A stretch of DNA of 64,000 bases from Pseudomonas furukawaii (GTDB lineage: Bacteria; Pseudomonadota; Gammaproteobacteria; Pseudomonadales; Pseudomonadaceae): assembly GCF_002355475.1 (NCBI RefSeq), contig NZ_AP014862.1, forward strand, positions 4,216,001 to 4,280,000, written 5' to 3'. A program made the translations under genes and the position numbers. This document shows positions 1 to 64,000 of the stretch, piece after piece (the stretch's first letter is position 1; every line of letters starts with the position of its first letter). Below the pieces are notes generated by a model, which saw only the letters and a program-made list of their open reading frames with translations, ran no database searches and had not been told where the DNA came from.

Positions 1-2
1 TG

Positions 3-1361
3 AAGCTCGGCCTGGTCACCCGCCTCTATCACCACCAGGCCGATGAGCCGGGCTTCCTGACCCGCGAAGAACTCGAGGCCAGCCGCACCGACTCCGACCC
101 GAAGAACGCCAACGACGGCGACAACCGCGACATGAAACAAGCGGCGATCCACCTGGACTGGCAGGCGCGGGACGACCTGAGCCTGAGCAGCAAGCTCTAC
201 TACAACCGCTACGTCGACGACCGGAAGGTGACCTTCACCTCCTACCCGGTGGGCAACGCGCCCCGCCAGCGCCGCCAGTGGGACGAGCGCCAGACCGGTC
301 TGCTCGGCAGCCTGACCTGGACCGCCCGTGACTGGCTGACCCTGGAAGGCGGCCTCAACGTCGAGCACCAGGACAACGAATACCGCCGCTACCGCTACAA
401 CTACAGCGTACCGACGGAGTTCGACGTGACCCCGGCGCGGATCCAGAACGACGACGCCTACAGCCTCGACAACTTCGGTGCCTACGTGCAGGCGGTGATC
501 CAGCCGATCGAGTCGCTGAAGATCATCCCGGCCTACCGGGTCGACCGCTTCTACGGCGAGACCGAACTGCCCGATGGCACCGAAGCCGACCTGCAGGACT
601 ACGGCACGATCCAGCAGCCCAAGCTGAGCCTGGTCTACAGCCTGACGCCGAACGTCAACCTCTACGCCAACTGGGGACGCACCTTCCAGATCCTCACCGG
701 TTCCCGCGAGCCGGCCTACCTGACGGCCGGCCAGGCCAAATTCGACCCGTCGATCAACACCGGCAAGGAAGTGGGCATCACGTTCAGCCCGGTGGAAGGC
801 GCCGAGGCGCGCATCGCCTTTTGGCAGCAGGACGCCACCGACGAAGTGGCGAACATGCCCAGCACCGGCACCACCGTGGGACTGGGGGAAACCCGCCGGC
901 GCGGCGTCGACCTGCAGCTGACCGCCAACCTCACCGACCGCTGGAGCCTCTGGGCCTCCCATGCCTACCAGGAGGCCAAGGTGAAGAGCGCCTTCACCGC
1001 CGGCGGCGAGTCGCTGGCCGGCAAGGAGGTGTTCTCCACGCCTCGCCATATCAGCAACCTCGGCACCGACTACCAGTTTGCCCAGGACTGGCGCCTCGGC
1101 CTGCAGGCCCGCGCCCAGGGCGACTACTACATCGACGAGCTGAACCGGCAGGGCAAGTACGGCGGCTACGCGCTGCTGGACGCCAGCGTCCACTACAGCC
1201 TGACGCCCACCACCAGCCTGGATCTGCAGGTGAAGAACCTCACCGACCGCGAGTACGAGTACGTCTGGTACGACAACTTCTTCTGGGGCGGCGACGACCA
1301 GCCGATGTTCTCCCCCGCGCCGGGGCGCACCGCCTACCTGTCACTGAACCTGAAGCTCTGA
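3..1361 (+). CDS. TonB-dependent outer-membrane receptor, C-terminal part (5' end outside window)
   Basis: This is the C-terminal part (about 450 residues) of a TonB-dependent outer-membrane receptor, of the kind that imports ferric siderophores. The reading frame is open from the first complete codon, so the gene starts upstream of the window. The sequence alternates aromatic and polar residues as in a 22-strand beta-barrel. Recognisable family landmarks are a NLYANWGRTF strand, a GKEVGITFSP strand, the DLQLTANLTDRW and DLQVKNLTDREYE segments, and a PGRTAYLSLNLKL ending. The plug domain and TonB box are not in view, so the ligand cannot be judged. A REP-like palindrome lies just downstream. 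Confidence 0.9.
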   Translation, partial: KLGLVTRLYHHQADEPGFLTREELEASRTDSDPKNANDGDNRDMKQAAIHLDWQARDDLSLSSKLYYNRYVDDRKVTFTSYPVGNAPRQRRQWDERQTGLLGSLTWTARDWLTLEGGLNVEHQDNEYRRYRYNYSVPTEFDVTPARIQNDDAYSLDNFGAYVQAVIQPIESLKIIPAYRVDRFYGETELPDGTEADLQDYGTIQQPKLSLVYSLTPNVNLYANWGRTFQILTGSREPAYLTAGQAKFDPSINTGKEVGITFSPVEGAEARIAFWQQDATDEVANMPSTGTTVGLGETRRRGVDLQLTANLTDRWSLWASHAYQEAKVKSAFTAGGESLAGKEVFSTPRHISNLGTDYQFAQDWRLGLQARAQGDYYIDELNRQGKYGGYALLDASVHYSLTPTTSLDLQVKNLTDREYEYVWYDNFFWGGDDQPMFSPAPGRTAYLSLNLKL

Positions 1362-1395
1362 GCCAGGGGCAATGGCCGCCCGCGACCCCGCACCA

Positions 1396-1420
1396 TTCGC
1401 CGGCAAGCCGGCTCCTACGG
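1396..1420. repeat. REP-like palindromic element
   Basis: The stretch TTCGCCGGCAAGCCGGCTCC followed by TACGG recurs exactly at 6492-6516 and in diverged form at 56382-56406. It forms a GCCGGC/GCCGGC hairpin and matches the common Pseudomonas REP type. It sits in the gap between convergent genes. Confidence 0.7.
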
Positions 1421-1452
1421 AGCCGGGCCCCATGGCGTGGGGCGGATGGGGC

Positions 1453-2208
1453 TCACCCCAGCCAGGCCACCGCCTCCGCCAGGTCCGCGGCCAGATGGGC
1501 CCCCGGGGCCAGGGCCTCGTCCCCGGTGCGGTACTTGCCGGTCCGCACCAGGCAGGCGGAAAGGCCGGCGGCCTGGGCGCCGAGCACATCGGCCTGCACA
1601 TCGTCGCCCACCATCAAGGCCTGGCCGGCGCTCACCCCGAGGTCGTCCAGGGCGCTGGCGAAGAAGTTACGGGAGGGTTTGCCGAGCACCAGCGCGGTGG
1701 CGCCCGACGCGTATTCCAGGGCACGCACGAAGGGACCGGCATCCAGGTGCAGGACGCCCCGGATGCGGAAGTAGCGGTTATCCCCCATGCAGATCAGCGG
1801 CGCGCCCTCGACCAGCAAGCGGAAGGCCCTGTCGAGGTGCTCGTAGTCGAAGCGCATTTCGGCATCGCCCACCACCACGGCGTCGGGCGCGGACTGATGC
1901 AACCAGGGGGCGAACTCCTCCTCCAGCGCCGGATGGATCAGGCAGAACGGCCGCAGGCTTCGCGCCTCGATGTAGCGACTCACGGCCCGGGGCGCGGTGA
2001 AGATCTGTTCCGGCTCGACGTCGAAGCCCATGCCCCGGAGTTGCCGATGGAGGGCGACGTGGCCCAGGCGCGAAGTGTTGGTCACCAGCCGCAGGGGATA
2101 GCCCCTGTCCTGGAGCCGGCGCACTGCCCCGACGGCGCCCGGTATGGGCTGGTCGCCGTCGCACAGCACGCCGCTGATGTCGAGCAGCACCGCCTGCGGT
2201 GCGTTCAT
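1453..2208 (-). CDS. HAD-superfamily phosphatase, LHPP-like (subclass IIA)
   Basis: A 251-residue cytoplasmic hydrolase of the HAD superfamily. Motif I is LLDISGVLCDG with nucleophile Asp10. The DISG form in place of DxDG is characteristic of the LHPP-type family (phospholysine/phosphohistidine inorganic pyrophosphate phosphatase). Motif II is in LVTNTSRLG, motif III Lys in LGKPSRNFF, and motif IV is MVGDDVQADVLGAQAAG. A longer frame exists upstream, but the ATG at 2208 begins directly before the catalytic motif as in the family. It ends facing the TonB receptor gene and lies 25 bp downstream of the dioxygenase gene on the same strand, so the two may be co-transcribed. The substrate is not known. 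Confidence 0.85.
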   Translation of the reverse strand: MNAPQAVLLDISGVLCDGDQPIPGAVGAVRRLQDRGYPLRLVTNTSRLGHVALHRQLRGMGFDVEPEQIFTAPRAVSRYIEARSLRPFCLIHPALEEEFAPWLHQSAPDAVVVGDAEMRFDYEHLDRAFRLLVEGAPLICMGDNRYFRIRGVLHLDAGPFVRALEYASGATALVLGKPSRNFFASALDDLGVSAGQALMVGDDVQADVLGAQAAGLSACLVRTGKYRTGDEALAPGAHLAADLAEAVAWLG

Positions 2209-2233
2209 GGGGCGGCCTCGCGCTGCTGGAAAG

Positions 2234-2899
2234 TCACTGGAAGCCTCGCGCGAGCACGATGTCGAACACGCCCCGACGGAGCTCGCCGTCCCGCTGCAGT
2301 TCGATGGTGTTGGTGGACCTGTCGCGCGCCCAGGGGTCGCCCGCGATATGGGGATCACCCTTGAAATAGAGCTGCAAGGTGACAGGCACATGGAGCGAGT
2401 CGATCACCCGGAAGTGGATGTGCGCCGGCCGCATCAGCCCGCCGTATTTCTCCAGCCCGGGCAGGTTCGGCGGCACCGGATAGCGGCCCGGCATGACGGT
2501 TTCGATGCGGTACCTGCCCTGGGCGTCGGTATAGAGCATCCCCCGCAGGTGAAAGTCGCCCTTGTCGGTGAAGTTGCCGGGCTTCTGGGTGTCGTACAGG
2601 CCCGCGCTGTTGGCCTGCCAGATCTCCATCAGGGCGCCCGGTACCGGCGTGCGGCAGTCCGAACTGAACAGGGTGCCGGTGATCATCAGCCGCTCGCCAG
2701 GCTCTTCGGGCCCCGCCAGCCGCGACTGGAAGGGGGCACCGAACCGATAGTAAGGGCCGAGGATATCGCCCTGGGTCAGCGCGCAGAGCTGTTGGGCCAG
2801 GGTCGATCCGGACAGCAGGCCGCCGCCCAGAAGCACCGCGCCACCGCCCAGGAAACGACGCCGGGAAATGGCGCCGCGGGGCATTCGATGTTCATCCAC
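2234..2899 (-). CDS. secreted intradiol ring-cleavage dioxygenase family protein (Tat signal)
   Basis: A 221-residue protein of the intradiol ring-cleavage dioxygenase family (protocatechuate 3,4-dioxygenase fold). The N-terminus carries a twin-arginine signal, SRRRFLGGG followed by a hydrophobic run ending near GSTLA, so the enzyme is probably exported folded. Candidate Fe(III) ligands are the Tyr in GPYYRFG, the Tyr in GRYPVPP and the two His in RPAHIHFRV. I chose a GTG start because GAGGAGG lies 5 nt ahead of it; an ATG five codons further in (2884) is the alternative. Exported members of this family occur in many soil bacteria and their substrates are usually unknown, so catechol or protocatechuate should not be assumed. 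Confidence 0.85.
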   Translation of the reverse strand: MDEHRMPRGAISRRRFLGGGAVLLGGGLLSGSTLAQQLCALTQGDILGPYYRFGAPFQSRLAGPEEPGERLMITGTLFSSDCRTPVPGALMEIWQANSAGLYDTQKPGNFTDKGDFHLRGMLYTDAQGRYRIETVMPGRYPVPPNLPGLEKYGGLMRPAHIHFRVIDSLHVPVTLQLYFKGDPHIAGDPWARDRSTNTIELQRDGELRRGVFDIVLARGFQ

Positions 2900-3149
2900 A
2901 TCCGCCTCCTCGCCGGTATGGTACCGGACACAGTGATGACGGCACGCCAAGGAAATCCGACGAGGCCTGTGCCTCATGAGTCTAGGCAACGCCTGGGATT
3001 CATTCCCCGAACCGATGCGCGGACGATCGGCACAGGATCCGTCGGTAAGCCCCATCGCCCGCTCATGCCATTGCCCCGGATTTCGCCCGGAGCGGATCCC
3101 CTGGCCGGTCTACCCTCTGCTGGGTGCAACGCCCACGCGGAGGGAAGCG

Positions 3150-3374
3150 ATGGACATCAACGACAAACTCAACCTCGACGAACTCAGCCTGGAGCCCATG
3201 GAGACGGCGGATGCGACGCCATCCGGCCCTGGCAAGGCGAAGTTCCAGATCGATACCCGTAGCGGCGGGGACCGGCGCACCTGCCCGGACCGGCGCCAGA
3301 GCATCCGTTTCGAGAAGGACCGCCGGCAAGGCGACCGGCGCAGCAAGGGCGACCCCTGGGGGCGGGGTTCATGA
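3150..3374 (+). CDS. small basic protein with repeated DRR motifs, unknown function
   Basis: A 74-residue protein of unknown function. The first half is acidic and low in structure (LNLDELSLEPMETADA). The second half repeats a x-D-R-R motif four times: GGDRR, CPDRR, EKDRR and QGDRR. An AGGGAAG ribosome-binding site precedes the ATG. Short proteins with GGDRR/DRR repeats are scattered in gamma-proteobacteria without known role. The Arg/Asp-rich tail could bind nucleic acid or membrane phosphates, but that is inference. It stands alone, with about 250 bp before and 420 bp after it. Confidence 0.6.
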   Translation: MDINDKLNLDELSLEPMETADATPSGPGKAKFQIDTRSGGDRRTCPDRRQSIRFEKDRRQGDRRSKGDPWGRGS

Positions 3375-3793
3375 GGAGCGGCAACCGCCGATGTCGGTGG
3401 CCGCGAAAGGACCCGCGCTGGTAGGGCGCGCCGGGGATGCGGCCCACCGCCGATGACCGGCCGGGTTGGGAATGCGCGGGGGCATCCGCCCCAACAGGGC
3501 GCCGGCGAATCAAGACGATCTGCATCGAACTCTGTACGTTCAGGAGCCAAAGGTTCACCGAGCGGGGCAACACTGTGCCCAAGCCCAACGCACTCCGCGT
3601 GGGATTGCAGGAGGTGAATCATCGACGGCAGGAACCTCATGAAAACCTGATCGCCCCCTGGCACAAGGGGGCCCGAAGCGACCACGCGAACCTGACCGCG
3701 CAGGTTGCACCTCATCCGCTGAACCACCGTCCCCAGGCCGCGCCACCAGGCGCGTCGGGACAGCCCCAAGCCACATCACGGGAAGCCTGATCA
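3375..3793. other. intergenic region without a convincing gene
   Basis: No convincing coding frame is seen here; the open frame at 3437-3790 has no ribosome-binding site or family resemblance. The only structure noticed is a perfect 7-bp hairpin at 3653-3672 (GCCCCCT, 6-nt loop, AGGGGGC), which would lie in the leader of the next gene. Confidence 0.5.
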
Positions 3794-4303
3794 ATGAATA
3801 CCCTGAACATCGCCCATCAAGGCCGCAACACCCGCTCGAACGGACTGTCGCTCGGCACCCTCACCCTGGCGACCGGAACCTACGGCGCCTACTTCGCCCT
3901 CGCCGTCATCTATTTCTGGTTCGGCGGCATGAAGTTCACCCACTACGAAGCCCAGGGACTGGTCCCGCTCGTGAGCAACAGCCCCCTGCTGGGATGGCTG
4001 TACGGGATCTTCAGCGTAGACACCTTCTCCAGCCTGCTCGGCGTCCTCGAAGTCAGCATCGGCCTGCTGATCGCGGGCCGGCTGGTGTCGCCGAAACTCT
4101 CGCTGATCGGCGGCGCCCTCTCCGCCGGATTGTTCCTCACGACGCTGAGCTTCATGTTCTCGACGCCTGGGGTGATCGAGCCCAGCGTCGGCTTCCCCGG
4201 CATCAGCGTCGCGCCCGGCCAGTTCCTCCTCAAGGACCTGGGATTGCTCGCCGCGTCGATCTTCGTCGCCGGGCACTCCCTGTCCAGGTTGGAGAACGCC
4301 TGA
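3794..4303 (+). CDS. DUF417 family membrane protein (YkgB/RclC-like)
   Basis: A 169-residue inner-membrane protein of the DUF417 family, whose E. coli member RclC (YkgB) belongs to the reactive-chlorine resistance locus. Four hydrophobic segments are visible: YFALAVIYFWFGGMKF, a stretch around LLGVLEVSIGLLIAG, LSLIGGALSAGLFLTTLSF, and LLKDLGLLAASIFVAG. The signature YFWFGGMKFTHYEAQGL near residues 35-55 is typical of the family. No rclA, rclB or RclR-type regulator lies next to it, so a role in oxidant defence is only suggested by family. A hairpin terminator follows it. Confidence 0.85.
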   Translation: MNTLNIAHQGRNTRSNGLSLGTLTLATGTYGAYFALAVIYFWFGGMKFTHYEAQGLVPLVSNSPLLGWLYGIFSVDTFSSLLGVLEVSIGLLIAGRLVSPKLSLIGGALSAGLFLTTLSFMFSTPGVIEPSVGFPGISVAPGQFLLKDLGLLAASIFVAGHSLSRLENA

Positions 4304-4315
4304 ACCGATCCCCGG

Positions 4316-4355
4316 AACCGGGCCTGGGGCACTCCGCCGCTTCAGGCCCGGTTTT
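4316..4355 (+). terminator. Rho-independent terminator after the DUF417 gene
   Basis: Inverted repeat AACCGGGCCTG / CAGGCCCGGTT (4316-4326 with 4343-4353) runs into TTTTC, 13 bp after the stop codon. Confidence 0.85.
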
Positions 4356-4451
4356 CGTGATCCCCCGCTGGGCAGGCGAACGGACGGGGACAGGGCGCCG
4401 ATTGCCCCCTTCCGCCCGACCTGCTACAAGCCGTCCATTGCCATTTGAAAG

Positions 4452-5354
4452 ATGAATAGCGTCATGGACCAAAGTGAAAGATCGAATAGCCGCCTGTTCG
4501 AACTCGACCTGCTCCGCGCCCTGGTGGCGGTGGCCGACTGCGGCAGCTTCACCACCGCCGCCACCCGGCTCAACTCCACCCAATCCACGGTGAGCCAGAA
4601 AGTGCGCCGCCTGGAGGAACTGGCCGGCCACCGGCTGCTGGAGCGCGGCAACCGCGATGTGCTGCCCACCGACGCCGGCGAGACGGTGCTGGGCTACGCC
4701 CGGCGCCTGCTGGCCCTGAACGACGAACTGCACGAGGCGCTGGACGGCGCCAGCGTGTCCCTCACGGTGCGCATCGGCGTGCCGGACGATTTCGCCGCCG
4801 GCAGCACCACCCGGCACCTGGCGGACTTCAATCGACGTTTTCCCCAGGCCAAGCTGGAAGTGACCAGCGGCCTCAGCCGCGACCTGGCCGCCAGCTACGA
4901 CCGGGGCGAGCTGGACCTGGTGCTGCTCAAGCAGCGCCGCAATGCCCGGGATGCCGTGGCCAGCTGGCCGGAGAAGACCTGCTGGGTGGACAGCGCCCGC
5001 AGCCCCACCTTCCACCTCGACCCGCTGCCCATCGTCACCTTCCCGCCCCGTGGGCTGTACCGCGACGAAATGATCGGCGCCCTGGAGGCCGCCGGCCGGC
5101 GCTGGCGCATCAGCTTCACCAGTTCCAGCCTCAATGGCATCCAGTCGGCCATCGCCGACGGCATGGGCATCGGCCTGCTGCCACGGCGGGCAGTGACCGG
5201 CGACCATGTGAAGCTCCCCCGGGAGCTGGGCCTGCCCCCGGTGGACAGCTTCGAGGTGGCCATCATCCACCGCCCCACTGCCGGGCCGGTGATCAAGGCC
5301 CTGGGCGAATCCCTTTCGCGGTTGCTCGACGAGGAGCACCAACACGAGGCCTGA
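4452..5354 (+). CDS. LysR-family transcriptional regulator
   Basis: A 300-residue LysR-type regulator. The N-terminal winged helix-turn-helix is clear (DLLRALVAVADCGSFTTAA, then STVSQKVRRLEELAG), followed by a periplasmic-binding-protein-like effector domain from about residue 95. The start at 4452 gives an unusual 13-residue polar lead (MNSVMDQSERSNS); an ATG at 4464 is equally possible. It is on the same strand as the ureidoglycine aminohydrolase gene 217 bp downstream, not divergent from a target as is usual for LysR genes. It might still control that gene, but nothing in the sequence proves it. Confidence 0.88.
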   Translation: MNSVMDQSERSNSRLFELDLLRALVAVADCGSFTTAATRLNSTQSTVSQKVRRLEELAGHRLLERGNRDVLPTDAGETVLGYARRLLALNDELHEALDGASVSLTVRIGVPDDFAAGSTTRHLADFNRRFPQAKLEVTSGLSRDLAASYDRGELDLVLLKQRRNARDAVASWPEKTCWVDSARSPTFHLDPLPIVTFPPRGLYRDEMIGALEAAGRRWRISFTSSSLNGIQSAIADGMGIGLLPRRAVTGDHVKLPRELGLPPVDSFEVAIIHRPTAGPVIKALGESLSRLLDEEHQHEA

Positions 5355-5570
5355 CAGCGCCTTTGGGCGAGCCCGGAGAACGCCGCCACGCCATCGCAGC
5401 CGCATTCGCTAATCGAATACACCCCATCCCAACATTTAATTTGTCGATGGACCTACAGCTGGATATCTTGGATTCCGCCCCTGCTCCCAGGCCCGGTGCC
5501 GCGCCAAGAGACGCCTGGCCCGTCCCCTCGACGGCCCGACGGGGAGCCGACTATCAACAGGAGACCTTCC

Positions 5571-6407
5571 GTGTCCAAGACTTCCTACTACGCGCCCCAC
5601 GGCGGCCATCCGGCTCAGACCGAGCTGCTGACCGACCGCGCCATGTTCACCGAAGCCTACGCCGTGATTCCCAAGGGTGTGATGCGTGACATCGTCACCA
5701 GCCACCTGCCCTTCTGGGACAACATGCGCATGTGGGTCATCGCCCGTCCGCTGTCCGGCTTCGCCGAGACCTTCTCCCAGTACATCGTCGAACTGGCCCC
5801 CAACGGCGGCAGCGACAAGCCCGAGCAGGACGTCAACGCCGAGGCCGTGCTGTTCGTGGTGGAAGGCGAGCTGACCCTGACCCTGCAGGGCCAGGTCCAC
5901 AGCATGCAACCGGGCGGCTACGCCTTCATCCCGCCGGGCGCCGACTACAAGGTGCGCAACACCTCGGGCCAGCACACCCGCTTCCACTGGATCCGCAAGC
6001 ACTACCAGCGCGTCGACGGCGTGCCGCTGCCGGACGCCTTCGTCACCAACGAGCAGGACATCCAGCCGCTGGTGATGCCGGATACCGAAGGCCGCTGGAG
6101 CACCACCCGCTTCGTGGACATGAGCGACATGCGCCACGACATGCACGTCAACATCGTGAACTTCGAGCCGGGCGGCGTGATCCCCTTCGCCGAAACCCAC
6201 GTGATGGAGCACGGCCTCTACGTGCTGGAAGGCAAGGCGGTGTATCGCCTGAACCAGGACTGGGTCGAAGTGGAAGCCGGTGACTTCATGTGGCTGCGCG
6301 CCTTCTGCCCGCAGGCCTGCTACTCCGGTGGCCCCGGTCGCTTCCGCTACCTGCTGTACAAGGATGTGAACCGCCACATGCGCCTGACCCTCAACCAGCC
6401 GCATTGA
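5571..6407 (+). CDS. allE: (S)-ureidoglycine aminohydrolase
   Basis: A 278-residue bicupin enzyme that releases ammonia from (S)-ureidoglycine to form (S)-ureidoglycolate in allantoin (purine) catabolism. Two cupin domains are visible, the first around VLFVVEGELTLTLQG, the second around HVMEHGLYVLEGKAVYRL, with metal-binding candidates in the second (HVMEHG, and the His/Gln positions around FCPQACYSG). The C-terminal RYLLYKDVNRHM is typical of the family. A GTG start at 5571 is chosen because CAGGAGA lies 6 nt upstream and the product then begins MSKTSYYAPHGG as in relatives. Other allantoin genes are not in the window, so it acts with genes elsewhere. A terminator follows. Confidence 0.9.
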   Translation: MSKTSYYAPHGGHPAQTELLTDRAMFTEAYAVIPKGVMRDIVTSHLPFWDNMRMWVIARPLSGFAETFSQYIVELAPNGGSDKPEQDVNAEAVLFVVEGELTLTLQGQVHSMQPGGYAFIPPGADYKVRNTSGQHTRFHWIRKHYQRVDGVPLPDAFVTNEQDIQPLVMPDTEGRWSTTRFVDMSDMRHDMHVNIVNFEPGGVIPFAETHVMEHGLYVLEGKAVYRLNQDWVEVEAGDFMWLRAFCPQACYSGGPGRFRYLLYKDVNRHMRLTLNQPH

Positions 6408-6420
6408 TCCGATCCACCTC

Positions 6421-6450
6421 GACGGGAGCCCTTGGGCTCCCGTCGTCGTT
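6421..6450 (+). terminator. Rho-independent terminator after allE
   Basis: GACGGGAGCC / GGCTCCCGTC stem (6421-6430 with 6435-6444, 4-nt loop), followed by a short T-rich tail, 13 bp after the allE stop. Confidence 0.75.
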
Positions 6451-6491
6451 TCCGGCAAGGCGCTGCCGTAGCACCACGCTGCTCCGCGCGG

Positions 6492-6516
6492 TTCGCCGGC
6501 AAGCCGGCTCCTACGG
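6492..6516. repeat. REP-like palindromic element
   Basis: Identical over 25 bp to the element at 1396-1420. It lies between the convergent allE and AraC genes. Confidence 0.7.
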
Positions 6517-6631
6517 AGAATCCACGCCTCCTCGCCCCGCCGGCGGTGTCCGCTCCTGACGCTGCCAGGACATGGCGCCCGGCGAACAGCACCCTGGGCG
6601 ACATGGCCGCCGCCCGCCACTGCCGGCCCCA

Positions 6632-7420
6632 TCATGGCGGGAAGAAATCCCCAGGCGTCACGCCGAACTGCTGACGGAAGGCGGCGATGAAGGCGGAGGT
6701 GGAGTCGTAGCCGCAACCGAGCGCCACCTCGGTGACGCGCCGCCCCTGTTCCAGGGCTTCCAGTGAGCCCAGCAGGCGCAGGCGCTGGCGCCAGGCGCGG
6801 AAGGTCAGGCCGGTCTCGCGCAGGAACAGCCGCCGCAGGGTTTTCTCCGATGCGCCCAGGGCCTGGCTCCACTGCAACAGGGTGCGGGCGTCGTCCGGCG
6901 CCTCCTGCAAGGCCTGGCACAGGCGCAGCAGGCGCGGGTCGGCGGGCAACGGCAGGGACAGGCCTACCTCCCGGGCTACCTGCAACTGGTCCAGCAGCAC
7001 CCGCGCCAGGCGGCCGTCCGGCCCCTGTTCGTCGTAGGCCACCGGCAGCTCGCAGAATCGCCGGATCAGCTCCCGGGTCAGCGCATCGATCTCGATCACC
7101 CGGCACCCTTCGGCACCGCCGGCGGCGACCGGGTCCAGGTAGAGGCTGCGCATTTCGGTATGGGCCGAGCTGAACACCTCGTGCTCGATGCCCGCCGGTA
7201 TCCACACCGCCCGCTGCGGCGGGGCGACGAAGCTGCCCTCGGCGGTGTGCACATGGAGCACGCCGCGAACCGCGTAGGACAGCTGCACCCAGGCATGGGT
7301 ATGGCGCGGCGTGCCCACCGCGTTCACCAGGGATTCGTTGCGGGCGTACAGGGGCCGCGGCAGCCTGGCGAGCTGGGGAATCTGGCGTTCGCGCCGATCA
7401 GTCTGTCCGTTTCCCGGCAT
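6632..7420 (-). CDS. AraC-family transcriptional regulator
   Basis: A 262-residue AraC-type regulator. An N-terminal cupin-like sensing domain contains HTHAWVQLSYAVRGVLHVHT, and the C-terminal part holds two helix-turn-helix motifs (QALGASEKTLRRLFLRETG and EVALGCGYDSTSAFIAAFRQ). I prefer the ATG at 7420; a TTG four codons upstream is also open. It is divergent from the symporter gene with an 83-bp gap, the usual arrangement for an AraC regulator and its target, so it probably controls that gene and itself. The effector is unknown. Confidence 0.88.
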   Translation of the reverse strand: MPGNGQTDRRERQIPQLARLPRPLYARNESLVNAVGTPRHTHAWVQLSYAVRGVLHVHTAEGSFVAPPQRAVWIPAGIEHEVFSSAHTEMRSLYLDPVAAGGAEGCRVIEIDALTRELIRRFCELPVAYDEQGPDGRLARVLLDQLQVAREVGLSLPLPADPRLLRLCQALQEAPDDARTLLQWSQALGASEKTLRRLFLRETGLTFRAWRQRLRLLGSLEALEQGRRVTEVALGCGYDSTSAFIAAFRQQFGVTPGDFFPP

Positions 7421-7503
7421 TTCTTGCCCCAATCGCGTTAGTCGGCATCTTTGCCCAAGGCTAGAGTAGCCCGAGCCTCGATGACAACGACCGGATTCAC
7501 ACC

Positions 7504-8496
7504 ATGGCCCGTTCCCGCCTGCTGCCCGACAACTTCACCCTGACGCTGATCGCCGTGGTGGTCACCGCTACCCTGCTGCCCGCCCGTGGCCAGGTGGCGG
7601 TGGCCTTCGACTGGATCACCAACATCGCCATCGGCCTGCTGTTCTTCCTCCACGGCGCCAAGCTCTCCCGCGAGGCGGTGATCGCCGGTGCCGGCCACTG
7701 GCGCCTGCACCTGCTGGTGTTCCTTTGCACCTTCGGCCTCTTCCCGCTGCTGGGCCTGGCGCTCAAGCCGGTGCTGATGCCCCTGGTGGGCGCCGAACTC
7801 TACACCGGCTTCCTCTACCTCTGCGCCCTGCCCGCCACGGTGCAATCGGCCATCGCCTTCACCTCCCTCGCCCGGGGCAACATCCCGGCGGCGGTGTGCA
7901 GCGCGGCGGCGTCCAGCCTGCTGGGCATCTTCATCACGCCGCTGCTGGTGGCCCTGCTGCTGGGCGTGCAGGGCCAGGGTGGCTCCACCCTGGACGCCAT
8001 CGGCAAGATCAGCGTGCAACTGCTGCTGCCCTTCATCGCCGGGCAGATCGCCCGCCGCTGGATCGGCGGCTGGGTGAACCGCAACAAGGGCTGGCTGAAG
8101 AACGTCGACCAGAGCAGCATCCTGCTGGTGGTCTACACCGCCTTCAGCTCGGCGGTGATCGGTGGCCTCTGGCAGCAAGTGCCCGCCCTCACCCTGCTGG
8201 GCGCGGTGGCCGCCTGCTGCCTGCTGCTGGCCCTGGCGCTGCTCTTCACCCACCTGCTGGGCAAGTGGCTGGGGTTCGGCGTCGAGGACCGCATCACCCT
8301 CCTGTTCTGCGGCTCGAAGAAGAGCCTCGCCACCGGCGTGCCCATGGCCCAGGTGCTGTTCGCCAGCGGCAGCATCGGCGTGCTGATCCTGCCGCTGATG
8401 CTCTTCCACCAGATCCAGCTGATGGTCTGCGCCGTGCTCGCCCAGCGCTACGCCAGGCGACCCGAGCCGGCCACCCTCGCCCCTGCGGGCGCCTGA
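7504..8496 (+). CDS. bile acid:sodium symporter family transporter (YfeH-like)
   Basis: A 330-residue inner-membrane transporter of the BASS family, YfeH type. About ten hydrophobic helices run from LTLIAVVVTATLLPARG to IQLMVCAVLAQRY. Family signatures include GLLFFLHGAKLSREAV near residues 48-63 and LFCGSKKSLATGVPMAQ near residues 270-285. Bacterial members transport diverse organic anions with sodium and true bile acid is unlikely to be the substrate. It is divergent from the AraC-type regulator, which is its likely controller. Confidence 0.88.
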   Translation: MARSRLLPDNFTLTLIAVVVTATLLPARGQVAVAFDWITNIAIGLLFFLHGAKLSREAVIAGAGHWRLHLLVFLCTFGLFPLLGLALKPVLMPLVGAELYTGFLYLCALPATVQSAIAFTSLARGNIPAAVCSAAASSLLGIFITPLLVALLLGVQGQGGSTLDAIGKISVQLLLPFIAGQIARRWIGGWVNRNKGWLKNVDQSSILLVVYTAFSSAVIGGLWQQVPALTLLGAVAACCLLLALALLFTHLLGKWLGFGVEDRITLLFCGSKKSLATGVPMAQVLFASGSIGVLILPLMLFHQIQLMVCAVLAQRYARRPEPATLAPAGA

Positions 8497-8614
8497 CCCC
8501 AACGCCGGCTTCCGCCACCCTGGCGGGTGCCGGCTCGGCTTTCGCGACGCCGGTCACGTTTTCGTCTCTTCCATCCCTCGCTCGTCGGTCGGCGAGCGGC
8601 TCCCTGGAACCAGT

Positions 8615-8632
8615 CGGTCACATTTCTGTCGC
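8615..8632 (+). promoter_or_regulatory. candidate Pho box upstream of the PhoD-like phosphatase gene
   Basis: CGGTCAC-ATTT-CTGTCGC resembles the PhoB-box form CTGTCAT-N4-CTGTCAT, with 5/7 and 6/7 matches to the two repeats and the correct 11-bp period. It lies 68 bp before the start of the phosphatase gene. A second isolated CGGTCAC half-site occurs at 8551-8557. Confidence 0.5.
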
Positions 8633-8700
8633 ACAGCCTGGGCGGGTCATGGGGACCCGCCATCGACGTGGATTCCACGCCAGAACAGGGAGGAAGACCC

Positions 8701-10458
8701 ATGGCCACCCACGATTTCCTGCTGGGCCCGGTGCTGTCGTTTCGCGGCATCGGTGCGGACGGCACCTGGAAGGTTTCGGCACTGATCGGACTGAAGGACG
8801 GCGCCGCCGTGCCCACTCTGCTGCTGGAGGGCAAGGCCTGCGCGGCGCCCCGGCAACTGCTCGTCATCAGGAAGGAGCGCTACCTGCGCTATGACCTCTC
8901 CTGCGCCATGAAGAAAACCGAGCGCCGGGTCGAATACGGCGTGCAAGGCGGGCCGACCTGGCACTTCACCGTGCCGGGCCGGGACCTCGCCCCGCGCCTG
9001 GCCTATGTGTCCTGCAACGGCTTCTCGGACCCGGCCGGCATGCGCCGGCTGGTGCGCCCGGCCAACACCGTCTGGGCCGACCTGCTGGCCAGCCACGACA
9101 AGTCGCTGAGGGGCGGCATGCTGCTGGACAAGGAGCAGCTCTGGCACGAGGTGCGCATCCACGACAAGGGCCTGCAGCGCTTCCAGCTGCTGCTGATGGG
9201 CGGCGACCAGATCTATTTCGATTCCATCTGGGAAGACCTGCCGGAGTTGAAGCACTGGGTGTCGCTGTCGCGGGCGGAGCAACTGAAGTTCAGCGTGTCC
9301 GCCACCCTGGACCGCAAGATCGAGGCCTACTACTTCACCCTGTACGCCCGACGCTGGCTGCCGGAAAAACGCCGCCCCTGGGGTGCCGCCGAACCCAACC
9401 GCGATGCCGCCGACGCCCTGGCGCGCATCCCGACGCTGATGATGTGGGACGACCACGACATCTTCGACGGCTGGGGTTCCTACAGCCCGGAGATGCAGCG
9501 CTCGCCGCTGTTCCGCTGCCTGTTCCGCCATGCCCGCCGGGCCTTCTGGGTGTTCCAGATGCAACACGCCCTGGACGACCTGCCGGAACTGGCGGACGCC
9601 ACGCCACCCGGCTTTTCCAGCCAGGACCCGATCTACCGGCCCGTGGCCTGGAGCCAGCGGCTGGCGCAGGACCCGCTGGCGCTGCCGCTGCTGGACGGCC
9701 AGCCCGGCTTCACGTCGGCGTTCCAGGCCGGCCCCCTGGCGCTGGTGGTGGCGGACCTGCGCACCGAGCGCTCGCGCACCCAGGTACTCGGGTCGGACAG
9801 CTGGACGCAGCTCAAGGCCTGGCTCGGGAAGCTGGATGCCAAGGCGCCGCCGAAGAACCCGGGCACCCGTGTCCAGCACCTGCTGTTCATGTCGTCGGTG
9901 CCGGTGGTGCATCCCAAGCTGTCGGCCGCCGAGGCCCTGCTGGACAACCTCGGCCAGGATCACGTGCTCGACAGCAGCGCCGACGACCTGCGGGACCACT
10001 GGTCCCACGACGATCACGAAGGTGAACGCAAGCGGCTGCTGGAAGTGCTCTCGGAAACGGCCCGGAGCAAGGGGCTGCGGGTCTCGCTGGTTTCCGGGGA
10101 CGTGCATGTCGCCGCCTGGGGCATCGCCTATCGCCGCGACCTGCCCGCCAGCGAAGCCAGGGCGCAGATCCAGCAGTTCACCTCATCGGCGGTGGTGCAC
10201 CCGTCCCTGATGGGCGTGGCCGAACGGCTGTTCCTCGGCCTGCTCAACGCCAGCGCCGGCTCGCCCCAGCATCTCGATGCGCACTCCAGCGTGGAAATGA
10301 TGCTGTTCCCCGGCCACAACCGCTACGTGATGCCGGCGCGCAACTGGCTGGCACTGGAACTGGACGAGGGCAGCGACAGGCCCAAACTCTGGGCCACCTG
10401 GCGCTGCGAGACGGAAACGGCGTTTTCCAACCACCTGCAGACGGTGGCGCCGGCATGA
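8701..10458 (+). CDS. PhoD-like metallophosphatase domain protein
   Basis: A 585-residue protein of the alkaline phosphatase D-like family (binuclear metallophosphoesterase). Metal-site motifs appear in order: MGGDQIYFDS near residue 165, MMWDDHDIFDGWGSY near residue 248, and SLVSGDVHVAAWG near residue 465. No signal peptide is visible at the N-terminus (MATHDFLLGPVLSFRG), so unlike secreted PhoD it looks cytoplasmic. The ATG at 8701 has a strong GGGAGGAAG ribosome-binding site. A candidate Pho box upstream suggests phosphate-starvation control. A hairpin follows the stop. Confidence 0.85.
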   Translation: MATHDFLLGPVLSFRGIGADGTWKVSALIGLKDGAAVPTLLLEGKACAAPRQLLVIRKERYLRYDLSCAMKKTERRVEYGVQGGPTWHFTVPGRDLAPRLAYVSCNGFSDPAGMRRLVRPANTVWADLLASHDKSLRGGMLLDKEQLWHEVRIHDKGLQRFQLLLMGGDQIYFDSIWEDLPELKHWVSLSRAEQLKFSVSATLDRKIEAYYFTLYARRWLPEKRRPWGAAEPNRDAADALARIPTLMMWDDHDIFDGWGSYSPEMQRSPLFRCLFRHARRAFWVFQMQHALDDLPELADATPPGFSSQDPIYRPVAWSQRLAQDPLALPLLDGQPGFTSAFQAGPLALVVADLRTERSRTQVLGSDSWTQLKAWLGKLDAKAPPKNPGTRVQHLLFMSSVPVVHPKLSAAEALLDNLGQDHVLDSSADDLRDHWSHDDHEGERKRLLEVLSETARSKGLRVSLVSGDVHVAAWGIAYRRDLPASEARAQIQQFTSSAVVHPSLMGVAERLFLGLLNASAGSPQHLDAHSSVEMMLFPGHNRYVMPARNWLALELDEGSDRPKLWATWRCETETAFSNHLQTVAPA

Positions 10459-10465
10459 CGGCATC

Positions 10466-10491
10466 GCAGGGTGGGCGTGAGCCCGCCCTGC
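10466..10491. terminator. hairpin between convergent genes, probable terminator
   Basis: GCAGGGTGGGC / GCCCGCCCTGC, 11-bp stem with one G-T pair and a GTGA loop. It has no long T-run, but it fills the 37-bp gap between two convergent genes. Confidence 0.45.
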
Positions 10492-10495
10492 GCGA

Positions 10496-11347
10496 TCAGG
10501 GCGAGCCGAACATCGCCGTCCAGTAGATGCCCGCATCGCTTTTCGGGTCCACCGCGTAGGCGGCGCCCAGCTCGCTGAATCGCGGGTTCATCAGGTTGGC
10601 GCAATGGCCCGGGCTGGCCAGCCAGCCCTCCACCACCTTGCCGGGGCTATCCAGCCCGGCGGCGATGTTCTCGCCCACCAGTTGGGCGCTGTAGCCGGCC
10701 AGTTCGGCGCGGTCGCCCGGGGTCCGGCCGTCGCGGTCCTTGTGGTCGAAGAAGTTCTGGTTGGCCATCGCCCGGGTGTGATCCTGGGCGGCGGTCGCCA
10801 GGGTGGCGTTCCAGGTCAACGGGCCAGCCGCCTGGAAAGCCTGGCCGCCACACTGGCGTGGCTGGCCACGGACAGCGTTGATGCGTTCCAGCAACTTCTG
10901 CCCTTCCGCCTGGGAATCCCCCAGGCCGCCGGCCAGCAGCGGCCGGGCCAGGACGATGCGCCAGTCGCGGTCCTCGCGGTTGACCCCGACATCGACGAAC
11001 TGCGGGTCCAGCAGCACCTGGCAAAAGCTTTCCTGCAGGGCCTTCATGGCCGCCTGGGCATCGCGGGGGCCGGACAGGTTGATGGCCTGGACGTTCACCA
11101 GCGGGTAGGCGGTGCGGGCCAGGGCCTGCTGCAGGTCGCCGATGCTGCCGGTGGGCAGGACCAGGCGCGGGTCGGCCTTCAGCGGCGGCAGCTCGGTGGA
11201 CACCTGACCGGCGCAGGGCTGCGGCTGGACCCGGTAGGCGTTGATCGACTCCACCAGCAGGGTTTCCTCGGACGCCAGGGCGGAACCGGCCAGGGCGGCG
11301 CCCAGGGTCAGGGCTGCGATGCGCAGACGGGGTGACACAAGATCCAT
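10496..11347 (-). CDS. CAP-domain (SCP/PR-1, YkwD-like) exported protein
   Basis: A 283-residue protein with a signal peptide (LRIAALTLGAALAGSALA). The C-terminal half is a CAP domain: HTRAMANQNFFDHKDRDG, LVGENIAAG and WLASPGHCANLMNPRFSELG carry the usual His/Glu/His cavity residues. The N-terminal half contains a weaker echo of the same domain start (LLVESINAYRVQPQPC compared with LLERINAVRGQPRQC), suggesting an old duplication whose first copy has decayed. The ATG at 11347 is preceded by GGGAGG. CAP proteins of bacteria are secreted and mostly of unknown function. Confidence 0.85.
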   Translation of the reverse strand: MDLVSPRLRIAALTLGAALAGSALASEETLLVESINAYRVQPQPCAGQVSTELPPLKADPRLVLPTGSIGDLQQALARTAYPLVNVQAINLSGPRDAQAAMKALQESFCQVLLDPQFVDVGVNREDRDWRIVLARPLLAGGLGDSQAEGQKLLERINAVRGQPRQCGGQAFQAAGPLTWNATLATAAQDHTRAMANQNFFDHKDRDGRTPGDRAELAGYSAQLVGENIAAGLDSPGKVVEGWLASPGHCANLMNPRFSELGAAYAVDPKSDAGIYWTAMFGSP

Positions 11348-11540
11348 GGAAACCTCCCTAAAAGCTGACAGCGCCCAATGATGCGCGATTCCATACCATC
11401 CTGTGCACTCTCCATGGCATTTGGCCGATCGAAAACCGCCATCCGCCGGGCGGATCGGCGATGAACCCCGTCCTTGTCGTCTTTCGGCCCACTTCGGTTC
11501 CTTGCTCCCCCGAGCCGGACCGGAACCTGGGGCCCGGGAC

Positions 11541-13289
11541 TCAATGGCACTCGATGCGGTTGCGCCCCCCCCGCTTGGCCCGGTAGAGCGCCATGTCGCT
11601 GCGGGACAGGGCCGCCTCGGCGCTGGGATCGTCAGGATGCAGCGTAGCGATGCCGGCGCTGACCGCCAGGGGAAGGCGCTCGTCGCCATGGGTCACCGGA
11701 GCGCCCGCCAGTTCGCGCTGGACCCGCTCGGCGAAGGTCCGGGCCTCGTCGAGGGAGGCGTTGCTCAGCACCACGGCGAATTCCTCGCCGCCCATGCGTC
11801 CGGCCGCATCGGTACGGCGCAACTGGGCGCGGAGGATCGCCGAGAAATGCCGCAGCGCCTCGTCGCCCACGGAATGCCCCCAGCGGTCGTTGATGGACTT
11901 GAAGTGATCCAGGTCGAACATCAGGATCGCCGCGCCGTAGTCCTGGCTGCGCTGCACCCGCGCCAGCTCGGATTCCAGCTGCGTCATGAAATGACGCCGA
12001 TTGGCGAGCTGCGTCAGGGAGTCGGTGGTGGCGAACACCTGCAGCTCGGCCTCGATCAGCTTGCGCTCGGTGATATCGGTGATGAAGCCGTGCCAGAGGA
12101 CGCTGCCGTCCGCCAGCGGCCGGGGACGTGCGGCCCCCTGGCGCCAGGACAGGCCAGAGCCCGGCAGTTGCACCCGGTACTCCAGGTGCCAGGGCCTGAG
12201 ATCACGGGCGGAGCTTTCCAGGGAGCCGAGGTAGAGGGCCAGGTCGTCGGGATGCAGGATGCCGTGCAACAACTCGGCATCCTGCACCAACTGGTCGGGC
12301 GTCAGGCCGTAGATCTCGCGGACGCCGCTGCTGACGTAGGTGAAGGCGGCCCTTCCATCCAGCTGCCGCCGGTACTGGAAGACCATGCCGGGGATTTCGT
12401 TGGTCAGGTCGGTCATCAAGGCGGCCGTCTGCTGCATCTTCTCCGAGAGGGCGTGCATCGCGGTCACATCGGTGGTGGTGCCCACCATGCGCAAGGGCTG
12501 GCCGGTTTCATCCCTGGCCACCACCTTGCCTCGACTGCACACCCACTTGTAGCGCCCATCCCGGCAGCGCAGCCGATGCTCCACCTCGTAGGCGTCGGTC
12601 CGACCCTCGAAGTGTGCCTGGATCGTGGCCTGCACATAGGCCAGGTCATCCGGGTGCACGCGGGTGTAGCTCTCTTCGATGCGGTTGCCCACCTCATGCT
12701 CGGAATACCCCAGCAGGGCCTTCCAGTCGCTGGAGTAATGGATCTCGCCGGTCCGCGCATTGCGATCCCAGATGCCGGTCCCGCTGCCGGCGATGGCCAG
12801 GGCCATGCGCTCCTCGCTGTCCCGGACCCGCTGCAGCTCGAGCCGGTCCGCCAGCATCCCGGCCGCCAGTCCGGCGAAGTCGCGGAAACCCAGCCGCGCC
12901 TCCTCGTCCAGCCTGTGGGGCCGGTCGTGCAGCAGCCAGAGCATGCCGGCCAGGCCGGTTCGGGGGTCGGTCAGGGAGTGGGCGGCGAGATAGCGCAGTT
13001 CGGGCCATGCCCGAGCCAGGTCATGCTGGCGCAGGCGTGGCTGTTCGAGGATATCGGGCACTTCCAGCAGTTCTTCGCAGGGAAGGCCCGGGGGCAGCTC
13101 CAGGAGGCCCTCCGCGAAGGCTTCGGGATCTAGCGGGCCCTGGGCGCTGCGGATCCGCTGGAGCTTGTCGGCGCCCGTGGTCAGCAGGATGGCCCTGATG
13201 CCCAACTGCCGCCTGGCCAGGCGGAGCAGGCTGTCGAATCGCTCATCACTCGCGCCGACTGGCGCACTGGAACTACTGGGCAACGGCAT
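11541..13289 (-). CDS. PAS-PAS-GGDEF diguanylate cyclase
   Basis: A 582-residue soluble sensor enzyme predicted to make cyclic di-GMP. An N-terminal GAF-like region (about residues 15-140) is followed by two PAS domains (about 150-280 and 290-405) and a GGDEF domain (about 415-580). The active site is GGEEF at residues 500-504, so the enzyme should be active. An RxxD inhibitory site (RRTD, 491-494) lies five residues ahead of it, so product inhibition is expected. No EAL domain or transmembrane segment is seen. The start is uncertain: ATG at 13289 or GTG at 13322. The stimulus cannot be read from the sequence. Confidence 0.88.
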
Positions 13290-13484
13290 CGGGTTTCCGC
13301 ACTTCGGAAGGCTGGGGGCCACTTGAGGATGTTCGGTGTGGAAATCAGCAATCTATCCACAATGGCCAGCGGGCGCCAGATTGCTCGCGCAGGTCACCCG
13401 CAACTGACGAGCCGGCTGGCCGCCGCCCCCGTCGTCCAAGTAGAATCCCGCGCCATTTCCCATCAGAACCGCGAGAGAGCCACC

Positions 13485-14189
13485 ATGGGCGCCCAGTGGA
13501 AAGCCAAACCCAAAGAAGCCGCCGCCAATGCCCGAGGGAAGATCTTCGGCAAGCTGGTGAAGGAAATCATGATCGCCGCGCGCAACGGCGCCGACCCGGA
13601 CATGAACCCCAAGCTGCGCCTTGCCGTGCACCAGGCGAAGAAGGCGTCCATGCCCAAGGACACGCTGGAGCGCGCCATCAAGAAAGGCGCCGGCCTGTCC
13701 GGCGAGGTGGTCCACTACGAGCGCACCCTCTATGAAGGCTTCGCGCCCCACCGCGTCCCGGTGATCGTCGAGTGCCTGACCGACAACCTGAACCGCACCG
13801 TGGCGGAAGTCCGCGTGCTGTTCCGCAAGGGCCAGCTGGGCACCTCCGGCTCGGTATCCTGGGACTTCGATCACCTGGGCATCATCGAGGCCGAGCCGGC
13901 CAACGCCGAGTCCGACGCCGAACTGGCCGCCATCGAAGCCGGTGCCCAGGACTTCGAGGCCGGCGACGAGAACCTCAGCCTCTTCTACACCGAACCCACC
14001 GACCTGGATGCCGTGTGCAAGGCCCTGCCGGAATTCGGTTTCACCGTGCAATCGGCCAACCTGGGCTACAAGGCGAAGAACCCGGTGAGCCTGTCCGGCG
14101 CCGAACTGGAGGAAGTGGAAGCCTTCCTCGAGGCCCTGGACAACCACGACGACGTGCAGAACGTCTATGTCGGCCTGCAAGCCGGCTGA
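13485..14189 (+). CDS. YebC/PmpR family protein (YeeN-type paralogue)
   Basis: A 234-residue protein of the YebC/PmpR family, recently linked to translation of difficult peptide stretches and earlier described as DNA-binding regulators. Family blocks are seen: [46 protein letters not shown], and [15 protein letters not shown]. The N-terminus ([19 protein letters not shown]) differs from canonical YebC (MAGHSKWAN...), so it resembles the second, YeeN-type paralogue. The ATG at 13485 follows GAGAGAG. It is not next to ruvC, where the main yebC usually lies. Its 3' end overlaps the next small gene. Confidence 0.9.
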
Positions 14190-14418
14190 GCCCGGGAGCC
14201 GCCGGCAGTTCCACGCCGAGAACGCCGACCGGGCCCGTGATGAAGCCCTGCGCCTGCTGGCGCAGCGCGACGCCCTGGGCCCGCGCTGGCTGGCCTGGGT
14301 CGCCACCGAGCTCTACCACCTCAAGCCGCCGGCATTCGCCGCCATGGTGCGCCGCGAGCTGGAGCGCCTGAACACCGCCGACCGCCAGTTCGGCCAGGCC
14401 TCGAAAGGGGTGCACTGA
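14167..14418 (+). CDS. small hypothetical protein overlapping the yebC-like gene
   Basis: An 83-residue predicted protein. It overlaps the end of the YebC-like gene by 23 bp in another frame. The body is helical and charged ([37 protein letters not shown]), with a conserved-looking [12 protein letters not shown] core. There is no strong ribosome-binding site for the ATG, so it may depend on coupling with the upstream gene. I do not recognise the family. High G+C in third codon positions supports coding, but the call is tentative. Confidence 0.5.
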
Positions 14419-14647
14419 GGGGCGAGCGCCAGCCGCCGGACAGCGATTAGCCGCTATCGGGGGCGTTTGCCCGAGGTGCAACCTGAGCGAACGGGCATTA
14501 CAGCTTGCCGGCGGATTCCCAGTTGTACGGCAGCAGCCCCCGGATGGTTTACCGCTAACAGCGGAATCGGGAGATGGCGCACCGCTCGGCGTCCTGCAAG
14601 CAGACTTCCCCGCCTTTCCGGCATAATCCGCCCCCTTGGAGTGCCCT

Positions 14648-15139
14648 ATGCCCGAGCAACTACTGGCCCGCGTCGAAGCCTGCTACCAACAGGCGGAAGA
14701 CTTCTTCAAACGCCGATTTCCCCGCCCCGAGGTGAGCTTCAGGCTTCGGGGACAGAAAGCGGGTGTCGCCCACCTCGATGAGAACAAGCTGCGCTTCAAC
14801 CCGCAGCTGTATCGTGAGAATCGCGAGGACTTCCTGCGCCAGACGGTGGCGCATGAAGTGGCGCACCTGATCGCCCATCAGCTCTTCGGCCACACCATCC
14901 AGCCCCACGGCGAGGAGTGGCAGCTGATCATGCGCGGCGTCTACGAACTTCCCCCCAATCGTTGCCACAGCTATGAAGTGCAACGACGCCGGGTCACCCG
15001 CTATCTCTATCGCTGCGCCTGTCCCGAGCCGCACCCTTTTTCGTCCCAACGCCACGCGCTGGTGGCACGGGGGCGCCGCTACTACTGTCGACGCTGCCGG
15101 GTCACGCTGGTGTTCACCGGCGAACAGCACCGAGGCTGA
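14648..15139 (+). CDS. SprT-like zinc metallopeptidase-fold protein
   Basis: A 163-residue SprT-family protein. The zinc-peptidase motif HEVAH is at residues 69-73, and a C-terminal zinc ribbon is formed by the Cys pairs in YRCACPEPH and YYCRRCRVTLVF. Eukaryotic relatives (Spartan) digest DNA-protein crosslinks; the bacterial role is less clear. The start is the ATG at 14648, since the frame upstream has only a TTG. About 230 bp of apparently empty sequence separates it from the preceding gene. Confidence 0.9.
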   Translation: MPEQLLARVEACYQQAEDFFKRRFPRPEVSFRLRGQKAGVAHLDENKLRFNPQLYRENREDFLRQTVAHEVAHLIAHQLFGHTIQPHGEEWQLIMRGVYELPPNRCHSYEVQRRRVTRYLYRCACPEPHPFSSQRHALVARGRRYYCRRCRVTLVFTGEQHRG

Positions 15140-15170
15140 ATCACCATCAGGCCAGCGACGGGTGCCGAAC

Positions 15171-15962
15171 TCAGGCGACCGACGCGCGACGAACGGGCAC
15201 CTCGTCCACGGACGGTTGCTGTCCCAGCAGGGCCTCCATCCGGGCACGGGTTTCCGCCATCAGCTCCGCGAGCTGCGCGGCCTCATAGCGACTGGCATCG
15301 ATGGGTTCCCCCACATGCACCTCCACCTTCTGTCCGAGATTGAGGCGAAAGGTACGGGCAGGCAGCACACGGTGGATGCCACGGATCGACACCGGGACGA
15401 TCATTGCCTCGGTATCCAGTGCGAGGTGGAAGCAGCCTTTCTTGAATTTCAGCAGGCGACCATCGGCGGAACGGGTCCCCTCGGGCGCGGCCCAGAGGAC
15501 GATGCCCTTCTCCATCATTTTCCGCGCGGTCGCCAGGTCGGCCAGGGCCTGGCGACGATTGTGCCGATCGATGGACGGAAACTCCGCGGCGCGCATCGCC
15601 GGCCCCAGGAAGGGAACACGAAAGAGCTCCTTCTTCGCCAGCATGCGAATGGACCCCGGCAAGGCCACGAAGCTGGCGGGAATGTCGTAGTGGCTGGAAT
15701 GCGTGCAGAGCACCAGGTAGCGGCGTCCATCACTGAAATCCGGCAGCGTCCCCTGCACCGACAGGTCCATGCGCACTAGGCGCAACAGCAGGCGCGACAT
15801 GTCGCGGGTGTAGCGATCGACCACGGCGCGGTGCAGGCGGCCGAAGGCTGCGCGCAGCAGCACCAGGCAGCAGTAGAAAACGACCACCAGCAGGGATCCG
15901 AGGATCACGCCCAGGCGGCGAATCAGCGAGGCAGGTTCATTCAGCAGTTGCAGGCTTGGCAT
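15171..15962 (-). CDS. lysophospholipid acyltransferase (PlsC family)
   Basis: A 263-residue membrane-bound acyltransferase of the PlsC family, predicted to transfer a fatty acyl chain to lysophosphatidic acid or a related lysolipid. One N-terminal membrane helix (LGVILGSLLVVVFYCCLVLL) is followed by the catalytic H-x4-D motif (HSSHYD), the RMLAKKELF and FPSIDRHNR blocks, and the PEGTRS motif for glycerol-phosphate binding. The ATG at 15962 has a GGGAG site. The long upstream extension of the frame is not credible because it runs antisense through the regulator gene. It is divergent from the Lrp-type regulator. Confidence 0.9.
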   Translation of the reverse strand: MPSLQLLNEPASLIRRLGVILGSLLVVVFYCCLVLLRAAFGRLHRAVVDRYTRDMSRLLLRLVRMDLSVQGTLPDFSDGRRYLVLCTHSSHYDIPASFVALPGSIRMLAKKELFRVPFLGPAMRAAEFPSIDRHNRRQALADLATARKMMEKGIVLWAAPEGTRSADGRLLKFKKGCFHLALDTEAMIVPVSIRGIHRVLPARTFRLNLGQKVEVHVGEPIDASRYEAAQLAELMAETRARMEALLGQQPSVDEVPVRRASVA

Positions 15963-16085
15963 CGAGCGCTCCCATCTTCTGCCCCGCGCGACTTCATGCG
16001 CGGGTGACCTTATGATGCCGATTGTCATGCTTTCGACACAGTCACCGGCCCGCCCCCGACCAAACGACCCGATCCGGACACCTTC

Positions 16086-16556
16086 ATGGACAAGAAAGAC
16101 CTGCAGATCATCCGCCTCCTGCAGCAGGACGCCTCCCTTTCGCTGGCGGAGCTGGCCGAAGCGGTGAACCTTTCCCAGACACCCTGCTGGCGACGCCTGC
16201 AGAAGCTCCGCGAGGAGGGGATCATCACCCGCCAGGTGGCGCTCTGCGACGCGGAGCGGCTGAAGCTCGGCATCACGGTCTTCGTCAGCATCCGCACCAG
16301 TTGCCACAGCGACGACTGGACCCGGCAATTCATCGAAGGTACCCGCGACATCCCGGAGATCGTCGAGATCTATCGCATGACCGGCGACGTGGACTACCTG
16401 CTGAAGATCGTGGTCCCCGATATCAAAGGTTATGACGCCGTGTACAAGCGCCTGATCCGGGTGGCTGACCTTTCGGACGTCAGCGCGGGTTTCGCCATGG
16501 AAGTGATCAAGCACAGCACGGCCTTGCCACTGGGTCATCTGGAGCCTGGGCATTGA
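16086..16556 (+). CDS. Lrp/AsnC-family transcriptional regulator
   Basis: A 156-residue Lrp/AsnC regulator. The N-terminal helix-turn-helix is DASLSLAELAEAVNLSQTPCWRRLQKL, and the C-terminal RAM (effector) domain includes FVSIRTSCHSDDW, YRMTGDVDYLLKIVV and SAGFAMEVIKHST. It resembles the subgroup that includes DecR (YbaO), a cysteine-responsive activator of cysteine desulfhydrase genes. The two genes downstream on the same strand encode sulfur-amino-acid enzymes, so cysteine-responsive control of that pair is a reasonable but unproven guess. Confidence 0.88.
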   Translation: MDKKDLQIIRLLQQDASLSLAELAEAVNLSQTPCWRRLQKLREEGIITRQVALCDAERLKLGITVFVSIRTSCHSDDWTRQFIEGTRDIPEIVEIYRMTGDVDYLLKIVVPDIKGYDAVYKRLIRVADLSDVSAGFAMEVIKHSTALPLGHLEPGH

Positions 16557-16590
16557 CTTGTAATGCCCCATGGAGCGCCATAAAACGAAT

Positions 16591-16632
16591 TTATTTTCTA
16601 GCAACCATCAAGAAAAAAGAAAATATTTCCAA
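16591..16632 (+). promoter_or_regulatory. AT-rich putative regulator-binding region upstream of metC
   Basis: Within a G+C-rich setting this region is strikingly AT-rich. It holds TTATTTTCT and AAGAAAATATTTCC, which together give an imperfect inverted repeat (ATTTTCT ... AGAAAAT) and a perfect AAATATTT palindrome at 16621-16628. Lrp-type regulators favour such AT-rich palindromes, so this is a candidate site for the regulator encoded just upstream. Confidence 0.4.
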
Positions 16633-16760
16633 TAATCTCCACCTGCCCCGCGATCAACGCAAAGAATTTCCCATCCCTCGACGCTAATCTGTGACCTCCA
16701 CAGGCGACGACCACGGCGACCGCCTTCCCGTTACGCGACACCACTCCAGAGGTAACCCAG

Positions 16761-17936
16761 GTGGACCACCGCAAGCTGCATCCGGACACGCTCCTGACCC
16801 ACGAAGGCCGCGAACGAGGGCGCGTCGGCGGCACCGTCAACACGCCGGTGTACCGAGCCTCCACCCTGCTCTTCCCCAACGTGGAAACGCTGCAGGCCCA
16901 GAACGGGACCCTCAATACCTACGGCCGCCACGGCAACCCCACCACCCGCGCCCTCGAGGCGGCACTGGCGCAACTGGAAGGCGCCCACGCCGCGATGCTC
17001 ACGCCCAGCGGCCTGAGCGCCCTGACGACCGCACTGCTTGCCACCCTGAAACCGGGCGACCACCTGCTGATGACCGACTCGGTCTATGACCCGACCCGGG
17101 CCTTCTGCGACCAGACGCTGGCACGCTTCGGCATCGAGACCACCTACTACGACCCGCTGATCGGCGCCGGTATCGCCGGACTGATGCGCCCCAACACGCG
17201 AGTGGTCTTCCTGGAGTCGCCCGGCTCCCTGACGTTCGAGGTGCAGGACGTGCCCGCCATCGCCGAGGCCGCCCACGCCCACGGCGCCCTGGTGATGATG
17301 GACAACACCTGGGCCACCCCGGTGCATTTCGCGTCCTTCCGCCACGGCGTGGACATCTCCATCCATGCGGCCACCAAGTACATCGTCGGACACTCGGACG
17401 TCCTGATGGGCGTGATCATGACCACCGAAGCCCTCTATCCGGAGATTCGCGGCTTCTACAAGCAACTCGGCCTGTCCGTCAGCGCCGACGACGCCTACCT
17501 CGCCTTGCGCGGACTGCGCACCCTGTCCACCCGACTGGAACGTCATCAGCGCAACGCCGAGCGCATTGCGGCATGGCTGGCGGAACAGCCGGAGGTCGGT
17601 CGCATCCTCTACCCCGCCCTTCCTGGCGCTCCCGGTCACGAACTCTGGAAGCGCGACTTCACCGGCGCCTGCGGCCTCTTTGGCGTGGAGTTCAAGGGCG
17701 TATCCGAACGCGCCATCCATGCCATGCTCGACGGCATGCAGCTATTCGGCATGGGCTACAGCTGGGGTGGCTATGAAAGCCTGATCCTGCTCACCCACCC
17801 GGATGCCCATCGCAGCGCCACCACCTGGAGCGCCGAAGGCCCGCTGGTTCGCCTGCATGTGGGACTGGAACACCCGGACGACCTGATCGCCGACCTCGAC
17901 GCCGGACTGCAACGCCTGCGCGCCACCTGCCGGTGA
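16761..17936 (+). CDS. metC: cystathionine beta-lyase (PLP-dependent)
   Basis: A 391-residue enzyme of the Cys/Met-metabolism PLP family, predicted to split cystathionine into homocysteine, pyruvate and ammonia, or to act as a cysteine desulfhydrase. Landmarks are TYGRHGNPTTRALEAALAQL, MLTPSGLSAL, VFLESPGSLTFEVQD, DNTWATPVHF and the PLP lysine K206 in HAATKYIVGHSD. A late YSWGGYESL block matches MetC better than MetB. It starts with GTG after AGAGGT. It follows the Lrp-type gene and precedes the mercaptopyruvate sulfurtransferase gene by 81 bp, so the three form a sulfur-metabolism group. Confidence 0.88.
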   Translation: MDHRKLHPDTLLTHEGRERGRVGGTVNTPVYRASTLLFPNVETLQAQNGTLNTYGRHGNPTTRALEAALAQLEGAHAAMLTPSGLSALTTALLATLKPGDHLLMTDSVYDPTRAFCDQTLARFGIETTYYDPLIGAGIAGLMRPNTRVVFLESPGSLTFEVQDVPAIAEAAHAHGALVMMDNTWATPVHFASFRHGVDISIHAATKYIVGHSDVLMGVIMTTEALYPEIRGFYKQLGLSVSADDAYLALRGLRTLSTRLERHQRNAERIAAWLAEQPEVGRILYPALPGAPGHELWKRDFTGACGLFGVEFKGVSERAIHAMLDGMQLFGMGYSWGGYESLILLTHPDAHRSATTWSAEGPLVRLHVGLEHPDDLIADLDAGLQRLRATCR

Positions 17937-18017
17937 CCAGGCGCGGACCGCCGAGACAGGGCGGGCGCGCCTCCTTATGATGCGTAGCATCTCCACGGCC
18001 ACGACAAGGAATCCACG

Positions 18018-18872
18018 ATGTCGCTCGCGCAACTCATCACCTCCGCCGAACTCAACGACCGCCTGGGTTCACCCGGCCTGGTCATCCTCGACTGCCGCTT
18101 CGCCCTGGAAGACCCGGCGTACGGCGAGCGCAGCTATGCCGAAGGCCACATTCCCGGCGCCCGCTTCGCCGACCTGGAGCGCGACCTGTCCGGCCCGGTG
18201 CTTCGGGGCGTGACCGGCCGCCACCCCTTGCCGGACGCCGACCGGCTGCTCGACCGCCTGCGAACCTGGGGATTGGAGAACGACAGCCAGGTCGTCCTCT
18301 ACGACGATGGCCCAGGCGCCTTCGCCGCGCGCGCCTGGTGGCTACTGGCCTGGCTGGGCAAACGCGATGGCGTATTCCTGCTGGACGGTGGCCTGAAAGC
18401 CTGGAAAGGCGCGGGCCTGGCACTGGATACGGCAACTCCGTCGCCAGCGAAGGGCGGCTTCCGGGGCGAGCCCGATGCCCGCCTCCTCGTGGATGCAAAC
18501 GCTCTAGGACAACGCCTGGGCGACCCGCACCTGACCCTGCTGGATGCCCGCGCCTTGCCCCGCTTCAAGGGTGAGGTCGAACCCATCGATCCCGTGGCCG
18601 GCCATATTCCCGGCGCCACCTGCGCCGCCTTCACCGACAACCTGGGGGCCGACGGACGCTTCCTGCCGCCGGCCGAACTGCGACAGCGCTTTGCGCGACT
18701 GATCGGAGAACGTCCGCACGACGAACTGGTCACCTACTGCGGCTCCGGGGTCACCGCCTGCCATAACCTCTTCGCCCTGTGCCTGGCCGGCTACCCCCTG
18801 GCGCGGCTCTACGCCGGCTCCTGGAGCGAATGGATCACCGACGCCGCCCGCCCGGTGGCCACCGGCGAGTGA
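18018..18872 (+). CDS. sseA: 3-mercaptopyruvate/thiosulfate sulfurtransferase (two-rhodanese-domain)
   Basis: A 284-residue two-domain rhodanese. The inactive N-terminal domain contains VILDCRFALEDP and AEGHIPGARFADLE. The catalytic C-terminal domain contains GHIPGATCAAF and the active-site loop YCGSGVTAC with Cys241. A CGSGV loop fits 3-mercaptopyruvate as sulfur donor better than the CRKGV form of thiosulfate enzymes. It moves sulfur from 3-mercaptopyruvate, a cysteine product, to thiol acceptors. Its position directly after metC, under an Lrp-type regulator, supports a role in cysteine breakdown and sulfur transfer. Confidence 0.9.
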   Translation: MSLAQLITSAELNDRLGSPGLVILDCRFALEDPAYGERSYAEGHIPGARFADLERDLSGPVLRGVTGRHPLPDADRLLDRLRTWGLENDSQVVLYDDGPGAFAARAWWLLAWLGKRDGVFLLDGGLKAWKGAGLALDTATPSPAKGGFRGEPDARLLVDANALGQRLGDPHLTLLDARALPRFKGEVEPIDPVAGHIPGATCAAFTDNLGADGRFLPPAELRQRFARLIGERPHDELVTYCGSGVTACHNLFALCLAGYPLARLYAGSWSEWITDAARPVATGE

Positions 18873-18983
18873 CGCCGCTGTCCCCCCCTGAAGCGCGGCA
18901 CGCCTCCGCTGGCGGGCCACGCTTTAATCACGCGCCGCTATATAGGCAATAACCGAAAACCCGAAACAGTTTAAAAACAGGCC

Positions 18984-19044
18984 TTTACAGCGGAAAACTC
19001 GCACTAGACTTCAAATCGAGCGGCTAACCCCGCTCCCGGCGGGG
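18984..19044 (+). promoter_or_regulatory. possible promoter and structured leader of the 19110 gene
   Basis: TTTACA (18984-18989) and TAGACT (19005-19010), 15 bp apart, could be a sigma-70 promoter. A CCCCGC-TCCCG-GCGGGG hairpin follows at 19028-19044 inside the presumed leader. The rest of the 18873-19109 gap shows no gene. Confidence 0.3.
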
Positions 19045-19109
19045 CTCTACTAAAACGATGAGAAGCTGCCAAGCGCCCCGGCCCCGCCGGAACCCTTCGC
19101 GAGGGCCCC

Positions 19110-19589
19110 ATGGGAATTGCCGCCAGCGATCTGCGCCAGCACGTCATCCGACCGACGCTGCTCTACCTGCAACGCCCCTCCTCCACGGCTGAAACCCTGT
19201 TGCTCGGTGCCGCCGCCTGCCAGTCCGCCCTCGGTGCCGCACTGGACGGCGACCAGGGCCGAGGGCTGTACCGCATCAGCGATGAGCGCCACCAGGCGCT
19301 CTGGGACCAGCATCTGGCCCGGGATCCCGAACTGGCCAGCCTGGTACGCGGCCTCGCCAGCCAGCACGCCTTCCTCGGCGCCCCGCATCTGGAGTTGACG
19401 GTGAACCTGCGCTACGCCACGGCCATCGCCTGGATGCTGGTGGAATCCAGCATCCTGGTCATGCCGCCCGCCGACGACCTGTTCGGCATGGCCATGATCT
19501 GGCGAGAGGTGTTCCAGCCCGAAGGGAGCCCGCGGGACTTCATCGACGCCTGGCAGCGCCACGTAGGGGGTCTTTGCCGGGTTGCCTGA
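19110..19589 (+). CDS. phage-type protein homologue, isolated in the chromosome
   Basis: A 159-residue soluble protein. It begins LRQHVIRPTLLYL, followed by AETLLLGAAACQSALG and GRGLYRISDERHQALWDQHL, then LVRGLASQHAFLGAPHLEL, NLRYATAIAWMLVESS and MAMIWREVFQPEGSPRDF. This pattern recalls a family of tailed-phage proteins with segments like VIRPVL, LVLGTAAQES, GLWQIEP, NLAYATAIAW and YWKxxxNT; that is recollection, not a search. No phage gene is adjacent. In phages the family lies among structural genes, so this may be a domesticated remnant. Function unknown. Confidence 0.65.
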   Translation: MGIAASDLRQHVIRPTLLYLQRPSSTAETLLLGAAACQSALGAALDGDQGRGLYRISDERHQALWDQHLARDPELASLVRGLASQHAFLGAPHLELTVNLRYATAIAWMLVESSILVMPPADDLFGMAMIWREVFQPEGSPRDFIDAWQRHVGGLCRVA

Positions 19590-19668
19590 CCAGGCTCGCT
19601 GACCGAACAGTCAGGAACAACCACCGCTTACATCCAGCACGATCAGCTCAAATAACCACAAACTCAAG

Positions 19669-19683
19669 GATTGTTCGACAATC
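19669..19683 (+). promoter_or_regulatory. inverted repeat upstream of fadL, possible operator
   Basis: GATTGT-TCG-ACAATC, a 6-bp perfect inverted repeat in an AT-richer stretch about 95 bp before the FadL-type start. It could be an operator; no known regulator site is recognised. Confidence 0.35.
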
Positions 19684-19775
19684 TTACCGGATTTTCCTGA
19701 CATACCCGTTGCTAGAAAGAGGGTCGTAATCCTGATAGCGTGCCGCCCCTTTGCAGCACCGTTCAGGAGTCCACC

Positions 19776-21029
19776 GTGACCAGCAGAGTCTTCAAGACTG
19801 CCCTCGCGCTCACCATCAGCACCGCCTCCACCTACAGCCTGGCCGCCGGCTTCGCCCTCAACGAGCAGAGCGTCAGCGGCATGGGTACTGCCTTCGCCGG
19901 CCGCTCCTCGTCCGCCGACGACGCCACCACTGTGTTCGGCAACCCCGCCGGCATGGCGCGACTCAAGCGCGAGCAGGTCAGCGTCGGCGCTGCGGCGATC
20001 CTCGCCGAGACCGACATCAAGGACGGCCGTGGCACCTTCGGCGGCAGCAACGAGGGCGACATGGTGCCCACGGTAGCCGTTCCCATGGGCTACTACGTGA
20101 AACCGATCGACGACCAATGGGCATTCGGCCTCGGCCTCTACGCCCCCTTCGGCCTGATCACCGACTACGAAAGCGGCTTTGCCGGCCGTTACTGGGGCGA
20201 CCGCAGCGAAGTCCGGGTGATCACCGTCCAGCCCACCATCAGCTACCGGATCAACGATCGGCTTGCTGTCGGCTTCGGCCCCACCATCAACCGGATCGAC
20301 GGCGAGCTGACCTCGTCCGTGCTCAACCCGGCTACGCCGGGCCGCAACGACGGCCAGGTGAAGGTCAAGGGTGACGATACCGCGCTGGGATTCAATGCCG
20401 GGCTGCTGTTCGAAGTGGACGCCCGCACTCGCCTGGGCCTCACCTACCACTCGAAGGTGGACTACACACTGCGTGGCGACACCCGCCTCAGCGGCTCCGG
20501 CTTCGGCCCTCTGGCCGGCAGGTACGACGCATCCCTCGACCTGGAAACTCCCGAGTCCGTGGACTTCTCAGTCACTCACGAACTGAACGACGACTGGACG
20601 CTGTACGCCGGGAGCACCTGGACCCGCTGGAGCCGACTGGAAGAGATCCGCGTCGAGAACAAGGGCACCCTGCCAGCAGCCCTCGGCAACATCGTCGAAG
20701 AACAGGACTGGCGCGACACCTGGTCCTACGCCGTCGGCGCCGCCTACAAGCTGAACCGTCAGTGGACCCTCCGCGCCGGCCTGGCCTACGACCAGTCCCC
20801 GGCTCGCAACGAGCACCGTTCACCGCGCATCCCCACCGACGACCGCAAGATCTTCAGCCTGGGCGCCGCCTGGAGCCCCAGCGACCAAGTGACCATCGAC
20901 GTCGCCTACTCCTACCTGAAGGAAGAAGACGCCAGGATCGACCAGTTCAGCGCCTCCAAGCAGCGCTACCAGGCCACCTTCCAGAACAGCGCCCACGGCC
21001 TGGGAGCCCAGGTGACCTATCGCTTCTGA
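19776..21029 (+). CDS. FadL-type outer-membrane transport protein
   Basis: A 417-residue FadL/TodX-family outer-membrane protein that takes up long-chain fatty acids or other hydrophobic compounds. A signal peptide (VFKTALALTISTASTYSLAA) is followed by the family hatch signature AAGFALNEQSVSGMGTAFAG and the FGNPAGMARLKREQ block. The rest alternates as a 14-strand barrel and ends in the outer-membrane signal TYRF. A GTG start at 19776 is preceded by AGGAG at 6-nt spacing. No fatty-acid genes adjoin it, so the substrate is open. A strong bidirectional terminator follows. Confidence 0.92.
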   Translation: MTSRVFKTALALTISTASTYSLAAGFALNEQSVSGMGTAFAGRSSSADDATTVFGNPAGMARLKREQVSVGAAAILAETDIKDGRGTFGGSNEGDMVPTVAVPMGYYVKPIDDQWAFGLGLYAPFGLITDYESGFAGRYWGDRSEVRVITVQPTISYRINDRLAVGFGPTINRIDGELTSSVLNPATPGRNDGQVKVKGDDTALGFNAGLLFEVDARTRLGLTYHSKVDYTLRGDTRLSGSGFGPLAGRYDASLDLETPESVDFSVTHELNDDWTLYAGSTWTRWSRLEEIRVENKGTLPAALGNIVEEQDWRDTWSYAVGAAYKLNRQWTLRAGLAYDQSPARNEHRSPRIPTDDRKIFSLGAAWSPSDQVTIDVAYSYLKEEDARIDQFSASKQRYQATFQNSAHGLGAQVTYRF

Positions 21030-21052
21030 GTCAGCGGCGCGGCAGGAAAAGA

Positions 21053-21082
21053 AAAAGCCAGTCAGCATGCTGACTGGCTTTT
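21053..21082. terminator. bidirectional Rho-independent terminator (fadL / wzz)
   Basis: A perfect 30-bp palindrome: AAAAGCCAGTCAGC, then ATGCTGACTGGCTTTT from the centre. A-run on one side and T-run on the other let it serve both convergent genes. Confidence 0.92.
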
Positions 21083-21110
21083 CGTTATCCCTGCGTGAAA
21101 GACGGTAGCG

Positions 21111-22409
21111 TCACACAGCGGTCGCACCAACGCGTTGCCGCAGGACCATGACCCGGACCAGGGCGACGAAACCGCCCAGCATCAGCCCCCCGACCAACCC
21201 CAGCGCCAGAATCAGGGCCTTGCGGGGCTTCTCGGGCTTCTGCGGCGCGGTTGCCGGCTGATCCACACGCACCAGTTGCAGACGAGAGAAATCGACTTTC
21301 AGGTTTTCGAGCCGGGCCTGCTCGCCGCGCAGCTTCACCAGGTTCTTGAAGAACAGGTCCTCGTTGTCCCGCTGCTTCAGAATCTCGATCTGCCGGTTGT
21401 TCGCCAGCAGATTGAGTTCTTTCTGGATCTCGGCGATGCGCGGCTCGGTGAAATCATCCGAACGACGGGACTGCAGGGCCGAGCGCTCGGCCTTCAGTGT
21501 CTCGCTACCCATGAAGTAAAGGGGAATCTGCTGGTTGTTGACTTCGGTACGAATCACACTGCCCTGCACTTCGCGCGCGCTGTCACCCAGGGCGGAAGGT
21601 GTGGTCGGCTTGGCGATGCCAAGGTTCTCGGCGATCTGGATCGCCTCATCCAACTGCTTGATCCGGTTCTGGCGACGAACCTGCAATTGTTGACGCAGCG
21701 CCCGCAGTTCGTCCTGCAGTCGACTCTTCTTCAACTGATCAGCCTCCGACAACGACGCGATACGCGACTCCTTGTCCGCCTCGTAGCGCGCGCGCTCGGT
21801 GGCAATCTGGCTTTGCAGTTGCGTCAGGCGGTTACTGACGAACACGTCGAAATCGTCCTGAACCCGCTGCCGCTCCTGATCGATCGCCGCCAGGATAAGG
21901 CCGTTGACGATAGCCACCCCATCCAGCCCCTCAGGGTAGGTCAGGCTGATGCCCTGGAACGGAGCTGCATCGGCGCCTTTCTTGGGATCGGGACGCAGCA
22001 TCGCGAGCCCTTCACGATTGAGGCGCTCCAGCGCTCGATCCAGCGACTCGCCATCCTCCTGCAGCGACTTGAACAACTCGGGGTTCTCGTGAAAGTACTT
22101 CATGCGCAGGCTGTAGGACTCCAGGGCGTCGCCGACATTGCGCAGCGCCTGCTTCGGCGTCAGCGAGTAGAGGCCCGAACCATTCAATTCGTCCAGATCC
22201 TTCAGGGATGCCGTCCTGAGCACGCTCTCAACCTTGTAATAGGGCGTAGCCGTGAAGGCGTAGACGGCAGCCAGAGCCGTGGCCAGGCCCGTGATGGCAA
22301 GAACCAGCAACTTCTGCTTCCACAGGTCCTTGAACAACGCGACCAGATCGACTTCGTCACTGAATTGCTGGGGACGGACTACAGGACCATTCATTCTCAT
22401 ATTTTCCAT
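21111..22409 (-). CDS. wzz: O-antigen chain-length determinant protein (Wzz family)
   Basis: A 432-residue polysaccharide co-polymerase of the Wzz family, inner-membrane, controlling the length of O-antigen or a similar glycan. The first membrane helix (LLVLAITGLATALAAVYAF) is near residues 35-55, the second (ALILALGLVGGLMLGGFVAL) near 395-415. The periplasmic part has long charged coiled-coil stretches (KKSRLQDELRALRQQLQVRR). The length exceeds typical Wzz (about 340) and is close to the longer Wzz2-type proteins. No O-antigen genes adjoin it, so it is an orphan copy. Several in-frame ATGs lie close together (22409, 22400, 22394), so the start is uncertain. Confidence 0.88.
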   Translation of the reverse strand: MENMRMNGPVVRPQQFSDEVDLVALFKDLWKQKLLVLAITGLATALAAVYAFTATPYYKVESVLRTASLKDLDELNGSGLYSLTPKQALRNVGDALESYSLRMKYFHENPELFKSLQEDGESLDRALERLNREGLAMLRPDPKKGADAAPFQGISLTYPEGLDGVAIVNGLILAAIDQERQRVQDDFDVFVSNRLTQLQSQIATERARYEADKESRIASLSEADQLKKSRLQDELRALRQQLQVRRQNRIKQLDEAIQIAENLGIAKPTTPSALGDSAREVQGSVIRTEVNNQQIPLYFMGSETLKAERSALQSRRSDDFTEPRIAEIQKELNLLANNRQIEILKQRDNEDLFFKNLVKLRGEQARLENLKVDFSRLQLVRVDQPATAPQKPEKPRKALILALGLVGGLMLGGFVALVRVMVLRQRVGATAV

Positions 22410-22737
22410 GGGACACAACGACCAGAGCGGCTACCCGCTCAAGGGAACTTTCCGGATCAAAAGATGCATCGCCCAGAATGCACGCCATCATAGAAATCCG
22501 ACGGGCAGGAACAAGGCGAAACTGCTTTCCGCCGACGAACGACCGCTTCGCACTGCACGCGCGCGAAGTCGGGCTCAGGACGGCAAAGGGCATTGCCGGG
22601 GTCGGCAAAACGGCGGGAAATGGATCAGCTCCGAAATGACCATGCGCGATTCCTTGCTCGGGGCACTGGGGCGCATGAACCTTAGCACAGACGAATCTGA
22701 CAGATAAGAAAGAAATATCTTCGAGGTAGATCGGGAT
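22410..22737. other. intergenic region without a gene
   Basis: About 330 bp upstream of wzz and downstream of the glutathione peroxidase gene. I see no convincing frame, repeat or terminator. It presumably holds the wzz promoter. Confidence 0.4.
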
Positions 22738-23292
22738 TCAGGGCTTGCTTTCCAATGCCCGCTCCACCGCCTCGATCAGGTCCGGATCATCCGGCTTGGT
22801 CAGACTGGAGAAATGGGCGATCACCTTGCCCTGGCGATCCACCACGTACTTGTAGAAATTCCAGCGCGGCGACTGCCCGGATTGCGCGATCAGTTCCCTG
22901 TAAAGCGGCGTCGCCTGATCGCCGGTGACGTGCTGCGGCTGGGTCATGGCGAAGGTCACACCGTAGTTCACGAAGCAGACCTTGGCCGTTTCCTCGGCGC
23001 TGGCGGCTTCCTGCTTGAAGTCGTCGGACGGCACGCCGAGCACCTCGAATCCCTGATCCTTGTAGCGTTTGTACAAGGCTTCCAGGCCCTTGAACTGGGG
23101 GGTGAAGCCGCAGTGACTGGCCGTGTTGACGATCAGCAACGGCTTGCCACCGAACTGCTGGCACAGGTCCAGGGTTTCCTTGGAGCGAAGCTTCGGCAAT
23201 TCATGCTGCAACAGTGCAGGACACTCGGCGGCCAGGGCCTGGCCGCCGAATAGGGCAAGGAGCGTCAGGGAAAGGACGGGCAGGACTTTCAT
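22738..23292 (-). CDS. periplasmic glutathione peroxidase family protein
   Basis: A 184-residue thioredoxin-fold peroxidase of the glutathione peroxidase family, predicted to reduce hydroperoxides. An N-terminal signal peptide ([19 protein letters not shown]) indicates export, which is less usual for the family. The peroxidatic cysteine is in [18 protein letters not shown], and the conserved Trp/Asn pair is in [13 protein letters not shown] possible resolving cysteine is in [10 protein letters not shown]. It stands alone on the minus strand, between wzz and the MFS unit. Confidence 0.9.
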
Positions 23293-23344
23293 GGCGGACT
23301 CCGGCGCAAAATCGATGGGCCTACGCTAACGCCGGATCGCCCGC

Positions 23345-23464
23345 CTAGCAATGGATGCCCAACTGCATCAGCGCCAGGCCGCCCTGCTGCCATCCCCACC
23401 AGGCCAGCGCCATCAGTGCGCCGGCCGACAGGGCCACGCCCCACCAGGCCAGGTGCGTAGTCAT
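23345..23464 (-). CDS. 39-residue single-helix membrane protein coupled to the MFS gene
   Basis: A very small predicted membrane protein of 39 residues: a short start (MTTHLAW), one hydrophobic helix (GVALSAGALMALAWWG), then WQQGGLALMQLGIHC. Its ATG overlaps the stop codon of the MFS gene in an ATGA, a strong sign of translational coupling. The stop TAG at 23345 is followed by about 50 bp before the peroxidase start. I do not recognise the family. By analogy with small proteins that stabilise membrane complexes it may act on the transporter, which is inference. A chance open frame cannot be ruled out. Confidence 0.6.
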   Translation of the reverse strand: MTTHLAWWGVALSAGALMALAWWGWQQGGLALMQLGIHC

Positions 23465-24666
23465 GCGGCGCCGACCGGCTGCAGGCGCGCCACCGGCTGT
23501 TCGCGCACCGGCCAGTTGAGCACTGCCGCCAGCAGGCTGAGAAAGATGGAGATCTGCCATACCAGTTCGTAGCTGCCCGTGTGGTCATAGAGATAACCGC
23601 CCAGCCAGCCGCCGAGGAAGGCGCCCAACTGGTGGAACAGGAAAACGATACCACCGAGCATGGACAGGTTGCGCACCCCGAACAGGGTCGCCACGGTACC
23701 GTTGGTCAGGGGCACGGTGGACAGCCACAGCAGCCCCATGGCCATGCCGAAGGCGTAGGCGCTCCAGATGGACAGCGGTGAATAGACGAAGGCCAGGATC
23801 ACTATCCCCCGCAGCAGGTAGAGCGCGGTCAACAGCCTGGGCTTGGCGTGCCGGCCGCCCAGCCAACCGGCGATATAGGTGCCGAAGACATTGAACAGGC
23901 CCACCAGCGCCAGCACCGTGGTCCCAACGCTGGCCGGCAGGTGCTGGTCCACCAGATAGGCGGGCAGGTGCACGCCGATGAACACCACCTGGAAGCCGCA
24001 GACGAAAAAGCCCAGCGCCAGCAGCCAGAACCCGGAATGTCCCGCCGCCTCCCGCAAGGCGTCGCCCAGGGTCTGCTCATGGGCCTGGGGCGGGGCGGGA
24101 TTGTCCTTCAACATGCCCGCCAGCGGCAGGATCAGCGCCACCAGCAGCCCCAAGGCCAGCAATGCCGACGACCACCCTAGCCAGCCGATCAGGCCCAGGG
24201 TGCCGGGCAGCATGGCGAACTGGCCGAACGAGCCTGCAGCCGCCGCGATGCCCATGGCCATGCTGCGTTTATCGACCGGCACGGCGCGCCCCACCACGCC
24301 GAGGATCACCGAGAAGGATGTCCCCGACAGGCCGATGCCAATGAGCAGCCCCGCACTGATGGACAGCGACAGCGCCGAATCCGAATACCCCATCAGCACC
24401 AGGCCGACGGCATAGAGCACGCCCCCTACGACGACCGCGCGGGTGGCGCCGAAGCGGTCCGCCAGAGCACCGGTGAAAGGCTGGGTCAGTCCCCAGATGA
24501 GGTTCTGCAGGGCGATGGCGAAGGCGAACACCTCCCGCCCCCAGCCGAACTCACCGCTCATGGGAGCCAGGAACAAGCCGAAGCCGTGGCGGATTCCCAG
24601 GGACAACGCCAGGATCAGCGAAGCCCCCAGCAGGATCCAGCCACTCGTGCGCCACACCGAAGTCAT
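23461..24666 (-). CDS. MFS transporter
   Basis: A 401-residue major facilitator transporter with about twelve helices. The N-terminal half includes LGIRHGFGLFLAPMSGEFGW and the loop-2 motif GALADRFGATRAVV; the C-terminal half includes VVFIGVHLPAYLVDQ and LHQLGAFLGGWLGG-like segments, a pattern seen in the monocarboxylate/oxalate-formate type subgroup. The substrate cannot be read. It is preceded by the MarR-type gene on the same strand with a 45-bp gap containing a perfect 16-bp palindrome, and is coupled to the 39-residue gene downstream. Control by the MarR protein is very likely. Confidence 0.9.
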   Translation of the reverse strand: MTSVWRTSGWILLGASLILALSLGIRHGFGLFLAPMSGEFGWGREVFAFAIALQNLIWGLTQPFTGALADRFGATRAVVVGGVLYAVGLVLMGYSDSALSLSISAGLLIGIGLSGTSFSVILGVVGRAVPVDKRSMAMGIAAAAGSFGQFAMLPGTLGLIGWLGWSSALLALGLLVALILPLAGMLKDNPAPPQAHEQTLGDALREAAGHSGFWLLALGFFVCGFQVVFIGVHLPAYLVDQHLPASVGTTVLALVGLFNVFGTYIAGWLGGRHAKPRLLTALYLLRGIVILAFVYSPLSIWSAYAFGMAMGLLWLSTVPLTNGTVATLFGVRNLSMLGGIVFLFHQLGAFLGGWLGGYLYDHTGSYELVWQISIFLSLLAAVLNWPVREQPVARLQPVGAA

Positions 24667-24679
24667 AGAGAAATCCTTT

Positions 24680-24695
24680 GCGGGTAGCTACCCGC
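24680..24695 (-). promoter_or_regulatory. perfect 16-bp palindromic operator before the MFS gene
   Basis: GCGGGTAGCTACCCGC, a perfect palindrome in the 45-bp gap between the MarR-type gene and the MFS gene. A 12/16 copy overlaps the start of the MarR gene (25131-25146). The pair suggests an operator for the MarR protein. Confidence 0.75.
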
Positions 24696-24711
24696 TTTAA
24701 TCCGAAAAAAA

Positions 24712-25134
24712 TCAGTCCAGGTACTCCAGGTCATCCAGCAACGCCATCAGCGCCGCCCGATTCTCCGGCCCAAGGCGCTCCGACATCCGCGCCTGGGCGA
24801 CCTCCCAGTCCCGCAATGCTCGATCCAGGACCTCACGACCGGCAGGCGTCAGCGACACCAGGCGATTGCGCGAGTCCTCGCCCTCCTCCAACGTCACCCA
24901 TCCCTTGGACTCGAGCAGCTTGAGGTTACGCCCAAGGGTGCTGCGGTCCAGGCCCATGGCATCCGCCAGGCTGGTGATGCTGGGCTGGTCGAGCCGCGTC
25001 ACGTGCTTGAGCAGGGAATACTGGGCCACGTTCAGTCCGACGCCGGCAAGGGCGTCGTCATAGAAGCGCGTCACGTTGCGACTGGCACGGCGCAGCTTGG
25101 TGCAGAGGCATTGGGTCGGAAGCATGGGATGCAT
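24712..25134 (-). CDS. MarR-family transcriptional regulator
   Basis: A 140-residue MarR-type winged-helix regulator. The DNA-binding core is SITSLADAMGLDRSTLGRNL followed by the wing EGEDSRNRLVSLTPAGREVL. The N-terminus has two close cysteines (CLCTKLRRASR), possible redox or ligand-sensing residues. I chose the ATG at 25134; the longer open frame would bury the putative operator. The gene is followed by an MFS transporter gene on the same strand, and similar palindromes lie at both starts, so it most likely represses itself and the transporter. Confidence 0.88.
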   Translation of the reverse strand: MHPMLPTQCLCTKLRRASRNVTRFYDDALAGVGLNVAQYSLLKHVTRLDQPSITSLADAMGLDRSTLGRNLKLLESKGWVTLEEGEDSRNRLVSLTPAGREVLDRALRDWEVAQARMSERLGPENRAALMALLDDLEYLD

Positions 25135-25146
25135 GTATATACCCGC
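25131..25146 (-). promoter_or_regulatory. degenerate copy of the MarR-type operator over the marR start codon
   Basis: GCATGTATATACCCGC matches GCGGGTAGCTACCCGC (24680-24695) at 12 of 16 positions, with one half-site (TACCCGC) exact. It includes the ATG of the MarR gene, a position suited to autorepression. Confidence 0.55.
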
Positions 25147-25234
25147 ATCAATGGGGTCGTCAACGAGGAAGCCGGTCGAGTCGATCATCGGCGCGGGTCC
25201 GGTGGTACCAGCCGCCGCCCTTGCACCGCGAGCC

Positions 25235-25978
25235 CTATCGCGACACGCCGATCGCCAATGTCACCACCACCAGCGCCGTGACTTCGACCATTTCCACCAG
25301 CGCGCCCGCGGTATCGCCGGTGGTGCCTCCCAGGCGGCGCAGCAGGTCGCGGCGCCACAGCGCAAGGACCAGCAGGGCCGACGCCAGCGCCAACCAGGCC
25401 ACCCAACCCAGCAGGAGCATGGCCAAAGCGTGAGCCGCGAGCCATGGCGGCAACTGGCGGCGCGGCAGGTGACGCGCCAGCCCCTGCCCCAGGCCACCGG
25501 CCCGCACGTAGGGAGTGGTGAGGAACAGCAATGGCAACAGGCCCCGCGCCAGCCAGGGCGCCAGCAACAACGGCCACGCAACGCCCGCCTGGAGCAGCGC
25601 GGACAAGGCGGCGAACTTCAGCAGCAGGACCACCACCAGCACCACCACCGCGATAGGGCCGCTACGAGGGTCCTTCATGATTGCCAGGGTGCGCTCAGAA
25701 TCGCCGTAGCCACCGACCCAGGCGTCCGCCGTATCGGCCAGGCCGTCGAGGTGCAGCCCACCGGAGAGCCCGACCCAGGCCGCGAGCAGCAGCGCGGCCG
25801 CGAGAAGAGGCGGGCTGCCCTCCAGGAGAACGGCCCCCGCCATCAGCAGGGCCCCGACCAGAAGCCCGACCACCGGGTACCAGATCAACGAGCGCCCGAC
25901 CTCGGTCGGCTCCGGCATGCCCGGCAGGCGCACCGGCAATCGGGTGAGGAACTGCAGGGCGATGAGGAATGGAATCAT
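25235..25978 (-). CDS. cobS: adenosylcobinamide-GDP ribazoletransferase (cobalamin synthase)
   Basis: A 247-residue inner-membrane enzyme that joins adenosylcobinamide-GDP with alpha-ribazole(-phosphate) in the last assembly step of B12. Family blocks: IALQFLTRLPVRLP at the N-terminus, GLSGGLHLDGLADTADAW with the metal-binding Asp residues, and MKDPRSGPIAVVVLV. Several hydrophobic helices follow. Length fits the family (about 245). The ATG overlaps the stop of the preceding phosphatase gene by 4 bp. It is the last gene of the cobalamin operon (called cobV in some Pseudomonas annotations). Confidence 0.95.
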   Translation of the reverse strand: MIPFLIALQFLTRLPVRLPGMPEPTEVGRSLIWYPVVGLLVGALLMAGAVLLEGSPPLLAAALLLAAWVGLSGGLHLDGLADTADAWVGGYGDSERTLAIMKDPRSGPIAVVVLVVVLLLKFAALSALLQAGVAWPLLLAPWLARGLLPLLFLTTPYVRAGGLGQGLARHLPRRQLPPWLAAHALAMLLLGWVAWLALASALLVLALWRRDLLRRLGGTTGDTAGALVEMVEVTALVVVTLAIGVSR

Positions 25979-26541
25979 GGCCGCTCCCGCAGACCCTGCC
26001 CATCGGAGGCCAGCCGGAACAACGCGCCATGGGCCACCTCCACCTGCATCAGTTGCGACCGGGCCATTTGCCGCGCCCGGGCCACCAGGATGCGAATCAC
26101 ACCGCCGTGGGTGACCAGCAACACCCGTTGCCCGAGAAATCGGACCCGCAGGCGCTCGCTGGCCGCCAGTACCCGCGCCTCGAAGTCCAGCAGAGACTCG
26201 CCGTCCGGCGGCGTGAAACTGTAGGGATCGTTCCAGAAGCGCCCCAGCCCTTCGGCCTGGTCCTCCATGAGTTCGGCGGCGCTGCGGCCCTCCCACTGGC
26301 CGAAATGCAATTCCCGCAGCTCGGGCTCGAAGGACAGCGGCAGGCCCAGCCGGCACTGCAGGTCACGGGCGAACCCGGCGCAGCGTTGCAACGGCGAGCT
26401 CACCAGCGCATCCCAGGGCCCCGCGCCCTCGATGCCCGCGCCCATCTGCGCCCAGCCCCGCTCGGTGAGGGCGTCATCCAGGCTGCCGCGAAAACCGCCG
26501 CCCCGCTCGGTCTCGCCATGGCGCAGGAGATCCAGCTTCAT
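25975..26541 (-). CDS. alpha-ribazole phosphatase (histidine phosphatase family)
   Basis: A 188-residue histidine-phosphatase-fold enzyme. The catalytic RHG motif is in [17 protein letters not shown], the second arginine in [11 protein letters not shown], the acid residue in ELHFGQWEG, and the second histidine in LVTHGGVIR. In the B12 pathway it dephosphorylates alpha-ribazole-5'-phosphate or adenosylcobalamin-5'-phosphate (enterobacterial name CobC, not the aminotransferase named cobC here). It overlaps cobT and cobS by 4 bp each, so coupling is tight. Confidence 0.93.
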
Positions 26542-27596
26542 GCCGGCCGATCCGACACCGCGGCCTCGGCGAAGGTCGCCATGCCACCGTGCAGCTCGCA
26601 GGCCAAGCGCAGCAGCGGCACCGCAGCCGCGGCGCCGCTGCCTTCGCCCAGACGCAGCCCCAGGTCCAGCAACGGGTCGGCTTCGAGCGCTTCCAGGACC
26701 GCCTTGTGGCCCGGCTCGGCGGAACGATGGGCGAACAGCAACCACTCCCGGCACGCGGGGTTCAGGCGCACCGCACAGAGGGCCGCGACGCTGCAGATGA
26801 AGCCGTCCACCAGGGCCGTCAGTCCCAGCTGACCGCAGGCCAGGTAGGCGCCCGCCAGGGCCGCCACTTCGAAACCGCCCAGGCACCGAAGGGTTTCCTC
26901 CGGACCGGTGCAGGCGCCCCGGTGCAAAGCCAGGGCACGGTCGATCACCGCCACCTTGCGTGCCACGCCCCGGTCGTCGAGACCGGTACCGGGACCGGTC
27001 AGGGCGCCGGCCGGCAAGCCCAGCAAGGCGCAGGCCAGGGCGCTGGCCGTGGTGGTATTGCCGATACCCATCTCTCCACCGACGAACAGCTCGGCACCGG
27101 CTCCCACGGCACGCTCGACGCTGGCCCGACCCGCTTCCAGGGCGATCAGGCACTGGGCCGCGGTCATTGCCGGCTCGCGGGCGAAGTTGGCCGTTCCGGC
27201 CCCCAGTTGCAGGTGCAGTACGCCGGGCAGGGGCTCCAGGGGAATCGCGGTCCCCAGGTCCACCAGCTCCAGGGTGGCGCCCAGGCTACGGGCCAGCACG
27301 CTGATGGCCGCTCCGCCCCGGACGAAGTTGCGCAGCATCTCGCCCGTCACGGCCTGGGGATAGGCGGAGACACCCTCCGCCACCACGCCATGATCGCCGG
27401 CGAAGACCGCAAACCAGGGATGCTCCAGCGACGGCCGCTCCCGTCCCTGGTGAGCCGCCAGGGTGATCGCCAGTTCCTCCAATTGGCCCAGTGCCCCACG
27501 GGGCTTGGTCAGCAGGTCCTGCCGGGCGCGGGCCTTGGCACGGGCGACGGGGTCCAGCGGTTGGCACGGCGCCTGCCACCAGTTCAACGCATTCAT
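26538..27596 (-). CDS. cobT: nicotinate-nucleotide--dimethylbenzimidazole phosphoribosyltransferase
   Basis: A 352-residue enzyme that makes alpha-ribazole-5'-phosphate from 5,6-dimethylbenzimidazole and nicotinate mononucleotide. Landmarks: [15 protein letters not shown] near residue 30, [43 protein letters not shown], and [16 protein letters not shown] with the catalytic Glu region further on (RLGEGSGAA). The ATG at 27596 is reached by a 4-bp overlap with cobU; the upstream frame extension lies in cobU and is not used. Together with bluB in the same operon it forms the lower-ligand branch. Confidence 0.95.
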
Positions 27597-28114
27597 AAGG
27601 CTTCTCCCTTGAGGATCATGGGCAGGCCGGCAACGGTGAACACCACCCGCTCGCAACGCTCGGCGATGGCCTGGTGCAGCCGGCCGGCTTCATCCACATA
27701 GCGACGGGTCAGTTCGCCCAGGGGCACCACGCCCAGGCCGGTTTCATTGCTCACCAGCAACAGGCGGCCGGGCAACTCGCCAAGGCAGGCCAGCAAGGCC
27801 TCACGCTCGGCGTCGAGACGGGCGGGGTCGTCCAGCATCAGCAGGTTGGTCAGCCAGAGGGTGAGGCAGTCCACCAGCAGGCAGGCATCGGGCGCGGCGC
27901 TTTCCCGCAGCACCCGGGCAAGTTCCAGCGGCTCCTCCACCAGCCCCCAATGCGCCGGACGGCGAGCGCGATGATGGGCGACCCGCGCACTCATCTCCCC
28001 GTCCAGAGGCAGGCTGGTGGCGACATAGGTGACCCTGAGCCCGCTTTCGCCGGCCAGGCGCTCGGCCAGCCGGCTCTTGCCGGAACGGGCGCCGCCGAGG
28101 ATGAGTTCAGGCAT
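27593..28114 (-). CDS. cobU: adenosylcobinamide kinase / adenosylcobinamide-phosphate guanylyltransferase
   Basis: A 173-residue bifunctional enzyme that phosphorylates adenosylcobinamide and then transfers GMP to it. The P-loop is [15 protein letters not shown] at the N-terminus. Other family blocks: [20 protein letters not shown] with the guanylylated histidine region, [12 protein letters not shown], and [21 protein letters not shown]. Length is typical (about 175). Known as cobP in Pseudomonas denitrificans nomenclature. It overlaps cobQ by 8 bp and cobT by 4 bp. Confidence 0.95.
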
Positions 28115-29576
28115 GGGCGTTCTCCCGCAGGCCACAGAGTTGGGCGAGCAGCCCCGTATCCAGGTGTTGCTCCACCTGGTCGGCCAGCCGCTCGATGTCA
28201 CGTTCGCGCAGGGCGTGATAGTCCACCGCCCGGACCTCCGCCAGGCCCGCCCAGCGCAGCAGCGCCGTGCAGGCGTCGGAGGATTCGAACAGGCCGTGGA
28301 GGTAGGTGCCCATGACCTGGCCATCGGCACTGAGGGCGCCGTCGGCGCGGCCGTCGTCCAGGATCACCGCGGCACGCTCGAGCCCCGCCCCCGTGCTGAT
28401 GCCCGCGTGAATCTCATAGCCATTAACCGGGGCCCGCTCCAGAAACAGGCGACCGCTGACGTTGCGCAACTGTTTCTCGGGCTCCAGAACGGTGTCCACC
28501 GCCAGCAACCCCAACCCCGAACTGGTACCGGCCGCGCCCTCCAGGCCGTGGGGGTCGGCGATGGTGCGGCCGAGCATCTGATAACCGCCGCAGATGCCGA
28601 GCACCTTGCCGCCGTAACGCAGATGTCGCGCCAGGGCCTGGTCCCAGCCATGCTCGCGGAGCCGGGCGAGGTCGGCCCGGACGCTCTTGGAGCCCGGCAG
28701 GATGATCAGGTCGGCCGGCGGAATCGGCTGGCCTGGGGCGACGAAGGTCAGGGCCACCTGGGGATGCAGGCGCAGCGGATCGAAATCGGTGTGATTGCTG
28801 ATGCGCGGCAGCACCGGCACCGCCACCCGCAGCAGTTCGCCGGCCTTGTGGCCCTGCCGGGTATCGATGGCGTCCTCGGCTTCCAGGTGGAAATCGGTCA
28901 GATAGGGCAACACCCCCAGCACCGGCTTGCCGGTACGCGCCTCCAGCCAGTCCAGGCCGGGCTGGAGCAAGGCGATGTCGCCCCGGAAACGGTTGATGAC
29001 GAACCCCTTCACCCGCGCCTGCTCGCTTTCCGAAAGCAGCGCCAGGGTGCCCACCAGATGGGCGAAGACCCCGCCCCGGTCGATATCCGCCACCAGGATC
29101 ACCGGGCAGTCCACCGCCTCGGCGAAGCCCATGTTGGCGATGTCGTTGGCCCGCAGGTTGATCTCCGCCGGAGAGCCCGCGCCCTCCACCAGCACCACCG
29201 GGTACTCGGCGGACAGGCGCTGGTGGGACGCCAGCACGGCGGCCATCGCCACCCGTTTGTAGTCGTGGTAGGCGGCCGCGTTCATCGAGGTCACGGCGCG
29301 GCCGTGGATGATCACCTGGGCGCCGATGTCGGTGTTGGGCTTGAGCAGCACCGGGTTCATGTCGGTGTGGGGCGCCAGCCCGCAGGCCTGCGCCTGCACC
29401 GCCTGGGCACGGCCGATTTCGCCGCCGTCCTCGGTCACGGCGCTGTTCAGCGCCATGTTCTGTGGCTTGAAGGGCGCCACCGCCACGCCCTGGCGGTGCA
29501 GCCAGCGGCAAAGCGCGGTCACCAGGGTGCTCTTGCCGGCGTCGGACGTGGTGCCCTGCACCATCAGGGTGGTCAT
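28107..29576 (-). CDS. cobQ: cobyric acid synthase (glutamine-hydrolysing)
   Basis: A 489-residue amidotransferase that amidates carboxylates b, d, e and g of adenosylcobyrinic a,c-diamide to make adenosylcobyric acid. The N-terminal synthetase half starts with the P-loop-like [20 protein letters not shown] and includes [13 protein letters not shown]. The C-terminal class I glutaminase-like half has the nucleophile region [13 protein letters not shown] and the histidine in GTYLHGLFE. Length fits the family. It overlaps its neighbours by 4 and 8 bp in the operon. Confidence 0.96.
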
Positions 29577-30565
29577 GAGTGATCCTTGGCGTAGTCGATA
29601 AGGGCCGCGCGTAAGCGCCGCCAGCCGGATTCATCCGGCGGCAGGCCGAAGCGCAGACTGGCCGGCTGCATGAACAGACGGGTCAGGATGCCGCGTGCGG
29701 CGAGGTAGTCATGGAGTCGGGCGGCGTCCTCCCGGAGCAGTCGCTGGAACAGCGCGGTGCCGCCGGCGGGCGCCAGTCCGCACTCGCCCAGGAGCCGCTC
29801 GAGCCGGGCGCCGTCACGCGACAGCGCCAGCCGCTGCCGAACCTGCCCGGCCTCGTCGGCCAGCAGCGTGCGCGCCAGGGCGCGAGCGGGACCGCTCACC
29901 GCCCAGGGACCGAGCTGTTCCTCAAGCCGCTGCAGCAACGCCGGTTCCGCCAGCACGAAGCCCAGTCGGATGCCGGCAAGGCCGAAGAACTTGCCGAAGG
30001 AGCGCAACACCACCAGGCCCGGCGCTGGGGTCGATCCGCACAGGCTGTGCTCTGGCGTGCAGTCCATGAAGGCCTCATCCACCAGCAGCCATCCGCCCCG
30101 CGCCACCAGCCGGCCATGCCAGGCCAGCAACCGCTCCCGAGCCAGGCGCTCGCCCGTGGGGTTGTTGGGGTTGACCACCAGCAGGACGTCCAGGCGATCC
30201 AGCGCCTGCTCGACTTCATCGCTGCGCAGCGCCACCACTTCGTGGCCCTCGCGCTGCCACGCATGGGCATGTTCGGCATAGCAGGGGGCGACGACCCCGA
30301 CCCGGCTGGCCGCCCGCAGCCGGGGCAAGGCCTGGATGGCGGCCTGGGAACCGGCCACCGGCAGCAGCGAGGCGGCCCCGTAGTAGCCTCGAGCGGCTTC
30401 CTCCAGGCCATCGTCCCGCTCGGGCAGGCGCGTCCAGGCGGCCGCCGGGATCTCGGGCAGCGCCCAGCCGTAGGGTGCGATGCCGGTGGACAGGTCGAGC
30501 CAGTCCGTTTCGGCGATCCCGTAGCGCCGGGCCGCCGCCTTCAGTCGTCCGCCGTGTTCAAGCAA
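29573..30565 (-). CDS. cobC: threonine-phosphate decarboxylase-type aminotransferase of B12 synthesis
   Basis: A 330-residue PLP enzyme (aminotransferase fold I) that supplies (R)-1-amino-2-propanol phosphate from threonine phosphate for attachment to cobyric acid; called CobC in Pseudomonas and CobD in Salmonella. Landmarks: [14 protein letters not shown], the [11 protein letters not shown] block, LLVDEAFMD, and the PLP lysine in [17 protein letters not shown]. The frame starts with a TTG at 30565, overlapping the end of cobD by 8 bp; no good ATG exists near the N-terminus, and the product ([16 protein letters not shown]) begins as in relatives. Confidence 0.93.
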
Positions 30566-31466
30566 GGAGCCAGCCCCCCAGGATCAGGATGGCCAGCCAG
30601 AGCACCACGCCCTGGCGCACCAGGTCCATGGCCCGGCGGATGTCCCGGGCACTGGCTTCCGGCCCCTCCCCCAGCAGCGGCCGCTCATGGCGCTCGCCGT
30701 GGTAGACCGCCGCCCCGCCCAGGGCCACGCCCAGGGCGCCGGCGCCCGCCGCCATCACCGGACCGGCGTTGGGACTGTCCCAGCGCGGCGCCTGTCGCCG
30801 CCAGCAGCGCAGGGCCTGCCGGGTCCGGCCGAGCAGCGCATAGGTCAGGGCCACCAGCCGCGCCGGCAGGTAGTTGAGGACATCGTCGATGCGCGCGGCG
30901 GCCCAGCCGAATCGTTCGAAACGCGCGTTGCGGTAGCCCCACATGGCGTCCAGGGTGTTGGACAGGCGATAGAGCACCACGCCCGGCGCACCCGCCACGG
31001 CGAACCAGAACAGCGCGGCGAAGACCGCGTCGCTGCCGTTCTCCAGCACCGACTCGGTGGCGGCGCGGGCCACGGCGGATTCGTCCAGCTCGCGGGTTTC
31101 CCGGCTGACCATGTAGCCCACGCGACGACGGGCCTCGTCCAGGTCGCCAGCCTCCAGGGCATCGGCCACCGGCTCGGCATGCTCGTTCAGGCTGCGCAAC
31201 CCGATGGCGGCGTAGAGCGCCACCACCCCCACCAGCCAGCCGATGTAGGGCAGCTGTGACAACAGCCAGGCCAGCAGGCTCAGCGGCAGCACCGCCAGCA
31301 CCCAGGCGCTGACGCCATGGCTGCGCCAGCCCCTGCCGCCCGAGTTGAAGCGCCGCTCCAGGCGGTGGGCGAAATTGCCGAAGGCCACCAGCGGATGCCA
31401 GCGCCTCGGTTCGCCGAACAGGGCATCCAGCGCCACCGCGCCGAGCGTGAGCAAGCCCAGGCTCAT
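30558..31466 (-). CDS. cobD: adenosylcobinamide-phosphate synthase (CbiB/CobD)
   Basis: A 302-residue inner-membrane enzyme that attaches aminopropanol phosphate to adenosylcobyric acid. Family blocks: [17 protein letters not shown] at the N-terminus, [37 protein letters not shown], and [19 protein letters not shown], followed by [15 protein letters not shown]. About five hydrophobic segments support membrane insertion. The ATG at 31466 overlaps the bluB stop in an ATGA. Pseudomonas usage is cobD, Salmonella cbiB. Confidence 0.95.
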
Positions 31467-32113
31467 GGCCGCGCCTCCCATTGATTCTCGAACAGCAGGT
31501 CCGCCAGCGGCCGGGGCTGCGCCCAGCCTTCCAGGGCCAGCATGGGCGCCGGATAGAACTCGGTCACCGGTCCCAGGCAGAGCACGGCGACCGGCTTGCC
31601 GCCCTCGGGCATGCCCAGCAGGCTCGCCAGGGCAACGGGGTCGAACAGCGAAACCCAGCCCAGGCCCAGCCCCTCGGCGCGGGCCGCGAGCCAGAGGTTC
31701 TGGATGGCGCAGGAAAGCGATGCCAGGTCCATCTCCGGCAGGGTCCGGCGGCCGAACACATGGGCTTCGCGCCCATCCATCAAGGCCGCGACCAGCAGTT
31801 CGGCACAGTCGCGGACGCCTTCCACCTTGAGTCGCATGAAGGCATCCGAGCGTTCCCCCAGGGCCTCGGCGGTACGCGCCCGCTCCGCCTCCACCAACCC
31901 GTGGATCGCCTCGCGCAGCTCGGCACGGGTGATGCGAATGAAGCGCCAGGGCTGCATCAACCCCACGCTGGGCGCCTGATGGGCGGCCTCCAGCAGGCGC
32001 GCCAGCAGCTCGGGGGCGACCTCGCCCCCGCTGAAATGACGCATGTCGCGACGCTCGGCGATGGCGCGATAGACCGCCGCTCGCTCATCGGGGCTGAAGG
32101 CGTGGTCGCTCAT
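31463..32113 (-). CDS. bluB: 5,6-dimethylbenzimidazole synthase
   Basis: A 216-residue flavoenzyme of the nitroreductase fold that cleaves reduced FMN with oxygen to form 5,6-dimethylbenzimidazole, the B12 lower ligand. The BluB pattern is seen: [19 protein letters not shown] near the N-terminus, [34 protein letters not shown], and the terminal [17 protein letters not shown] plain nitroreductase is the alternative, but the cobT-containing operon settles the matter. Overlaps of 4 bp join it to cobB and cobD. It implies oxygen-dependent lower-ligand synthesis. Confidence 0.95.
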
Positions 32114-33399
32114 GGTCTGAACAGCTCCGCGGCGGCTCGGGGATTGGACGGCAGGTAGAAGTGGATGTACGAGGCGGTCAGGCGCCCGGAGCGGAACACC
32201 GCTTCGGCTACGGGTTTGTCGTTGGGGCAAAGGCCCCGGACCAGGGGCACCTGCGGGGAGTCCAGCAGCGAATGGTGGAAGGTGTGGCCCCGCAGCGAAC
32301 CCTCGGGCAGCCGCGCCTCCTGCAGGGCCAGGGCGGCCAGGCGCTTCTGCAGGGTGGCTCGACCGGGGAGCAGGCCGAGCAGATCGGCGGCTGCGCCCGT
32401 CACGTCGGTCAGCCCCTCCAGCAGGTAGAGCATGCCGCCACATTCCGCGAGGATCGGCTTGCCGGCCTGATGATGCGCGCGGATGGCCTCCGCCATGGCG
32501 CGATTCCCGGCCAGTTGCGGCAGATGCAGTTCCGGATAGCCGCCGGGCAGATAGAGACTGTCCACCTCCGGCAAGGCGTTGTCGGCCAACGGCGAGAAGA
32601 ACCTGAGTTCGGCGCCCAGCTGTTCGAGGAGGTCCAGGTTGGCCTGGTACAGGAAGGCGAACGAGGTATCCCGCGCAACGCCGATGCGCACGCCGGCCAG
32701 GTCGGGCCGCTCTCCCGGCGCCTCCGGCGCGGCGAAGCGGACCGCGGGCGGCAAGGCCACCTCGGCGCTGGCGGCCAGCGCATCGGCGGCGGCATCCAGG
32801 CGGGCATCCAGGTCCGCCAGTTCCTCGGCCTGCACCAGTCCCAGGTGCCGGCTGGGCAGTTCCACCTCGCTGCTGCGTGGCAGGGCGCCATACCAGCGGA
32901 TCCAGTCCGGCAGGCTGTCGCGGATCAGGTCGCTGTGCCGCTGGCTGCCGACACGATTGCCCAGCACCCCGGCGAACGGCAGGTCCGGCTGGTAGGTGGC
33001 CAGGCCCACCGCCAGGGCGCCGAAGGTCTGGGCCATGGCCGCGCCATTGATCACGCCCAGCACCGGAACGCCGAAGCGTCGGGCCAGGTCGGCCGCCGAC
33101 GGCGAGCCGTCGAACAGCCCCATCACCCCCTCGATCAGGATCAGGTCGGCGTCACCGGCGGCCTCCCAGAGCAGGCGACGGCTCTCGGCCTCGCCCACCA
33201 TCCAGAGGTCCAGCTGGTACACGGGATGGCCCGAAGCCCGGGCGAGGATCATCGGATCGAGGAAATCCGGACCGCACTTGAAGACCCGCACCCGGCGCCC
33301 TTGACGGGCGTGGAGACGCGCCAGGGCTGCCGTGACGGTGGTCTTGCCCTGCCCCGAGGCCGGGGCGGCGATCAACAGGGCGGGACAGGAACGTTCCAT
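32110..33399 (-). CDS. cobB: cobyrinic/hydrogenobyrinic acid a,c-diamide synthase
   Basis: A 429-residue glutamine amidotransferase that amidates the a and c carboxylates of the corrin. The N-terminal P-loop is LLIAAPASGQGKTTVTAAL, followed by FKCGPDFLDPMILARASG, LILIEGVMGLFDG, and the C-terminal glutaminase part with the nucleophile in PILAECGGMLYLLEGL and the histidine in LRGHTFHHSLLDS. Length fits the family. Its ATG shares one base with the cobO stop (TGATG), and its end overlaps bluB by 4 bp. Confidence 0.96.
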   Translation of the reverse strand: MERSCPALLIAAPASGQGKTTVTAALARLHARQGRRVRVFKCGPDFLDPMILARASGHPVYQLDLWMVGEAESRRLLWEAAGDADLILIEGVMGLFDGSPSAADLARRFGVPVLGVINGAAMAQTFGALAVGLATYQPDLPFAGVLGNRVGSQRHSDLIRDSLPDWIRWYGALPRSSEVELPSRHLGLVQAEELADLDARLDAAADALAASAEVALPPAVRFAAPEAPGERPDLAGVRIGVARDTSFAFLYQANLDLLEQLGAELRFFSPLADNALPEVDSLYLPGGYPELHLPQLAGNRAMAEAIRAHHQAGKPILAECGGMLYLLEGLTDVTGAAADLLGLLPGRATLQKRLAALALQEARLPEGSLRGHTFHHSLLDSPQVPLVRGLCPNDKPVAEAVFRSGRLTASYIHFYLPSNPRAAAELFRP

Positions 33400-34010
33400 C
33401 AGAACTCCACGCCCTTCTGGGCCTTCACGCCGGCCTTGAAGGCGTGCTTCACCAGGCTCATCTCGGTGACGGTGTCGGCGGCCTCGACCAGGCCCTCCGG
33501 CGCGCCCCGGCCGGTGGCCACGACATGCTGGTGCTCCGGGCGAGACTGGATGTCCCGCAGCACCTCGTCCAGTTCCAGGTAGCCGTGCTTCAGCGCGATG
33601 TTCAGCTCATCCAGCACCACCAGCCCCACCCGGGGATCGTCCAGCAGCTCACGGGCGATCGCCCAGGCCGCACGGGACTTCTCGATATCGCGCTGGCGAT
33701 CCTGGGTGTCCCAGGTGTAGCCCTCGCCCATCACGTGGTAGCTGACCTCCTCGGGAAAACGCCGGAAGAAGGCCTCCTCCCCGGTGGACATGCCGCCCTT
33801 GATGAACTGCACCACGCCCACCTTCATGCCGTGGCCAAGGGCCCGGGCCACCATGCCGAAGGCGGAGCTGCTCTTGCCCTTGCCGTTGCCGGTGTGCACC
33901 AGCAGCAGGCCGTACTCGTCCCGGGCCTGGGCGATCTTCTCGTCGATCAGCGCTTTCTTGCGCTGCATGCGGGCCTTGTGGCGGGCATCGCGTTCGGCGG
34001 ATTCGGTCAT
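33399..34010 (-). CDS. cobO: cob(I)yrinic acid a,c-diamide adenosyltransferase (CobA/BtuR type)
   Basis: A 203-residue ATP:corrinoid adenosyltransferase that adds the 5'-deoxyadenosyl ligand to cobalt. The P-loop is LLLVHTGNGKGKSSSAFGM, followed by VGVVQFIKGGMSTGEE, the substrate block YTWDTQDRQRDIEKSR and VLDELNIALKHGYLEL, then VVATGRGAPEGLVEAADTVT. A charged N-terminal extension (DARHKARMQRKKALIDEK) is normal for the family. The ATG at 34010 has GGAGCGACC upstream. It follows btuB by 11 bp and leads the string of overlapping cob genes. Confidence 0.96.
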   Translation of the reverse strand: MTESAERDARHKARMQRKKALIDEKIAQARDEYGLLLVHTGNGKGKSSSAFGMVARALGHGMKVGVVQFIKGGMSTGEEAFFRRFPEEVSYHVMGEGYTWDTQDRQRDIEKSRAAWAIARELLDDPRVGLVVLDELNIALKHGYLELDEVLRDIQSRPEHQHVVATGRGAPEGLVEAADTVTEMSLVKHAFKAGVKAQKGVEF

Positions 34011-34021
34011 GGTCGCTCCTG

Positions 34022-35896
34022 TCAGAGGGCTTGGTAGCGGACGGTGAAATACACGGCCTGGCCGGGCTGGTTGTAGTCCAGCGCGGTCTCGTAGTCGGCG
34101 TCCAACAGGTTGGTCACCCTGGCCTGCAGGCGCCACTCATCGTCCAGCCAGTACTCACCGCGCAGGTCGAGGGTGGCGTAGCCGGCCACCTCGTTGCGGT
34201 TGGCCAGATCGTCGTAGCTGCGGCCCTCTGCATGAAGGGTAGCGCCCACGCCAAAGCGGCCGATGCGGCGATCGATATCGAGATTGAAGGCCTGCTGGGG
34301 GCGGCGCGGCAGTTCATTGCCGGCGTTGGCGCTGCCATCGCGGTTCTCGGTGTCGAGGAAGGTGGCATTGGCGCGCCAGTCCCAGCCCAGCCATTGGCTG
34401 CCGAGGACCAGCTCGAGGCCGTCGATGCGGGCCTTGCCGATATTGTTCGGGCCACCGAAGGGGCCCAGGGTGGAGTCGTAGGCAATCAGGTCATCGATAT
34501 CGTTGCGGAACAGGTTGGCGGACCAGTGCCCCCACTCATGCCGACCGGACAGCGACGCCTCGATGCTTTCGGAGGTCTCGGCATCCAGGTTCGGGTTGCC
34601 GTAGCCCGGGTAGTAGAGCTCGTTGAAACTGGGCGCCTTGAAGGCCGTGCCATAACTCAGGCCGAAGCGTACCGCCTCGCTAAGTGCCAATCCCCAAGCG
34701 GCGTTGCCAGTGTCGTGGGTGCCGAACTGCTCGTTGTCGTCGCGACGAAGACTGAGCTGCCAGTCCTGGCGACCGTGCTCGCCCAGATACTGGACGAACC
34801 CGCCTTCATTCTTGCGCGAGTCCTTGTCGAAGGGGGTGGAGCTGCTGACCTGGTCCCGTTGCCAGTCATAGCCGAGGGTCAGTACATGCCCCTCGGCCAG
34901 GGTGACGTCGTTGAGCCAGGATGCACTGTCGCGCTTGGAGTCGAAGCGAGCATCGAACTGGCCATCCACTTCGCTGCGGGACCTGTCCTCGCTGCGACCG
35001 GCCTGCAGGGTGACGTCCCACGCCTCGAGCGGACTGAAGCGCGCCCGGCCGCCCGTGACCGACTGGCGGTTGTCGGCATTGGCATCGTGCCCCCCCAGGG
35101 GATGGAAGAAGCCGAAGCGGTCGATATCGTCGTAGTCGTTATGCGCCCTGGCACGCATCAGGGTGCCGTCCAGCTCCAGTCCGTTGTCGAAACGGAGTCC
35201 CGCCCGCAGGGTGCCGGACAGATTGCGATAGCCGTCGGCGTCCGGCTCGTAGTAATTGCTCCCCTGGCGACGGGAGTTGATGCCATCGGTGTCCTGGCTG
35301 CTGACGCCCAGGTTGTACCAGGCCTTGTCGTCGCCACCGGCCACGCCGGCGCTGCCTTCATAGCTGTCGTGAGTACCGTAGCCGGCGGAGAACCAGGGTT
35401 TGGCACGACCATCGCCACCGCCCTTGCGGGTGAAGATCTGGATTACGCCACCGATGGCTTCCGAGCCATAGAGGCTGGAGCGCGGACCACGAACCACTTC
35501 GATGCGCTCGATCAGCTCCACCGGAAGGTCCTGGAAGGCTGTCAGGCCGGCGCTGACCGACCCCACCTTGACCCCGTCGATCAGCACCAGGACGTGGTCG
35601 GACTCGGCGCCACGCATGAACAAGGTGGTGTTCTTGCCCGGGCCGCCATTGTTGCTCAGGGTCACCCCCGGCACCCTGCGCAGCAGCTCGGGCACCGACC
35701 GGGCCTGGCTCCGCTCGATCTCCTCACGATCGATCACCGTGGTCGCGGCCAGGCTGGCCCTGACCGGCCGTTCGCTGCGGGTGGCGGTGACCACCTGTTC
35801 GTCCAGGGTCAGGGGCGCGGCGGCCAGGAAGCTGGAAAGGGATGTGCCGCCCAGCAGCGCAAAGGCCGCGGGCTTGATTAAAGGCTTGCGAATCAA
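34022..35896 (-). CDS. btuB: TonB-dependent vitamin B12 receptor
   Basis: A 624-residue outer-membrane receptor for cobalamin, first gene of the operon. After a signal peptide (PLIKPAAFALLGGTSLSSFL) come a TonB-box region (LDEQVVTATRSERP), a plug (TVIDREEIERSQARSVPELL, VLVLIDGVKVGSVSAGL, VRGPRSSLYGSEAIGGV) and the barrel, ending NQPGQAVYFTVRYQAL. I chose a TTG start at 35896 with GGAG 8 nt upstream; an ATG further out (35929) would lie inside the stem next to the ribosome-binding site. A cobalamin riboswitch precedes it, giving repression by B12. It is not certain that the whole operon depends on this switch, but no other promoter is evident. Confidence 0.95.
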   Translation of the reverse strand: MIRKPLIKPAAFALLGGTSLSSFLAAAPLTLDEQVVTATRSERPVRASLAATTVIDREEIERSQARSVPELLRRVPGVTLSNNGGPGKNTTLFMRGAESDHVLVLIDGVKVGSVSAGLTAFQDLPVELIERIEVVRGPRSSLYGSEAIGGVIQIFTRKGGGDGRAKPWFSAGYGTHDSYEGSAGVAGGDDKAWYNLGVSSQDTDGINSRRQGSNYYEPDADGYRNLSGTLRAGLRFDNGLELDGTLMRARAHNDYDDIDRFGFFHPLGGHDANADNRQSVTGGRARFSPLEAWDVTLQAGRSEDRSRSEVDGQFDARFDSKRDSASWLNDVTLAEGHVLTLGYDWQRDQVSSSTPFDKDSRKNEGGFVQYLGEHGRQDWQLSLRRDDNEQFGTHDTGNAAWGLALSEAVRFGLSYGTAFKAPSFNELYYPGYGNPNLDAETSESIEASLSGRHEWGHWSANLFRNDIDDLIAYDSTLGPFGGPNNIGKARIDGLELVLGSQWLGWDWRANATFLDTENRDGSANAGNELPRRPQQAFNLDIDRRIGRFGVGATLHAEGRSYDDLANRNEVAGYATLDLRGEYWLDDEWRLQARVTNLLDADYETALDYNQPGQAVYFTVRYQAL

Positions 35897-35908
35897 GATC
35901 TGCTCTCC

Positions 35909-35927
35909 GTCGCGCCACCCGCGCGAC
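35909..35927 (-). promoter_or_regulatory. hairpin adjoining the btuB ribosome-binding site (possible riboswitch expression platform)
   Basis: In the minus-strand transcript GTCGCGC-GGGTG-GCGCGAC forms a perfect 7-bp stem that ends exactly where the GGAG of btuB begins (35905-35908). Its place between the aptamer and the start fits a translational expression platform. Confidence 0.55.
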
Positions 35928-35974
35928 ATCTGTGGGGTCTGCAGGGCGGAAGGTCCGCCGTGCGCTGGTTGCAC

Positions 35975-36160
35975 CAGGCCGGTCTCCGGGCTTGCGAGTG
36001 GAGCCTGGCTCCCCTGCCGCGCCTTCCCATGCGTGTGCACAGTGGCCGAATGCGGCTGTCGACTCGCCTACCGTTGCGGGGGCAGCGCCGGAATCTCCCA
36101 TGGGGGATGGACCGGCTTCCCTGTTTCACCCCTTCGACGCAAGGTCAAGGGGCACCTGAG
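35975..36160 (-). ncRNA. cobalamin riboswitch (aptamer) upstream of btuB-cob operon
   Basis: The minus strand carries all conserved blocks of the cobalamin riboswitch in order: AGGTGCCCC, AGGGAAGCCGGT, GCGCTGCCCCCGCAACGGTA, the B12-box element GCCACTG, GGGAAGGCG, and the closing AGCCCGGAGACCGGCC. It ends about 80 nt before the btuB start. When adenosylcobalamin is bound, expression of btuB and probably the following ten cob genes should fall. Confidence 0.96.
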
Positions 36161-36212
36161 GCAGGCGCGAAGGGTAGAGGGTCGTCGGGACAGCGTCAAT
36201 CGCACCCGCCGA

Positions 36213-36533
36213 TCAGTGCCTCGGCGTGAATCCAGCGGGCTTGCCGGCCAGCCAGTCGACGAAGGTGCGCAGTCGCTCGTCGGCCAGGAGCGCTTCGCGG
36301 GTGTTGAAGGTGAGCGCCAGCTCCTTCTCGCTGAACAACCTGTGGATCTGGTTGTGGCAAGGGCGGCACACCCAGAGCGTGGCGGTGATGCGCTCGATGC
36401 GATCGAAGCGCTTCTGCACGTAAGGCTTGTCGTGGAGCGCCCTGGGGATCAGGTGATGGCGGGTCAGCGCGGCGGCGCGCCTGCAGAGTTCGCAAACGTC
36501 CGGCTGGGGTGGCAGGCGGATGGACTCGGCCAT
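36213..36533 (-). CDS. HNH-type small zinc-finger protein
   Basis: A 106-residue protein with an HNH-endonuclease-like core: CELCRR near residue 14, TRHHLIPRALH near residue 24, then VCRPCHNQIHRLF near residue 55. The CxxC...CxxC spacing and the HH/H/N positions agree with a zinc-bound beta-beta-alpha fold. Such small stand-alone HNH proteins are widespread, and activity is untested for most. It lies 9 bp downstream of the O-methyltransferase gene end... on the same strand, and next to the riboswitch of the cob operon. Confidence 0.8.
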   Translation of the reverse strand: MAESIRLPPQPDVCELCRRAAALTRHHLIPRALHDKPYVQKRFDRIERITATLWVCRPCHNQIHRLFSEKELALTFNTREALLADERLRTFVDWLAGKPAGFTPRH

Positions 36534-36542
36534 GGTCCTCGC

Positions 36543-37193
36543 TCAGCGCTTGCGGCAGAGGGTCAGGCCATCGCCCAGGGGAAGCAGGGACAGGTCGACG
36601 CGGGCGTCGTCCCGCAACGCGCGATTCAGCGCCTGGATGGCGCGGGTGTCCTCGCTTTCAGGCTCGACCTCCAGCACCCGACCGCTCCAGAGCACGTTAT
36701 CGAACAGGATCAGGCCACCCGGCCGGACCAGGCGCAACGCTTCCTCCAGGTAGACGGGGTAGTTGGCCTTGTCGGCGTCGATGAACGCCAGGTCGAAGGC
36801 ACCGTCTGCCAGGGTCGCCAGGGTGTCCAGGGCCGGTCCCAGGCGCAGCTCGATGCGCTCGGCCACACCGGCTTCCGCCCAGTAGCGCCGTGCGATGGCG
36901 TTGTAGTCGCCCGGCAGGTCGCAGCACAGCAGCCGGCCGTCCTCCGGCAGTTCGGCGGCCATGCAGAGGGCGCTGTAGCCGGTGAAGGTGCCCACTTCGA
37001 GGATGCGACGGGCGCCGATCAGCTTCACCAGCAATGCCAGGAACTGGCCCTGCTCGGGCGCCACCTGCCAACGCGCCATGGGCAGCGCGAGGGTTTCTTC
37101 CCTAAGGCGCGCGAGCAGGGGCGACTCCCGCAGCGAGACCTCGAGGAGATAGCCATACAGGGCGTCGTCGAGGTTGAGCGTGCGGTTGGTCAT
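36543..37193 (-). CDS. class I SAM-dependent O-methyltransferase
   Basis: A 216-residue methyltransferase of the catechol/caffeoyl-CoA O-methyltransferase type. SAM-binding motif I is ILEVGTFTGYSALCMA near residue 62, followed by LLCCDLPGDYNAIARRYW, the metal-site FDLAFIDADKANYPVYLEEA, and LILFDNVLWSGRV. Bacterial members methylate small catechol-like compounds and the true substrate is unknown. The ATG at 37193 lies 8 bp from the end of the NlpC/P60 gene, so co-transcription is likely. The HNH gene follows by 9 bp. Confidence 0.88.
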   Translation of the reverse strand: MTNRTLNLDDALYGYLLEVSLRESPLLARLREETLALPMARWQVAPEQGQFLALLVKLIGARRILEVGTFTGYSALCMAAELPEDGRLLCCDLPGDYNAIARRYWAEAGVAERIELRLGPALDTLATLADGAFDLAFIDADKANYPVYLEEALRLVRPGGLILFDNVLWSGRVLEVEPESEDTRAIQALNRALRDDARVDLSLLPLGDGLTLCRKR

Positions 37194-37201
37194 GACGGAC
37201 C

Positions 37202-37726
37202 TCACTGAGTCTGGGCAAATCGTGGATCGAAGAGTACGCGCTTGGCGCTGAGATAGCTGCGTTGCCAGTAGCTGTTCGACAGGCTGTCCAGACGAACCGT
37301 ACCGCCAGTGCGCGGCGCATGGACGAAACGTCCCTCGCCCACATAGATGCCGGCATGGCTGACCTGACCACCACCGTTGGTGGCGAAGAACACCAGGTCG
37401 CCACTCTGCAGCGCGCTGAGCCCGACGTTCGGCGCGCCCATGGCGATCATCTCTCGGGTGGAGCGCGGCAGCTGGATACCAGCCACGTCGCGGTAGACGT
37501 AACCGATCAGGCCACTGCAATCGAAGCCGCTGTCAGGTGTATTGCCGCCCCAGCGATAGGGCGTGCCCACCAGCCCCAGGGCGCGAAACAGGACATCTTC
37601 CGCCACGGGGGAAAACTGGGCGGGCGGCGCGCGAACGACAGGGGGCGGCGTTGGCGGCGCCTTGCTCGAGCAGGCGGTGAGCAGCGCAGCCAGGGCGAGA
37701 ATGGCAAGGCGATCCGGTGCGAGCAT
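37202..37726 (-). CDS. NlpC/P60 peptidoglycan endopeptidase lipoprotein (174 aa)
   Basis: A 174-residue cell-wall endopeptidase. The signal LAILALAALLTACSS carries a lipobox with the cysteine at residue 19, followed by a Pro-rich linker. The NlpC/P60 domain has the catalytic cysteine in SGFDCSGLIGYVYRD, the histidine in VSHAGIYVGEGRF, and a third polar residue at FVHAPRTGG. It resembles MepS/Spr, which cleaves D-Ala-mDAP crosslinks. A second paralogue lies immediately upstream on the same strand, separated by a terminator. Confidence 0.9.
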   Translation of the reverse strand: MLAPDRLAILALAALLTACSSKAPPTPPPVVRAPPAQFSPVAEDVLFRALGLVGTPYRWGGNTPDSGFDCSGLIGYVYRDVAGIQLPRSTREMIAMGAPNVGLSALQSGDLVFFATNGGGQVSHAGIYVGEGRFVHAPRTGGTVRLDSLSNSYWQRSYLSAKRVLFDPRFAQTQ

Positions 37727-37811
37727 GGCAAGTCAGTCCTGACTTGAGGAATGCACGCTAATGTGCTGATCTCACAGTGATATTGCAAGTGGAAGCTGCA
37801 CGACTGGGCAG

Positions 37812-37849
37812 AAAAAAGCCGAGGCGGTCATTCGACGGCCTCGGCTTTT
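37812..37849 (-). terminator. Rho-independent terminator after the 210-aa NlpC/P60 gene
   Basis: On the minus strand AAAAGCCGAGGC / GCCTCGGCTTTTTT: a stem with an 11-nt loop and a T6 tail, 16 bp after the stop of the upstream NlpC/P60 gene. It separates the two paralogues. Confidence 0.88.
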
Positions 37850-37865
37850 CGTTTGGCGCCAAGGA

Positions 37866-38492
37866 TCAACGGTGCAGCGGGCTGCGGCCCTGGGCGGCGC
37901 TATTCATCGCCAGGACGCGCTTGGCTTCCATGTAGCTGGCCTTCCAGTAACGGTCGTGGAGACTGTCGACACGAACACCGCCACTGCGGCTGCTGCTGGA
38001 ATGAATGAACTGGTCGTCGCCGATATAGATGCCGGCGTGACTGACACGGCCGCGGCCGCGGTTGTTGAAGAAGACGATATCGCCGGGCTGCAGTTCGCTG
38101 CGGGCAATGACCGGGGCGTCCAGGTTGATCATCTCGCGGGTGGAACGCGGCAACTGGATGCCAGCCTCTTCCTTGAACAGGTACCCGACGAAGCCGCTGC
38201 AATCGAAGCCGGTCTTCAGGGAACGACCACCGAAGCGGTAGGGCGTGCCCACCAGCTCGAAACCGCGCTCCAGCAGACCATCGGCCAGGGACGGCATCTG
38301 ATAGGGCTCGTCGTCGGTGAGGTTGGCCAGATCCAGGGCGCTCGGCTCGCGATCGTCGATCATCGAGTCCGGGGCGCCGTCCGCGACAGGGGCGGCAGCC
38401 TGGGTCTGGGACGGCTGCTGCACAGTGCCTGCGCAAGCGGCGAGAAAGAGTGCGAAGGTAAGAGGCACGAGGGGTGCGAAGCGCTTGAGCAT
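37866..38492 (-). CDS. NlpC/P60 peptidoglycan endopeptidase lipoprotein (about 208 aa)
   Basis: A roughly 208-residue paralogue of the neighbouring NlpC/P60 protein. The signal FAPLVPLTFALFLAACAG carries a lipobox. A longer linker precedes the domain, which has GTPYRFGGRS, catalytic cysteine in TGFDCSGFVGYLFKE, IQLPRSTREMINLD and histidine in RVSHAGIYIGDDQF. About half the domain residues match the second copy. Its own terminator shows it is a separate transcription unit, so the two may be expressed under different conditions. A GTG two codons before the ATG is an alternative start. Confidence 0.9.
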   Translation of the reverse strand: MLKRFAPLVPLTFALFLAACAGTVQQPSQTQAAAPVADGAPDSMIDDREPSALDLANLTDDEPYQMPSLADGLLERGFELVGTPYRFGGRSLKTGFDCSGFVGYLFKEEAGIQLPRSTREMINLDAPVIARSELQPGDIVFFNNRGRGRVSHAGIYIGDDQFIHSSSSRSGGVRVDSLHDRYWKASYMEAKRVLAMNSAAQGRSPLHR

Positions 38493-38561
38493 GGGCACGA
38501 CCGTGTCGAATGAAATTTGAAGAAGGCGCGACTATGCCCTCTATCAACCTCATTTGCAAAT

Positions 38562-39326
38562 TTAATCGCCCGTAATGTGACTCAGCAGCTCTTCCAGAAC
38601 ATCTAAGGCCTTTCCTTTCAGGTGGACGTCGACCACAGGACTGAGGTCGGTGAGCGCAGGATTGATTTCCGCCGTGAAACCGCCAGCCTGGCGGGTGCGA
38701 AAAACAGGCTCGATGATGTAGGGAAAGCTCGCCGTGGTTCCCACCGAGATCACCGCATCGAATCCCTTGCGTAGCTCGGCGTAGAGGCTGTCGATGGCCT
38801 GCTCAGGGAGCATTTCCTCGAACAGCACCACGGGAGGCCGGAGGATACCACCACAACTGTCGCATCTGGGAGGCAATTCTCCTGCCAAATGTCGGGAAAG
38901 CTCCTGACTCTCCGCGCCGCATGACTGGCAGAACAGCGGCGCCAGCTCGCCATGGATCTCGATCAGGCGCTCCGGTGGCGACCCCGCCTGGCGGTGGTAG
39001 CCGTCGATGTTCTGGGTCAGCACCCAGCATTCGGGCTTCAGCGCCTGCAGGCGGGCGATGGCTCGATGCCCTGCGTTGGGACGTGCCGAAAGGCAGGCGC
39101 GCCCGAGTTGTGCGAGGTATTTCCAGCAGAGCGCCGGATCACGCTGCAACATGGGCCCTGACAGCGCCCGCTCGATGGGCATCCCCTCCTCAGTCCGGCC
39201 GTTGTAAAGGCCACCCAGTCCCCGATAGGTGGGCAACCCCGAATCGGCGGAAAGTCCCGCCCCGGTGATCACCAGGATTCGCTTGGCGGCCTTCAGCGCG
39301 GCCGCGACCCTGCGTACATCCGACAT
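38562..39326 (-). CDS. Sir2-family NAD-dependent protein deacylase (sirtuin)
   Basis: A 254-residue sirtuin that removes acyl groups from lysine side chains with NAD. Visible motifs: GAGLSADSGLPTYRG at residues 21-35, TQNIDGYHRQAG, the catalytic histidine in IEIHGEL, and a Cys4 zinc site from CQSCGAE and CDSCGGI. The Tyr and Arg that mark class III desuccinylases (E. coli CobB Y92, R95) are not matched at the aligned position, which favours deacetylation. Despite the name CobB used for some sirtuins, it is unrelated to the B12 operon nearby. Confidence 0.92.
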   Translation of the reverse strand: MSDVRRVAAALKAAKRILVITGAGLSADSGLPTYRGLGGLYNGRTEEGMPIERALSGPMLQRDPALCWKYLAQLGRACLSARPNAGHRAIARLQALKPECWVLTQNIDGYHRQAGSPPERLIEIHGELAPLFCQSCGAESQELSRHLAGELPPRCDSCGGILRPPVVLFEEMLPEQAIDSLYAELRKGFDAVISVGTTASFPYIIEPVFRTRQAGGFTAEINPALTDLSPVVDVHLKGKALDVLEELLSHITGD

Positions 39327-39365
39327 CGCCCTCCTCCTTCCCTGGCCGGCGCCTACCGACAGGGC

Positions 39366-40037
39366 TCAGTGATTGACGGTATGGGCCAGCATGACCGAAA
39401 GCTGGCACAAGGGCCGGCCGCTTTCGGCATGCCACTGATTGAAGGCCGCCTGCACCTGGGCCAGGTCCTTCTGACTGGTGGGCGCCTTGTCGATGACACC
39501 CTGCGCCTTGAGCGCGGCCACCATGTCATCGGTGGGGATGAAGGTGTCCTTGCCCACCATGCGCAGGAAACGCGGCGCGGACAGCCCACCCAACTGATTT
39601 CCATGCTTGGCCAGGTACTTCCACAGGCCAACGATGTCGGTCACCGGCCAATCGGCGACCAGCGCGCCGAAGCTGCCCTTCTCCCGCGCCGCGTCCAGCA
39701 CGAACTGGGCATTGCGCGGCACGCTCTTGAGCTTGCCCAGGTGGCGAATCAGGCGGGTGTCCTGCATCAACCGCTCGAGGTGCTCCGCGCTCATCAGCAC
39801 CACCTTCTGCGGGTCGAAGCCGAAGAACACTTCTTCGAAGGCCGGCCACTTGGCGTCCACCAGGCTGTGCTTGAGGCCCGCGCGGAACACCCGCAGCGCC
39901 ATCAGCGACAGGTAGCGATCATCGGTGACCGCTCGCAGTTCCGCCTCGCCGCGCGGCTGCGGCAGCCTCGCCTCAAGGGCCTCGACCGAACCGAAGCGAT
40001 TCAGGCAGTACTCATGGAGCCAGCGGTAATCACGCAT
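39366..40037 (-). CDS. divergent DNA-3-methyladenine glycosylase I-like protein
   Basis: A 223-residue protein related to Tag (helix-hairpin-helix 3-methyladenine glycosylase I). Compared from memory with E. coli Tag, the region AFEEVFFGFDPQKVVLMSAE followed by LERLMQDTRLIRHLGKL aligns with FDPVKVAAMQEEDVERL and IIRHRGKI. The catalytic Glu38 (LEGQQAGL) is replaced by Arg here (LRVFRAGL), and the zinc-snap residues Cys4, His17, His175 and Cys179 have no clear counterparts. It may still bind DNA but the classical chemistry is doubtful. It lies 31 bp downstream of ttcA. Confidence 0.75.
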   Translation of the reverse strand: MRDYRWLHEYCLNRFGSVEALEARLPQPRGEAELRAVTDDRYLSLMALRVFRAGLKHSLVDAKWPAFEEVFFGFDPQKVVLMSAEHLERLMQDTRLIRHLGKLKSVPRNAQFVLDAAREKGSFGALVADWPVTDIVGLWKYLAKHGNQLGGLSAPRFLRMVGKDTFIPTDDMVAALKAQGVIDKAPTSQKDLAQVQAAFNQWHAESGRPLCQLSVMLAHTVNH

Positions 40038-40067
40038 GGAGGGGGGCCTTGGCGGAAACGGATCGAC

Positions 40068-40892
40068 TCAAAGGTTCACCAGATCGAGGGTACGCGGCGC
40101 CGCAGTCTCGTCGATGCGCAGGTTGACGAAGTCGAACAGGTTGCGGTCCGCCAGCTGCGACGGCACCACGTTCTGCAAAGCGCGGAACATGATCTCGGTG
40201 CGACCCGGCGACTTGCGCTCCCACTCGTTGAGCATCTCCTTCACCACCTGGCGCTGCAGGTTCTCCTGGGAGCCGCAGAGGTTGCACGGGATGATCGGGA
40301 ACTCCTTGAGCCGGGCGTAAGCCTCGATGTCCGCCTCGTTGCAGTAGGCCAGCGGGCGGATCACCACATTGCGCCCGTCATCGGCACGCAGCTTGGGCGG
40401 CATGGCCTTGAGGGTGCCGCCGTAGAACATATTGAGGAAGAAGGTCTCGAGAATGTCGTCACGGTGATGACCCAGGGCCATCTTGGTCGCCCCGATCTCG
40501 TCGGCGAACGTATAAAGAGTGCCGCGACGCAGGCGCGAGCAGAGCGAGCAGGTGGTCTTGCCCTCCGGGATCTTTTCCTTCACCACCGAGTAGGTGTCCT
40601 TCTCGATGATGTGGTACGGCACGCCGATGGATTCCAGGTACTGCGGCAGCACGTGCTCGGGAAAACCGGGCTGCTTCTGGTCCATGTTCACGGCCACGAT
40701 CTCGAACTTGATCGGCGCGACCTTCTGCAGGTACAGCAGCACGTCCAGCATGGTGTAGCTGTCCTTGCCGCCGGACAGGCAGACCATGACCTTGTCGCCG
40801 TCCTCGATCATGTTGAAGTCGGCGATGGCTTCGCCGGCCTGGCGACGAATGCGTTTCTGCAGTTTGTTCTGGTTGACCGAAAGGGTGCCCAT
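40068..40892 (-). CDS. ttcA: tRNA 2-thiocytidine(32) synthetase
   Basis: A 274-residue enzyme that thiolates cytidine 32 of some tRNAs using an iron-sulfur cluster and ATP. The PP-loop is [16 protein letters not shown]. Cluster/catalytic cysteines are in [13 protein letters not shown] and [15 protein letters not shown]. Other family blocks: [19 protein letters not shown] and [20 protein letters not shown] chose the ATG at 40892 ([18 protein letters not shown]) because relatives begin there; the frame extends 16 codons further. The DnaJ-domain gene is divergent from it. Confidence 0.96.
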
Positions 40893-40991
40893 GGTGCTCT
40901 GAAGTCCGGGGAAATGCCAAAAGCTGGCTATTTTACGCACAAAGCGCGCGCCACCCCAGCCCCATCGTCAGCCTGTGCTAGGCTCCCGCGA

Positions 40992-41597
40992 ATGAGCCAC
41001 GACCTCGACCCCGCCCAGGACCTCAGCGACCAGCTTCACGCCCTGCTGCTCGACGCGCCCCAGGGGCTCAGCGAGTATCAGTTGATCCTGGCGCTCAAGG
41101 CCGGCCACTCCACCCATATCCCCCATCTGGAACTCACCGACCGCCTGGTCCTGTTCCGCACCCACTTCCTGGTCTTCAACGCGCTCTATCGGCTGCGCGA
41201 CCGCCTCAATGGCGACCGGCAGGCCCATCTCGCCATCAACCCCCTCTGCGTCCAGTTGCTGCCTTACGAACCGGGTACGGCAGCGAGCCTCAGCGAACTG
41301 GATCCGTTGCGGGACTACTACCTGGATCTGAAAAACCTGAGGGACACTACTGAAGAGGACGTAGGAAAGTTACTGGCAAGCTTCTGGACGCGGATGCAGG
41401 GAAGTGAAGAAAAGCAGGCAGCCCTTGAATTGTTCGGCCTTCATGACGACAACCAACCCCTCAGCTTGGAGCGCATCAAGCAGCGCTATCGCCAACTGGT
41501 GAGCCAGCATCACCCCGATCGAGGCGGCAGCACCTCGCGCCTGCAATCCATCAACAAGGCGATGGAAATACTTCAGCGCTATTACAGCCGGAGCTGA
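40992..41597 (+). CDS. DnaJ-domain protein (DNA-J related family)
   Basis: A 201-residue protein with an N-terminal region of the DNAJ-related type (LSEYQLILALKAGHSTHIP) and a C-terminal J domain, SLERIKQRYRQLVSQHHPD followed by RGG. The HPD motif that stimulates Hsp70 ATPase is intact. It lacks the Gly/Phe-rich and zinc regions of DnaJ, so it is a specialised co-chaperone. It is divergent from ttcA, separated by 99 bp, an arrangement I recall from other Pseudomonas. Confidence 0.88.
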   Translation: MSHDLDPAQDLSDQLHALLLDAPQGLSEYQLILALKAGHSTHIPHLELTDRLVLFRTHFLVFNALYRLRDRLNGDRQAHLAINPLCVQLLPYEPGTAASLSELDPLRDYYLDLKNLRDTTEEDVGKLLASFWTRMQGSEEKQAALELFGLHDDNQPLSLERIKQRYRQLVSQHHPDRGGSTSRLQSINKAMEILQRYYSRS

Positions 41598-41636
41598 ATC
41601 TTCCATTCGCTCTAAGGCGCGACGAAACACTCTGCC

Positions 41637-41658
41637 TATACTGCGACATAAGGTCGCA
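41637..41658 (+). promoter_or_regulatory. putative promoter with overlapping palindrome upstream of Yip1-family gene
   Basis: TATACT (41637-41642) is a plausible -10 element. It overlaps the inverted repeat TGCGAC-ATAAG-GTCGCA (41642... to 41658 region), which could be an operator. No convincing -35 is seen. Confidence 0.35.
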
Positions 41659-41719
41659 TAGGTCGGCCGGGCACCGGGTGGCGCTGGCTACGCGCCCCCG
41701 GCGCTTCGCTGGGGGGCGA

Positions 41720-41735
41720 CCTCATAATAATGAGG
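41720..41735 (+). promoter_or_regulatory. hairpin partly covering the Shine-Dalgarno of the Yip1-family gene
   Basis: CCTCA-TAATAA-TGAGG: a 5-bp stem whose 3' arm runs into the strong GAGGAGG ribosome-binding site (41732-41738), 8 nt ahead of the ATG at 41747. Folding could moderate translation. Confidence 0.35.
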
Positions 41736-41746
41736 AGGTGTTCAGC

Positions 41747-42346
41747 ATGATCCACCACGTCTGGGGGCTCTTCACCCATCCCGATCAAGAATGGCAGGAA
41801 ATTCGTGGCGAAGAGGAAAGCATCAGCCACATGTATCTCACCCACGTCCTGATCCTCGCGGCCATACCCGTGATCTCCGCCTACATAGGCACCACGCAGG
41901 TCGGCTGGGTCCTGGGCAAGGGCGATCCCGTCATGCTCACGCAGGCCAGCGCCCTGCAGATGTCCATCATGTCCTACCTGGCGATGTTGGCCGGCGTGGC
42001 GGTGATGGGCGGCTTCATCCACTGGATGGCGCGTACCTACGATGCCAATCCCAGCATCACCGAATGTGTCGTTTTCGCCGCGTACTGCGCCACGCCACTG
42101 TTCATCGGCGGTCTGGCCGCGCTCTACCCGCACCTCTGGTTCGGCGCGACGGTGGGCACCCTGGCCATCTGCTACACGGTCTACCTGCTCTATGTGGGCA
42201 TTCCCACCTTCATGAACATTCCCAAGGACGAAGGCTTCCTGTTCTCCAGCTCGGTGCTGGCGGTGGGCCTGGTGGTGCTGGTCGCCATGATCGCCTCCGC
42301 CGTGATCCTCTGGGGCTTCGGGCTGGGGCCGGTCTACACCAGTTGA
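41747..42346 (+). CDS. Yip1-family inner-membrane protein
   Basis: A 199-residue membrane protein of the Yip1/YIF1 domain family. It starts MIHHVWGLFTHPDQEWQEIR, typical of the family in Pseudomonas, and has five hydrophobic segments, among them THVLILAAIPVISAYIG, SIMSYLAMLAGVAVMGGFIH and AVGLVVLVAMIASAVILWG. The ATG at 41747 has a strong GAGGAGG site; the upstream open frame is not used. Function is unknown. A terminator follows. Confidence 0.88.
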   Translation: MIHHVWGLFTHPDQEWQEIRGEEESISHMYLTHVLILAAIPVISAYIGTTQVGWVLGKGDPVMLTQASALQMSIMSYLAMLAGVAVMGGFIHWMARTYDANPSITECVVFAAYCATPLFIGGLAALYPHLWFGATVGTLAICYTVYLLYVGIPTFMNIPKDEGFLFSSSVLAVGLVVLVAMIASAVILWGFGLGPVYTS

Positions 42347-42366
42347 GCGATTCCATCCGCACATGA

Positions 42367-42390
42367 GGCCGCCCACCGGGCGGCCTTTTC
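42367..42390 (+). terminator. Rho-independent terminator after the Yip1-family gene
   Basis: GGCCGCCC-ACC-GGGCGGCC (42367-42385) followed by TTTTC, 20 bp after the stop. Confidence 0.9.
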
Positions 42391-42411
42391 ATTTGGCTCG
42401 CACGCCCCTCA

Positions 42412-42425
42412 TTCGGAAAACCGAA
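42412..42425 (+). promoter_or_regulatory. AauR-type binding site 1
   Basis: TTCGG-AAAA-CCGAA, a perfect fit to the TTCGGNNNNCCGAA inverted repeat reported for AauR targets in Pseudomonas putida. It lies about 218 bp before the aatJ start. Confidence 0.82.
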
Positions 42426-42442
42426 CGCCAAACGACGTCCTG

Positions 42443-42456
42443 TTCGGAAGACCGGA
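42443..42456 (+). promoter_or_regulatory. AauR-type binding site 2
   Basis: TTCGG-AAGA-CCGGA, one mismatch from TTCGGNNNNCCGAA. Its centre is 31 bp from that of site 1, about three helical turns, so two dimers would sit on the same face. Confidence 0.75.
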
Positions 42457-42503
42457 CAACCCGGGCGGACACCTACACCACACAAACAATTAAATCCTTT
42501 TAA

Positions 42504-42516
42504 ATTCAATGGCTTG
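42504..42516 (+). promoter_or_regulatory. candidate IHF site
   Basis: ATTCAATGGCTTG fits the IHF consensus WATCAANNNNTTR with one mismatch, within an AT-rich tract, and lies between the AauR-type sites and the sigma-54 promoter where a DNA bend is expected. Confidence 0.5.
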
Positions 42517-42542
42517 AACAAAACAAACCCAGGCCATACAGA

Positions 42543-42558
42543 TGGCACGCATCCTGCC
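42543..42558 (+). promoter_or_regulatory. sigma-54 promoter of aatJ
   Basis: TGGCACG-CATC-CTGCC matches TGGCACG-N4-TTGCW, with GG and GC exactly 10 nt apart, 71 bp before the aatJ start codon. Confidence 0.82.
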
Positions 42559-42629
42559 AATACAGATCCTCGACGGACGCGGACTCCTACCGCGCCGATA
42601 AGAACAAACATCGTCGAGGACTGAACTTC

Positions 42630-43538
42630 ATGCGTATGCTCCCCAAGGTACTGGCCACCGCCATCGCAGCGACCCTGATCTCCGCGCCGGCCTTCGCCGC
42701 CGAGCTGACCGGCACCCTGAAGAAGATCAAGGAGACCGGCACCATCACCCTCGGTCACCGTGACGCCTCCATCCCCTTCTCCTACCTCGGCACCGAGCCG
42801 GGCAAGCCCGTCGGCTACTCCCACGACCTCCAGTTGAAGGTCGTCGAGGCCATCAAGCAGGAACTGGGCATGCCTGAGCTGAAGGTCCGCTACAACCTGG
42901 TGACATCCCAGACCCGCATCCCGTTGGTGCAGAACGGCACCGTGGACATCGAGTGCGGTTCCACCACCAACAACCTGGAGCGCCAGAAGCAGGTCGGCTT
43001 CTCCGTGGGCATCTTCGAGGTAGGCACCCGCCTGCTGTCGAAGAAGAGCGCCAACATCACGGACTTCGCCGACCTCAAGGGCAAGAACGTGGTGACCACC
43101 GCCGGCACCACCTCCGAGCGCCTGATCAAGTCCATGAACGCCGAGAAGCAGATGGGCATGAACATCATCTCCGCCAAGGACCACGGCGAGTCCTTCCTGA
43201 TGCTGGAGTCCGGCCGCGCGGTGGCCTTCATGATGGACGACGCCCTGCTCTACGGCGAAATGGCCAAGGCCAAGAAGCCGGATGACTGGGTCGTGACCGG
43301 TACCCCGCAGTCCTACGAGATCTACGGCTGCATGGTTCGCAAGGGTGACGAGCCCTTCAAGCAGGTGGTGGACAAGGCCATTTCCCAGGTCTTCGCTTCC
43401 GGCGAGATCAATGGCATCTACGACAAATGGTTCACCCAGCCCATCCCGCCCAAGGGCCTGAACCTGAACTTCCCCATGAGCGACGAGCTGAAGAAGCTGG
43501 TCGCCAACCCCACTGACAAGTCGGCCGAAGAAATCTGA
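42630..43538 (+). CDS. aatJ: glutamate/aspartate ABC transporter, periplasmic binding protein
   Basis: A 302-residue periplasmic binding protein for acidic amino acids. After a signal peptide (LATAIAATLISAPAFAAE) it shows the family pattern TGTITLGHRDASIPFSYLG, IPLVQNGTVDIECGSTTNNL and GRAVAFMMDDALLYGEMA. It heads the operon aatJ-aatQ-aatM-aatP. Its promoter region has two AauR-type sites and a sigma-54 promoter, so it should be induced by acidic amino acids through the AauS/AauR pair encoded 2.4 kb downstream. A strong stem-loop repeat lies just after its stop. Confidence 0.95.
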   Translation: MRMLPKVLATAIAATLISAPAFAAELTGTLKKIKETGTITLGHRDASIPFSYLGTEPGKPVGYSHDLQLKVVEAIKQELGMPELKVRYNLVTSQTRIPLVQNGTVDIECGSTTNNLERQKQVGFSVGIFEVGTRLLSKKSANITDFADLKGKNVVTTAGTTSERLIKSMNAEKQMGMNIISAKDHGESFLMLESGRAVAFMMDDALLYGEMAKAKKPDDWVVTGTPQSYEIYGCMVRKGDEPFKQVVDKAISQVFASGEINGIYDKWFTQPIPPKGLNLNFPMSDELKKLVANPTDKSAEEI

Positions 43539-43544
43539 CGACCG

Positions 43545-43585
43545 CTCTCCCCTCTCCCACCAGGAGAGGGGCTGGGGAGAGGGAA
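43545..43585 (+). repeat. stem-loop repeat between aatJ and aatQ
   Basis: CCCCTCTCC-CACCA-GGAGAGGGG (43549-43571), flanked by an outer CTCTCCCC/GGGGAGAG pair (43545-43581). The same C/T-rich hairpin type recurs in the tandem array at 55870-56340. Inside the operon it probably protects the aatJ transcript 3' end or trims downstream expression. Confidence 0.7.
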
Positions 43586-43657
43586 GGTGGGACGACCCTC
43601 GCCCCCTTTCCCACTGCCCTCACCGCAGACAGACCGACCTGATAGGGGAAAACCCTG

Positions 43658-44404
43658 ATGAACTACAACTGGGACTGGGGCGTGTTCCTGAAGTCCACCG
43701 GCATCGGCACTGAAATCTACCTGGACTGGTTCGTCACCGGCCTGGGCTGGACCATCGCCATCGCCCTGGTGGGCTGGATCATCGCCCTGCTGCTGGGCTC
43801 CCTGCTCGGCGTGATGCGCACCGTGCCGAATCGCTGGGTCTCCGGCATCGCCACCGCCTACGTGGAAATCTTCCGCAACGTGCCGCTGCTCGTGCAGCTC
43901 TTCCTCTGGTACTTCCTGGTGCCGGACCTTCTGCCCGAGCCGCTGGAAATCTGGTTCAAGCAGGACCTCAACCCGGCCACCTCGGCCTACCTGAGCGTCG
44001 TGATCTGCCTCGGCCTGTTCACCGCCGCCCGCGTCTGCGAACAGGTCCGCACCGGCATCCAGGCCCTGCCCAAGGGCCAGCTCGGCGCCGCCCGCGCCAT
44101 GGGCTTCCGCCTGCCCGCCATCTACCGCTACGTGCTGCTGCCCCAGGCCTTCCGCATCATCATTCCGCCGCTGACCAGCGAGTTCCTCAACATCTTCAAG
44201 AACTCCTCGGTGGCATCCTTGATCGGCCTGATGGAGCTACTGGCCCAGACCAAGCAGACCGCCGAGTTCTCGGCGAACCTGTTCGAGGCCTTCACCCTGG
44301 CCACCCTCATCTACTTCACCCTGAACATGAGCCTGATGCTGCTCATGCGCCTGGTGGAACGCAAAGTCGCCGTGCCCGGCCTGATCGCCGTAGGGGGTAA
44401 ATGA
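43658..44404 (+). CDS. aatQ: glutamate/aspartate ABC transporter permease
   Basis: A 248-residue inner-membrane permease of the HisMQ type. Hydrophobic helices include WTIAIALVGWIIALLLGSLL, and the transporter signature loop is GIQALPKGQLGAARAMGF (EAA motif that contacts the ATPase). It begins after a 119-bp gap containing the stem-loop. It pairs with the next permease, whose ATG overlaps its stop (ATGATG), so the two are translationally linked. Confidence 0.94.
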   Translation: MNYNWDWGVFLKSTGIGTEIYLDWFVTGLGWTIAIALVGWIIALLLGSLLGVMRTVPNRWVSGIATAYVEIFRNVPLLVQLFLWYFLVPDLLPEPLEIWFKQDLNPATSAYLSVVICLGLFTAARVCEQVRTGIQALPKGQLGAARAMGFRLPAIYRYVLLPQAFRIIIPPLTSEFLNIFKNSSVASLIGLMELLAQTKQTAEFSANLFEAFTLATLIYFTLNMSLMLLMRLVERKVAVPGLIAVGGK

Positions 44405-45069
44405 TGGATTTCTCCGCGATCATCCCCGCCCTGCCCGGCCTGGGCGAGGGCATGCTGATGACCCTGCAGCTGATGGTGCTGGGCGTACTCGGTGGTATCG
44501 CCCTGGGCACGCTGCTGGCCCTGATGCGCCTGTCCGACAACCCGCTGATGTCGAAGCTCGCCGGGCTGTACGTCAACTACTTCCGCTCCATCCCGCTGCT
44601 GCTGGTGATCACCTGGTTCTACTTCGCGGTGCCCTTCATCCTCCGGGCGATCACCGGCGAAGACACCCCCGTGGGTGCCTTCACCTCCTGCCTGGTGGCC
44701 TTCATGATGTTCGAGGCCGCCTACTTCTGCGAGATCGTCCGCGCCGGCATCCAGGCCATCCCCAAGGGCCAGATGGGCGCCGCCTCCGCCCTGGGCATGA
44801 CCTACGGCCAGAGCATGCGCCTGATCATCCTGCCCCAGGCCTTCCGCAAGATGACCCCCCTGCTGCTGCAGCAGAGCATCATCCTGTTCCAGGACACCTC
44901 GCTCGTTTACACCGTCGGCCTGATGGACTTCCTCAACGCCGCCCGCTCCCGTGGCGACATCATCGGCCAGCCCCATGAGTTCCTCATCTTCGCCGGCCTG
45001 GTCTACTTCAGCGTCAGCTTCATCGCCTCCCAGCTGGTCAAACTCCTGCAGAAAAGGTTAGCCGTATGA
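44401..45069 (+). CDS. aatM: glutamate/aspartate ABC transporter permease
   Basis: A 222-residue HisMQ-type permease, partner of aatQ. Helices include [20 protein letters not shown] and the EAA loop [18 protein letters not shown], close to that of aatQ. It overlaps aatQ by 4 bp and aatP by 4 bp, so subunits are made in a fixed ratio. Confidence 0.94.
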
Positions 45070-45800
45070 TTTCCATCAAGAACGTCAACAAGTGGTACGG
45101 GGACTTCCAGGTGCTGACCGACTGCAGCACCGAGGTGAAGAAAGGCGAAGTGGTGGTGGTCTGCGGCCCCTCGGGCTCGGGCAAATCCACCCTGATCAAG
45201 TGCGTCAACGCCCTGGAACCCTTCCAGAAGGGCGATATCGTCGTCGACGGCACCTCCATCGCCGACAAGGCCACCAACCTGCCCAGGCTGCGCTCCCGGG
45301 TGGGCATGGTGTTCCAGCACTTCGAGCTGTTCCCCCACCTGTCCATCACCGAGAACCTGACCATCGCCCAGGTCAAGGTACTTGGCCGTGGCAAGGAAGA
45401 AGCCCTGGACAAGGGCCTCAAGCTGCTCGACCGCGTCGGCCTCAAGGCCCACGCCCACAAGCACCCCGGCCAGCTCTCCGGCGGCCAGCAGCAACGGGTC
45501 GCCATCGCCCGCGCCCTGGCCATGGACCCGGTGGTGATGCTGTTCGACGAACCCACCTCCGCCCTCGACCCGGAAATGGTCAACGAAGTGCTCGACGTGA
45601 TGGTGGAGCTGGCCCAGGAAGGCATGACCATGATGTGCGTGACCCACGAAATGGGCTTTGCCCGCAAGGTGGCCGACCGGGTGATCTTCATGGACCGTGG
45701 CCAGATCGTCGAAGACTGCGCCAAGGAAGAATTCTTCGGTGACGTGAACGCCCGCTCCGACCGCGCCCAGCAGTTCCTCGCCAAGATCCTTCAGCACTAA
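45066..45800 (+). CDS. aatP: glutamate/aspartate ABC transporter ATP-binding protein
   Basis: A 244-residue ABC ATPase. Walker A is [14 protein letters not shown], the signature [15 protein letters not shown], Walker [16 protein letters not shown], and the switch histidine is in [13 protein letters not shown]. It supplies energy for the AatQ/AatM pair. It is the last gene of the transporter operon; a REPIN-like palindrome separates it from aauS. Confidence 0.96.
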
Positions 45801-45810
45801 GCCCGTACCC

Positions 45811-45858
45811 GTAGGAGCCAGCTCGCTGGCGAATGTTCGCCAGCAAGCCCGCTCCCAC
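45811..45858. repeat. REP-type palindrome between aatP and aauS
   Basis: GTAGGAGCCAGCTCGCTGGC then GAATGTTCGCCAGCAAGCCC and GCTCCCAC form a long imperfect palindrome of the common Pseudomonas REP type (compare 56345-56406). Confidence 0.75.
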
Positions 45859-45909
45859 GCCCGCCCCGCCGCTCGGCGCCCTTCCGGGCGGCGGGCTGGA
45901 ACGGCCCGG

Positions 45910-47816
45910 ATGACTATGATGCAATGCCCCACCACCAGCCTCCGCGCCGTACCGCCCGCCCTGACCGTGAAACCGCGCCTGCTTCGCCACCTCACGCTGA
46001 TCCTGCTGCTCATCCTGTGCATGCTGGGCGTCGGCTACCTCGGCTATCACCTCAGCGAGAAATCGGGCATCCGCCAGTTGCGCGACAACGGCGAACGCCA
46101 GCTGGAACTCCACGCCCGTGCCGTGGAAAGCGAGATCAACCGCTACACCTACCTGCCCAGCCTGCTGGAGCTGGAATCCAGCGTCAGCCACCTGCTGCTC
46201 CATCCCACGCCCTACCGGCGCAACCTGGTCAACGACTACCTGGAAGGCCTCAACCGCCGCAGCGGCGCCCGCGCCACCTTCCTGCTGGATACCGAAGGCC
46301 GCGTGCTGGCCACCAGCAACTGGCGGGAGGCCGACAGCTTCCTGGGTGAAGACCTGGCCTTCCGCGCCTACTTCCAGGACGCCGTCCAAGGCCGTCCCGG
46401 CCGCTTCTACGGCATCGGCAGCACCACCGGCGAAGCCGGCTACTACCTCGCCCACGGCCTGCGCTACCAGGGCCGGATCATCGGCGTCGCCGTGGTCAAG
46501 GTGAAGCTGGAGGCCCTCCAGGAGCGCTGGGAGAAGGCCCGGCTGCAAGCCTTCGTCAGCGACGAGAACGGCATCATCATCCTTTCCAGCGACCCGGCCC
46601 TGCGGATGAAGGCGGTACGCCCGCTGTCCGCCGACGACAAGGAACGCCTGGCCCGCAGCCTGCAGTACTACTGGTGGGCGCTGAACGAATGGGAACCCCG
46701 CTCCCGCGAGAGCCTCGGCGAGGGCCTGGAAGCCATCAGCTTCGCCAGCCACGGCCCCGACGGCCAGGACCAGGACGACATCGCCTACCTGGCCCAGACC
46801 CGCCCCCTGGCCGGCACGCCCTGGCACTTCACCCTGCTCTCGCCGCTCGCCGACCTGCGCCGCGAGGCCATCATCCAGGGCATGCTCGCCGCGGTCGGCC
46901 TCGCCCTGCTGGCCTTCCTGCTGATCGCCTGGAACGAACGCCGCAAGGTGATCGCCACCCGCCTGGCCGCCCGCGAGGCGCTGCTGGCCGCCAACAACGA
47001 ACTGGAACGCAAGATCGCCGAACGCACCGCCGACCTGCGCGCCAGCAACCACCGCCTGCTGGAGGAAATCCGCGAGCGCAAGCAGACCGAGGAAAACCTG
47101 CGCAAGGCCCAGGACGGGCTGGTCCAGGCCGGCAAGCTGGCGGTCATCGGCCAGATGTCCACCAGCATCGCCCACGAACTCAACCAACCCCTGGCCGCCC
47201 TGCGCACCCTTTCCGGCAATACCGTGCGCTTCCTCGCCCGGGGCGCCCTCGACACCGCCAGCACCAACCTCGCGGCCATCAACGAACTGGTGGACCGCAT
47301 GGGCCGCATCACCGCCAGCCTGCGGGCCTTCGCCCGGCGCTCCGACGACCACGGCCAGGCCCGCCTGGGCAAAGCCGTGGATGCCGCGCTGTTCCTGCTC
47401 AGCACCCGCCTGGAGCGCACCGCGCTCACCCTGCACCGGGATTTCGCCGACGTGCTCCTGGCCATCGACCAGACCCGGCTGGAGCAGATCCTCGTCAACC
47501 TCATCGCCAACGCCCTGGACGCCATGAGCGGCCAGGACGACTGCCAGCTCTGGCTCGCCGGGCGGGTCGACGGCAGTACCTACCGCCTGCAGGTGCGGGA
47601 CAACGGCCCCGGCATCGACCCGGCCAACCGCGAGCACCTGTTCGAGCCCTTCTTCACCACCAAGCCCGGCGAACACGGCCTGGGCCTGGGCCTGACCCTT
47701 TCCGCCAGCCTGGCCACCGCCGCCGGCGGCAGCCTCGCTGCCCATCACCCGGAGGGCGGCGGCACCGCCTTCGAGCTCTGCCTGCCCCTGCTGGAAAACC
47801 CCGGGAGCCCCGCCCC

Positions 47817-47820
<4 letters not shown>
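45910..47820 (+). CDS. aauS: sensor histidine kinase of acidic amino acid use (AauS-like)
   Basis: A 636-residue membrane kinase of the DctB type. First membrane helix LTLILLLILCMLGVGYLGY (residues 29-47), a large periplasmic double-Cache-like sensor to about residue 318, second helix GMLAAVGLALLAFLLIAW, then a coiled coil (about 345-405). The kinase core has phospho-acceptor His422 in STSIAHELNQPLAALR, N box VNLIANALDAMSG, DNGPGIDP and HGLGLGLTLS. It is followed by the response regulator with an ATGA overlap and lies next to the aat operon. In PAO1 I recall ggt and ansB between aatP and aauS; they are absent here. Confidence 0.92.
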
Positions 47821-49137
<1,317 letters not shown>

Positions 49138-49139
<2 letters not shown>

Positions 49140-49157
49140 CCGCCCCGCTCGGCGGTC
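49138..49157 (+). terminator. weak hairpin at the end of aauR
   Basis: GACCGCC-CCGCTC-GGCGGTC overlaps the aauR stop codon. There is no T-run, so terminator function is uncertain. Confidence 0.35.
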
Positions 49158-49321
49158 AGGGGCCGCAGGTTGTGGCTGAGCGACGCGAGCCCCAGCGCCA
49201 CCTCAGGTCGGGCCGCACTGCGCTTGGCCCAACCTGCGAAAAATCCTGCAACCCCTCCCGCATAACATCAGGCCTCACCATGGTCTAAACCCTTCCAGAC
49301 CAGCCCACACGAACCACCGCC

Positions 49322-50605
49322 ATGTCCCCGCTGCACCGCGCCATCCACGCCAGGGCCGGTGAACTGGCCCCGGCCCTCGCCGCCTTCGCCCTGCTGCTGT
49401 GCCTGTTCAGCGGCTACTTCATGCTGCGCCCGGTGCGGGAAACCATGGGCATCGCGGGCGGCGTCGAAAACCTGCAATGGCTGTTCAGCGCCACCTTCAT
49501 CGCCATGCTGGTGGCCGTGCCGGCCTTCGGCTGGCTGAACGCCCGCGTCCCCCGGCGGGTGTTCCTCGACTGGGTCTACCTGTTCTTCGCCAGCCACCTG
49601 CTGGCCTTCGCCTGGCTGCTCTGGCGCATTCCCGATCCCCTGTGGACGGCCCGCGCCTTCTACGTCTGGCTCTCGGTCTACAACCTCTTCGTAGTGTCCC
49701 TGGCCTGGAGCTTGCTGGCCGACGTGTTCGACCGCCAGCAGGCCAAGCGCCTGTTCCCCGCCATCGCCGCCGGCGCCAGCCTCGGGGGGCTGCTCGGCCC
49801 ACTGGCGGGCGGCCTGCTCGCGGGCCACCTGGGTGCGGCCGGGCTGCTGATGCTGGCGGCCGCGCTGCTGTTGCCCACCCTGCTGCTGCGTCGCTGGCTG
49901 ATGGCCTGGCGCGCCACCGATGGGGCCGGGCGCCCAGGCGCTGAAACCGAACCTCCGGAGCGCCCGGTGCCCGGCAATCCCTTCGCCGGCATCGGCCTGG
50001 TGCTGGGCTCGCCCTACCTGCTGGGCATCTGCGCCTTCGTCCTGCTGCTCACCTGCACCAGCACCTTCCTCTACTTCGAACAGGCGCGGCGGGTGGCGGA
50101 GCTGTTCCCGGACCGAACGCAACAGCTCCGCGTCTTCAGCCTGCTGGACTTTGCCGTCCAGGCCCTCTCCCTGGCCTGCCAGCTGTTCGTCGCCGGCCGC
50201 GTGGCCCAGCGCTTCGGCGTCACCGCCCTGCTCGGCGCCGTGCCATTGCTGGTGGCCCTGGGCTTCCTCGCCCTGGCCCTGCTGCCGCAGTTCGCCGTGC
50301 TGGCGGTGGTGATGGTGGTGCGCCGCGTGGGCGAATACGCCTTCATCCGGCCGGGACGGGAAATGCTCTTCGTCCCCCTGGGCGCCCAGCGCAAATACCG
50401 GGCGAAGAACGTCATCGACACCCTGGTCTATCGCGGCGGCGACGCCATGAGCGCCTGGCTGAAAACCCTGCTGGACGCCATCGGCCTGGGCGCCGCCCTG
50501 GTGGCCCTGGTGGGAGCCGGCATCGCCCTGGCCTGGTCCCTGCTGGGCTGGAGACTCGGCCGGTGGCATGAACGGGGCATCACTGCCCAGGAGGTCGGAC
50601 CATGA
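49322..50605 (+). CDS. MFS-fold transporter related to ATP:ADP antiporter-like proteins
   Basis: A 427-residue inner-membrane protein with about twelve helices. The start SGYFMLRPVRETMGIAGG and the late YRAKNVIDTLVYRGGDAMS are typical of the bacterial proteins related to nucleotide (ATP/ADP) translocases, which are found in many free-living species where nucleotide exchange is unproven. It overlaps the aldo/keto reductase gene by 4 bp (ATGA), so the two are made together; the link between them is unexplained. There is a 182-bp gap to aauR. Confidence 0.85.
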   Translation: MSPLHRAIHARAGELAPALAAFALLLCLFSGYFMLRPVRETMGIAGGVENLQWLFSATFIAMLVAVPAFGWLNARVPRRVFLDWVYLFFASHLLAFAWLLWRIPDPLWTARAFYVWLSVYNLFVVSLAWSLLADVFDRQQAKRLFPAIAAGASLGGLLGPLAGGLLAGHLGAAGLLMLAAALLLPTLLLRRWLMAWRATDGAGRPGAETEPPERPVPGNPFAGIGLVLGSPYLLGICAFVLLLTCTSTFLYFEQARRVAELFPDRTQQLRVFSLLDFAVQALSLACQLFVAGRVAQRFGVTALLGAVPLLVALGFLALALLPQFAVLAVVMVVRRVGEYAFIRPGREMLFVPLGAQRKYRAKNVIDTLVYRGGDAMSAWLKTLLDAIGLGAALVALVGAGIALAWSLLGWRLGRWHERGITAQEVGP

Positions 50606-51525
50606 AAAGCGGCATCACCCGCGCACAATTCCTTCGCCTCGGCGCCGGCGCGGCGCTGCTGGCCATGAGCCCCCTGAGCCTGGGCGCGGAAACCGCCGGG
50701 CAGCCGATACGCCGCCGCGCCATTCCCGCCAGCGGCGAGCCGTTGCCGGTGATCGGCGTCGGCACCTACCGGGGCTTCGACATCGCCGCCACCGACCGCG
50801 ACGCCTGGGCGGACTGCCGCCAGGTGCTGAACAGCCTTCTCGCCGCGGGCGGCTCGGTGATCGACAGCTCGCCGATGTACGGCCAGGCGGAGGAGACGGT
50901 GGGCGATCTGCTGGAAGCGATCGGCGCCCGCGACCGCGCCTTCGTCGCCACCAAGGTCTGGACCCGGGGCCGCGAGGACGGCATCCGCCAGATGCGCCGG
51001 TCCATGGAGCTACTGCGCAGCCCCCGTATCGACCTGATGCAGGTGCACAACCTGGTGGACTGGCGGGAGCACCTGAAAACCCTCCGCCAATGGAAGGAGG
51101 ACGGCAGCGTCCGCTACCTGGGCGTGACCCACTACACGGCCAGCGCCTACGACGAACTGGAGCGCGTGCTGCGCGCCGAGCCGCTGGACTTCCTGCAGAT
51201 CAACTACGCCCTGAACGACCGCGAAGCCGAGCGCCGCATCCTGCCGCTCGCCCGGGAGCGCGGTGTGGCGGTGCTGATCAACCGCCCCTTCGGTGGCGGC
51301 AACCTGCTGCGCGACCTCCTGCAAGCGCCCCTGCCGGGCTGGGCCGGCGAGTATGACTGCACGAGCTGGCCGCAACTGCTGCTGAAGTTCTGCCTGAGCC
51401 ACCCGGCGGTGACCTGCGTGATTCCCGGAACCGGCAACCCCCGCCACATGCTGGACAACCTCCAGGCCGGGCGCGGCAAGGAAGCGGACCCGGCGTTTCG
51501 CGAGCGCCTGCTCCAGAGGGTGTGA
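50602..51525 (+). CDS. aldo/keto reductase with N-terminal export-like segment
   Basis: A 307-residue NADPH-dependent reductase fold. The N-terminus (GITRAQFLRLGAGAALLAMS) looks like a signal of the Tat type but has TR where RR is expected, so export is uncertain. Catalytic candidates: Asp and Tyr in VIDSSPMYGQAEETVG, Lys in FVATKVW, His in MQVHNLVDW. The NADP-binding end is CVIPGTGNPRHMLDNL. It overlaps the upstream transporter gene by 4 bp. It ends 13 bp from the convergent MFS gene. Confidence 0.85.
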   Translation: MKSGITRAQFLRLGAGAALLAMSPLSLGAETAGQPIRRRAIPASGEPLPVIGVGTYRGFDIAATDRDAWADCRQVLNSLLAAGGSVIDSSPMYGQAEETVGDLLEAIGARDRAFVATKVWTRGREDGIRQMRRSMELLRSPRIDLMQVHNLVDWREHLKTLRQWKEDGSVRYLGVTHYTASAYDELERVLRAEPLDFLQINYALNDREAERRILPLARERGVAVLINRPFGGGNLLRDLLQAPLPGWAGEYDCTSWPQLLLKFCLSHPAVTCVIPGTGNPRHMLDNLQAGRGKEADPAFRERLLQRV

Positions 51526-51538
51526 GCCGCGACGCTCC

Positions 51539-52813
51539 TCAGAGATGTTCGCTGCGGGCGTTCACCTGGAGGTTGCGGCCGGCGCCAAGGCCGAAAGCCG
51601 TGGCCGCCAGGCTCACGCCGACGAAGATGAAGCCCACCGCGCTCCAGCCATGGGTCAGGTCGTGCACCACGCCCACCGCCAACGGGCCCATGGCCGCCAG
51701 GGTATAGCCCACGCCCTGGGCCATGCCGGACAGGTTGGCGGCCACGTGGGCATCCCGCGAACGCAGCACGATCAGCGCCAGGGCGATGCTGAAGGTGCCG
51801 CCCTGCCCCAGGCCGAGCACCACCGCCCAGCCCCAGATCCCGGACAAGGGCGCATAGAGCATGCCCAGCAGCCCGGCCAGGGTCAGCCCCATCACCAGCA
51901 CCACCGCCGGGCGCTGGTCGCGTCCCCGCGTGGCCAGCCAGGGGGCGCCGAGCGCACTGATGAGCTGGACCATCACCGAGCCGGACAGCACCAGCCCGGC
52001 ATCCACGGCCGAGAGGCCCCGGTCGATGAGGATCGACGGCAGCCAGCCGAACACGATGTACGCCAGGGACGACTGCAGGCCCATGTAGAGGGTCACCTGC
52101 CAGGCCAGCGGGTCGCGCCAGAGCCCGGTCACCCGATAGGCCTGGCGCCCGGCGTGCCCCGACTGCCGCGCCTGGGGCAGCCAGACCAATGCGGCGAGGA
52201 TGGCCGGCAACGCCCAGAAGGCCAGGGCCGGCTGCCAGGCGTGATCCAGGGCCTCGGCCAGGGGCACGGTGGCGCCAGCGGCCAGCGCCGCGCCCAGGCA
52301 GAGGGACATGGTGTAGACCCCGGTCATCAGCCCGGCGACATGGGGGAAGTCGCGCTTGACGATACCCGGCAGCAGCACCCCGATGATGCCGATGCTGGCG
52401 CCCGCCACCAGGCTGCCAAGGAACAGCCCCGCCACCGGGAACAGGCTGCGCAGCAGGATGCCGCCCGCCAGGGTGAGGAGGATCAGCAGCACCGTGCGCT
52501 CGCTGCCCAGGCGCCGCGCCAGCATGGGCGCCAGCGGCGCGAACAGGCCGAGACAGAGCACCGGCAAGGTGGTCAGCAACCCCGCACCGGACGCCGAGAG
52601 ACCGGTGGCCTCGCGCACCATGTTGAGCAAGGGGGCCAGGCTGGACAGCGCCGGACGCAGATTCAGGGCCACCATCACCAGGCCCGCCAGCAGCAGCCAG
52701 GCGCTGCCGCGGAAGGCCGGTGGCGCCGGCTCGTCATCGGCCTCGGCATCGATCAACAGCTCTTCCGGCGGGCAGGAAAGCGGGGTGTCATCCAGGGAAT
52801 TCGGGGCGTTCAT
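51539..52813 (-). CDS. MFS transporter, CynX/NimT-type
   Basis: A 424-residue major facilitator of the cyanate/2-nitroimidazole transporter group (CynX, NimT, YycB). The opening LNLRPALSSLAPLLNMVREA and the ATGLSASGAGLLTTLPVL block mark the family. Twelve helices are plausible. The N-terminus has an acidic cytoplasmic lead of about 40 residues (DDTPLSCPPEELLIDAEADD). ATG at 52813 is preferred, a GTG seven codons upstream is possible. The substrate is unknown. No cyanase gene is adjacent. Confidence 0.85.
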   Translation of the reverse strand: MNAPNSLDDTPLSCPPEELLIDAEADDEPAPPAFRGSAWLLLAGLVMVALNLRPALSSLAPLLNMVREATGLSASGAGLLTTLPVLCLGLFAPLAPMLARRLGSERTVLLILLTLAGGILLRSLFPVAGLFLGSLVAGASIGIIGVLLPGIVKRDFPHVAGLMTGVYTMSLCLGAALAAGATVPLAEALDHAWQPALAFWALPAILAALVWLPQARQSGHAGRQAYRVTGLWRDPLAWQVTLYMGLQSSLAYIVFGWLPSILIDRGLSAVDAGLVLSGSVMVQLISALGAPWLATRGRDQRPAVVLVMGLTLAGLLGMLYAPLSGIWGWAVVLGLGQGGTFSIALALIVLRSRDAHVAANLSGMAQGVGYTLAAMGPLAVGVVHDLTHGWSAVGFIFVGVSLAATAFGLGAGRNLQVNARSEHL

Positions 52814-53050
52814 GGCAAGGCAGCTCCAGGGCACTATCCACCAGGGAACGCTGTAGGGCGGGTGTGGACATGAGGGTCATCGAGTCATCCGATGAAATCA
52901 GGCGAAAAATGTTAGCTGGCTCACTATCTGCCCGCAACCCGGGCATCCTTGCGACCCAGGCAATAGTCATTATCTACGGGGATGATTTTTCCGGTCCCGG
53001 CCCCATTGGTAGCCTGCGCAGCATCAAGCCATCGATGCCCTGGGGGCGCC

Positions 53051-53293
53051 ATGAAGCACGTACCGATCCTTGCGCTGGCCGTAACGGCCCTGGTCCTGGC
53101 CGGCTGCGCCAGCCAGCCGGAACCCGAACCGCGCCCCTACACCGACGCCGAGGTGAAGCAGTTCGCCCTGGAAATGCTCAGCCGCGCCGGCCTGCCCTAC
53201 GAGGACTACGAGAAGGTGCGCCAGGCCATCCTCCATCCCAGGGTGCCCGAGGCGGGCAAGGACCTGCCCAGGCAGGCGCCTCGCCGGGGTTGA
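53051..53293 (+). CDS. small lipoprotein, unknown function
   Basis: An 80-residue predicted lipoprotein. The signal HVPILALAVTALVLAGCASQ has a lipobox with Cys22 near the start. The mature part is short and polar (EPEPRPYTDAEVKQFALEML), containing one amphipathic helix and a Pro/basic tail. The ATG at 53051 is chosen since it puts the signal at the N-terminus; the frame is open further upstream. I do not recognise the family. Confidence 0.7.
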   Translation: MKHVPILALAVTALVLAGCASQPEPEPRPYTDAEVKQFALEMLSRAGLPYEDYEKVRQAILHPRVPEAGKDLPRQAPRRG

Positions 53294-53370
53294 AGAAATG
53301 CCTGGCGCCCCGCTTCCCCCGGGACGCACCACGGCCAGACACCAAAACCCTTTGCGCACAGCCGCACGGC

Positions 53371-53991
53371 TCAGCTCGACGACGGCCGCCACAGCAGCAG
53401 CAAGCCGCCAAATCCCACCAGCAGCGTGCCGAAGGCACGATCGATCACGCCACGCACCGCCAGCAGCCGGGCGCGCACCGCGCCGGTGGAAAAGCACAGC
53501 CCCACCAGGCCGAACCAAGCCACATGGGCCAGGGCGATGAAGGCGCCATAGCCTGCCTGCACCTCCAGCGGCGTGTCCCGCTGCACCACCTGCATGAACA
53601 GGCTCACCACGAAGATCGACGTCTTGGGGTTCAGCGCATTGGTGAGAAACCCCATGCGCAGCGCGGCCAGGTCCGATTGCGGCGCCTCCTGCGGGGCGGT
53701 GTCCACAGCCTGCGCCGGCGCCCGCAGCAGGCTCACGCCCAGGTAGATGAGATAGGCGGCCCCCAGCAGCTTCAGCAGGTTGAACAGCCAGATCGACTCA
53801 CGCACCAGCAGCCCCAGGCCCCAGAGCGTGTAGCCGACATGGACGAACACCCCTACCCCCACCCCCAGGGCCGTGAGCACACCGGCACGGCGCGAGAGCA
53901 GCAGGCTGTTGCGCGTGACCATGGCGAAGTCCGGCCCCGGGCTGATCACGGCCAGCAGGGTGATGGTGATTACAGCTAGCAGTTCGGTCAT
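53371..53991 (-). CDS. LysE-family amino acid exporter
   Basis: A 206-residue exporter of the LysE/RhtB family. The N-terminus ITLLAVISPGPDFAMVTRN is the family signature. Six hydrophobic segments follow, including GVGVGVFVHVGYTLWGLGLL, and the FLTNALNPKTSIFVVSLF block is characteristic. It pumps out a basic or neutral amino acid or a homoserine-lactone-like compound; the substrate cannot be told. It is divergent from the LysR gene, its likely regulator, with a 67-bp gap. Confidence 0.92.
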   Translation of the reverse strand: MTELLAVITITLLAVISPGPDFAMVTRNSLLLSRRAGVLTALGVGVGVFVHVGYTLWGLGLLVRESIWLFNLLKLLGAAYLIYLGVSLLRAPAQAVDTAPQEAPQSDLAALRMGFLTNALNPKTSIFVVSLFMQVVQRDTPLEVQAGYGAFIALAHVAWFGLVGLCFSTGAVRARLLAVRGVIDRAFGTLLVGFGGLLLLWRPSSS

Positions 53992-54058
53992 GTCTTATCC
54001 TGTCCAGGAGGTGTAAGAATGCGCCTATCCTAGCGACACACCGCCACCGTGATTAACG

Positions 54059-54970
54059 ATGTCTTCTGACCATATCCGTGAATCCAGCTCACCGATTAGA
54101 CAGAGCCGCCTGCCCTCGCTGTTGGCCCTGCGCTGCTTCGAGGCCGCCGCGCGGCTGGAGAACTTCACCCGCGCCGCGGCGGAGCTGCACCTCACCCACG
54201 GCGCCGTGAGCCGAGCCGTGCGCCTGCTGGAGGACGACATCGGCCTGCCCCTGTTCGAGCGGCGCAACCGCCGCGTCCACCTCACCGATGCCGGGCGCCG
54301 ACTCGCCGCCGCCGTGGGCGAGGGCCTGCACCTGATGCGTGCGGCCGTGGACGAACTGCGCGCCAGCGTCAGGCAGCAACGGCGCTGGGTGGTGTCCTGC
54401 GAACCCACCCTGCTGATGCGCTGGCTGATTCCGCGCTGGCCGGTCTTCCAGCGCCACCACCCCGAACTGCAGGTCCACCTGGTCGCCGGCGGCGGCCCCT
54501 TCAGCTTCGACGCCGGCATCGACCTCGCCATCCGCCGCGACGACTTTCCCTGGCCGGCCCATTACCACGCAGAGCCGTTGTTCGCCGAACGGGTCGGGCC
54601 CGTCTGCCGCCCTGCCCTGGCCGCCGACTGGTTCGACGGCGACACCCTCGGCGCCAGTGCCCCGCGCCTGCACAGCCAGACCCGCCCCGGCGCCTGGAAC
54701 CACTGGGCCGGTCTGACGGGCCAGCACCTGCCGCCAGCGACGGAACAGCACTTCGAGCACTTCTACTTCAGCCTCCAGGCGGCCGTCGCCGGACTGGGCG
54801 TGGCCATCGGCCCCTGGCACCTGGTCCGCGACGACCTGGACAGTGGCCTGCTGGTGGCGCCCCAGGGTTTCATCGAAGACGGTTCCCGCTACTGCTTGCT
54901 GGCGCCCAGCGCCCCGGAGCCCGATAGCCCGCCGGCACGGCTGCTGGCGTGGCTGAGGGCACAGGCCTGA
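54059..54970 (+). CDS. LysR-family transcriptional regulator (GcvA-like)
   Basis: A 303-residue LysR regulator of the GcvA-like group: PSLLALRCFEAAARLENFTR, then HGAVSRAVRLLEDDIGLPL and FERRNRRVHLTDAGRRLAA form the DNA-binding part. The effector domain includes LRASVRQQRRWVVSCEPTLL and FDAGIDLAIRRDD. It is divergent from the LysE exporter gene and very probably controls it. Confidence 0.9.
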   Translation: MSSDHIRESSSPIRQSRLPSLLALRCFEAAARLENFTRAAAELHLTHGAVSRAVRLLEDDIGLPLFERRNRRVHLTDAGRRLAAAVGEGLHLMRAAVDELRASVRQQRRWVVSCEPTLLMRWLIPRWPVFQRHHPELQVHLVAGGGPFSFDAGIDLAIRRDDFPWPAHYHAEPLFAERVGPVCRPALAADWFDGDTLGASAPRLHSQTRPGAWNHWAGLTGQHLPPATEQHFEHFYFSLQAAVAGLGVAIGPWHLVRDDLDSGLLVAPQGFIEDGSRYCLLAPSAPEPDSPPARLLAWLRAQA

Positions 54971-55244
54971 CGGCACCGCGCCCAGGACACCGGAGTCCAG
55001 GCCCGCAACCCCGCTCCCGGAATGCATGCGGGCCACGACCCTGGCTTGCCCTTGCGCCTCGCCCTCCCTATCCTGCCCCGGCCACGGTCAATCCCGTGGA
55101 CGGGTTTGGCGACCCGGCTTAATAACGGGCGCGATTGCGCCGAACGGTGCATGCGAGAAGCGGCGTAGGCTTCTTGCAGGCCCCTTCACAACTGCAGTTT
55201 TCACTGCAGCGCTATATGGCAGATCGCGCGGGGAGATCCTCGTG

Positions 55245-55342
55245 ATCTGCCGGTTCCCGTTAGCCGGTTCGCCAACCCCGCGCGGTTTGCCACCCTCGTT
55301 TGGCGACGCAGGTGGCAACTCCCCAACCGATAACGGAGAACC
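55245..55342 (+). ncRNA. C4 antisense RNA-like leader upstream of an antirepressor gene
   Basis: The leader directly before the BRO-N antirepressor gene has two hairpins, GGTT-CGCC-AACC (55266-55277) and TTGCCACC/GGTGGCAA (55287-55294 with 55311-55318). Their loops are complementary over seven bases: TCGCCAA (55269-55275) with TTGGCGA (55300-55306). GGTTCCCGTTAGCCGGTT (55252-55269) can also pair imperfectly with AACCGATAACGGAGAACC (55325-55342), which contains the GGAG ribosome-binding site. The sequence and its place before an antirepressor gene recall the C4 antisense RNA of phages P1 and P7. Confidence 0.65.
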
Positions 55343-55345
55343 ACC

Positions 55346-55852
55346 ATGCATGACGCATACACCCCCATCGTTTTCCACCGACATTCCCGCCAGTTGCGCG
55401 CGGTGATGATCGACCACCGACCCTGGTTCTCGGGATACGACTTCGCCCGCCTCATCGCGGCGCCCCGCGCCCACCTGCTGGCCAGGCGACTGGTCGCTTT
55501 CCAGCGCCGCACGGTGCTGCTGCGGTACGACAGCGGAACCCTGGAGGAAATGGAGATGATCAGCGACCAGGGCGCCTATCACGCGCTGTTCCGCTTCGGG
55601 CATCCGGAGCATGGGCTGATCGGCCAGTGGCTCAGCGAAGAGGTGTTGCCCACCCTGCATGATCTTCACCGCGAACCCGACGCCAGCCCCCGGCGCGCCT
55701 TCATGACCTGGGCGGACCAGCGCGTGGGGGTGGTGCAGTGGCAGGGCGAACTATGGATCGCGCGACGGGACCTGCCGGTGTTCATGGCAGCCAATGACGA
55801 CCCGGCGCTCGGCCTCGAACCCAGCTGGAAGCGACTGCCCGCCCAGGAGTGA
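55346..55852 (+). CDS. BRO-N domain phage antirepressor-like protein, isolated
   Basis: A 168-residue protein with an N-terminal BRO-N domain, as in phage antirepressors. Recognisable stretches: FHRHSRQLRAVMIDHRPWF, FSGYDFARLIAAP, RTVLLRYDSG, MISDQGAYHALFRFGHPEH, and GLIGQWLSEEVLPTLHD. The second part (ASPRRAFMTWADQRVGVVQW, then ELWIARRDLPVF) looks different and may be a small effector region. No other phage gene lies near. The leader resembles C4 RNA, which in phages keeps the antirepressor off. Whether this chromosomal copy acts on prophages or on host genes is unknown. Confidence 0.8.
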   Translation: MHDAYTPIVFHRHSRQLRAVMIDHRPWFSGYDFARLIAAPRAHLLARRLVAFQRRTVLLRYDSGTLEEMEMISDQGAYHALFRFGHPEHGLIGQWLSEEVLPTLHDLHREPDASPRRAFMTWADQRVGVVQWQGELWIARRDLPVFMAANDDPALGLEPSWKRLPAQE

Positions 55853-55865
55853 TGGAACACCAAGC

Positions 55866-56340
55866 CGCCGCCGGCTTCCCTCTCCCCCGCCCTCTCCCGG
55901 AGGGAGAGGGAGCGGTCCGTGCAATGCCGGCTGCACCGCTCCGTAGGGTGGATGGCGCTTTTCCATCCACCGGCCCTGTCAAGTGATGAAACACCGAGCC
56001 GCAGCCGGCTTCCCTCTCCCCCGCCCTCTCCCGAAGGGAGAGGGGGCGGTCCGTGCAATGCCGGCTGCACTGCTCCGGGTGGATGGCCCTTTTCCATCCA
56101 CTGGCCCTGTCAAGTGATGAAACACCGAGCCGCAGCCGGCTTCCCTCTCCCCCGCCCTCTCCCAGAGGGAGAGGGGGCGGTCCGTGCAATGCCTGCTGCA
56201 CCGCCCCGTAGGGTGGATGGCGCTTTTCCATCCACCGGCCCTGTCAAGTGATGAAACACCGAGGCGCCGCCGGCTTCCCTCTCCCCCGCCCTCTCCCAGA
56301 GGGAGAGGGGGCGGTCCGTGCAATGCCGGCTGCACCGCGC
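55866..56340. repeat. tandem array, about 3.5 copies of a 131-134 bp unit
   Basis: Units begin at about 55873, 56007, 56138 and 56272 with GGCTTCCCTCTCCC. Each contains a hairpin of CCCGCCCTCTCCC type with GAGGGAGAGGG, then GGTCCGTGCAATGCC, then GTAGGGTGGATGGCGC or a near variant with a CCATCCACCGGCCCTGTC partner. The fourth copy is incomplete. No gene is seen in it; the repetitive minus-strand frames are artefacts. Confidence 0.88.
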
Positions 56341-56344
56341 CCCT

Positions 56345-56406
56345 GTAGGAGCGAGCTTGCTCGCGAACAAGGCCCGCGCCATTCCTCGGCGAGCCGGCTC
56401 CTACGG
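56345..56406. repeat. REPIN: pair of inverted REP elements
   Basis: GTAGGAGCGAGCTTGCTCGC (56345-56364) and, inverted, GGCGAGCCGGCTCCTACGG (56388-56406) enclose a short spacer. The second arm resembles the single REP elements at 1396 and 6492. Confidence 0.8.
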
Positions 56407-56436
56407 AGCCAGGCTGCGCGCGTGACCGTCGGCCCG

Positions 56437-57066
56437 CTACCGGGGCTTGCGCCACAGGCTGGCCAGCCAGGGCTGCTGCTCCCGGGGCAGGCCAACGGGA
56501 CGGTAGTAGTGCTCCAGCGCCTCGAAGCCGGCGGCCTCCAGCAGGGCCTTCCAGCTCTCGTAGTCATGCCAGGCGCCGTAGCGATTGCCGCTCCAGCCCT
56601 CGTCGTTCTGCCCCCGAGGATTGGAGCTGAAGAGCACGCCGCCCGGCTTCAGCGCGTCCCGCAGCTCGGCGAGGACCCGGGGCAGCTCCTGGCGCGGGAC
56701 ATGGAACAGGGAGGCGTTGGCGAAGATGCCGTCGAAGTGTTCGGCCGGCAGGTCGAGGGCGAGGAAGTTCTGCTGCCACACCTCGCAACCGGAGTCGGCG
56801 CGGGCCATGGCGACGAAGCGGGCGGTGCCGTCCAGGCCGATGGCGCGGTGACCCAGGCGGGCGAAGGCCGCCAGGTCGCGGCCGGGGCCGCAACCGAAGT
56901 CGAGGATGACGAACGGCGCCTCGCCACGGATATGCCGCAACAGCGCCGCGATGTTCTGGCTCACGTCATGGTCGCGGGTGCCCTCGCGAAACTCGTCGGC
57001 GTTGCGCTCGTAGTCGTCGAGGGTGGTGGCGGTGATGCTGGCGAGGTCGTCGGGACGCAGGGGCAT
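56437..57066 (-). CDS. class I SAM-dependent methyltransferase
   Basis: A 209-residue methyltransferase. SAM motif I is VILDFGCGPGRDLAAFARLG near residue 53, followed by AIGLDGTARFVAMARAD, then FDGIFANASLFHVPRQELPR and LKPGGVLFSSNPRGQNDEGW. It resembles the type-11/25 small-molecule methyltransferases common in Pseudomonas, whose substrate is unknown. It lies directly next to the repeat array and is divergent from potE. Confidence 0.88.
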   Translation of the reverse strand: MPLRPDDLASITATTLDDYERNADEFREGTRDHDVSQNIAALLRHIRGEAPFVILDFGCGPGRDLAAFARLGHRAIGLDGTARFVAMARADSGCEVWQQNFLALDLPAEHFDGIFANASLFHVPRQELPRVLAELRDALKPGGVLFSSNPRGQNDEGWSGNRYGAWHDYESWKALLEAAGFEALEHYYRPVGLPREQQPWLASLWRKPR

Positions 57067-57176
57067 GGCGGGCTCGAAGGAATCTGGACGGAAAACTGAA
57101 TTCTACGCTCTCGGCGGCGGCAACTTTCCAGGACGCCGCCTATCTTTCTGGAACCCACATCTGCGCGGGACTCGTC

Positions 57177-58526
57177 ATGGCCGACACCGGAAAGAAAATG
57201 ACCCTCACGGGCCTCACCACCCTGGTGGCGGTGAACATGATGGGCTCGGGCATCATCATGCTGCCGTCGAGCATGGCCCAGCTGGGCGCCATCTCGCTGC
57301 TGTCCTGGGGCATCACCGCCATCGGTTCCATGGCCATCGCCTACTGCTTCGCCCAATGCGGCATCTTCTGCCCCCGCTCCGGCGGCATGTCGGCGTACAC
57401 CGAGGAGGCCCACGGCAAGTCGGCCTTCTTCCTCTGTTCCTACCTCTACTTCCTGTCCCTGGCCATCGGCAACGTGGCCATCGCCATCTCCGCCGTGGGC
57501 TACCTCACGCCCTTCCTGCCCTGGCTGGGGACCGGCGCCATCCCCTTGTTCATCGGCACCCTGGGGCTGATCTGGCTCACCACCCTGGCCAACTTCGGCG
57601 GGCCCAAGGTCACCGGGCACATCGGTTCGATCACCGTCTGGGGCGTGATCATCCCGGTGGCGGGCCTGTCGCTGATCGGCTGGTTCTGGTTCGACCCCCA
57701 GGTGTTCGAGGACGCCTGGAACCCCAATGGCATCGCCACCAGTGACGCCATCACCCAGAGCATTCCGCTGACCCTCTGGGCCTTCCTCGGCATGGAATCC
57801 GCCGCACAGAACTCCGATGCCGTGGAAAACCCCAAGCGCAACGTGCCGCTCGCCTGCCTGCTGGGCACCCTGGGTGCGGCGGTGGTCTACGTGCTTTCCA
57901 CCTCGGTGATCATGGGCATAGTGCCCAACGCCGAGCTGGCCAACTCCAGCGCACCCTTCGCCTTCGTCTACGCCCAGATGTTCGATCCCCTGGTGGGTAA
58001 CATCATCATGGGGCTGGCGGTGATGGCCTGCGTCGGCTCGCTGCTGGGCTGGCAGTTCACCCTGGCCCAGACCGCCAAGGTCACCGCCGAGCAACGGATG
58101 TTTCCCGGTTTCTTCGCCAAGGTCACCCTGCTCGGCGCCCCGATCGCTGGACTGCTGGCCAACGCCCTGCTGCAGAGCGGCATGGCCATTTCCACCATCT
58201 CCCCCAACGCCTCGGAGCAGTTCGGCAAGCTGGTGAGCCTGGCGGCGGTGACCAATATCATTCCCTACATCACGGCCCTGTCCGCGCTGCTGGTGATCAT
58301 GCAGAAGGCCGGGGTGACCGGCTTCCCCCACCACCGCAACGTCGCCGCCCTGCTGGTGGCCATGGCCTACAGCTTCTACGCGCTCTACGCCTCCGGCACC
58401 GAGGCGGTGTTCGGCGGCATGCTGGTCACCGCCGTGGGCTACCTGATGTTCGGCTACATCGCCGAGCGCTTCCTCGAAGAGCGCACCGCGCGAAAGCGCG
58501 AACTCGGCCTGGAGGACCAGCCATGA
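57177..58526 (+). CDS. potE: putrescine/ornithine antiporter-type APC transporter
   Basis: A 449-residue APC-superfamily transporter closely resembling E. coli PotE: VNMMGSGIIMLPSSMAQLG at the N-terminus, ANFGGPKVTGHIGSITVWGV, GWFWFDPQVFEDAWNPNG, TLWAFLGMESAAQNSDAVEN and VTNIIPYITALSALLVI all have close counterparts. It should exchange putrescine for ornithine or take up putrescine. No ornithine decarboxylase gene (speF) is adjacent; instead its stop overlaps the start of an amino-acid-binding protein gene by 4 bp. Confidence 0.9.
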   Translation: MADTGKKMTLTGLTTLVAVNMMGSGIIMLPSSMAQLGAISLLSWGITAIGSMAIAYCFAQCGIFCPRSGGMSAYTEEAHGKSAFFLCSYLYFLSLAIGNVAIAISAVGYLTPFLPWLGTGAIPLFIGTLGLIWLTTLANFGGPKVTGHIGSITVWGVIIPVAGLSLIGWFWFDPQVFEDAWNPNGIATSDAITQSIPLTLWAFLGMESAAQNSDAVENPKRNVPLACLLGTLGAAVVYVLSTSVIMGIVPNAELANSSAPFAFVYAQMFDPLVGNIIMGLAVMACVGSLLGWQFTLAQTAKVTAEQRMFPGFFAKVTLLGAPIAGLLANALLQSGMAISTISPNASEQFGKLVSLAAVTNIIPYITALSALLVIMQKAGVTGFPHHRNVAALLVAMAYSFYALYASGTEAVFGGMLVTAVGYLMFGYIAERFLEERTARKRELGLEDQP

Positions 58527-59419
58527 ACGCCGCCCCCCTGCGCTGGCTGCCCCTGCTGCTCGCCGCACTGCTGCCGTCCCTGGCCGTCGCCCAGACCCTG
58601 GACCGCGTCCGCGCCAGCGGCACCCTCACCCTCGGCTACCTGCCGGACCAGCCGCCCTTCAGCGTCAGCGAAGGCGATGGCGCCTCCGGCTACGGCGTCG
58701 ACCTCTGCCAGAAGGTGGCCGATCAGTTGCGCACCCAACCCGGCCTGGCGCAACTGCGCACGCGCTTCGTCCCGCTGGCGCCGGAGAAGGCCCTGGATGT
58801 GGTGCGCGAAGGCGGCGTCGACCTGCTCTGCAGCCCGGTCGTGGAAACCCTGAAGCGCCGGGAAACCCTGGCCTTTTCCCTGCCGGTGTACACGGCCGGC
58901 GTCGGCGTGGTGCTGCGCCAGGACGCCTCCCCGCACCTGGTCCGCGTGCTCAAGGGCGAGGAGTCGCCCAGCGGCCCCACCTGGCGCGCCACGGTCAACC
59001 GGGGCCTGACCGCCGCCCATTTCGTGGTACAGGGCGGCACCGTGGTGGAAAGCTGGGCGCGGGAACGGCTGCGCCTGCTCAAGGTACTGGTGACCCTGGA
59101 CACCGTTCCCAGCGCACTGGACGGGGTGCAGAAAGTCGCCAAGGGCGAGGCGGATGCCTTCTTCGCCGACCAGATGATGCTGCGCAGCCTGGTGCAGCGT
59201 GACGCGTCCAACGCCGGGCTGATGGTGCTGGACCGGCGTTTCGAGTTCGAGCCCGTCTCCCTGGCGATGGCCCGGGGCGATGAGGACTTCCGCCTGCAGG
59301 TGGACACCGCGCTGAGCCGCTTCTACCGCTCCGGCGACATGGTGCCCTTGTATACGCGCTACTTCGGGCCGCCCGGCGATCTGGACCAGACCCTGTTCAA
59401 GGTGTATTCGCGCCGCTGA
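58523..59419 (+). CDS. orphan amino-acid-type periplasmic binding protein coupled to potE
   Basis: A 298-residue exported binding protein of the glutamate/amino-acid family (SBP family 3). The signal is WLPLLLAALLPSLAVAQ; the fold shows SGTLTLGYLPDQPPFSVSEG, GGVDLLCSPVVETLKRRETL and VAKGEADAFFADQMMLRSLV. No ABC permease or ATPase lies nearby. Its ATG overlaps the potE stop (ATGA), so both proteins are made together. It may present a substrate to the transporter or have a sensing role; both are inference. Confidence 0.88.
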   Translation: MNAAPLRWLPLLLAALLPSLAVAQTLDRVRASGTLTLGYLPDQPPFSVSEGDGASGYGVDLCQKVADQLRTQPGLAQLRTRFVPLAPEKALDVVREGGVDLLCSPVVETLKRRETLAFSLPVYTAGVGVVLRQDASPHLVRVLKGEESPSGPTWRATVNRGLTAAHFVVQGGTVVESWARERLRLLKVLVTLDTVPSALDGVQKVAKGEADAFFADQMMLRSLVQRDASNAGLMVLDRRFEFEPVSLAMARGDEDFRLQVDTALSRFYRSGDMVPLYTRYFGPPGDLDQTLFKVYSRR

Positions 59420-59505
59420 GGGAATTCGACGGCAAGAGTCGGGATGCGGGCGCACGCCAGCCCGCATACTCTCTGCCATGAACGAACCGCAAGCGGACCA
59501 CCGCC

Positions 59506-60570
59506 ATGAAATCCTCCGCCAGGAAAGCCGTCGAACAGGACCCGCGCTGGGCCGCCGTGCAGGCCCGGGACCCCGCCGCCGACCGGCACTTCGTCTACGC
59601 CGTGAAAACCACCGGCATCTACTGCCGTCCCAGCAGCCCCACCCGCCTGCCGCGTCCGGAGAACGTCGAGTTCTTCGACAGCGCCGCGGAGGCCGAGGCC
59701 GCCGGTTACCGTCCCAGCCGCCGCGCCGCCGCCGACATGACCAGCCTGGCGGCCCAGCACGCCGCCCTGGTGGAGGCCGCCTGCCGGCACATCGAGCGCG
59801 CCGAGGACGCCCCGGGCCTGGAAGCCCTGGCGGAGGCGGCGGGCCTCAGCGCCTCCCACTTCCACCGGGTGTTCAAGGCCGTCACCGGCCTCACCCCCAA
59901 GGCCTACGCCCGCGCCCAGCGCGCCCGCAAGGTGCGTGAACGCCTGCGCCCGGGCGCCTCGGTGACCGAAGCGATCCTCGATGCCGGCTTCAACTCCAAC
60001 AGCCGCTTCTATGCCGACTCCGCCCAGGTGCTGGGCATGAAGCCCGCCGACTACCGCGCCGGCGGCGCCAACAACGAGATCCGCTTCGCCCTGGGCGAAT
60101 GCTCCCTGGGGCATTTCCTGGTGGCCCAGAGCGAGATCGGCGTCTGCGCCCTGCTCCTGGGCGACGACCCTGAAGCCCTGCTGCGGGACCTGCAGGACAA
60201 GTTCCCCCAGGCCCGGCTGATAGGCGGCGACGGCGACTTCGAACGACTGGTGGCGCGCGTGGTGGGTTTTATCGAAGCCCCCAACCTCGGCCTGGACCTG
60301 CCCCTGGACGTGCGCGGCACCGCCTTCCAGGAGCGGGTCTGGCAGGCGCTGCGGGAGATTCCACCGGGCAGCACCGCCAGCTACGCGGAAATCGCCCAGC
60401 GCATCGGCTCGCCCCGCGCGGTTCGCGCCGTCGCCCAGGCCTGCGCGGCCAACAGCATCGCCGTGGCCATTCCCTGCCACCGGGTGGTCCGCAGCGACGG
60501 CGCCCTCTCCGGCTATCGCTGGGGGGTGGAGCGCAAGCGCCGGCTGCTGGACCGCGAGGCCGAGGGATGA
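59506..60570 (+). CDS. ada: Ada-type methylated-DNA repair/regulator with degenerate zinc site
   Basis: A 354-residue Ada homologue: N-terminal metal-binding domain, AraC-type HTH (HIERAEDAPGLEALAEAAGL then SASHFHRVFKAVTG) and C-terminal O6-methylguanine methyltransferase with acceptor Cys324 in IPCHRVVRSDG. In E. coli Ada the zinc ligands are Cys38, 42, 69 and 72. Here, at identical spacing, they are Cys40, Ser44, Ser71 and Ala74: only the first remains (YCRPSS, YRPSRRA). The methylphosphotriester sensing and zinc binding should be impaired, while repair by Cys324 looks intact. Confidence 0.9.
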   Translation: MKSSARKAVEQDPRWAAVQARDPAADRHFVYAVKTTGIYCRPSSPTRLPRPENVEFFDSAAEAEAAGYRPSRRAAADMTSLAAQHAALVEAACRHIERAEDAPGLEALAEAAGLSASHFHRVFKAVTGLTPKAYARAQRARKVRERLRPGASVTEAILDAGFNSNSRFYADSAQVLGMKPADYRAGGANNEIRFALGECSLGHFLVAQSEIGVCALLLGDDPEALLRDLQDKFPQARLIGGDGDFERLVARVVGFIEAPNLGLDLPLDVRGTAFQERVWQALREIPPGSTASYAEIAQRIGSPRAVRAVAQACAANSIAVAIPCHRVVRSDGALSGYRWGVERKRRLLDREAEG

Positions 60571-60704
60571 AGCGGCCGGGTGCCGGTGGCGAACCCCAGG
60601 CCCTGGATACCGGGCTCCGGGGCCGGGTCGACAAGTTCGCGCTCCTTGGCTAGAACTCCAATCAGCCCCCGGCCTCTCGGGGACGCCTGGCAGGAAGCTC
60701 GATC

Positions 60705-61898
60705 GTGACGCTGCAACCCCTGGAAACCCTTCTGCTGGCCACCCTGGCCCTGCTCCTCGGCCGCCTGGTGAACCGGCTCGTCCCGTTGCTCTCGCGCTAC
60801 AACATTCCCGACCCCATCACCGGCGGGCTGTTGGTTTCCATCGGCCTGGCCCTGGCCGGAGCCCTGGGCGACCTGCACCTGGAGTTCGACAACACCGCCA
60901 AACCGGTCCTGCTGCTGGCTTTCTTCTCCGCCGTGGGCCTGTCGGCGGACCTGGCCATGCTGCGGCACGGTGGCAAGCGCCTGTTGCTGTTCGTGATCGT
61001 CCTGGCGCCCTTCCTGGTGTTGCAGAACCTGCTTGGCATCCTCATCGCAAAGGGCATGGACATGCATCCGCTGATGGGGCTGGTGGGCGGAACCATCACC
61101 CTGGTGGGCGGGCATGGCACCGGAGCGGCCTATGCCGACCGCTTCGCCGAGGTGCACAACCTGCAATCCATCATGGAGCTCTCCATGACCTCCGCCACCC
61201 TGGGCCTGGTGGCGGGCGGCATCATCGGCGGTCCGGTCGCCCAGTGGCTGATCCGCCGTCACCGGCTGGAAGCGGGCGTCCAGCGCGGAACCGCGCAATC
61301 GGAGGGTGGCGCGACACAGGCCGAGCCGGTGGGTTCGGCCAACTTCCTCACGGTGCTGTCGGCGACCCTGGCCGCGCTGGTGATCGGCCAGGTCCTGGCG
61401 GGCCTGTTCAGCGACAGCCCCATCACCCTGCCCAGCTTCCTCTGGTGCCTGCTGATGGGCGTGGCGATCCGCAACCTGCTGCCCCTGGCACGGGTGCGAC
61501 TCAATGACGGCGCCATCGACCTGCTGGCCTCGGTCACCCTGTCGCTGTTCCTGGTGATCACCATGATGGCGCTGAACCTCGCCCATGTGGCGACGGTGGC
61601 CGGTCCGCTGCTGCTGATACTGGTGGCGCAATCCATCCTGGCGATGGTCTACGCCGCCATGGTGGTGTTCCGCTTCACCGGTCGCGACTACGAATCGGTG
61701 GTGCTCTCGGCGGCCTTCTGCGGCTTTTCCACGGGCGCGACGGCGACCGCCATCGCCAATATGCAGGCCATCGCCCGCAAGTACGGACCGGCGCCGGAGG
61801 CCTTCATCGTCGCGCCGCTGGTGGGTGCCTTCCTCATCGACCTGCTGAACGCCCTGGTGCTGACGGGCTTCCTGTCGCTGCCGGGAATGGGAGGTTGA
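60705..61898 (+). CDS. gltS: sodium/glutamate symporter
   Basis: A 397-residue GltS-family symporter. Family signatures: YNIPDPITGGLLVSIGLALA near residue 31, SAVGLSADLAMLRHGGKRLL, and MGLVGGTITLVGGHGTGAAYA (substrate region); a second repeat later contains FSTGATATAIANMQAI, which mirrors the first. About ten membrane helices. It starts with GTG after AGGAAG. Its stop lies 2 bp before the start of the TAXI-type lipoprotein gene, so the two are closely linked. Confidence 0.93.
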   Translation: MTLQPLETLLLATLALLLGRLVNRLVPLLSRYNIPDPITGGLLVSIGLALAGALGDLHLEFDNTAKPVLLLAFFSAVGLSADLAMLRHGGKRLLLFVIVLAPFLVLQNLLGILIAKGMDMHPLMGLVGGTITLVGGHGTGAAYADRFAEVHNLQSIMELSMTSATLGLVAGGIIGGPVAQWLIRRHRLEAGVQRGTAQSEGGATQAEPVGSANFLTVLSATLAALVIGQVLAGLFSDSPITLPSFLWCLLMGVAIRNLLPLARVRLNDGAIDLLASVTLSLFLVITMMALNLAHVATVAGPLLLILVAQSILAMVYAAMVVFRFTGRDYESVVLSAAFCGFSTGATATAIANMQAIARKYGPAPEAFIVAPLVGAFLIDLLNALVLTGFLSLPGMGG

Positions 61899-61900
61899 GC

Positions 61901-63379
61901 ATGCTCCGTGTTCTGCTGATGGGCCTGCTGGCCCTGGCCCTGGCGGCCTGTTCCCGGGGCCCCGATCCCGCCCGCCTGGAAGCCGAGGTGCAGCAGCGCC
62001 TGGACCTGGCCTTCGGCGCCGGCAGCATCCGCCTGGCGCAACTGGATCGGCGCGGCTCGGCCAGCGACGCCAATGCCCCGGGTGACGAAGAGCGCCTGGT
62101 GGTCTATTTCGACGCCAGCCTGCGCCTGGAGCGGGACCTGGATTTCGGTTCCTGGGACTCTCCCGGGGTCGCCAGCCTGGTGAGCGCGCTGGGCGCCGGT
62201 CCCAGGGGCTTGTCCGGTATCCGCGCGGGGGGCAATCGCGCCGGCGACACACTGAAGGCCCACGGCAGCCTGATCTACCGGCGCTCCGATTCGGGCTGGA
62301 CGGCCGTGGTGCCCCAGGGCTTCAAGCCCCCGCCGGCGCCGGGCAGCCTGGAGCCCGCCGCCAGCCAGCCCCGCGAACAGCTGGTGGCGGCCATCAGCAC
62401 CGCGCTCAAGCTTTCGCCTGGCGGCACCGGGGTGAAGGAACGCGCCATCATCTCCGACGAGCTCGGCCGCGCCCTGGGCAATATCCAGGGCCGCCTGAGT
62501 CGGCTCCAGCAGGGCTATCCCCTCGCGGGCGGCCCGGTGTCCGGGCAGTACGCGCGGCTGGCCCAGGCCATGGCCAGCCTGCTGCGGCCCAGGGGCGTGA
62601 ACCTGACGCCGCTGACCACCGAGGGCGGCCTGGACAACCTGCGCCGGCTCCGGGACGGCGATGCGGTGGCGGCCTTTTCCCAGAGCGACATGGCCCACCT
62701 GGCACTGAGCGGCAGCGGTCCCTTCCGCGACGAAGGCCCCTATGGCGGCCTGCGGGTCCTGGCCAGCCTGTATCCGGAGCCGGTGCACGTGCTGGTGCGG
62801 GGCGATGGCCCGATCGAGAACATGGCCGGGCTGAAGGGCAAGCGGGTCAACCTCGGCCTGCCCGGCTCCGCCTCGCGGGACACGGCGCTTGCGGTGCTGG
62901 CCGCCCACGGCTTGAAAACGACCGACCTGGCAGAAGTCGCCAGCCTCGACCTGCAGCTGGCCCTCACCGCCATGCGTGACGGCCAGCTGGACGCCACGCT
63001 GCAGGTCATCGGCGAACCGGCCGACAGCATTCGCGCGGCCAGCGAAGCCATGCCCCTGCGCCTGCTGCCCCTGGACGAACAGGCTATCCGCAGCCTGGAA
63101 GCCACCCGCCCGGGCACCTTCGCCAGCCGTATCGCCGTGGGCAGCTACCCCAACCAGGACCGATCGACGCCGACCCTCGCCGTCAGCGCCCTGCTGCTCG
63201 GGGACGAGCGGCTCAGCGTCGGCGAGGCGGAGCACCTGGTGCGCGAACTGTTCACTCCGGGGCTGGACTGGCTGGGCGCCGGCAGCATCCAGGGCGAACA
63301 GCTGTCCAGGGCCAACGCGCGCCGGGGCACGGCCATCCCCATGCACGAGGGCGCCCTGCAGGCGTTGCAGGCGCCCTAG
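61901..63379 (+). CDS. TAXI-family substrate-binding lipoprotein linked to gltS
   Basis: A 492-residue lipoprotein. The signal VLLMGLLALALAACSRG has a lipobox with Cys17. About 200 residues of unrecognised N-terminal region follow, then a TAXI-type (TRAP-associated) solute-binding domain: LRPRGVNLTPLTTEGGLDNL, AVAAFSQSDMAHLAL, LKGKRVNLGLPGSASRDTAL and DLQLALTAMRDGQLDATLQV. TAXI proteins usually serve TRAP transporters, but no TRAP membrane gene is near. ATG at 61901 has GGGAGG upstream; its distance of 2 bp from gltS implies co-expression. Confidence 0.85.
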   Translation: MLRVLLMGLLALALAACSRGPDPARLEAEVQQRLDLAFGAGSIRLAQLDRRGSASDANAPGDEERLVVYFDASLRLERDLDFGSWDSPGVASLVSALGAGPRGLSGIRAGGNRAGDTLKAHGSLIYRRSDSGWTAVVPQGFKPPPAPGSLEPAASQPREQLVAAISTALKLSPGGTGVKERAIISDELGRALGNIQGRLSRLQQGYPLAGGPVSGQYARLAQAMASLLRPRGVNLTPLTTEGGLDNLRRLRDGDAVAAFSQSDMAHLALSGSGPFRDEGPYGGLRVLASLYPEPVHVLVRGDGPIENMAGLKGKRVNLGLPGSASRDTALAVLAAHGLKTTDLAEVASLDLQLALTAMRDGQLDATLQVIGEPADSIRAASEAMPLRLLPLDEQAIRSLEATRPGTFASRIAVGSYPNQDRSTPTLAVSALLLGDERLSVGEAEHLVRELFTPGLDWLGAGSIQGEQLSRANARRGTAIPMHEGALQALQAP

Positions 63380-63383
63380 TCCG

Positions 63384-64000
63384 CTAGCGGATGTAGTCGC
63401 TCTCCATCACATCCCCGTAAGCCCTGACGAAGGCCTTCCAGTCTTCGTCCGGCATGGGTTTGTGGTGCTGCTTGAAATACTCGAAATCGTGCCTGGACGC
63501 GCTGTGGGCGGTCATCCGGTGTTCCGCCTGGGCCAGTCCCAGCAGGGCGATGTCCACCTTGGGATCACGCCCCTCGATCACCCGCAGGAACAGGTTGTTC
63601 GGGCTGAGCCGGCCATGTTCCCACCCGGCCCGATGCAGTCGGCCCAGGGTATTGGCCAGTTGCTGGATCACCCGCTGGCGGAGTTCCACGGCGTGGGGCC
63701 GGGCGTACCAGTCCTCCAGGCTTTCGTACCCGTCCAGGGCCTCGGTCACCAGCAGGGCCTGGGACTCGCCTTCGACCTTGCGGGCGCCGCCGAACACCAC
63801 CCGGGGCACGCCGATGCCGAGGCGCGCCAGGGCCTGCATCGCCTGCATCTCGTGGAGGAGCGTCGGTTGTCCCAGGGGATGGGTCAGGTCGCGGTGGAAG
63901 TGATTGACCTGGCGCTTGCTGTAGAGCAGGCGTCCGTCCGGGGTATGCAGGCGCTGGATGCCACTCTCGCCGGTCGGTGACGGGCCCTGGGGGTCGAACC
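63384..64000 (-). CDS. inaA: InaA-type lipopolysaccharide-kinase family protein (partial, 5' end outside window)
   Basis: The last 205 or so residues of a small kinase-fold protein of the InaA/LPS kinase family. The frame is open through the window end. Visible are GRLLYSKRQVNHFHRDLTHP, LLVTEALDGYESLEDWYA, the HRD-like catalytic loop LGRLHRAGWEHGRLSPNNLF, and the metal site in DPKVDIALLGL. The catalytic Asp of HxD is Gly/Arg-flanked here (WEHGRLSPNN), common in this family. InaA is induced by weak acids in E. coli. It converges on the TAXI lipoprotein gene. Confidence 0.82.
   Translation of the reverse strand, partial: FDPQGPSPTGESGIQRLHTPDGRLLYSKRQVNHFHRDLTHPLGQPTLLHEMQAMQALARLGIGVPRVVFGGARKVEGESQALLVTEALDGYESLEDWYARPHAVELRQRVIQQLANTLGRLHRAGWEHGRLSPNNLFLRVIEGRDPKVDIALLGLAQAEHRMTAHSASRHDFEYFKQHHKPMPDEDWKAFVRAYGDVMESDYIR

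Follow-up and report, generated by a model that had tools for sequence, protein, structure and literature searches.

The C4 antisense RNA is known mainly as an immunity RNA of phages, and in phages P1 and P7 it precedes the icd-ant operon. According to the accessible parts of two sources, the C4 RNA of these phages is excised by RNase P and blocks translation by means of a' and b', and heteroimmunity arises from small changes in the loops (PMC5320573, PMC12197685). A listing from 2010 already gave both C4 and c4-a1b1 for Proteobacteria and phages, as far as the accessible text of that paper goes (PMC2864571). The Pseudomonas modules described here resemble C4 of P1 and P7 in the RNA families (RF01695 and RF03163), the three-stem fold, the a' and b' loops, the presence of targets on both sides and the location of b2 at the ribosome binding site, but they differ in being chromosomal, in occurring in up to 25 copies per genome with copy-specific addresses, and in having one short Bro-N gene directly behind C4. 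Many C4-like RNAs per genome and variable loops are also features of the 'Group 1' C4-like sRNAs of A. baumannii, where 21 were reported from one genome in 2016 and the RNAs were found to be expressed and processed, but these were regarded as free sRNAs, to which the accessible part of the paper assigns no targets, whereas in Pseudomonas the own message is the likely target (PMC5320573). The succession of a short upstream RNA, a processed RNA and an antirepressor-like gene is shared with the IsrK - STnc1160 - anrP locus of the Salmonella prophage Gifsy-1, but that locus is prophage-borne and single, and IsrK is described in the accessible text as both activator and messenger (PMC4825925); the a1/b1 region of our locus is weakly similar to isrK (29.5 bits, cut-off 50). 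No report of self-addressed chromosomal C4 families, or of C4 before QslA, was found in the searched literature, which included few subscription journals.

The locus is located in a stretch of 64,000 nucleotides from Pseudomonas furukawaii (the window), and all of its parts are on the plus strand. The whole module constitutes 55045..55852, with similarity to copies elsewhere and in other species from 55045 to about 55840. It starts with a probable σ70 promoter (55046..55074), identified by eye in the alignment of copies, with TTGCCC at 55046-55051 and TATCCT at 55069-55074 spaced by 17 nucleotides; the promoter is weak by consensus, and a strict scan gave no promoter at the 5' end of the module. 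A c4-a1b1 element (RF03163) is found at 55068..55120 with 48.7 bits against a cut-off of 46.7, and its hairpin contains the a1 heptamer TTGGCGA (55106..55112), the complement of a', while b1, TAACGGG at 55123..55129, is complementary to the b' core. The C4 RNA (RF01695) extends over 55212..55297, and the Rfam model that the original prediction had proposed as a check on the leader gives 74.4 bits here, with a cut-off of 45. The b' core CCCGTTA (55256..55262) is located in the loop of the second C4 hairpin and a', TCGCCAA (55269..55275), in the single-stranded C4 junction. Downstream there is a2, TTGGCGA at 55300..55306, in a hairpin 3' of C4, followed by b2 (55331..55338), where TAACGG at 55331-55336 overlaps the Shine-Dalgarno GGAG at 55335-55338, and by the Bro-N-like gene (P0001) of 168 amino acids at 55346..55852. 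Pairing extends over 7 nt with each of a1, a2 and b1, and over 6 nt with b2. The C4 part (55212-55297) folds with -47.2 kcal/mol and a z-score of -5.55, the separate hairpin 3' of it (55286-55348) with -20.1 kcal/mol and a z-score of -3.14, and a GG is located 5' of the C4 closing stem. With a score above the gathering cut-off, covariation in the stems, and targets both upstream and at the downstream ribosome binding site, 55212-55297 is a genuine C4 antisense RNA.

The original prediction had placed a C4-like leader at 55245-55342 on the basis of two complementarities, and both were found where it had put them: TCGCCAA at 55269-55275 and TTGGCGA at 55300-55306 are exact reverse complements of each other, and the imperfect 18-nt complement between 55252-55269 and 55325-55342 has 12 of 18 positions paired without gaps (by eye), with a core CCGTTA/TAACGG over the Shine-Dalgarno GGAG. 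The heptamers had been assigned to the loops of two hairpins, which is right for 55300-55306 in that it is in a hairpin, but 55269-55275 is the a' junction of C4 and no hairpin loop. Since C4 is found at 55212-55297 and c4-a1b1 at 55068-55120, the predicted interval includes the downstream targets together with a 3' portion of C4, but misses the 5' part from 55212 and a1/b1 at 55068-55120. Directly 3' of the Bro-N-like gene there is a tandem array (55848-56338, period 134, 3.7 copies), which shows no apparent connection with the C4 module. An ordinary cobalamin riboswitch (103.9 bits) is located on the minus strand of the window at 35960-36174.

The module had also been thought to be lone, which it is not: the P. 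furukawaii genome (6.24 Mb) has 25 C4 matches over the Rfam cut-off, and C4 is present in all 18 searched genomes of the genus, with 3 to 25 copies each. In the family, at least one C4 was found in 123 of 198 sampled genomes by strict filters with 21 candidates scored per genome. According to a motif rule, a Bro-N-type gene comes next after 17 of the 25 own copies. Most own copies adjoin ordinary chromosomal genes such as urease, transporters and regulators, whereas copies 2937493 and 2950707 are apparently within one prophage (both by eye, from protein starts). No other phage gene had been expected near the window locus, and by eye none was recognised in the list of open reading frames for 51000-64000, with ordinary synteny in relatives. 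When the window locus was compared in 17 sibling genomes, ten lacked the module and had 0.1-1.7 kb between the small gene and the methyltransferase that flank it, genome G013 had a 131-bp remnant consisting of promoter and a1/b1, three had 4-7 kb without module similarity between the flank genes, and three were uninformative. When the 25 own copies were compared with 42 copies from three relatives, eight had a flank in common, on the same side and strand, with at least one of the 42, and only own copy 4018898 shared both flanks. The similarity between copies begins just 5' of the promoter and mostly stops near the stop codon, with longer similarity in a few recent duplicates. The C4 modules are chromosomal, and they move in evolutionary time. 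IS110 was considered as the mover and rejected; a likely IS110-type transposase (by eye) is found 3' of copies 4482152 and 2524112, and therefore looks like a later insertion. In L011 and L015 the likely IS110-type transposase (by eye) is located directly behind two Bro-N copies, in a stretch with 95% identity over 2.1 kb, and the two C4 addresses differ.

In the three C4 stems of the 25 own copies, 90.3% of the cells are paired, and 71 cells are doubly changed compared to 21.1 in shuffles; 17 of the 27 pairs have changed on both sides, and all five measures lie above those of 500 shuffles. The loops show a different kind of covariation. The number of 6-mers of the own C4s that are complementary to the targets of the same copy is on average 5.12 upstream and 4.20 downstream, against 1.21 and 0.51, respectively, for the targets of other copies, and the sums were never reached in 20,000 permutations. 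With 67 modules from four genomes the C4 loop region gives 4.99 upstream and 3.99 downstream for the own targets, against 1.30 and 0.56 for those of other modules in the same genome, and the totals of 334 and 267 compare with maxima of 154 and 94 in 5000 within-genome permutations. As controls, the 5' half of C4 gives 121 against the upstream targets, a slight excess (permuted mean 99.7, maximum 141), and 32 against the downstream targets (permuted mean 38.4), and distant flanks, used in place of the targets, gave 47 (permuted mean 45.9) and 30 (permuted mean 32.5). Specificity was measured by k-mer complementarity in place of duplex energies, which separated own and foreign C4 less cleanly (-35.4 and -26.8 kcal/mol upstream, -27.0 and -21.5 kcal/mol downstream), probably because the stem bases dominate them.

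Ten genomes have 153 C4 modules by our count, and 124 of these were used for a comparison of addresses. In 92 of the 124 the a heptamer matches at 7/7 upstream and at least 6/7 downstream, with 15 different heptamers and the register chosen among three. At a loose level of 6 nt in a and 6 nt in b, 111/124 modules match themselves, and 166 of 1660 ordered pairs from the same genome cross-match; the corresponding figures for the own genome are 22/25 and 45/600. The match is 6 nt or less downstream in four own copies (4018898, 5375797, 1858849 and 523921) and 5 nt or less upstream in two (4482152 and 4475780). The address of a C4 consists of two parts, a' and b', which are complementary to the a1/b1 and a2/b2 of the same module, and nearly all addresses are copy-specific. 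The leader does not vary freely beside a conserved gene; it changes fast, but in concert at three sites. Together with the Rfam matches and the stem covariation, this three-way address covariation strongly supports a C4-like antisense control of the Bro-N-type gene, as had been suggested for the window.

The product of the window gene scores 20 bits against Pfam Bro-N, below the cut-off of 25.6, and matches the anti-repressor families of PHROGs (best Ant, E 1.9e-7). When nine other Bro-N-like proteins linked to C4 or HTH at loci of the same family were scanned, most exceeded the Bro-N cut-off. The window protein may be an antirepressor. Its best 80 of 83 relatives correspond to 79 loci, 75 of which are titled Pseudomonas; a C4 over the cut-off is found just upstream of the gene in 51 of these 79 loci and is absent at that cut-off in 28. 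Viral contigs gave three loci with relatives, the best at 45% identity. Among 50,697 phage records five have a relative, and among 72,556 plasmid records eight, always below 60% identity. The family is chromosomal and nearly absent from phage and plasmid collections. For ten pairs of recent paralogues dN/dS is 0.08-0.51, and for these reasons a domesticated module, one of the possibilities raised in the original prediction, is favoured over a phage remnant.

C4 also precedes other genes. A leader search in plasmids found a P. aeruginosa record (L491:3027-3619) where the gene behind the leader is annotated as the LasR-specific antiactivator QslA. The leader has a1/b1 and C4 with Rfam scores of 66.0 and 64.8 bits, respectively, and the protein has matches in Pfam QslA and in the solved chain 4ng2 (E 2.4e-66). 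The sequence AGAAACGGAG, located 5' of the start at the ribosome binding site, is complementary to the b' loop over 8 nt, and the b1 match is only partial. As to QslA of the P. aeruginosa chromosome, no near-identical copy was found in the sampled genomes of the family, and the P. aeruginosa evidence is therefore one plasmid record with an apr region. The QslA family was sampled with 20 loci, one each from 20 genomes (55 of 298 genomes matched), and 18 of the 20 have a C4 over the cut-off upstream on the strand of the gene. Each of these 18 has an a' that fits both a1 and a2, and in 17 the match between b' and b2 is 6 nt or longer; nine have an 89-aa gene ahead of QslA. The P. furukawaii genome has its QslA locus behind C4 copy 2369231 (Pfam QslA 148 bits). 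Several types of other small proteins follow C4 as well; those scanned have no Pfam family above the cut-off, and a comparison of one type C protein with solved structures gave no meaningful match. In P. aeruginosa phage vB_Pae_CF3a (L490:2366-2906) there is a1/b1, a terminator-like stretch with a T-run, a C4 of 86.4 bits and matching a2/b2, followed by an 88-aa gene and a Rha-type gene, and the RNA is unannotated in the record. Tandem C4 pairs before one Bro-N gene are found in L217 (1583-1668 and 1864-1949), G017:C1:5504468/5504753 and G008:C1:1090002/1090283, with different addresses where these were read.

Loci without C4 were found in two forms. One clade has no C4 at the cut-off; palindromic sequences are found 5' of its Bro-N gene and, in most of the loci inspected, a divergent small gene as well (e.g. 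upstream of position 2001 in L221, L223, L224, L226, L229, L234 and L239). Among five such small genes tested two have HTH_3 over the Pfam cut-off, one has weak HTH matches and two have none. In L186, L216, L218, L230 and L233 the Bro-N gene has, by eye, a promoter and a1/b1, the latter scoring above the cut-off in two of the five, but no C4 that reaches its cut-off; these genes are possible targets for the C4 of another module.

Portable self-silencing C4 leaders with copy-specific addresses, which normally keep their own gene off, are very probably the best explanation of these loci. A single promoter would give a transcript with a1/b1, C4, a2/b2 and the Bro-N gene, and C4 would be excised from it, by RNase P if P1 and P7 are a guide, and then act on its own message. 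The a' junction should pair with a2 and the b' loop with b2, which would cover the Shine-Dalgarno sequence and leave the gene normally silent. As the address (a, b) is written three times in each transcript and changes in concert, each copy would be expected to silence itself, and the machine of P1 and P7 appears to have been kept in Pseudomonas. The CI RNA of satellite phage P4 acts by transcription termination, and its sequence is presumably unrelated to that of C4. It is similar in that, with seqA and seqC, the processed RNA pairs with sites on both sides of itself, according to the accessible text (PMC4825925), and by analogy with seqA the pairing with the upstream a1/b1 is probably a second checkpoint on transcription or folding. 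The cassette seems to be portable beyond phages, placed as it is before a dispersed Bro-N family, QslA antiactivators and several other small proteins. Promoter, excision, translational repression, the role of a1/b1 and the antirepressor activity of the Bro-N proteins are what we infer from sequence patterns and from the phage systems, and the same holds for the reason why addresses should be unique.

Seventy-six of the 124 modules were classed as Bro-N-type by motif; three or more Bro-N-like copies (G013_2199119, G005_2011892 and G009_1713641 among them) escaped this rule. Among these 76, from ten genomes, the whole address is common to 0/329 within-genome pairs and 72/2521 between-genome pairs. 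With shuffled genome labels the mean is 8.3 shared within-genome pairs (P 0.0001). A looser criterion, a 6-nt overlap in a, merged TTGACAG with TTGACGA and was replaced; it gave 0/329 within and 83/2521 between genomes. Three within-genome pairs have b in common, and a differs in all three. When the proteins of 70 of the 76 modules were compared, 35 pairs were more than 85% identical, 22 of them within one genome and all 22 with different addresses, and the address is common to three between-genome pairs. Nine recent pairs of the same genome show 46 differences in 81 sites of the b' loop and 107 in 697 sites elsewhere in C4, and with the dN/dS values given above this means that addresses turn over quickly under a conserved protein. 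Pairs from different species with the same address have proteins of quite different subtype (64 pairs with identities of 0.34-0.91 and a mean of 0.63), which makes exchange or convergence likely for the addresses that recur between species. The unshared addresses among Bro-N-type copies of the same genome suggest that selection favours mutually independent modules, or that no others survive.

One reason for such exclusion might be addiction, with a harmful Bro-N protein and C4 as its RNA antidote, the copies persisting in the manner of type I toxin-antitoxin loci; we find this conceivable and rather doubtful. To our knowledge Bro-N is a DNA-binding type of domain and not a known toxin, and toxicity of the protein is hypothetical. 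Addresses would then be unique because a copy covered by the address of another can be lost freely, and the lack of any common address in 329 within-genome pairs is as expected. The clade in which C4 is missing and a divergent small gene is present (HTH_3 in 2/5) also looks as if tight control must persist. The likeness to type I families includes dispersed paralogues, each with a copy-specific antisense RNA that masks translation, but C4 comes from the same strand and transcript as its gene, which means that loss of the locus removes both, and its protein is Bro-N-like instead of the small hydrophobic toxin of those families as the accessible part of the paper describes them (PMC2701414).

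The address may instead mark an orthologous lineage that descends vertically and is present once per genome without any exclusion, which we regard as unlikely. Addresses do recur between species, as orthologues would, and 29 of the 153 modules of the ten genomes were left out of the sample. However, among between-genome pairs the address is shared by only 6/42 flank-homologous pairs and also by 66/2479 pairs without flank homology. The result stands when the flank-homologous pairs are dropped (shuffled mean 7.6, never 0 in 20,000 permutations), and also in the four genomes with flanks of about 4.9 kb, where sharing is 0/241 within and 16/662 between genomes.

The chromosomal C4s could also be an immunity repertoire that silences the antirepressor operons of incoming phages with the same address, a role proposed for the A. 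baumannii C4-like RNAs in the accessible part of that paper (PMC5320573), and unique addresses would maximise the coverage. Viral contigs do have C4s of the same a classes, in 114 contexts with a2 nearby, 80 of them distinct, but just 4 of these 80 agree with a module of the ten genomes in a and in 8 nt or more of the loop, a weak test with a viral set of two a classes from all hosts, and C4 stays together with its downstream gene, making an immunity repertoire improbable. Decayed prophages, each copy being the leftover of a phage immunity region without present function, are the least probable source. In their favour, C4 is a phage RNA, a close C4 is found in P. aeruginosa phages (23/50,697 phage records match the leader, none over 80% of it, best E 2e-21), two own copies are apparently in one prophage and own copy 4475780 looks degraded. 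Against them, the gene is under purifying selection, the address changes are concerted in most copies, protein relatives are found in just 5 of the same phage records at less than 60% identity, the limits of the module are promoter and stop codon, and no phage gene that would place the window locus in a prophage immunity region was recognised around it by eye.

For self-silencing leaders the address can be read from the sequence, and with the own message as likely target self-silencing, specificity and cross-talk are therefore directly testable in dozens of natural variants. If the unique addresses are selected, the modules would constitute an orthogonal antisense system of natural origin and a clear example of diversification among cis-encoded RNAs following duplication. 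With a C4 leader in front of QslA, a much-studied quorum-sensing circuit would gain a layer of RNA control. The wider reading, that Pseudomonas chromosomes have an addressable RNA silencing code for up to 25 genes, with mutually exclusive addresses that change fast and in concert, which has been recruited to host regulation, that of QslA included, and for which a DNA-binding repressor can be substituted, is in our judgement evenly balanced between true and false, and if true it would be an incompatibility rule written in RNA loops.
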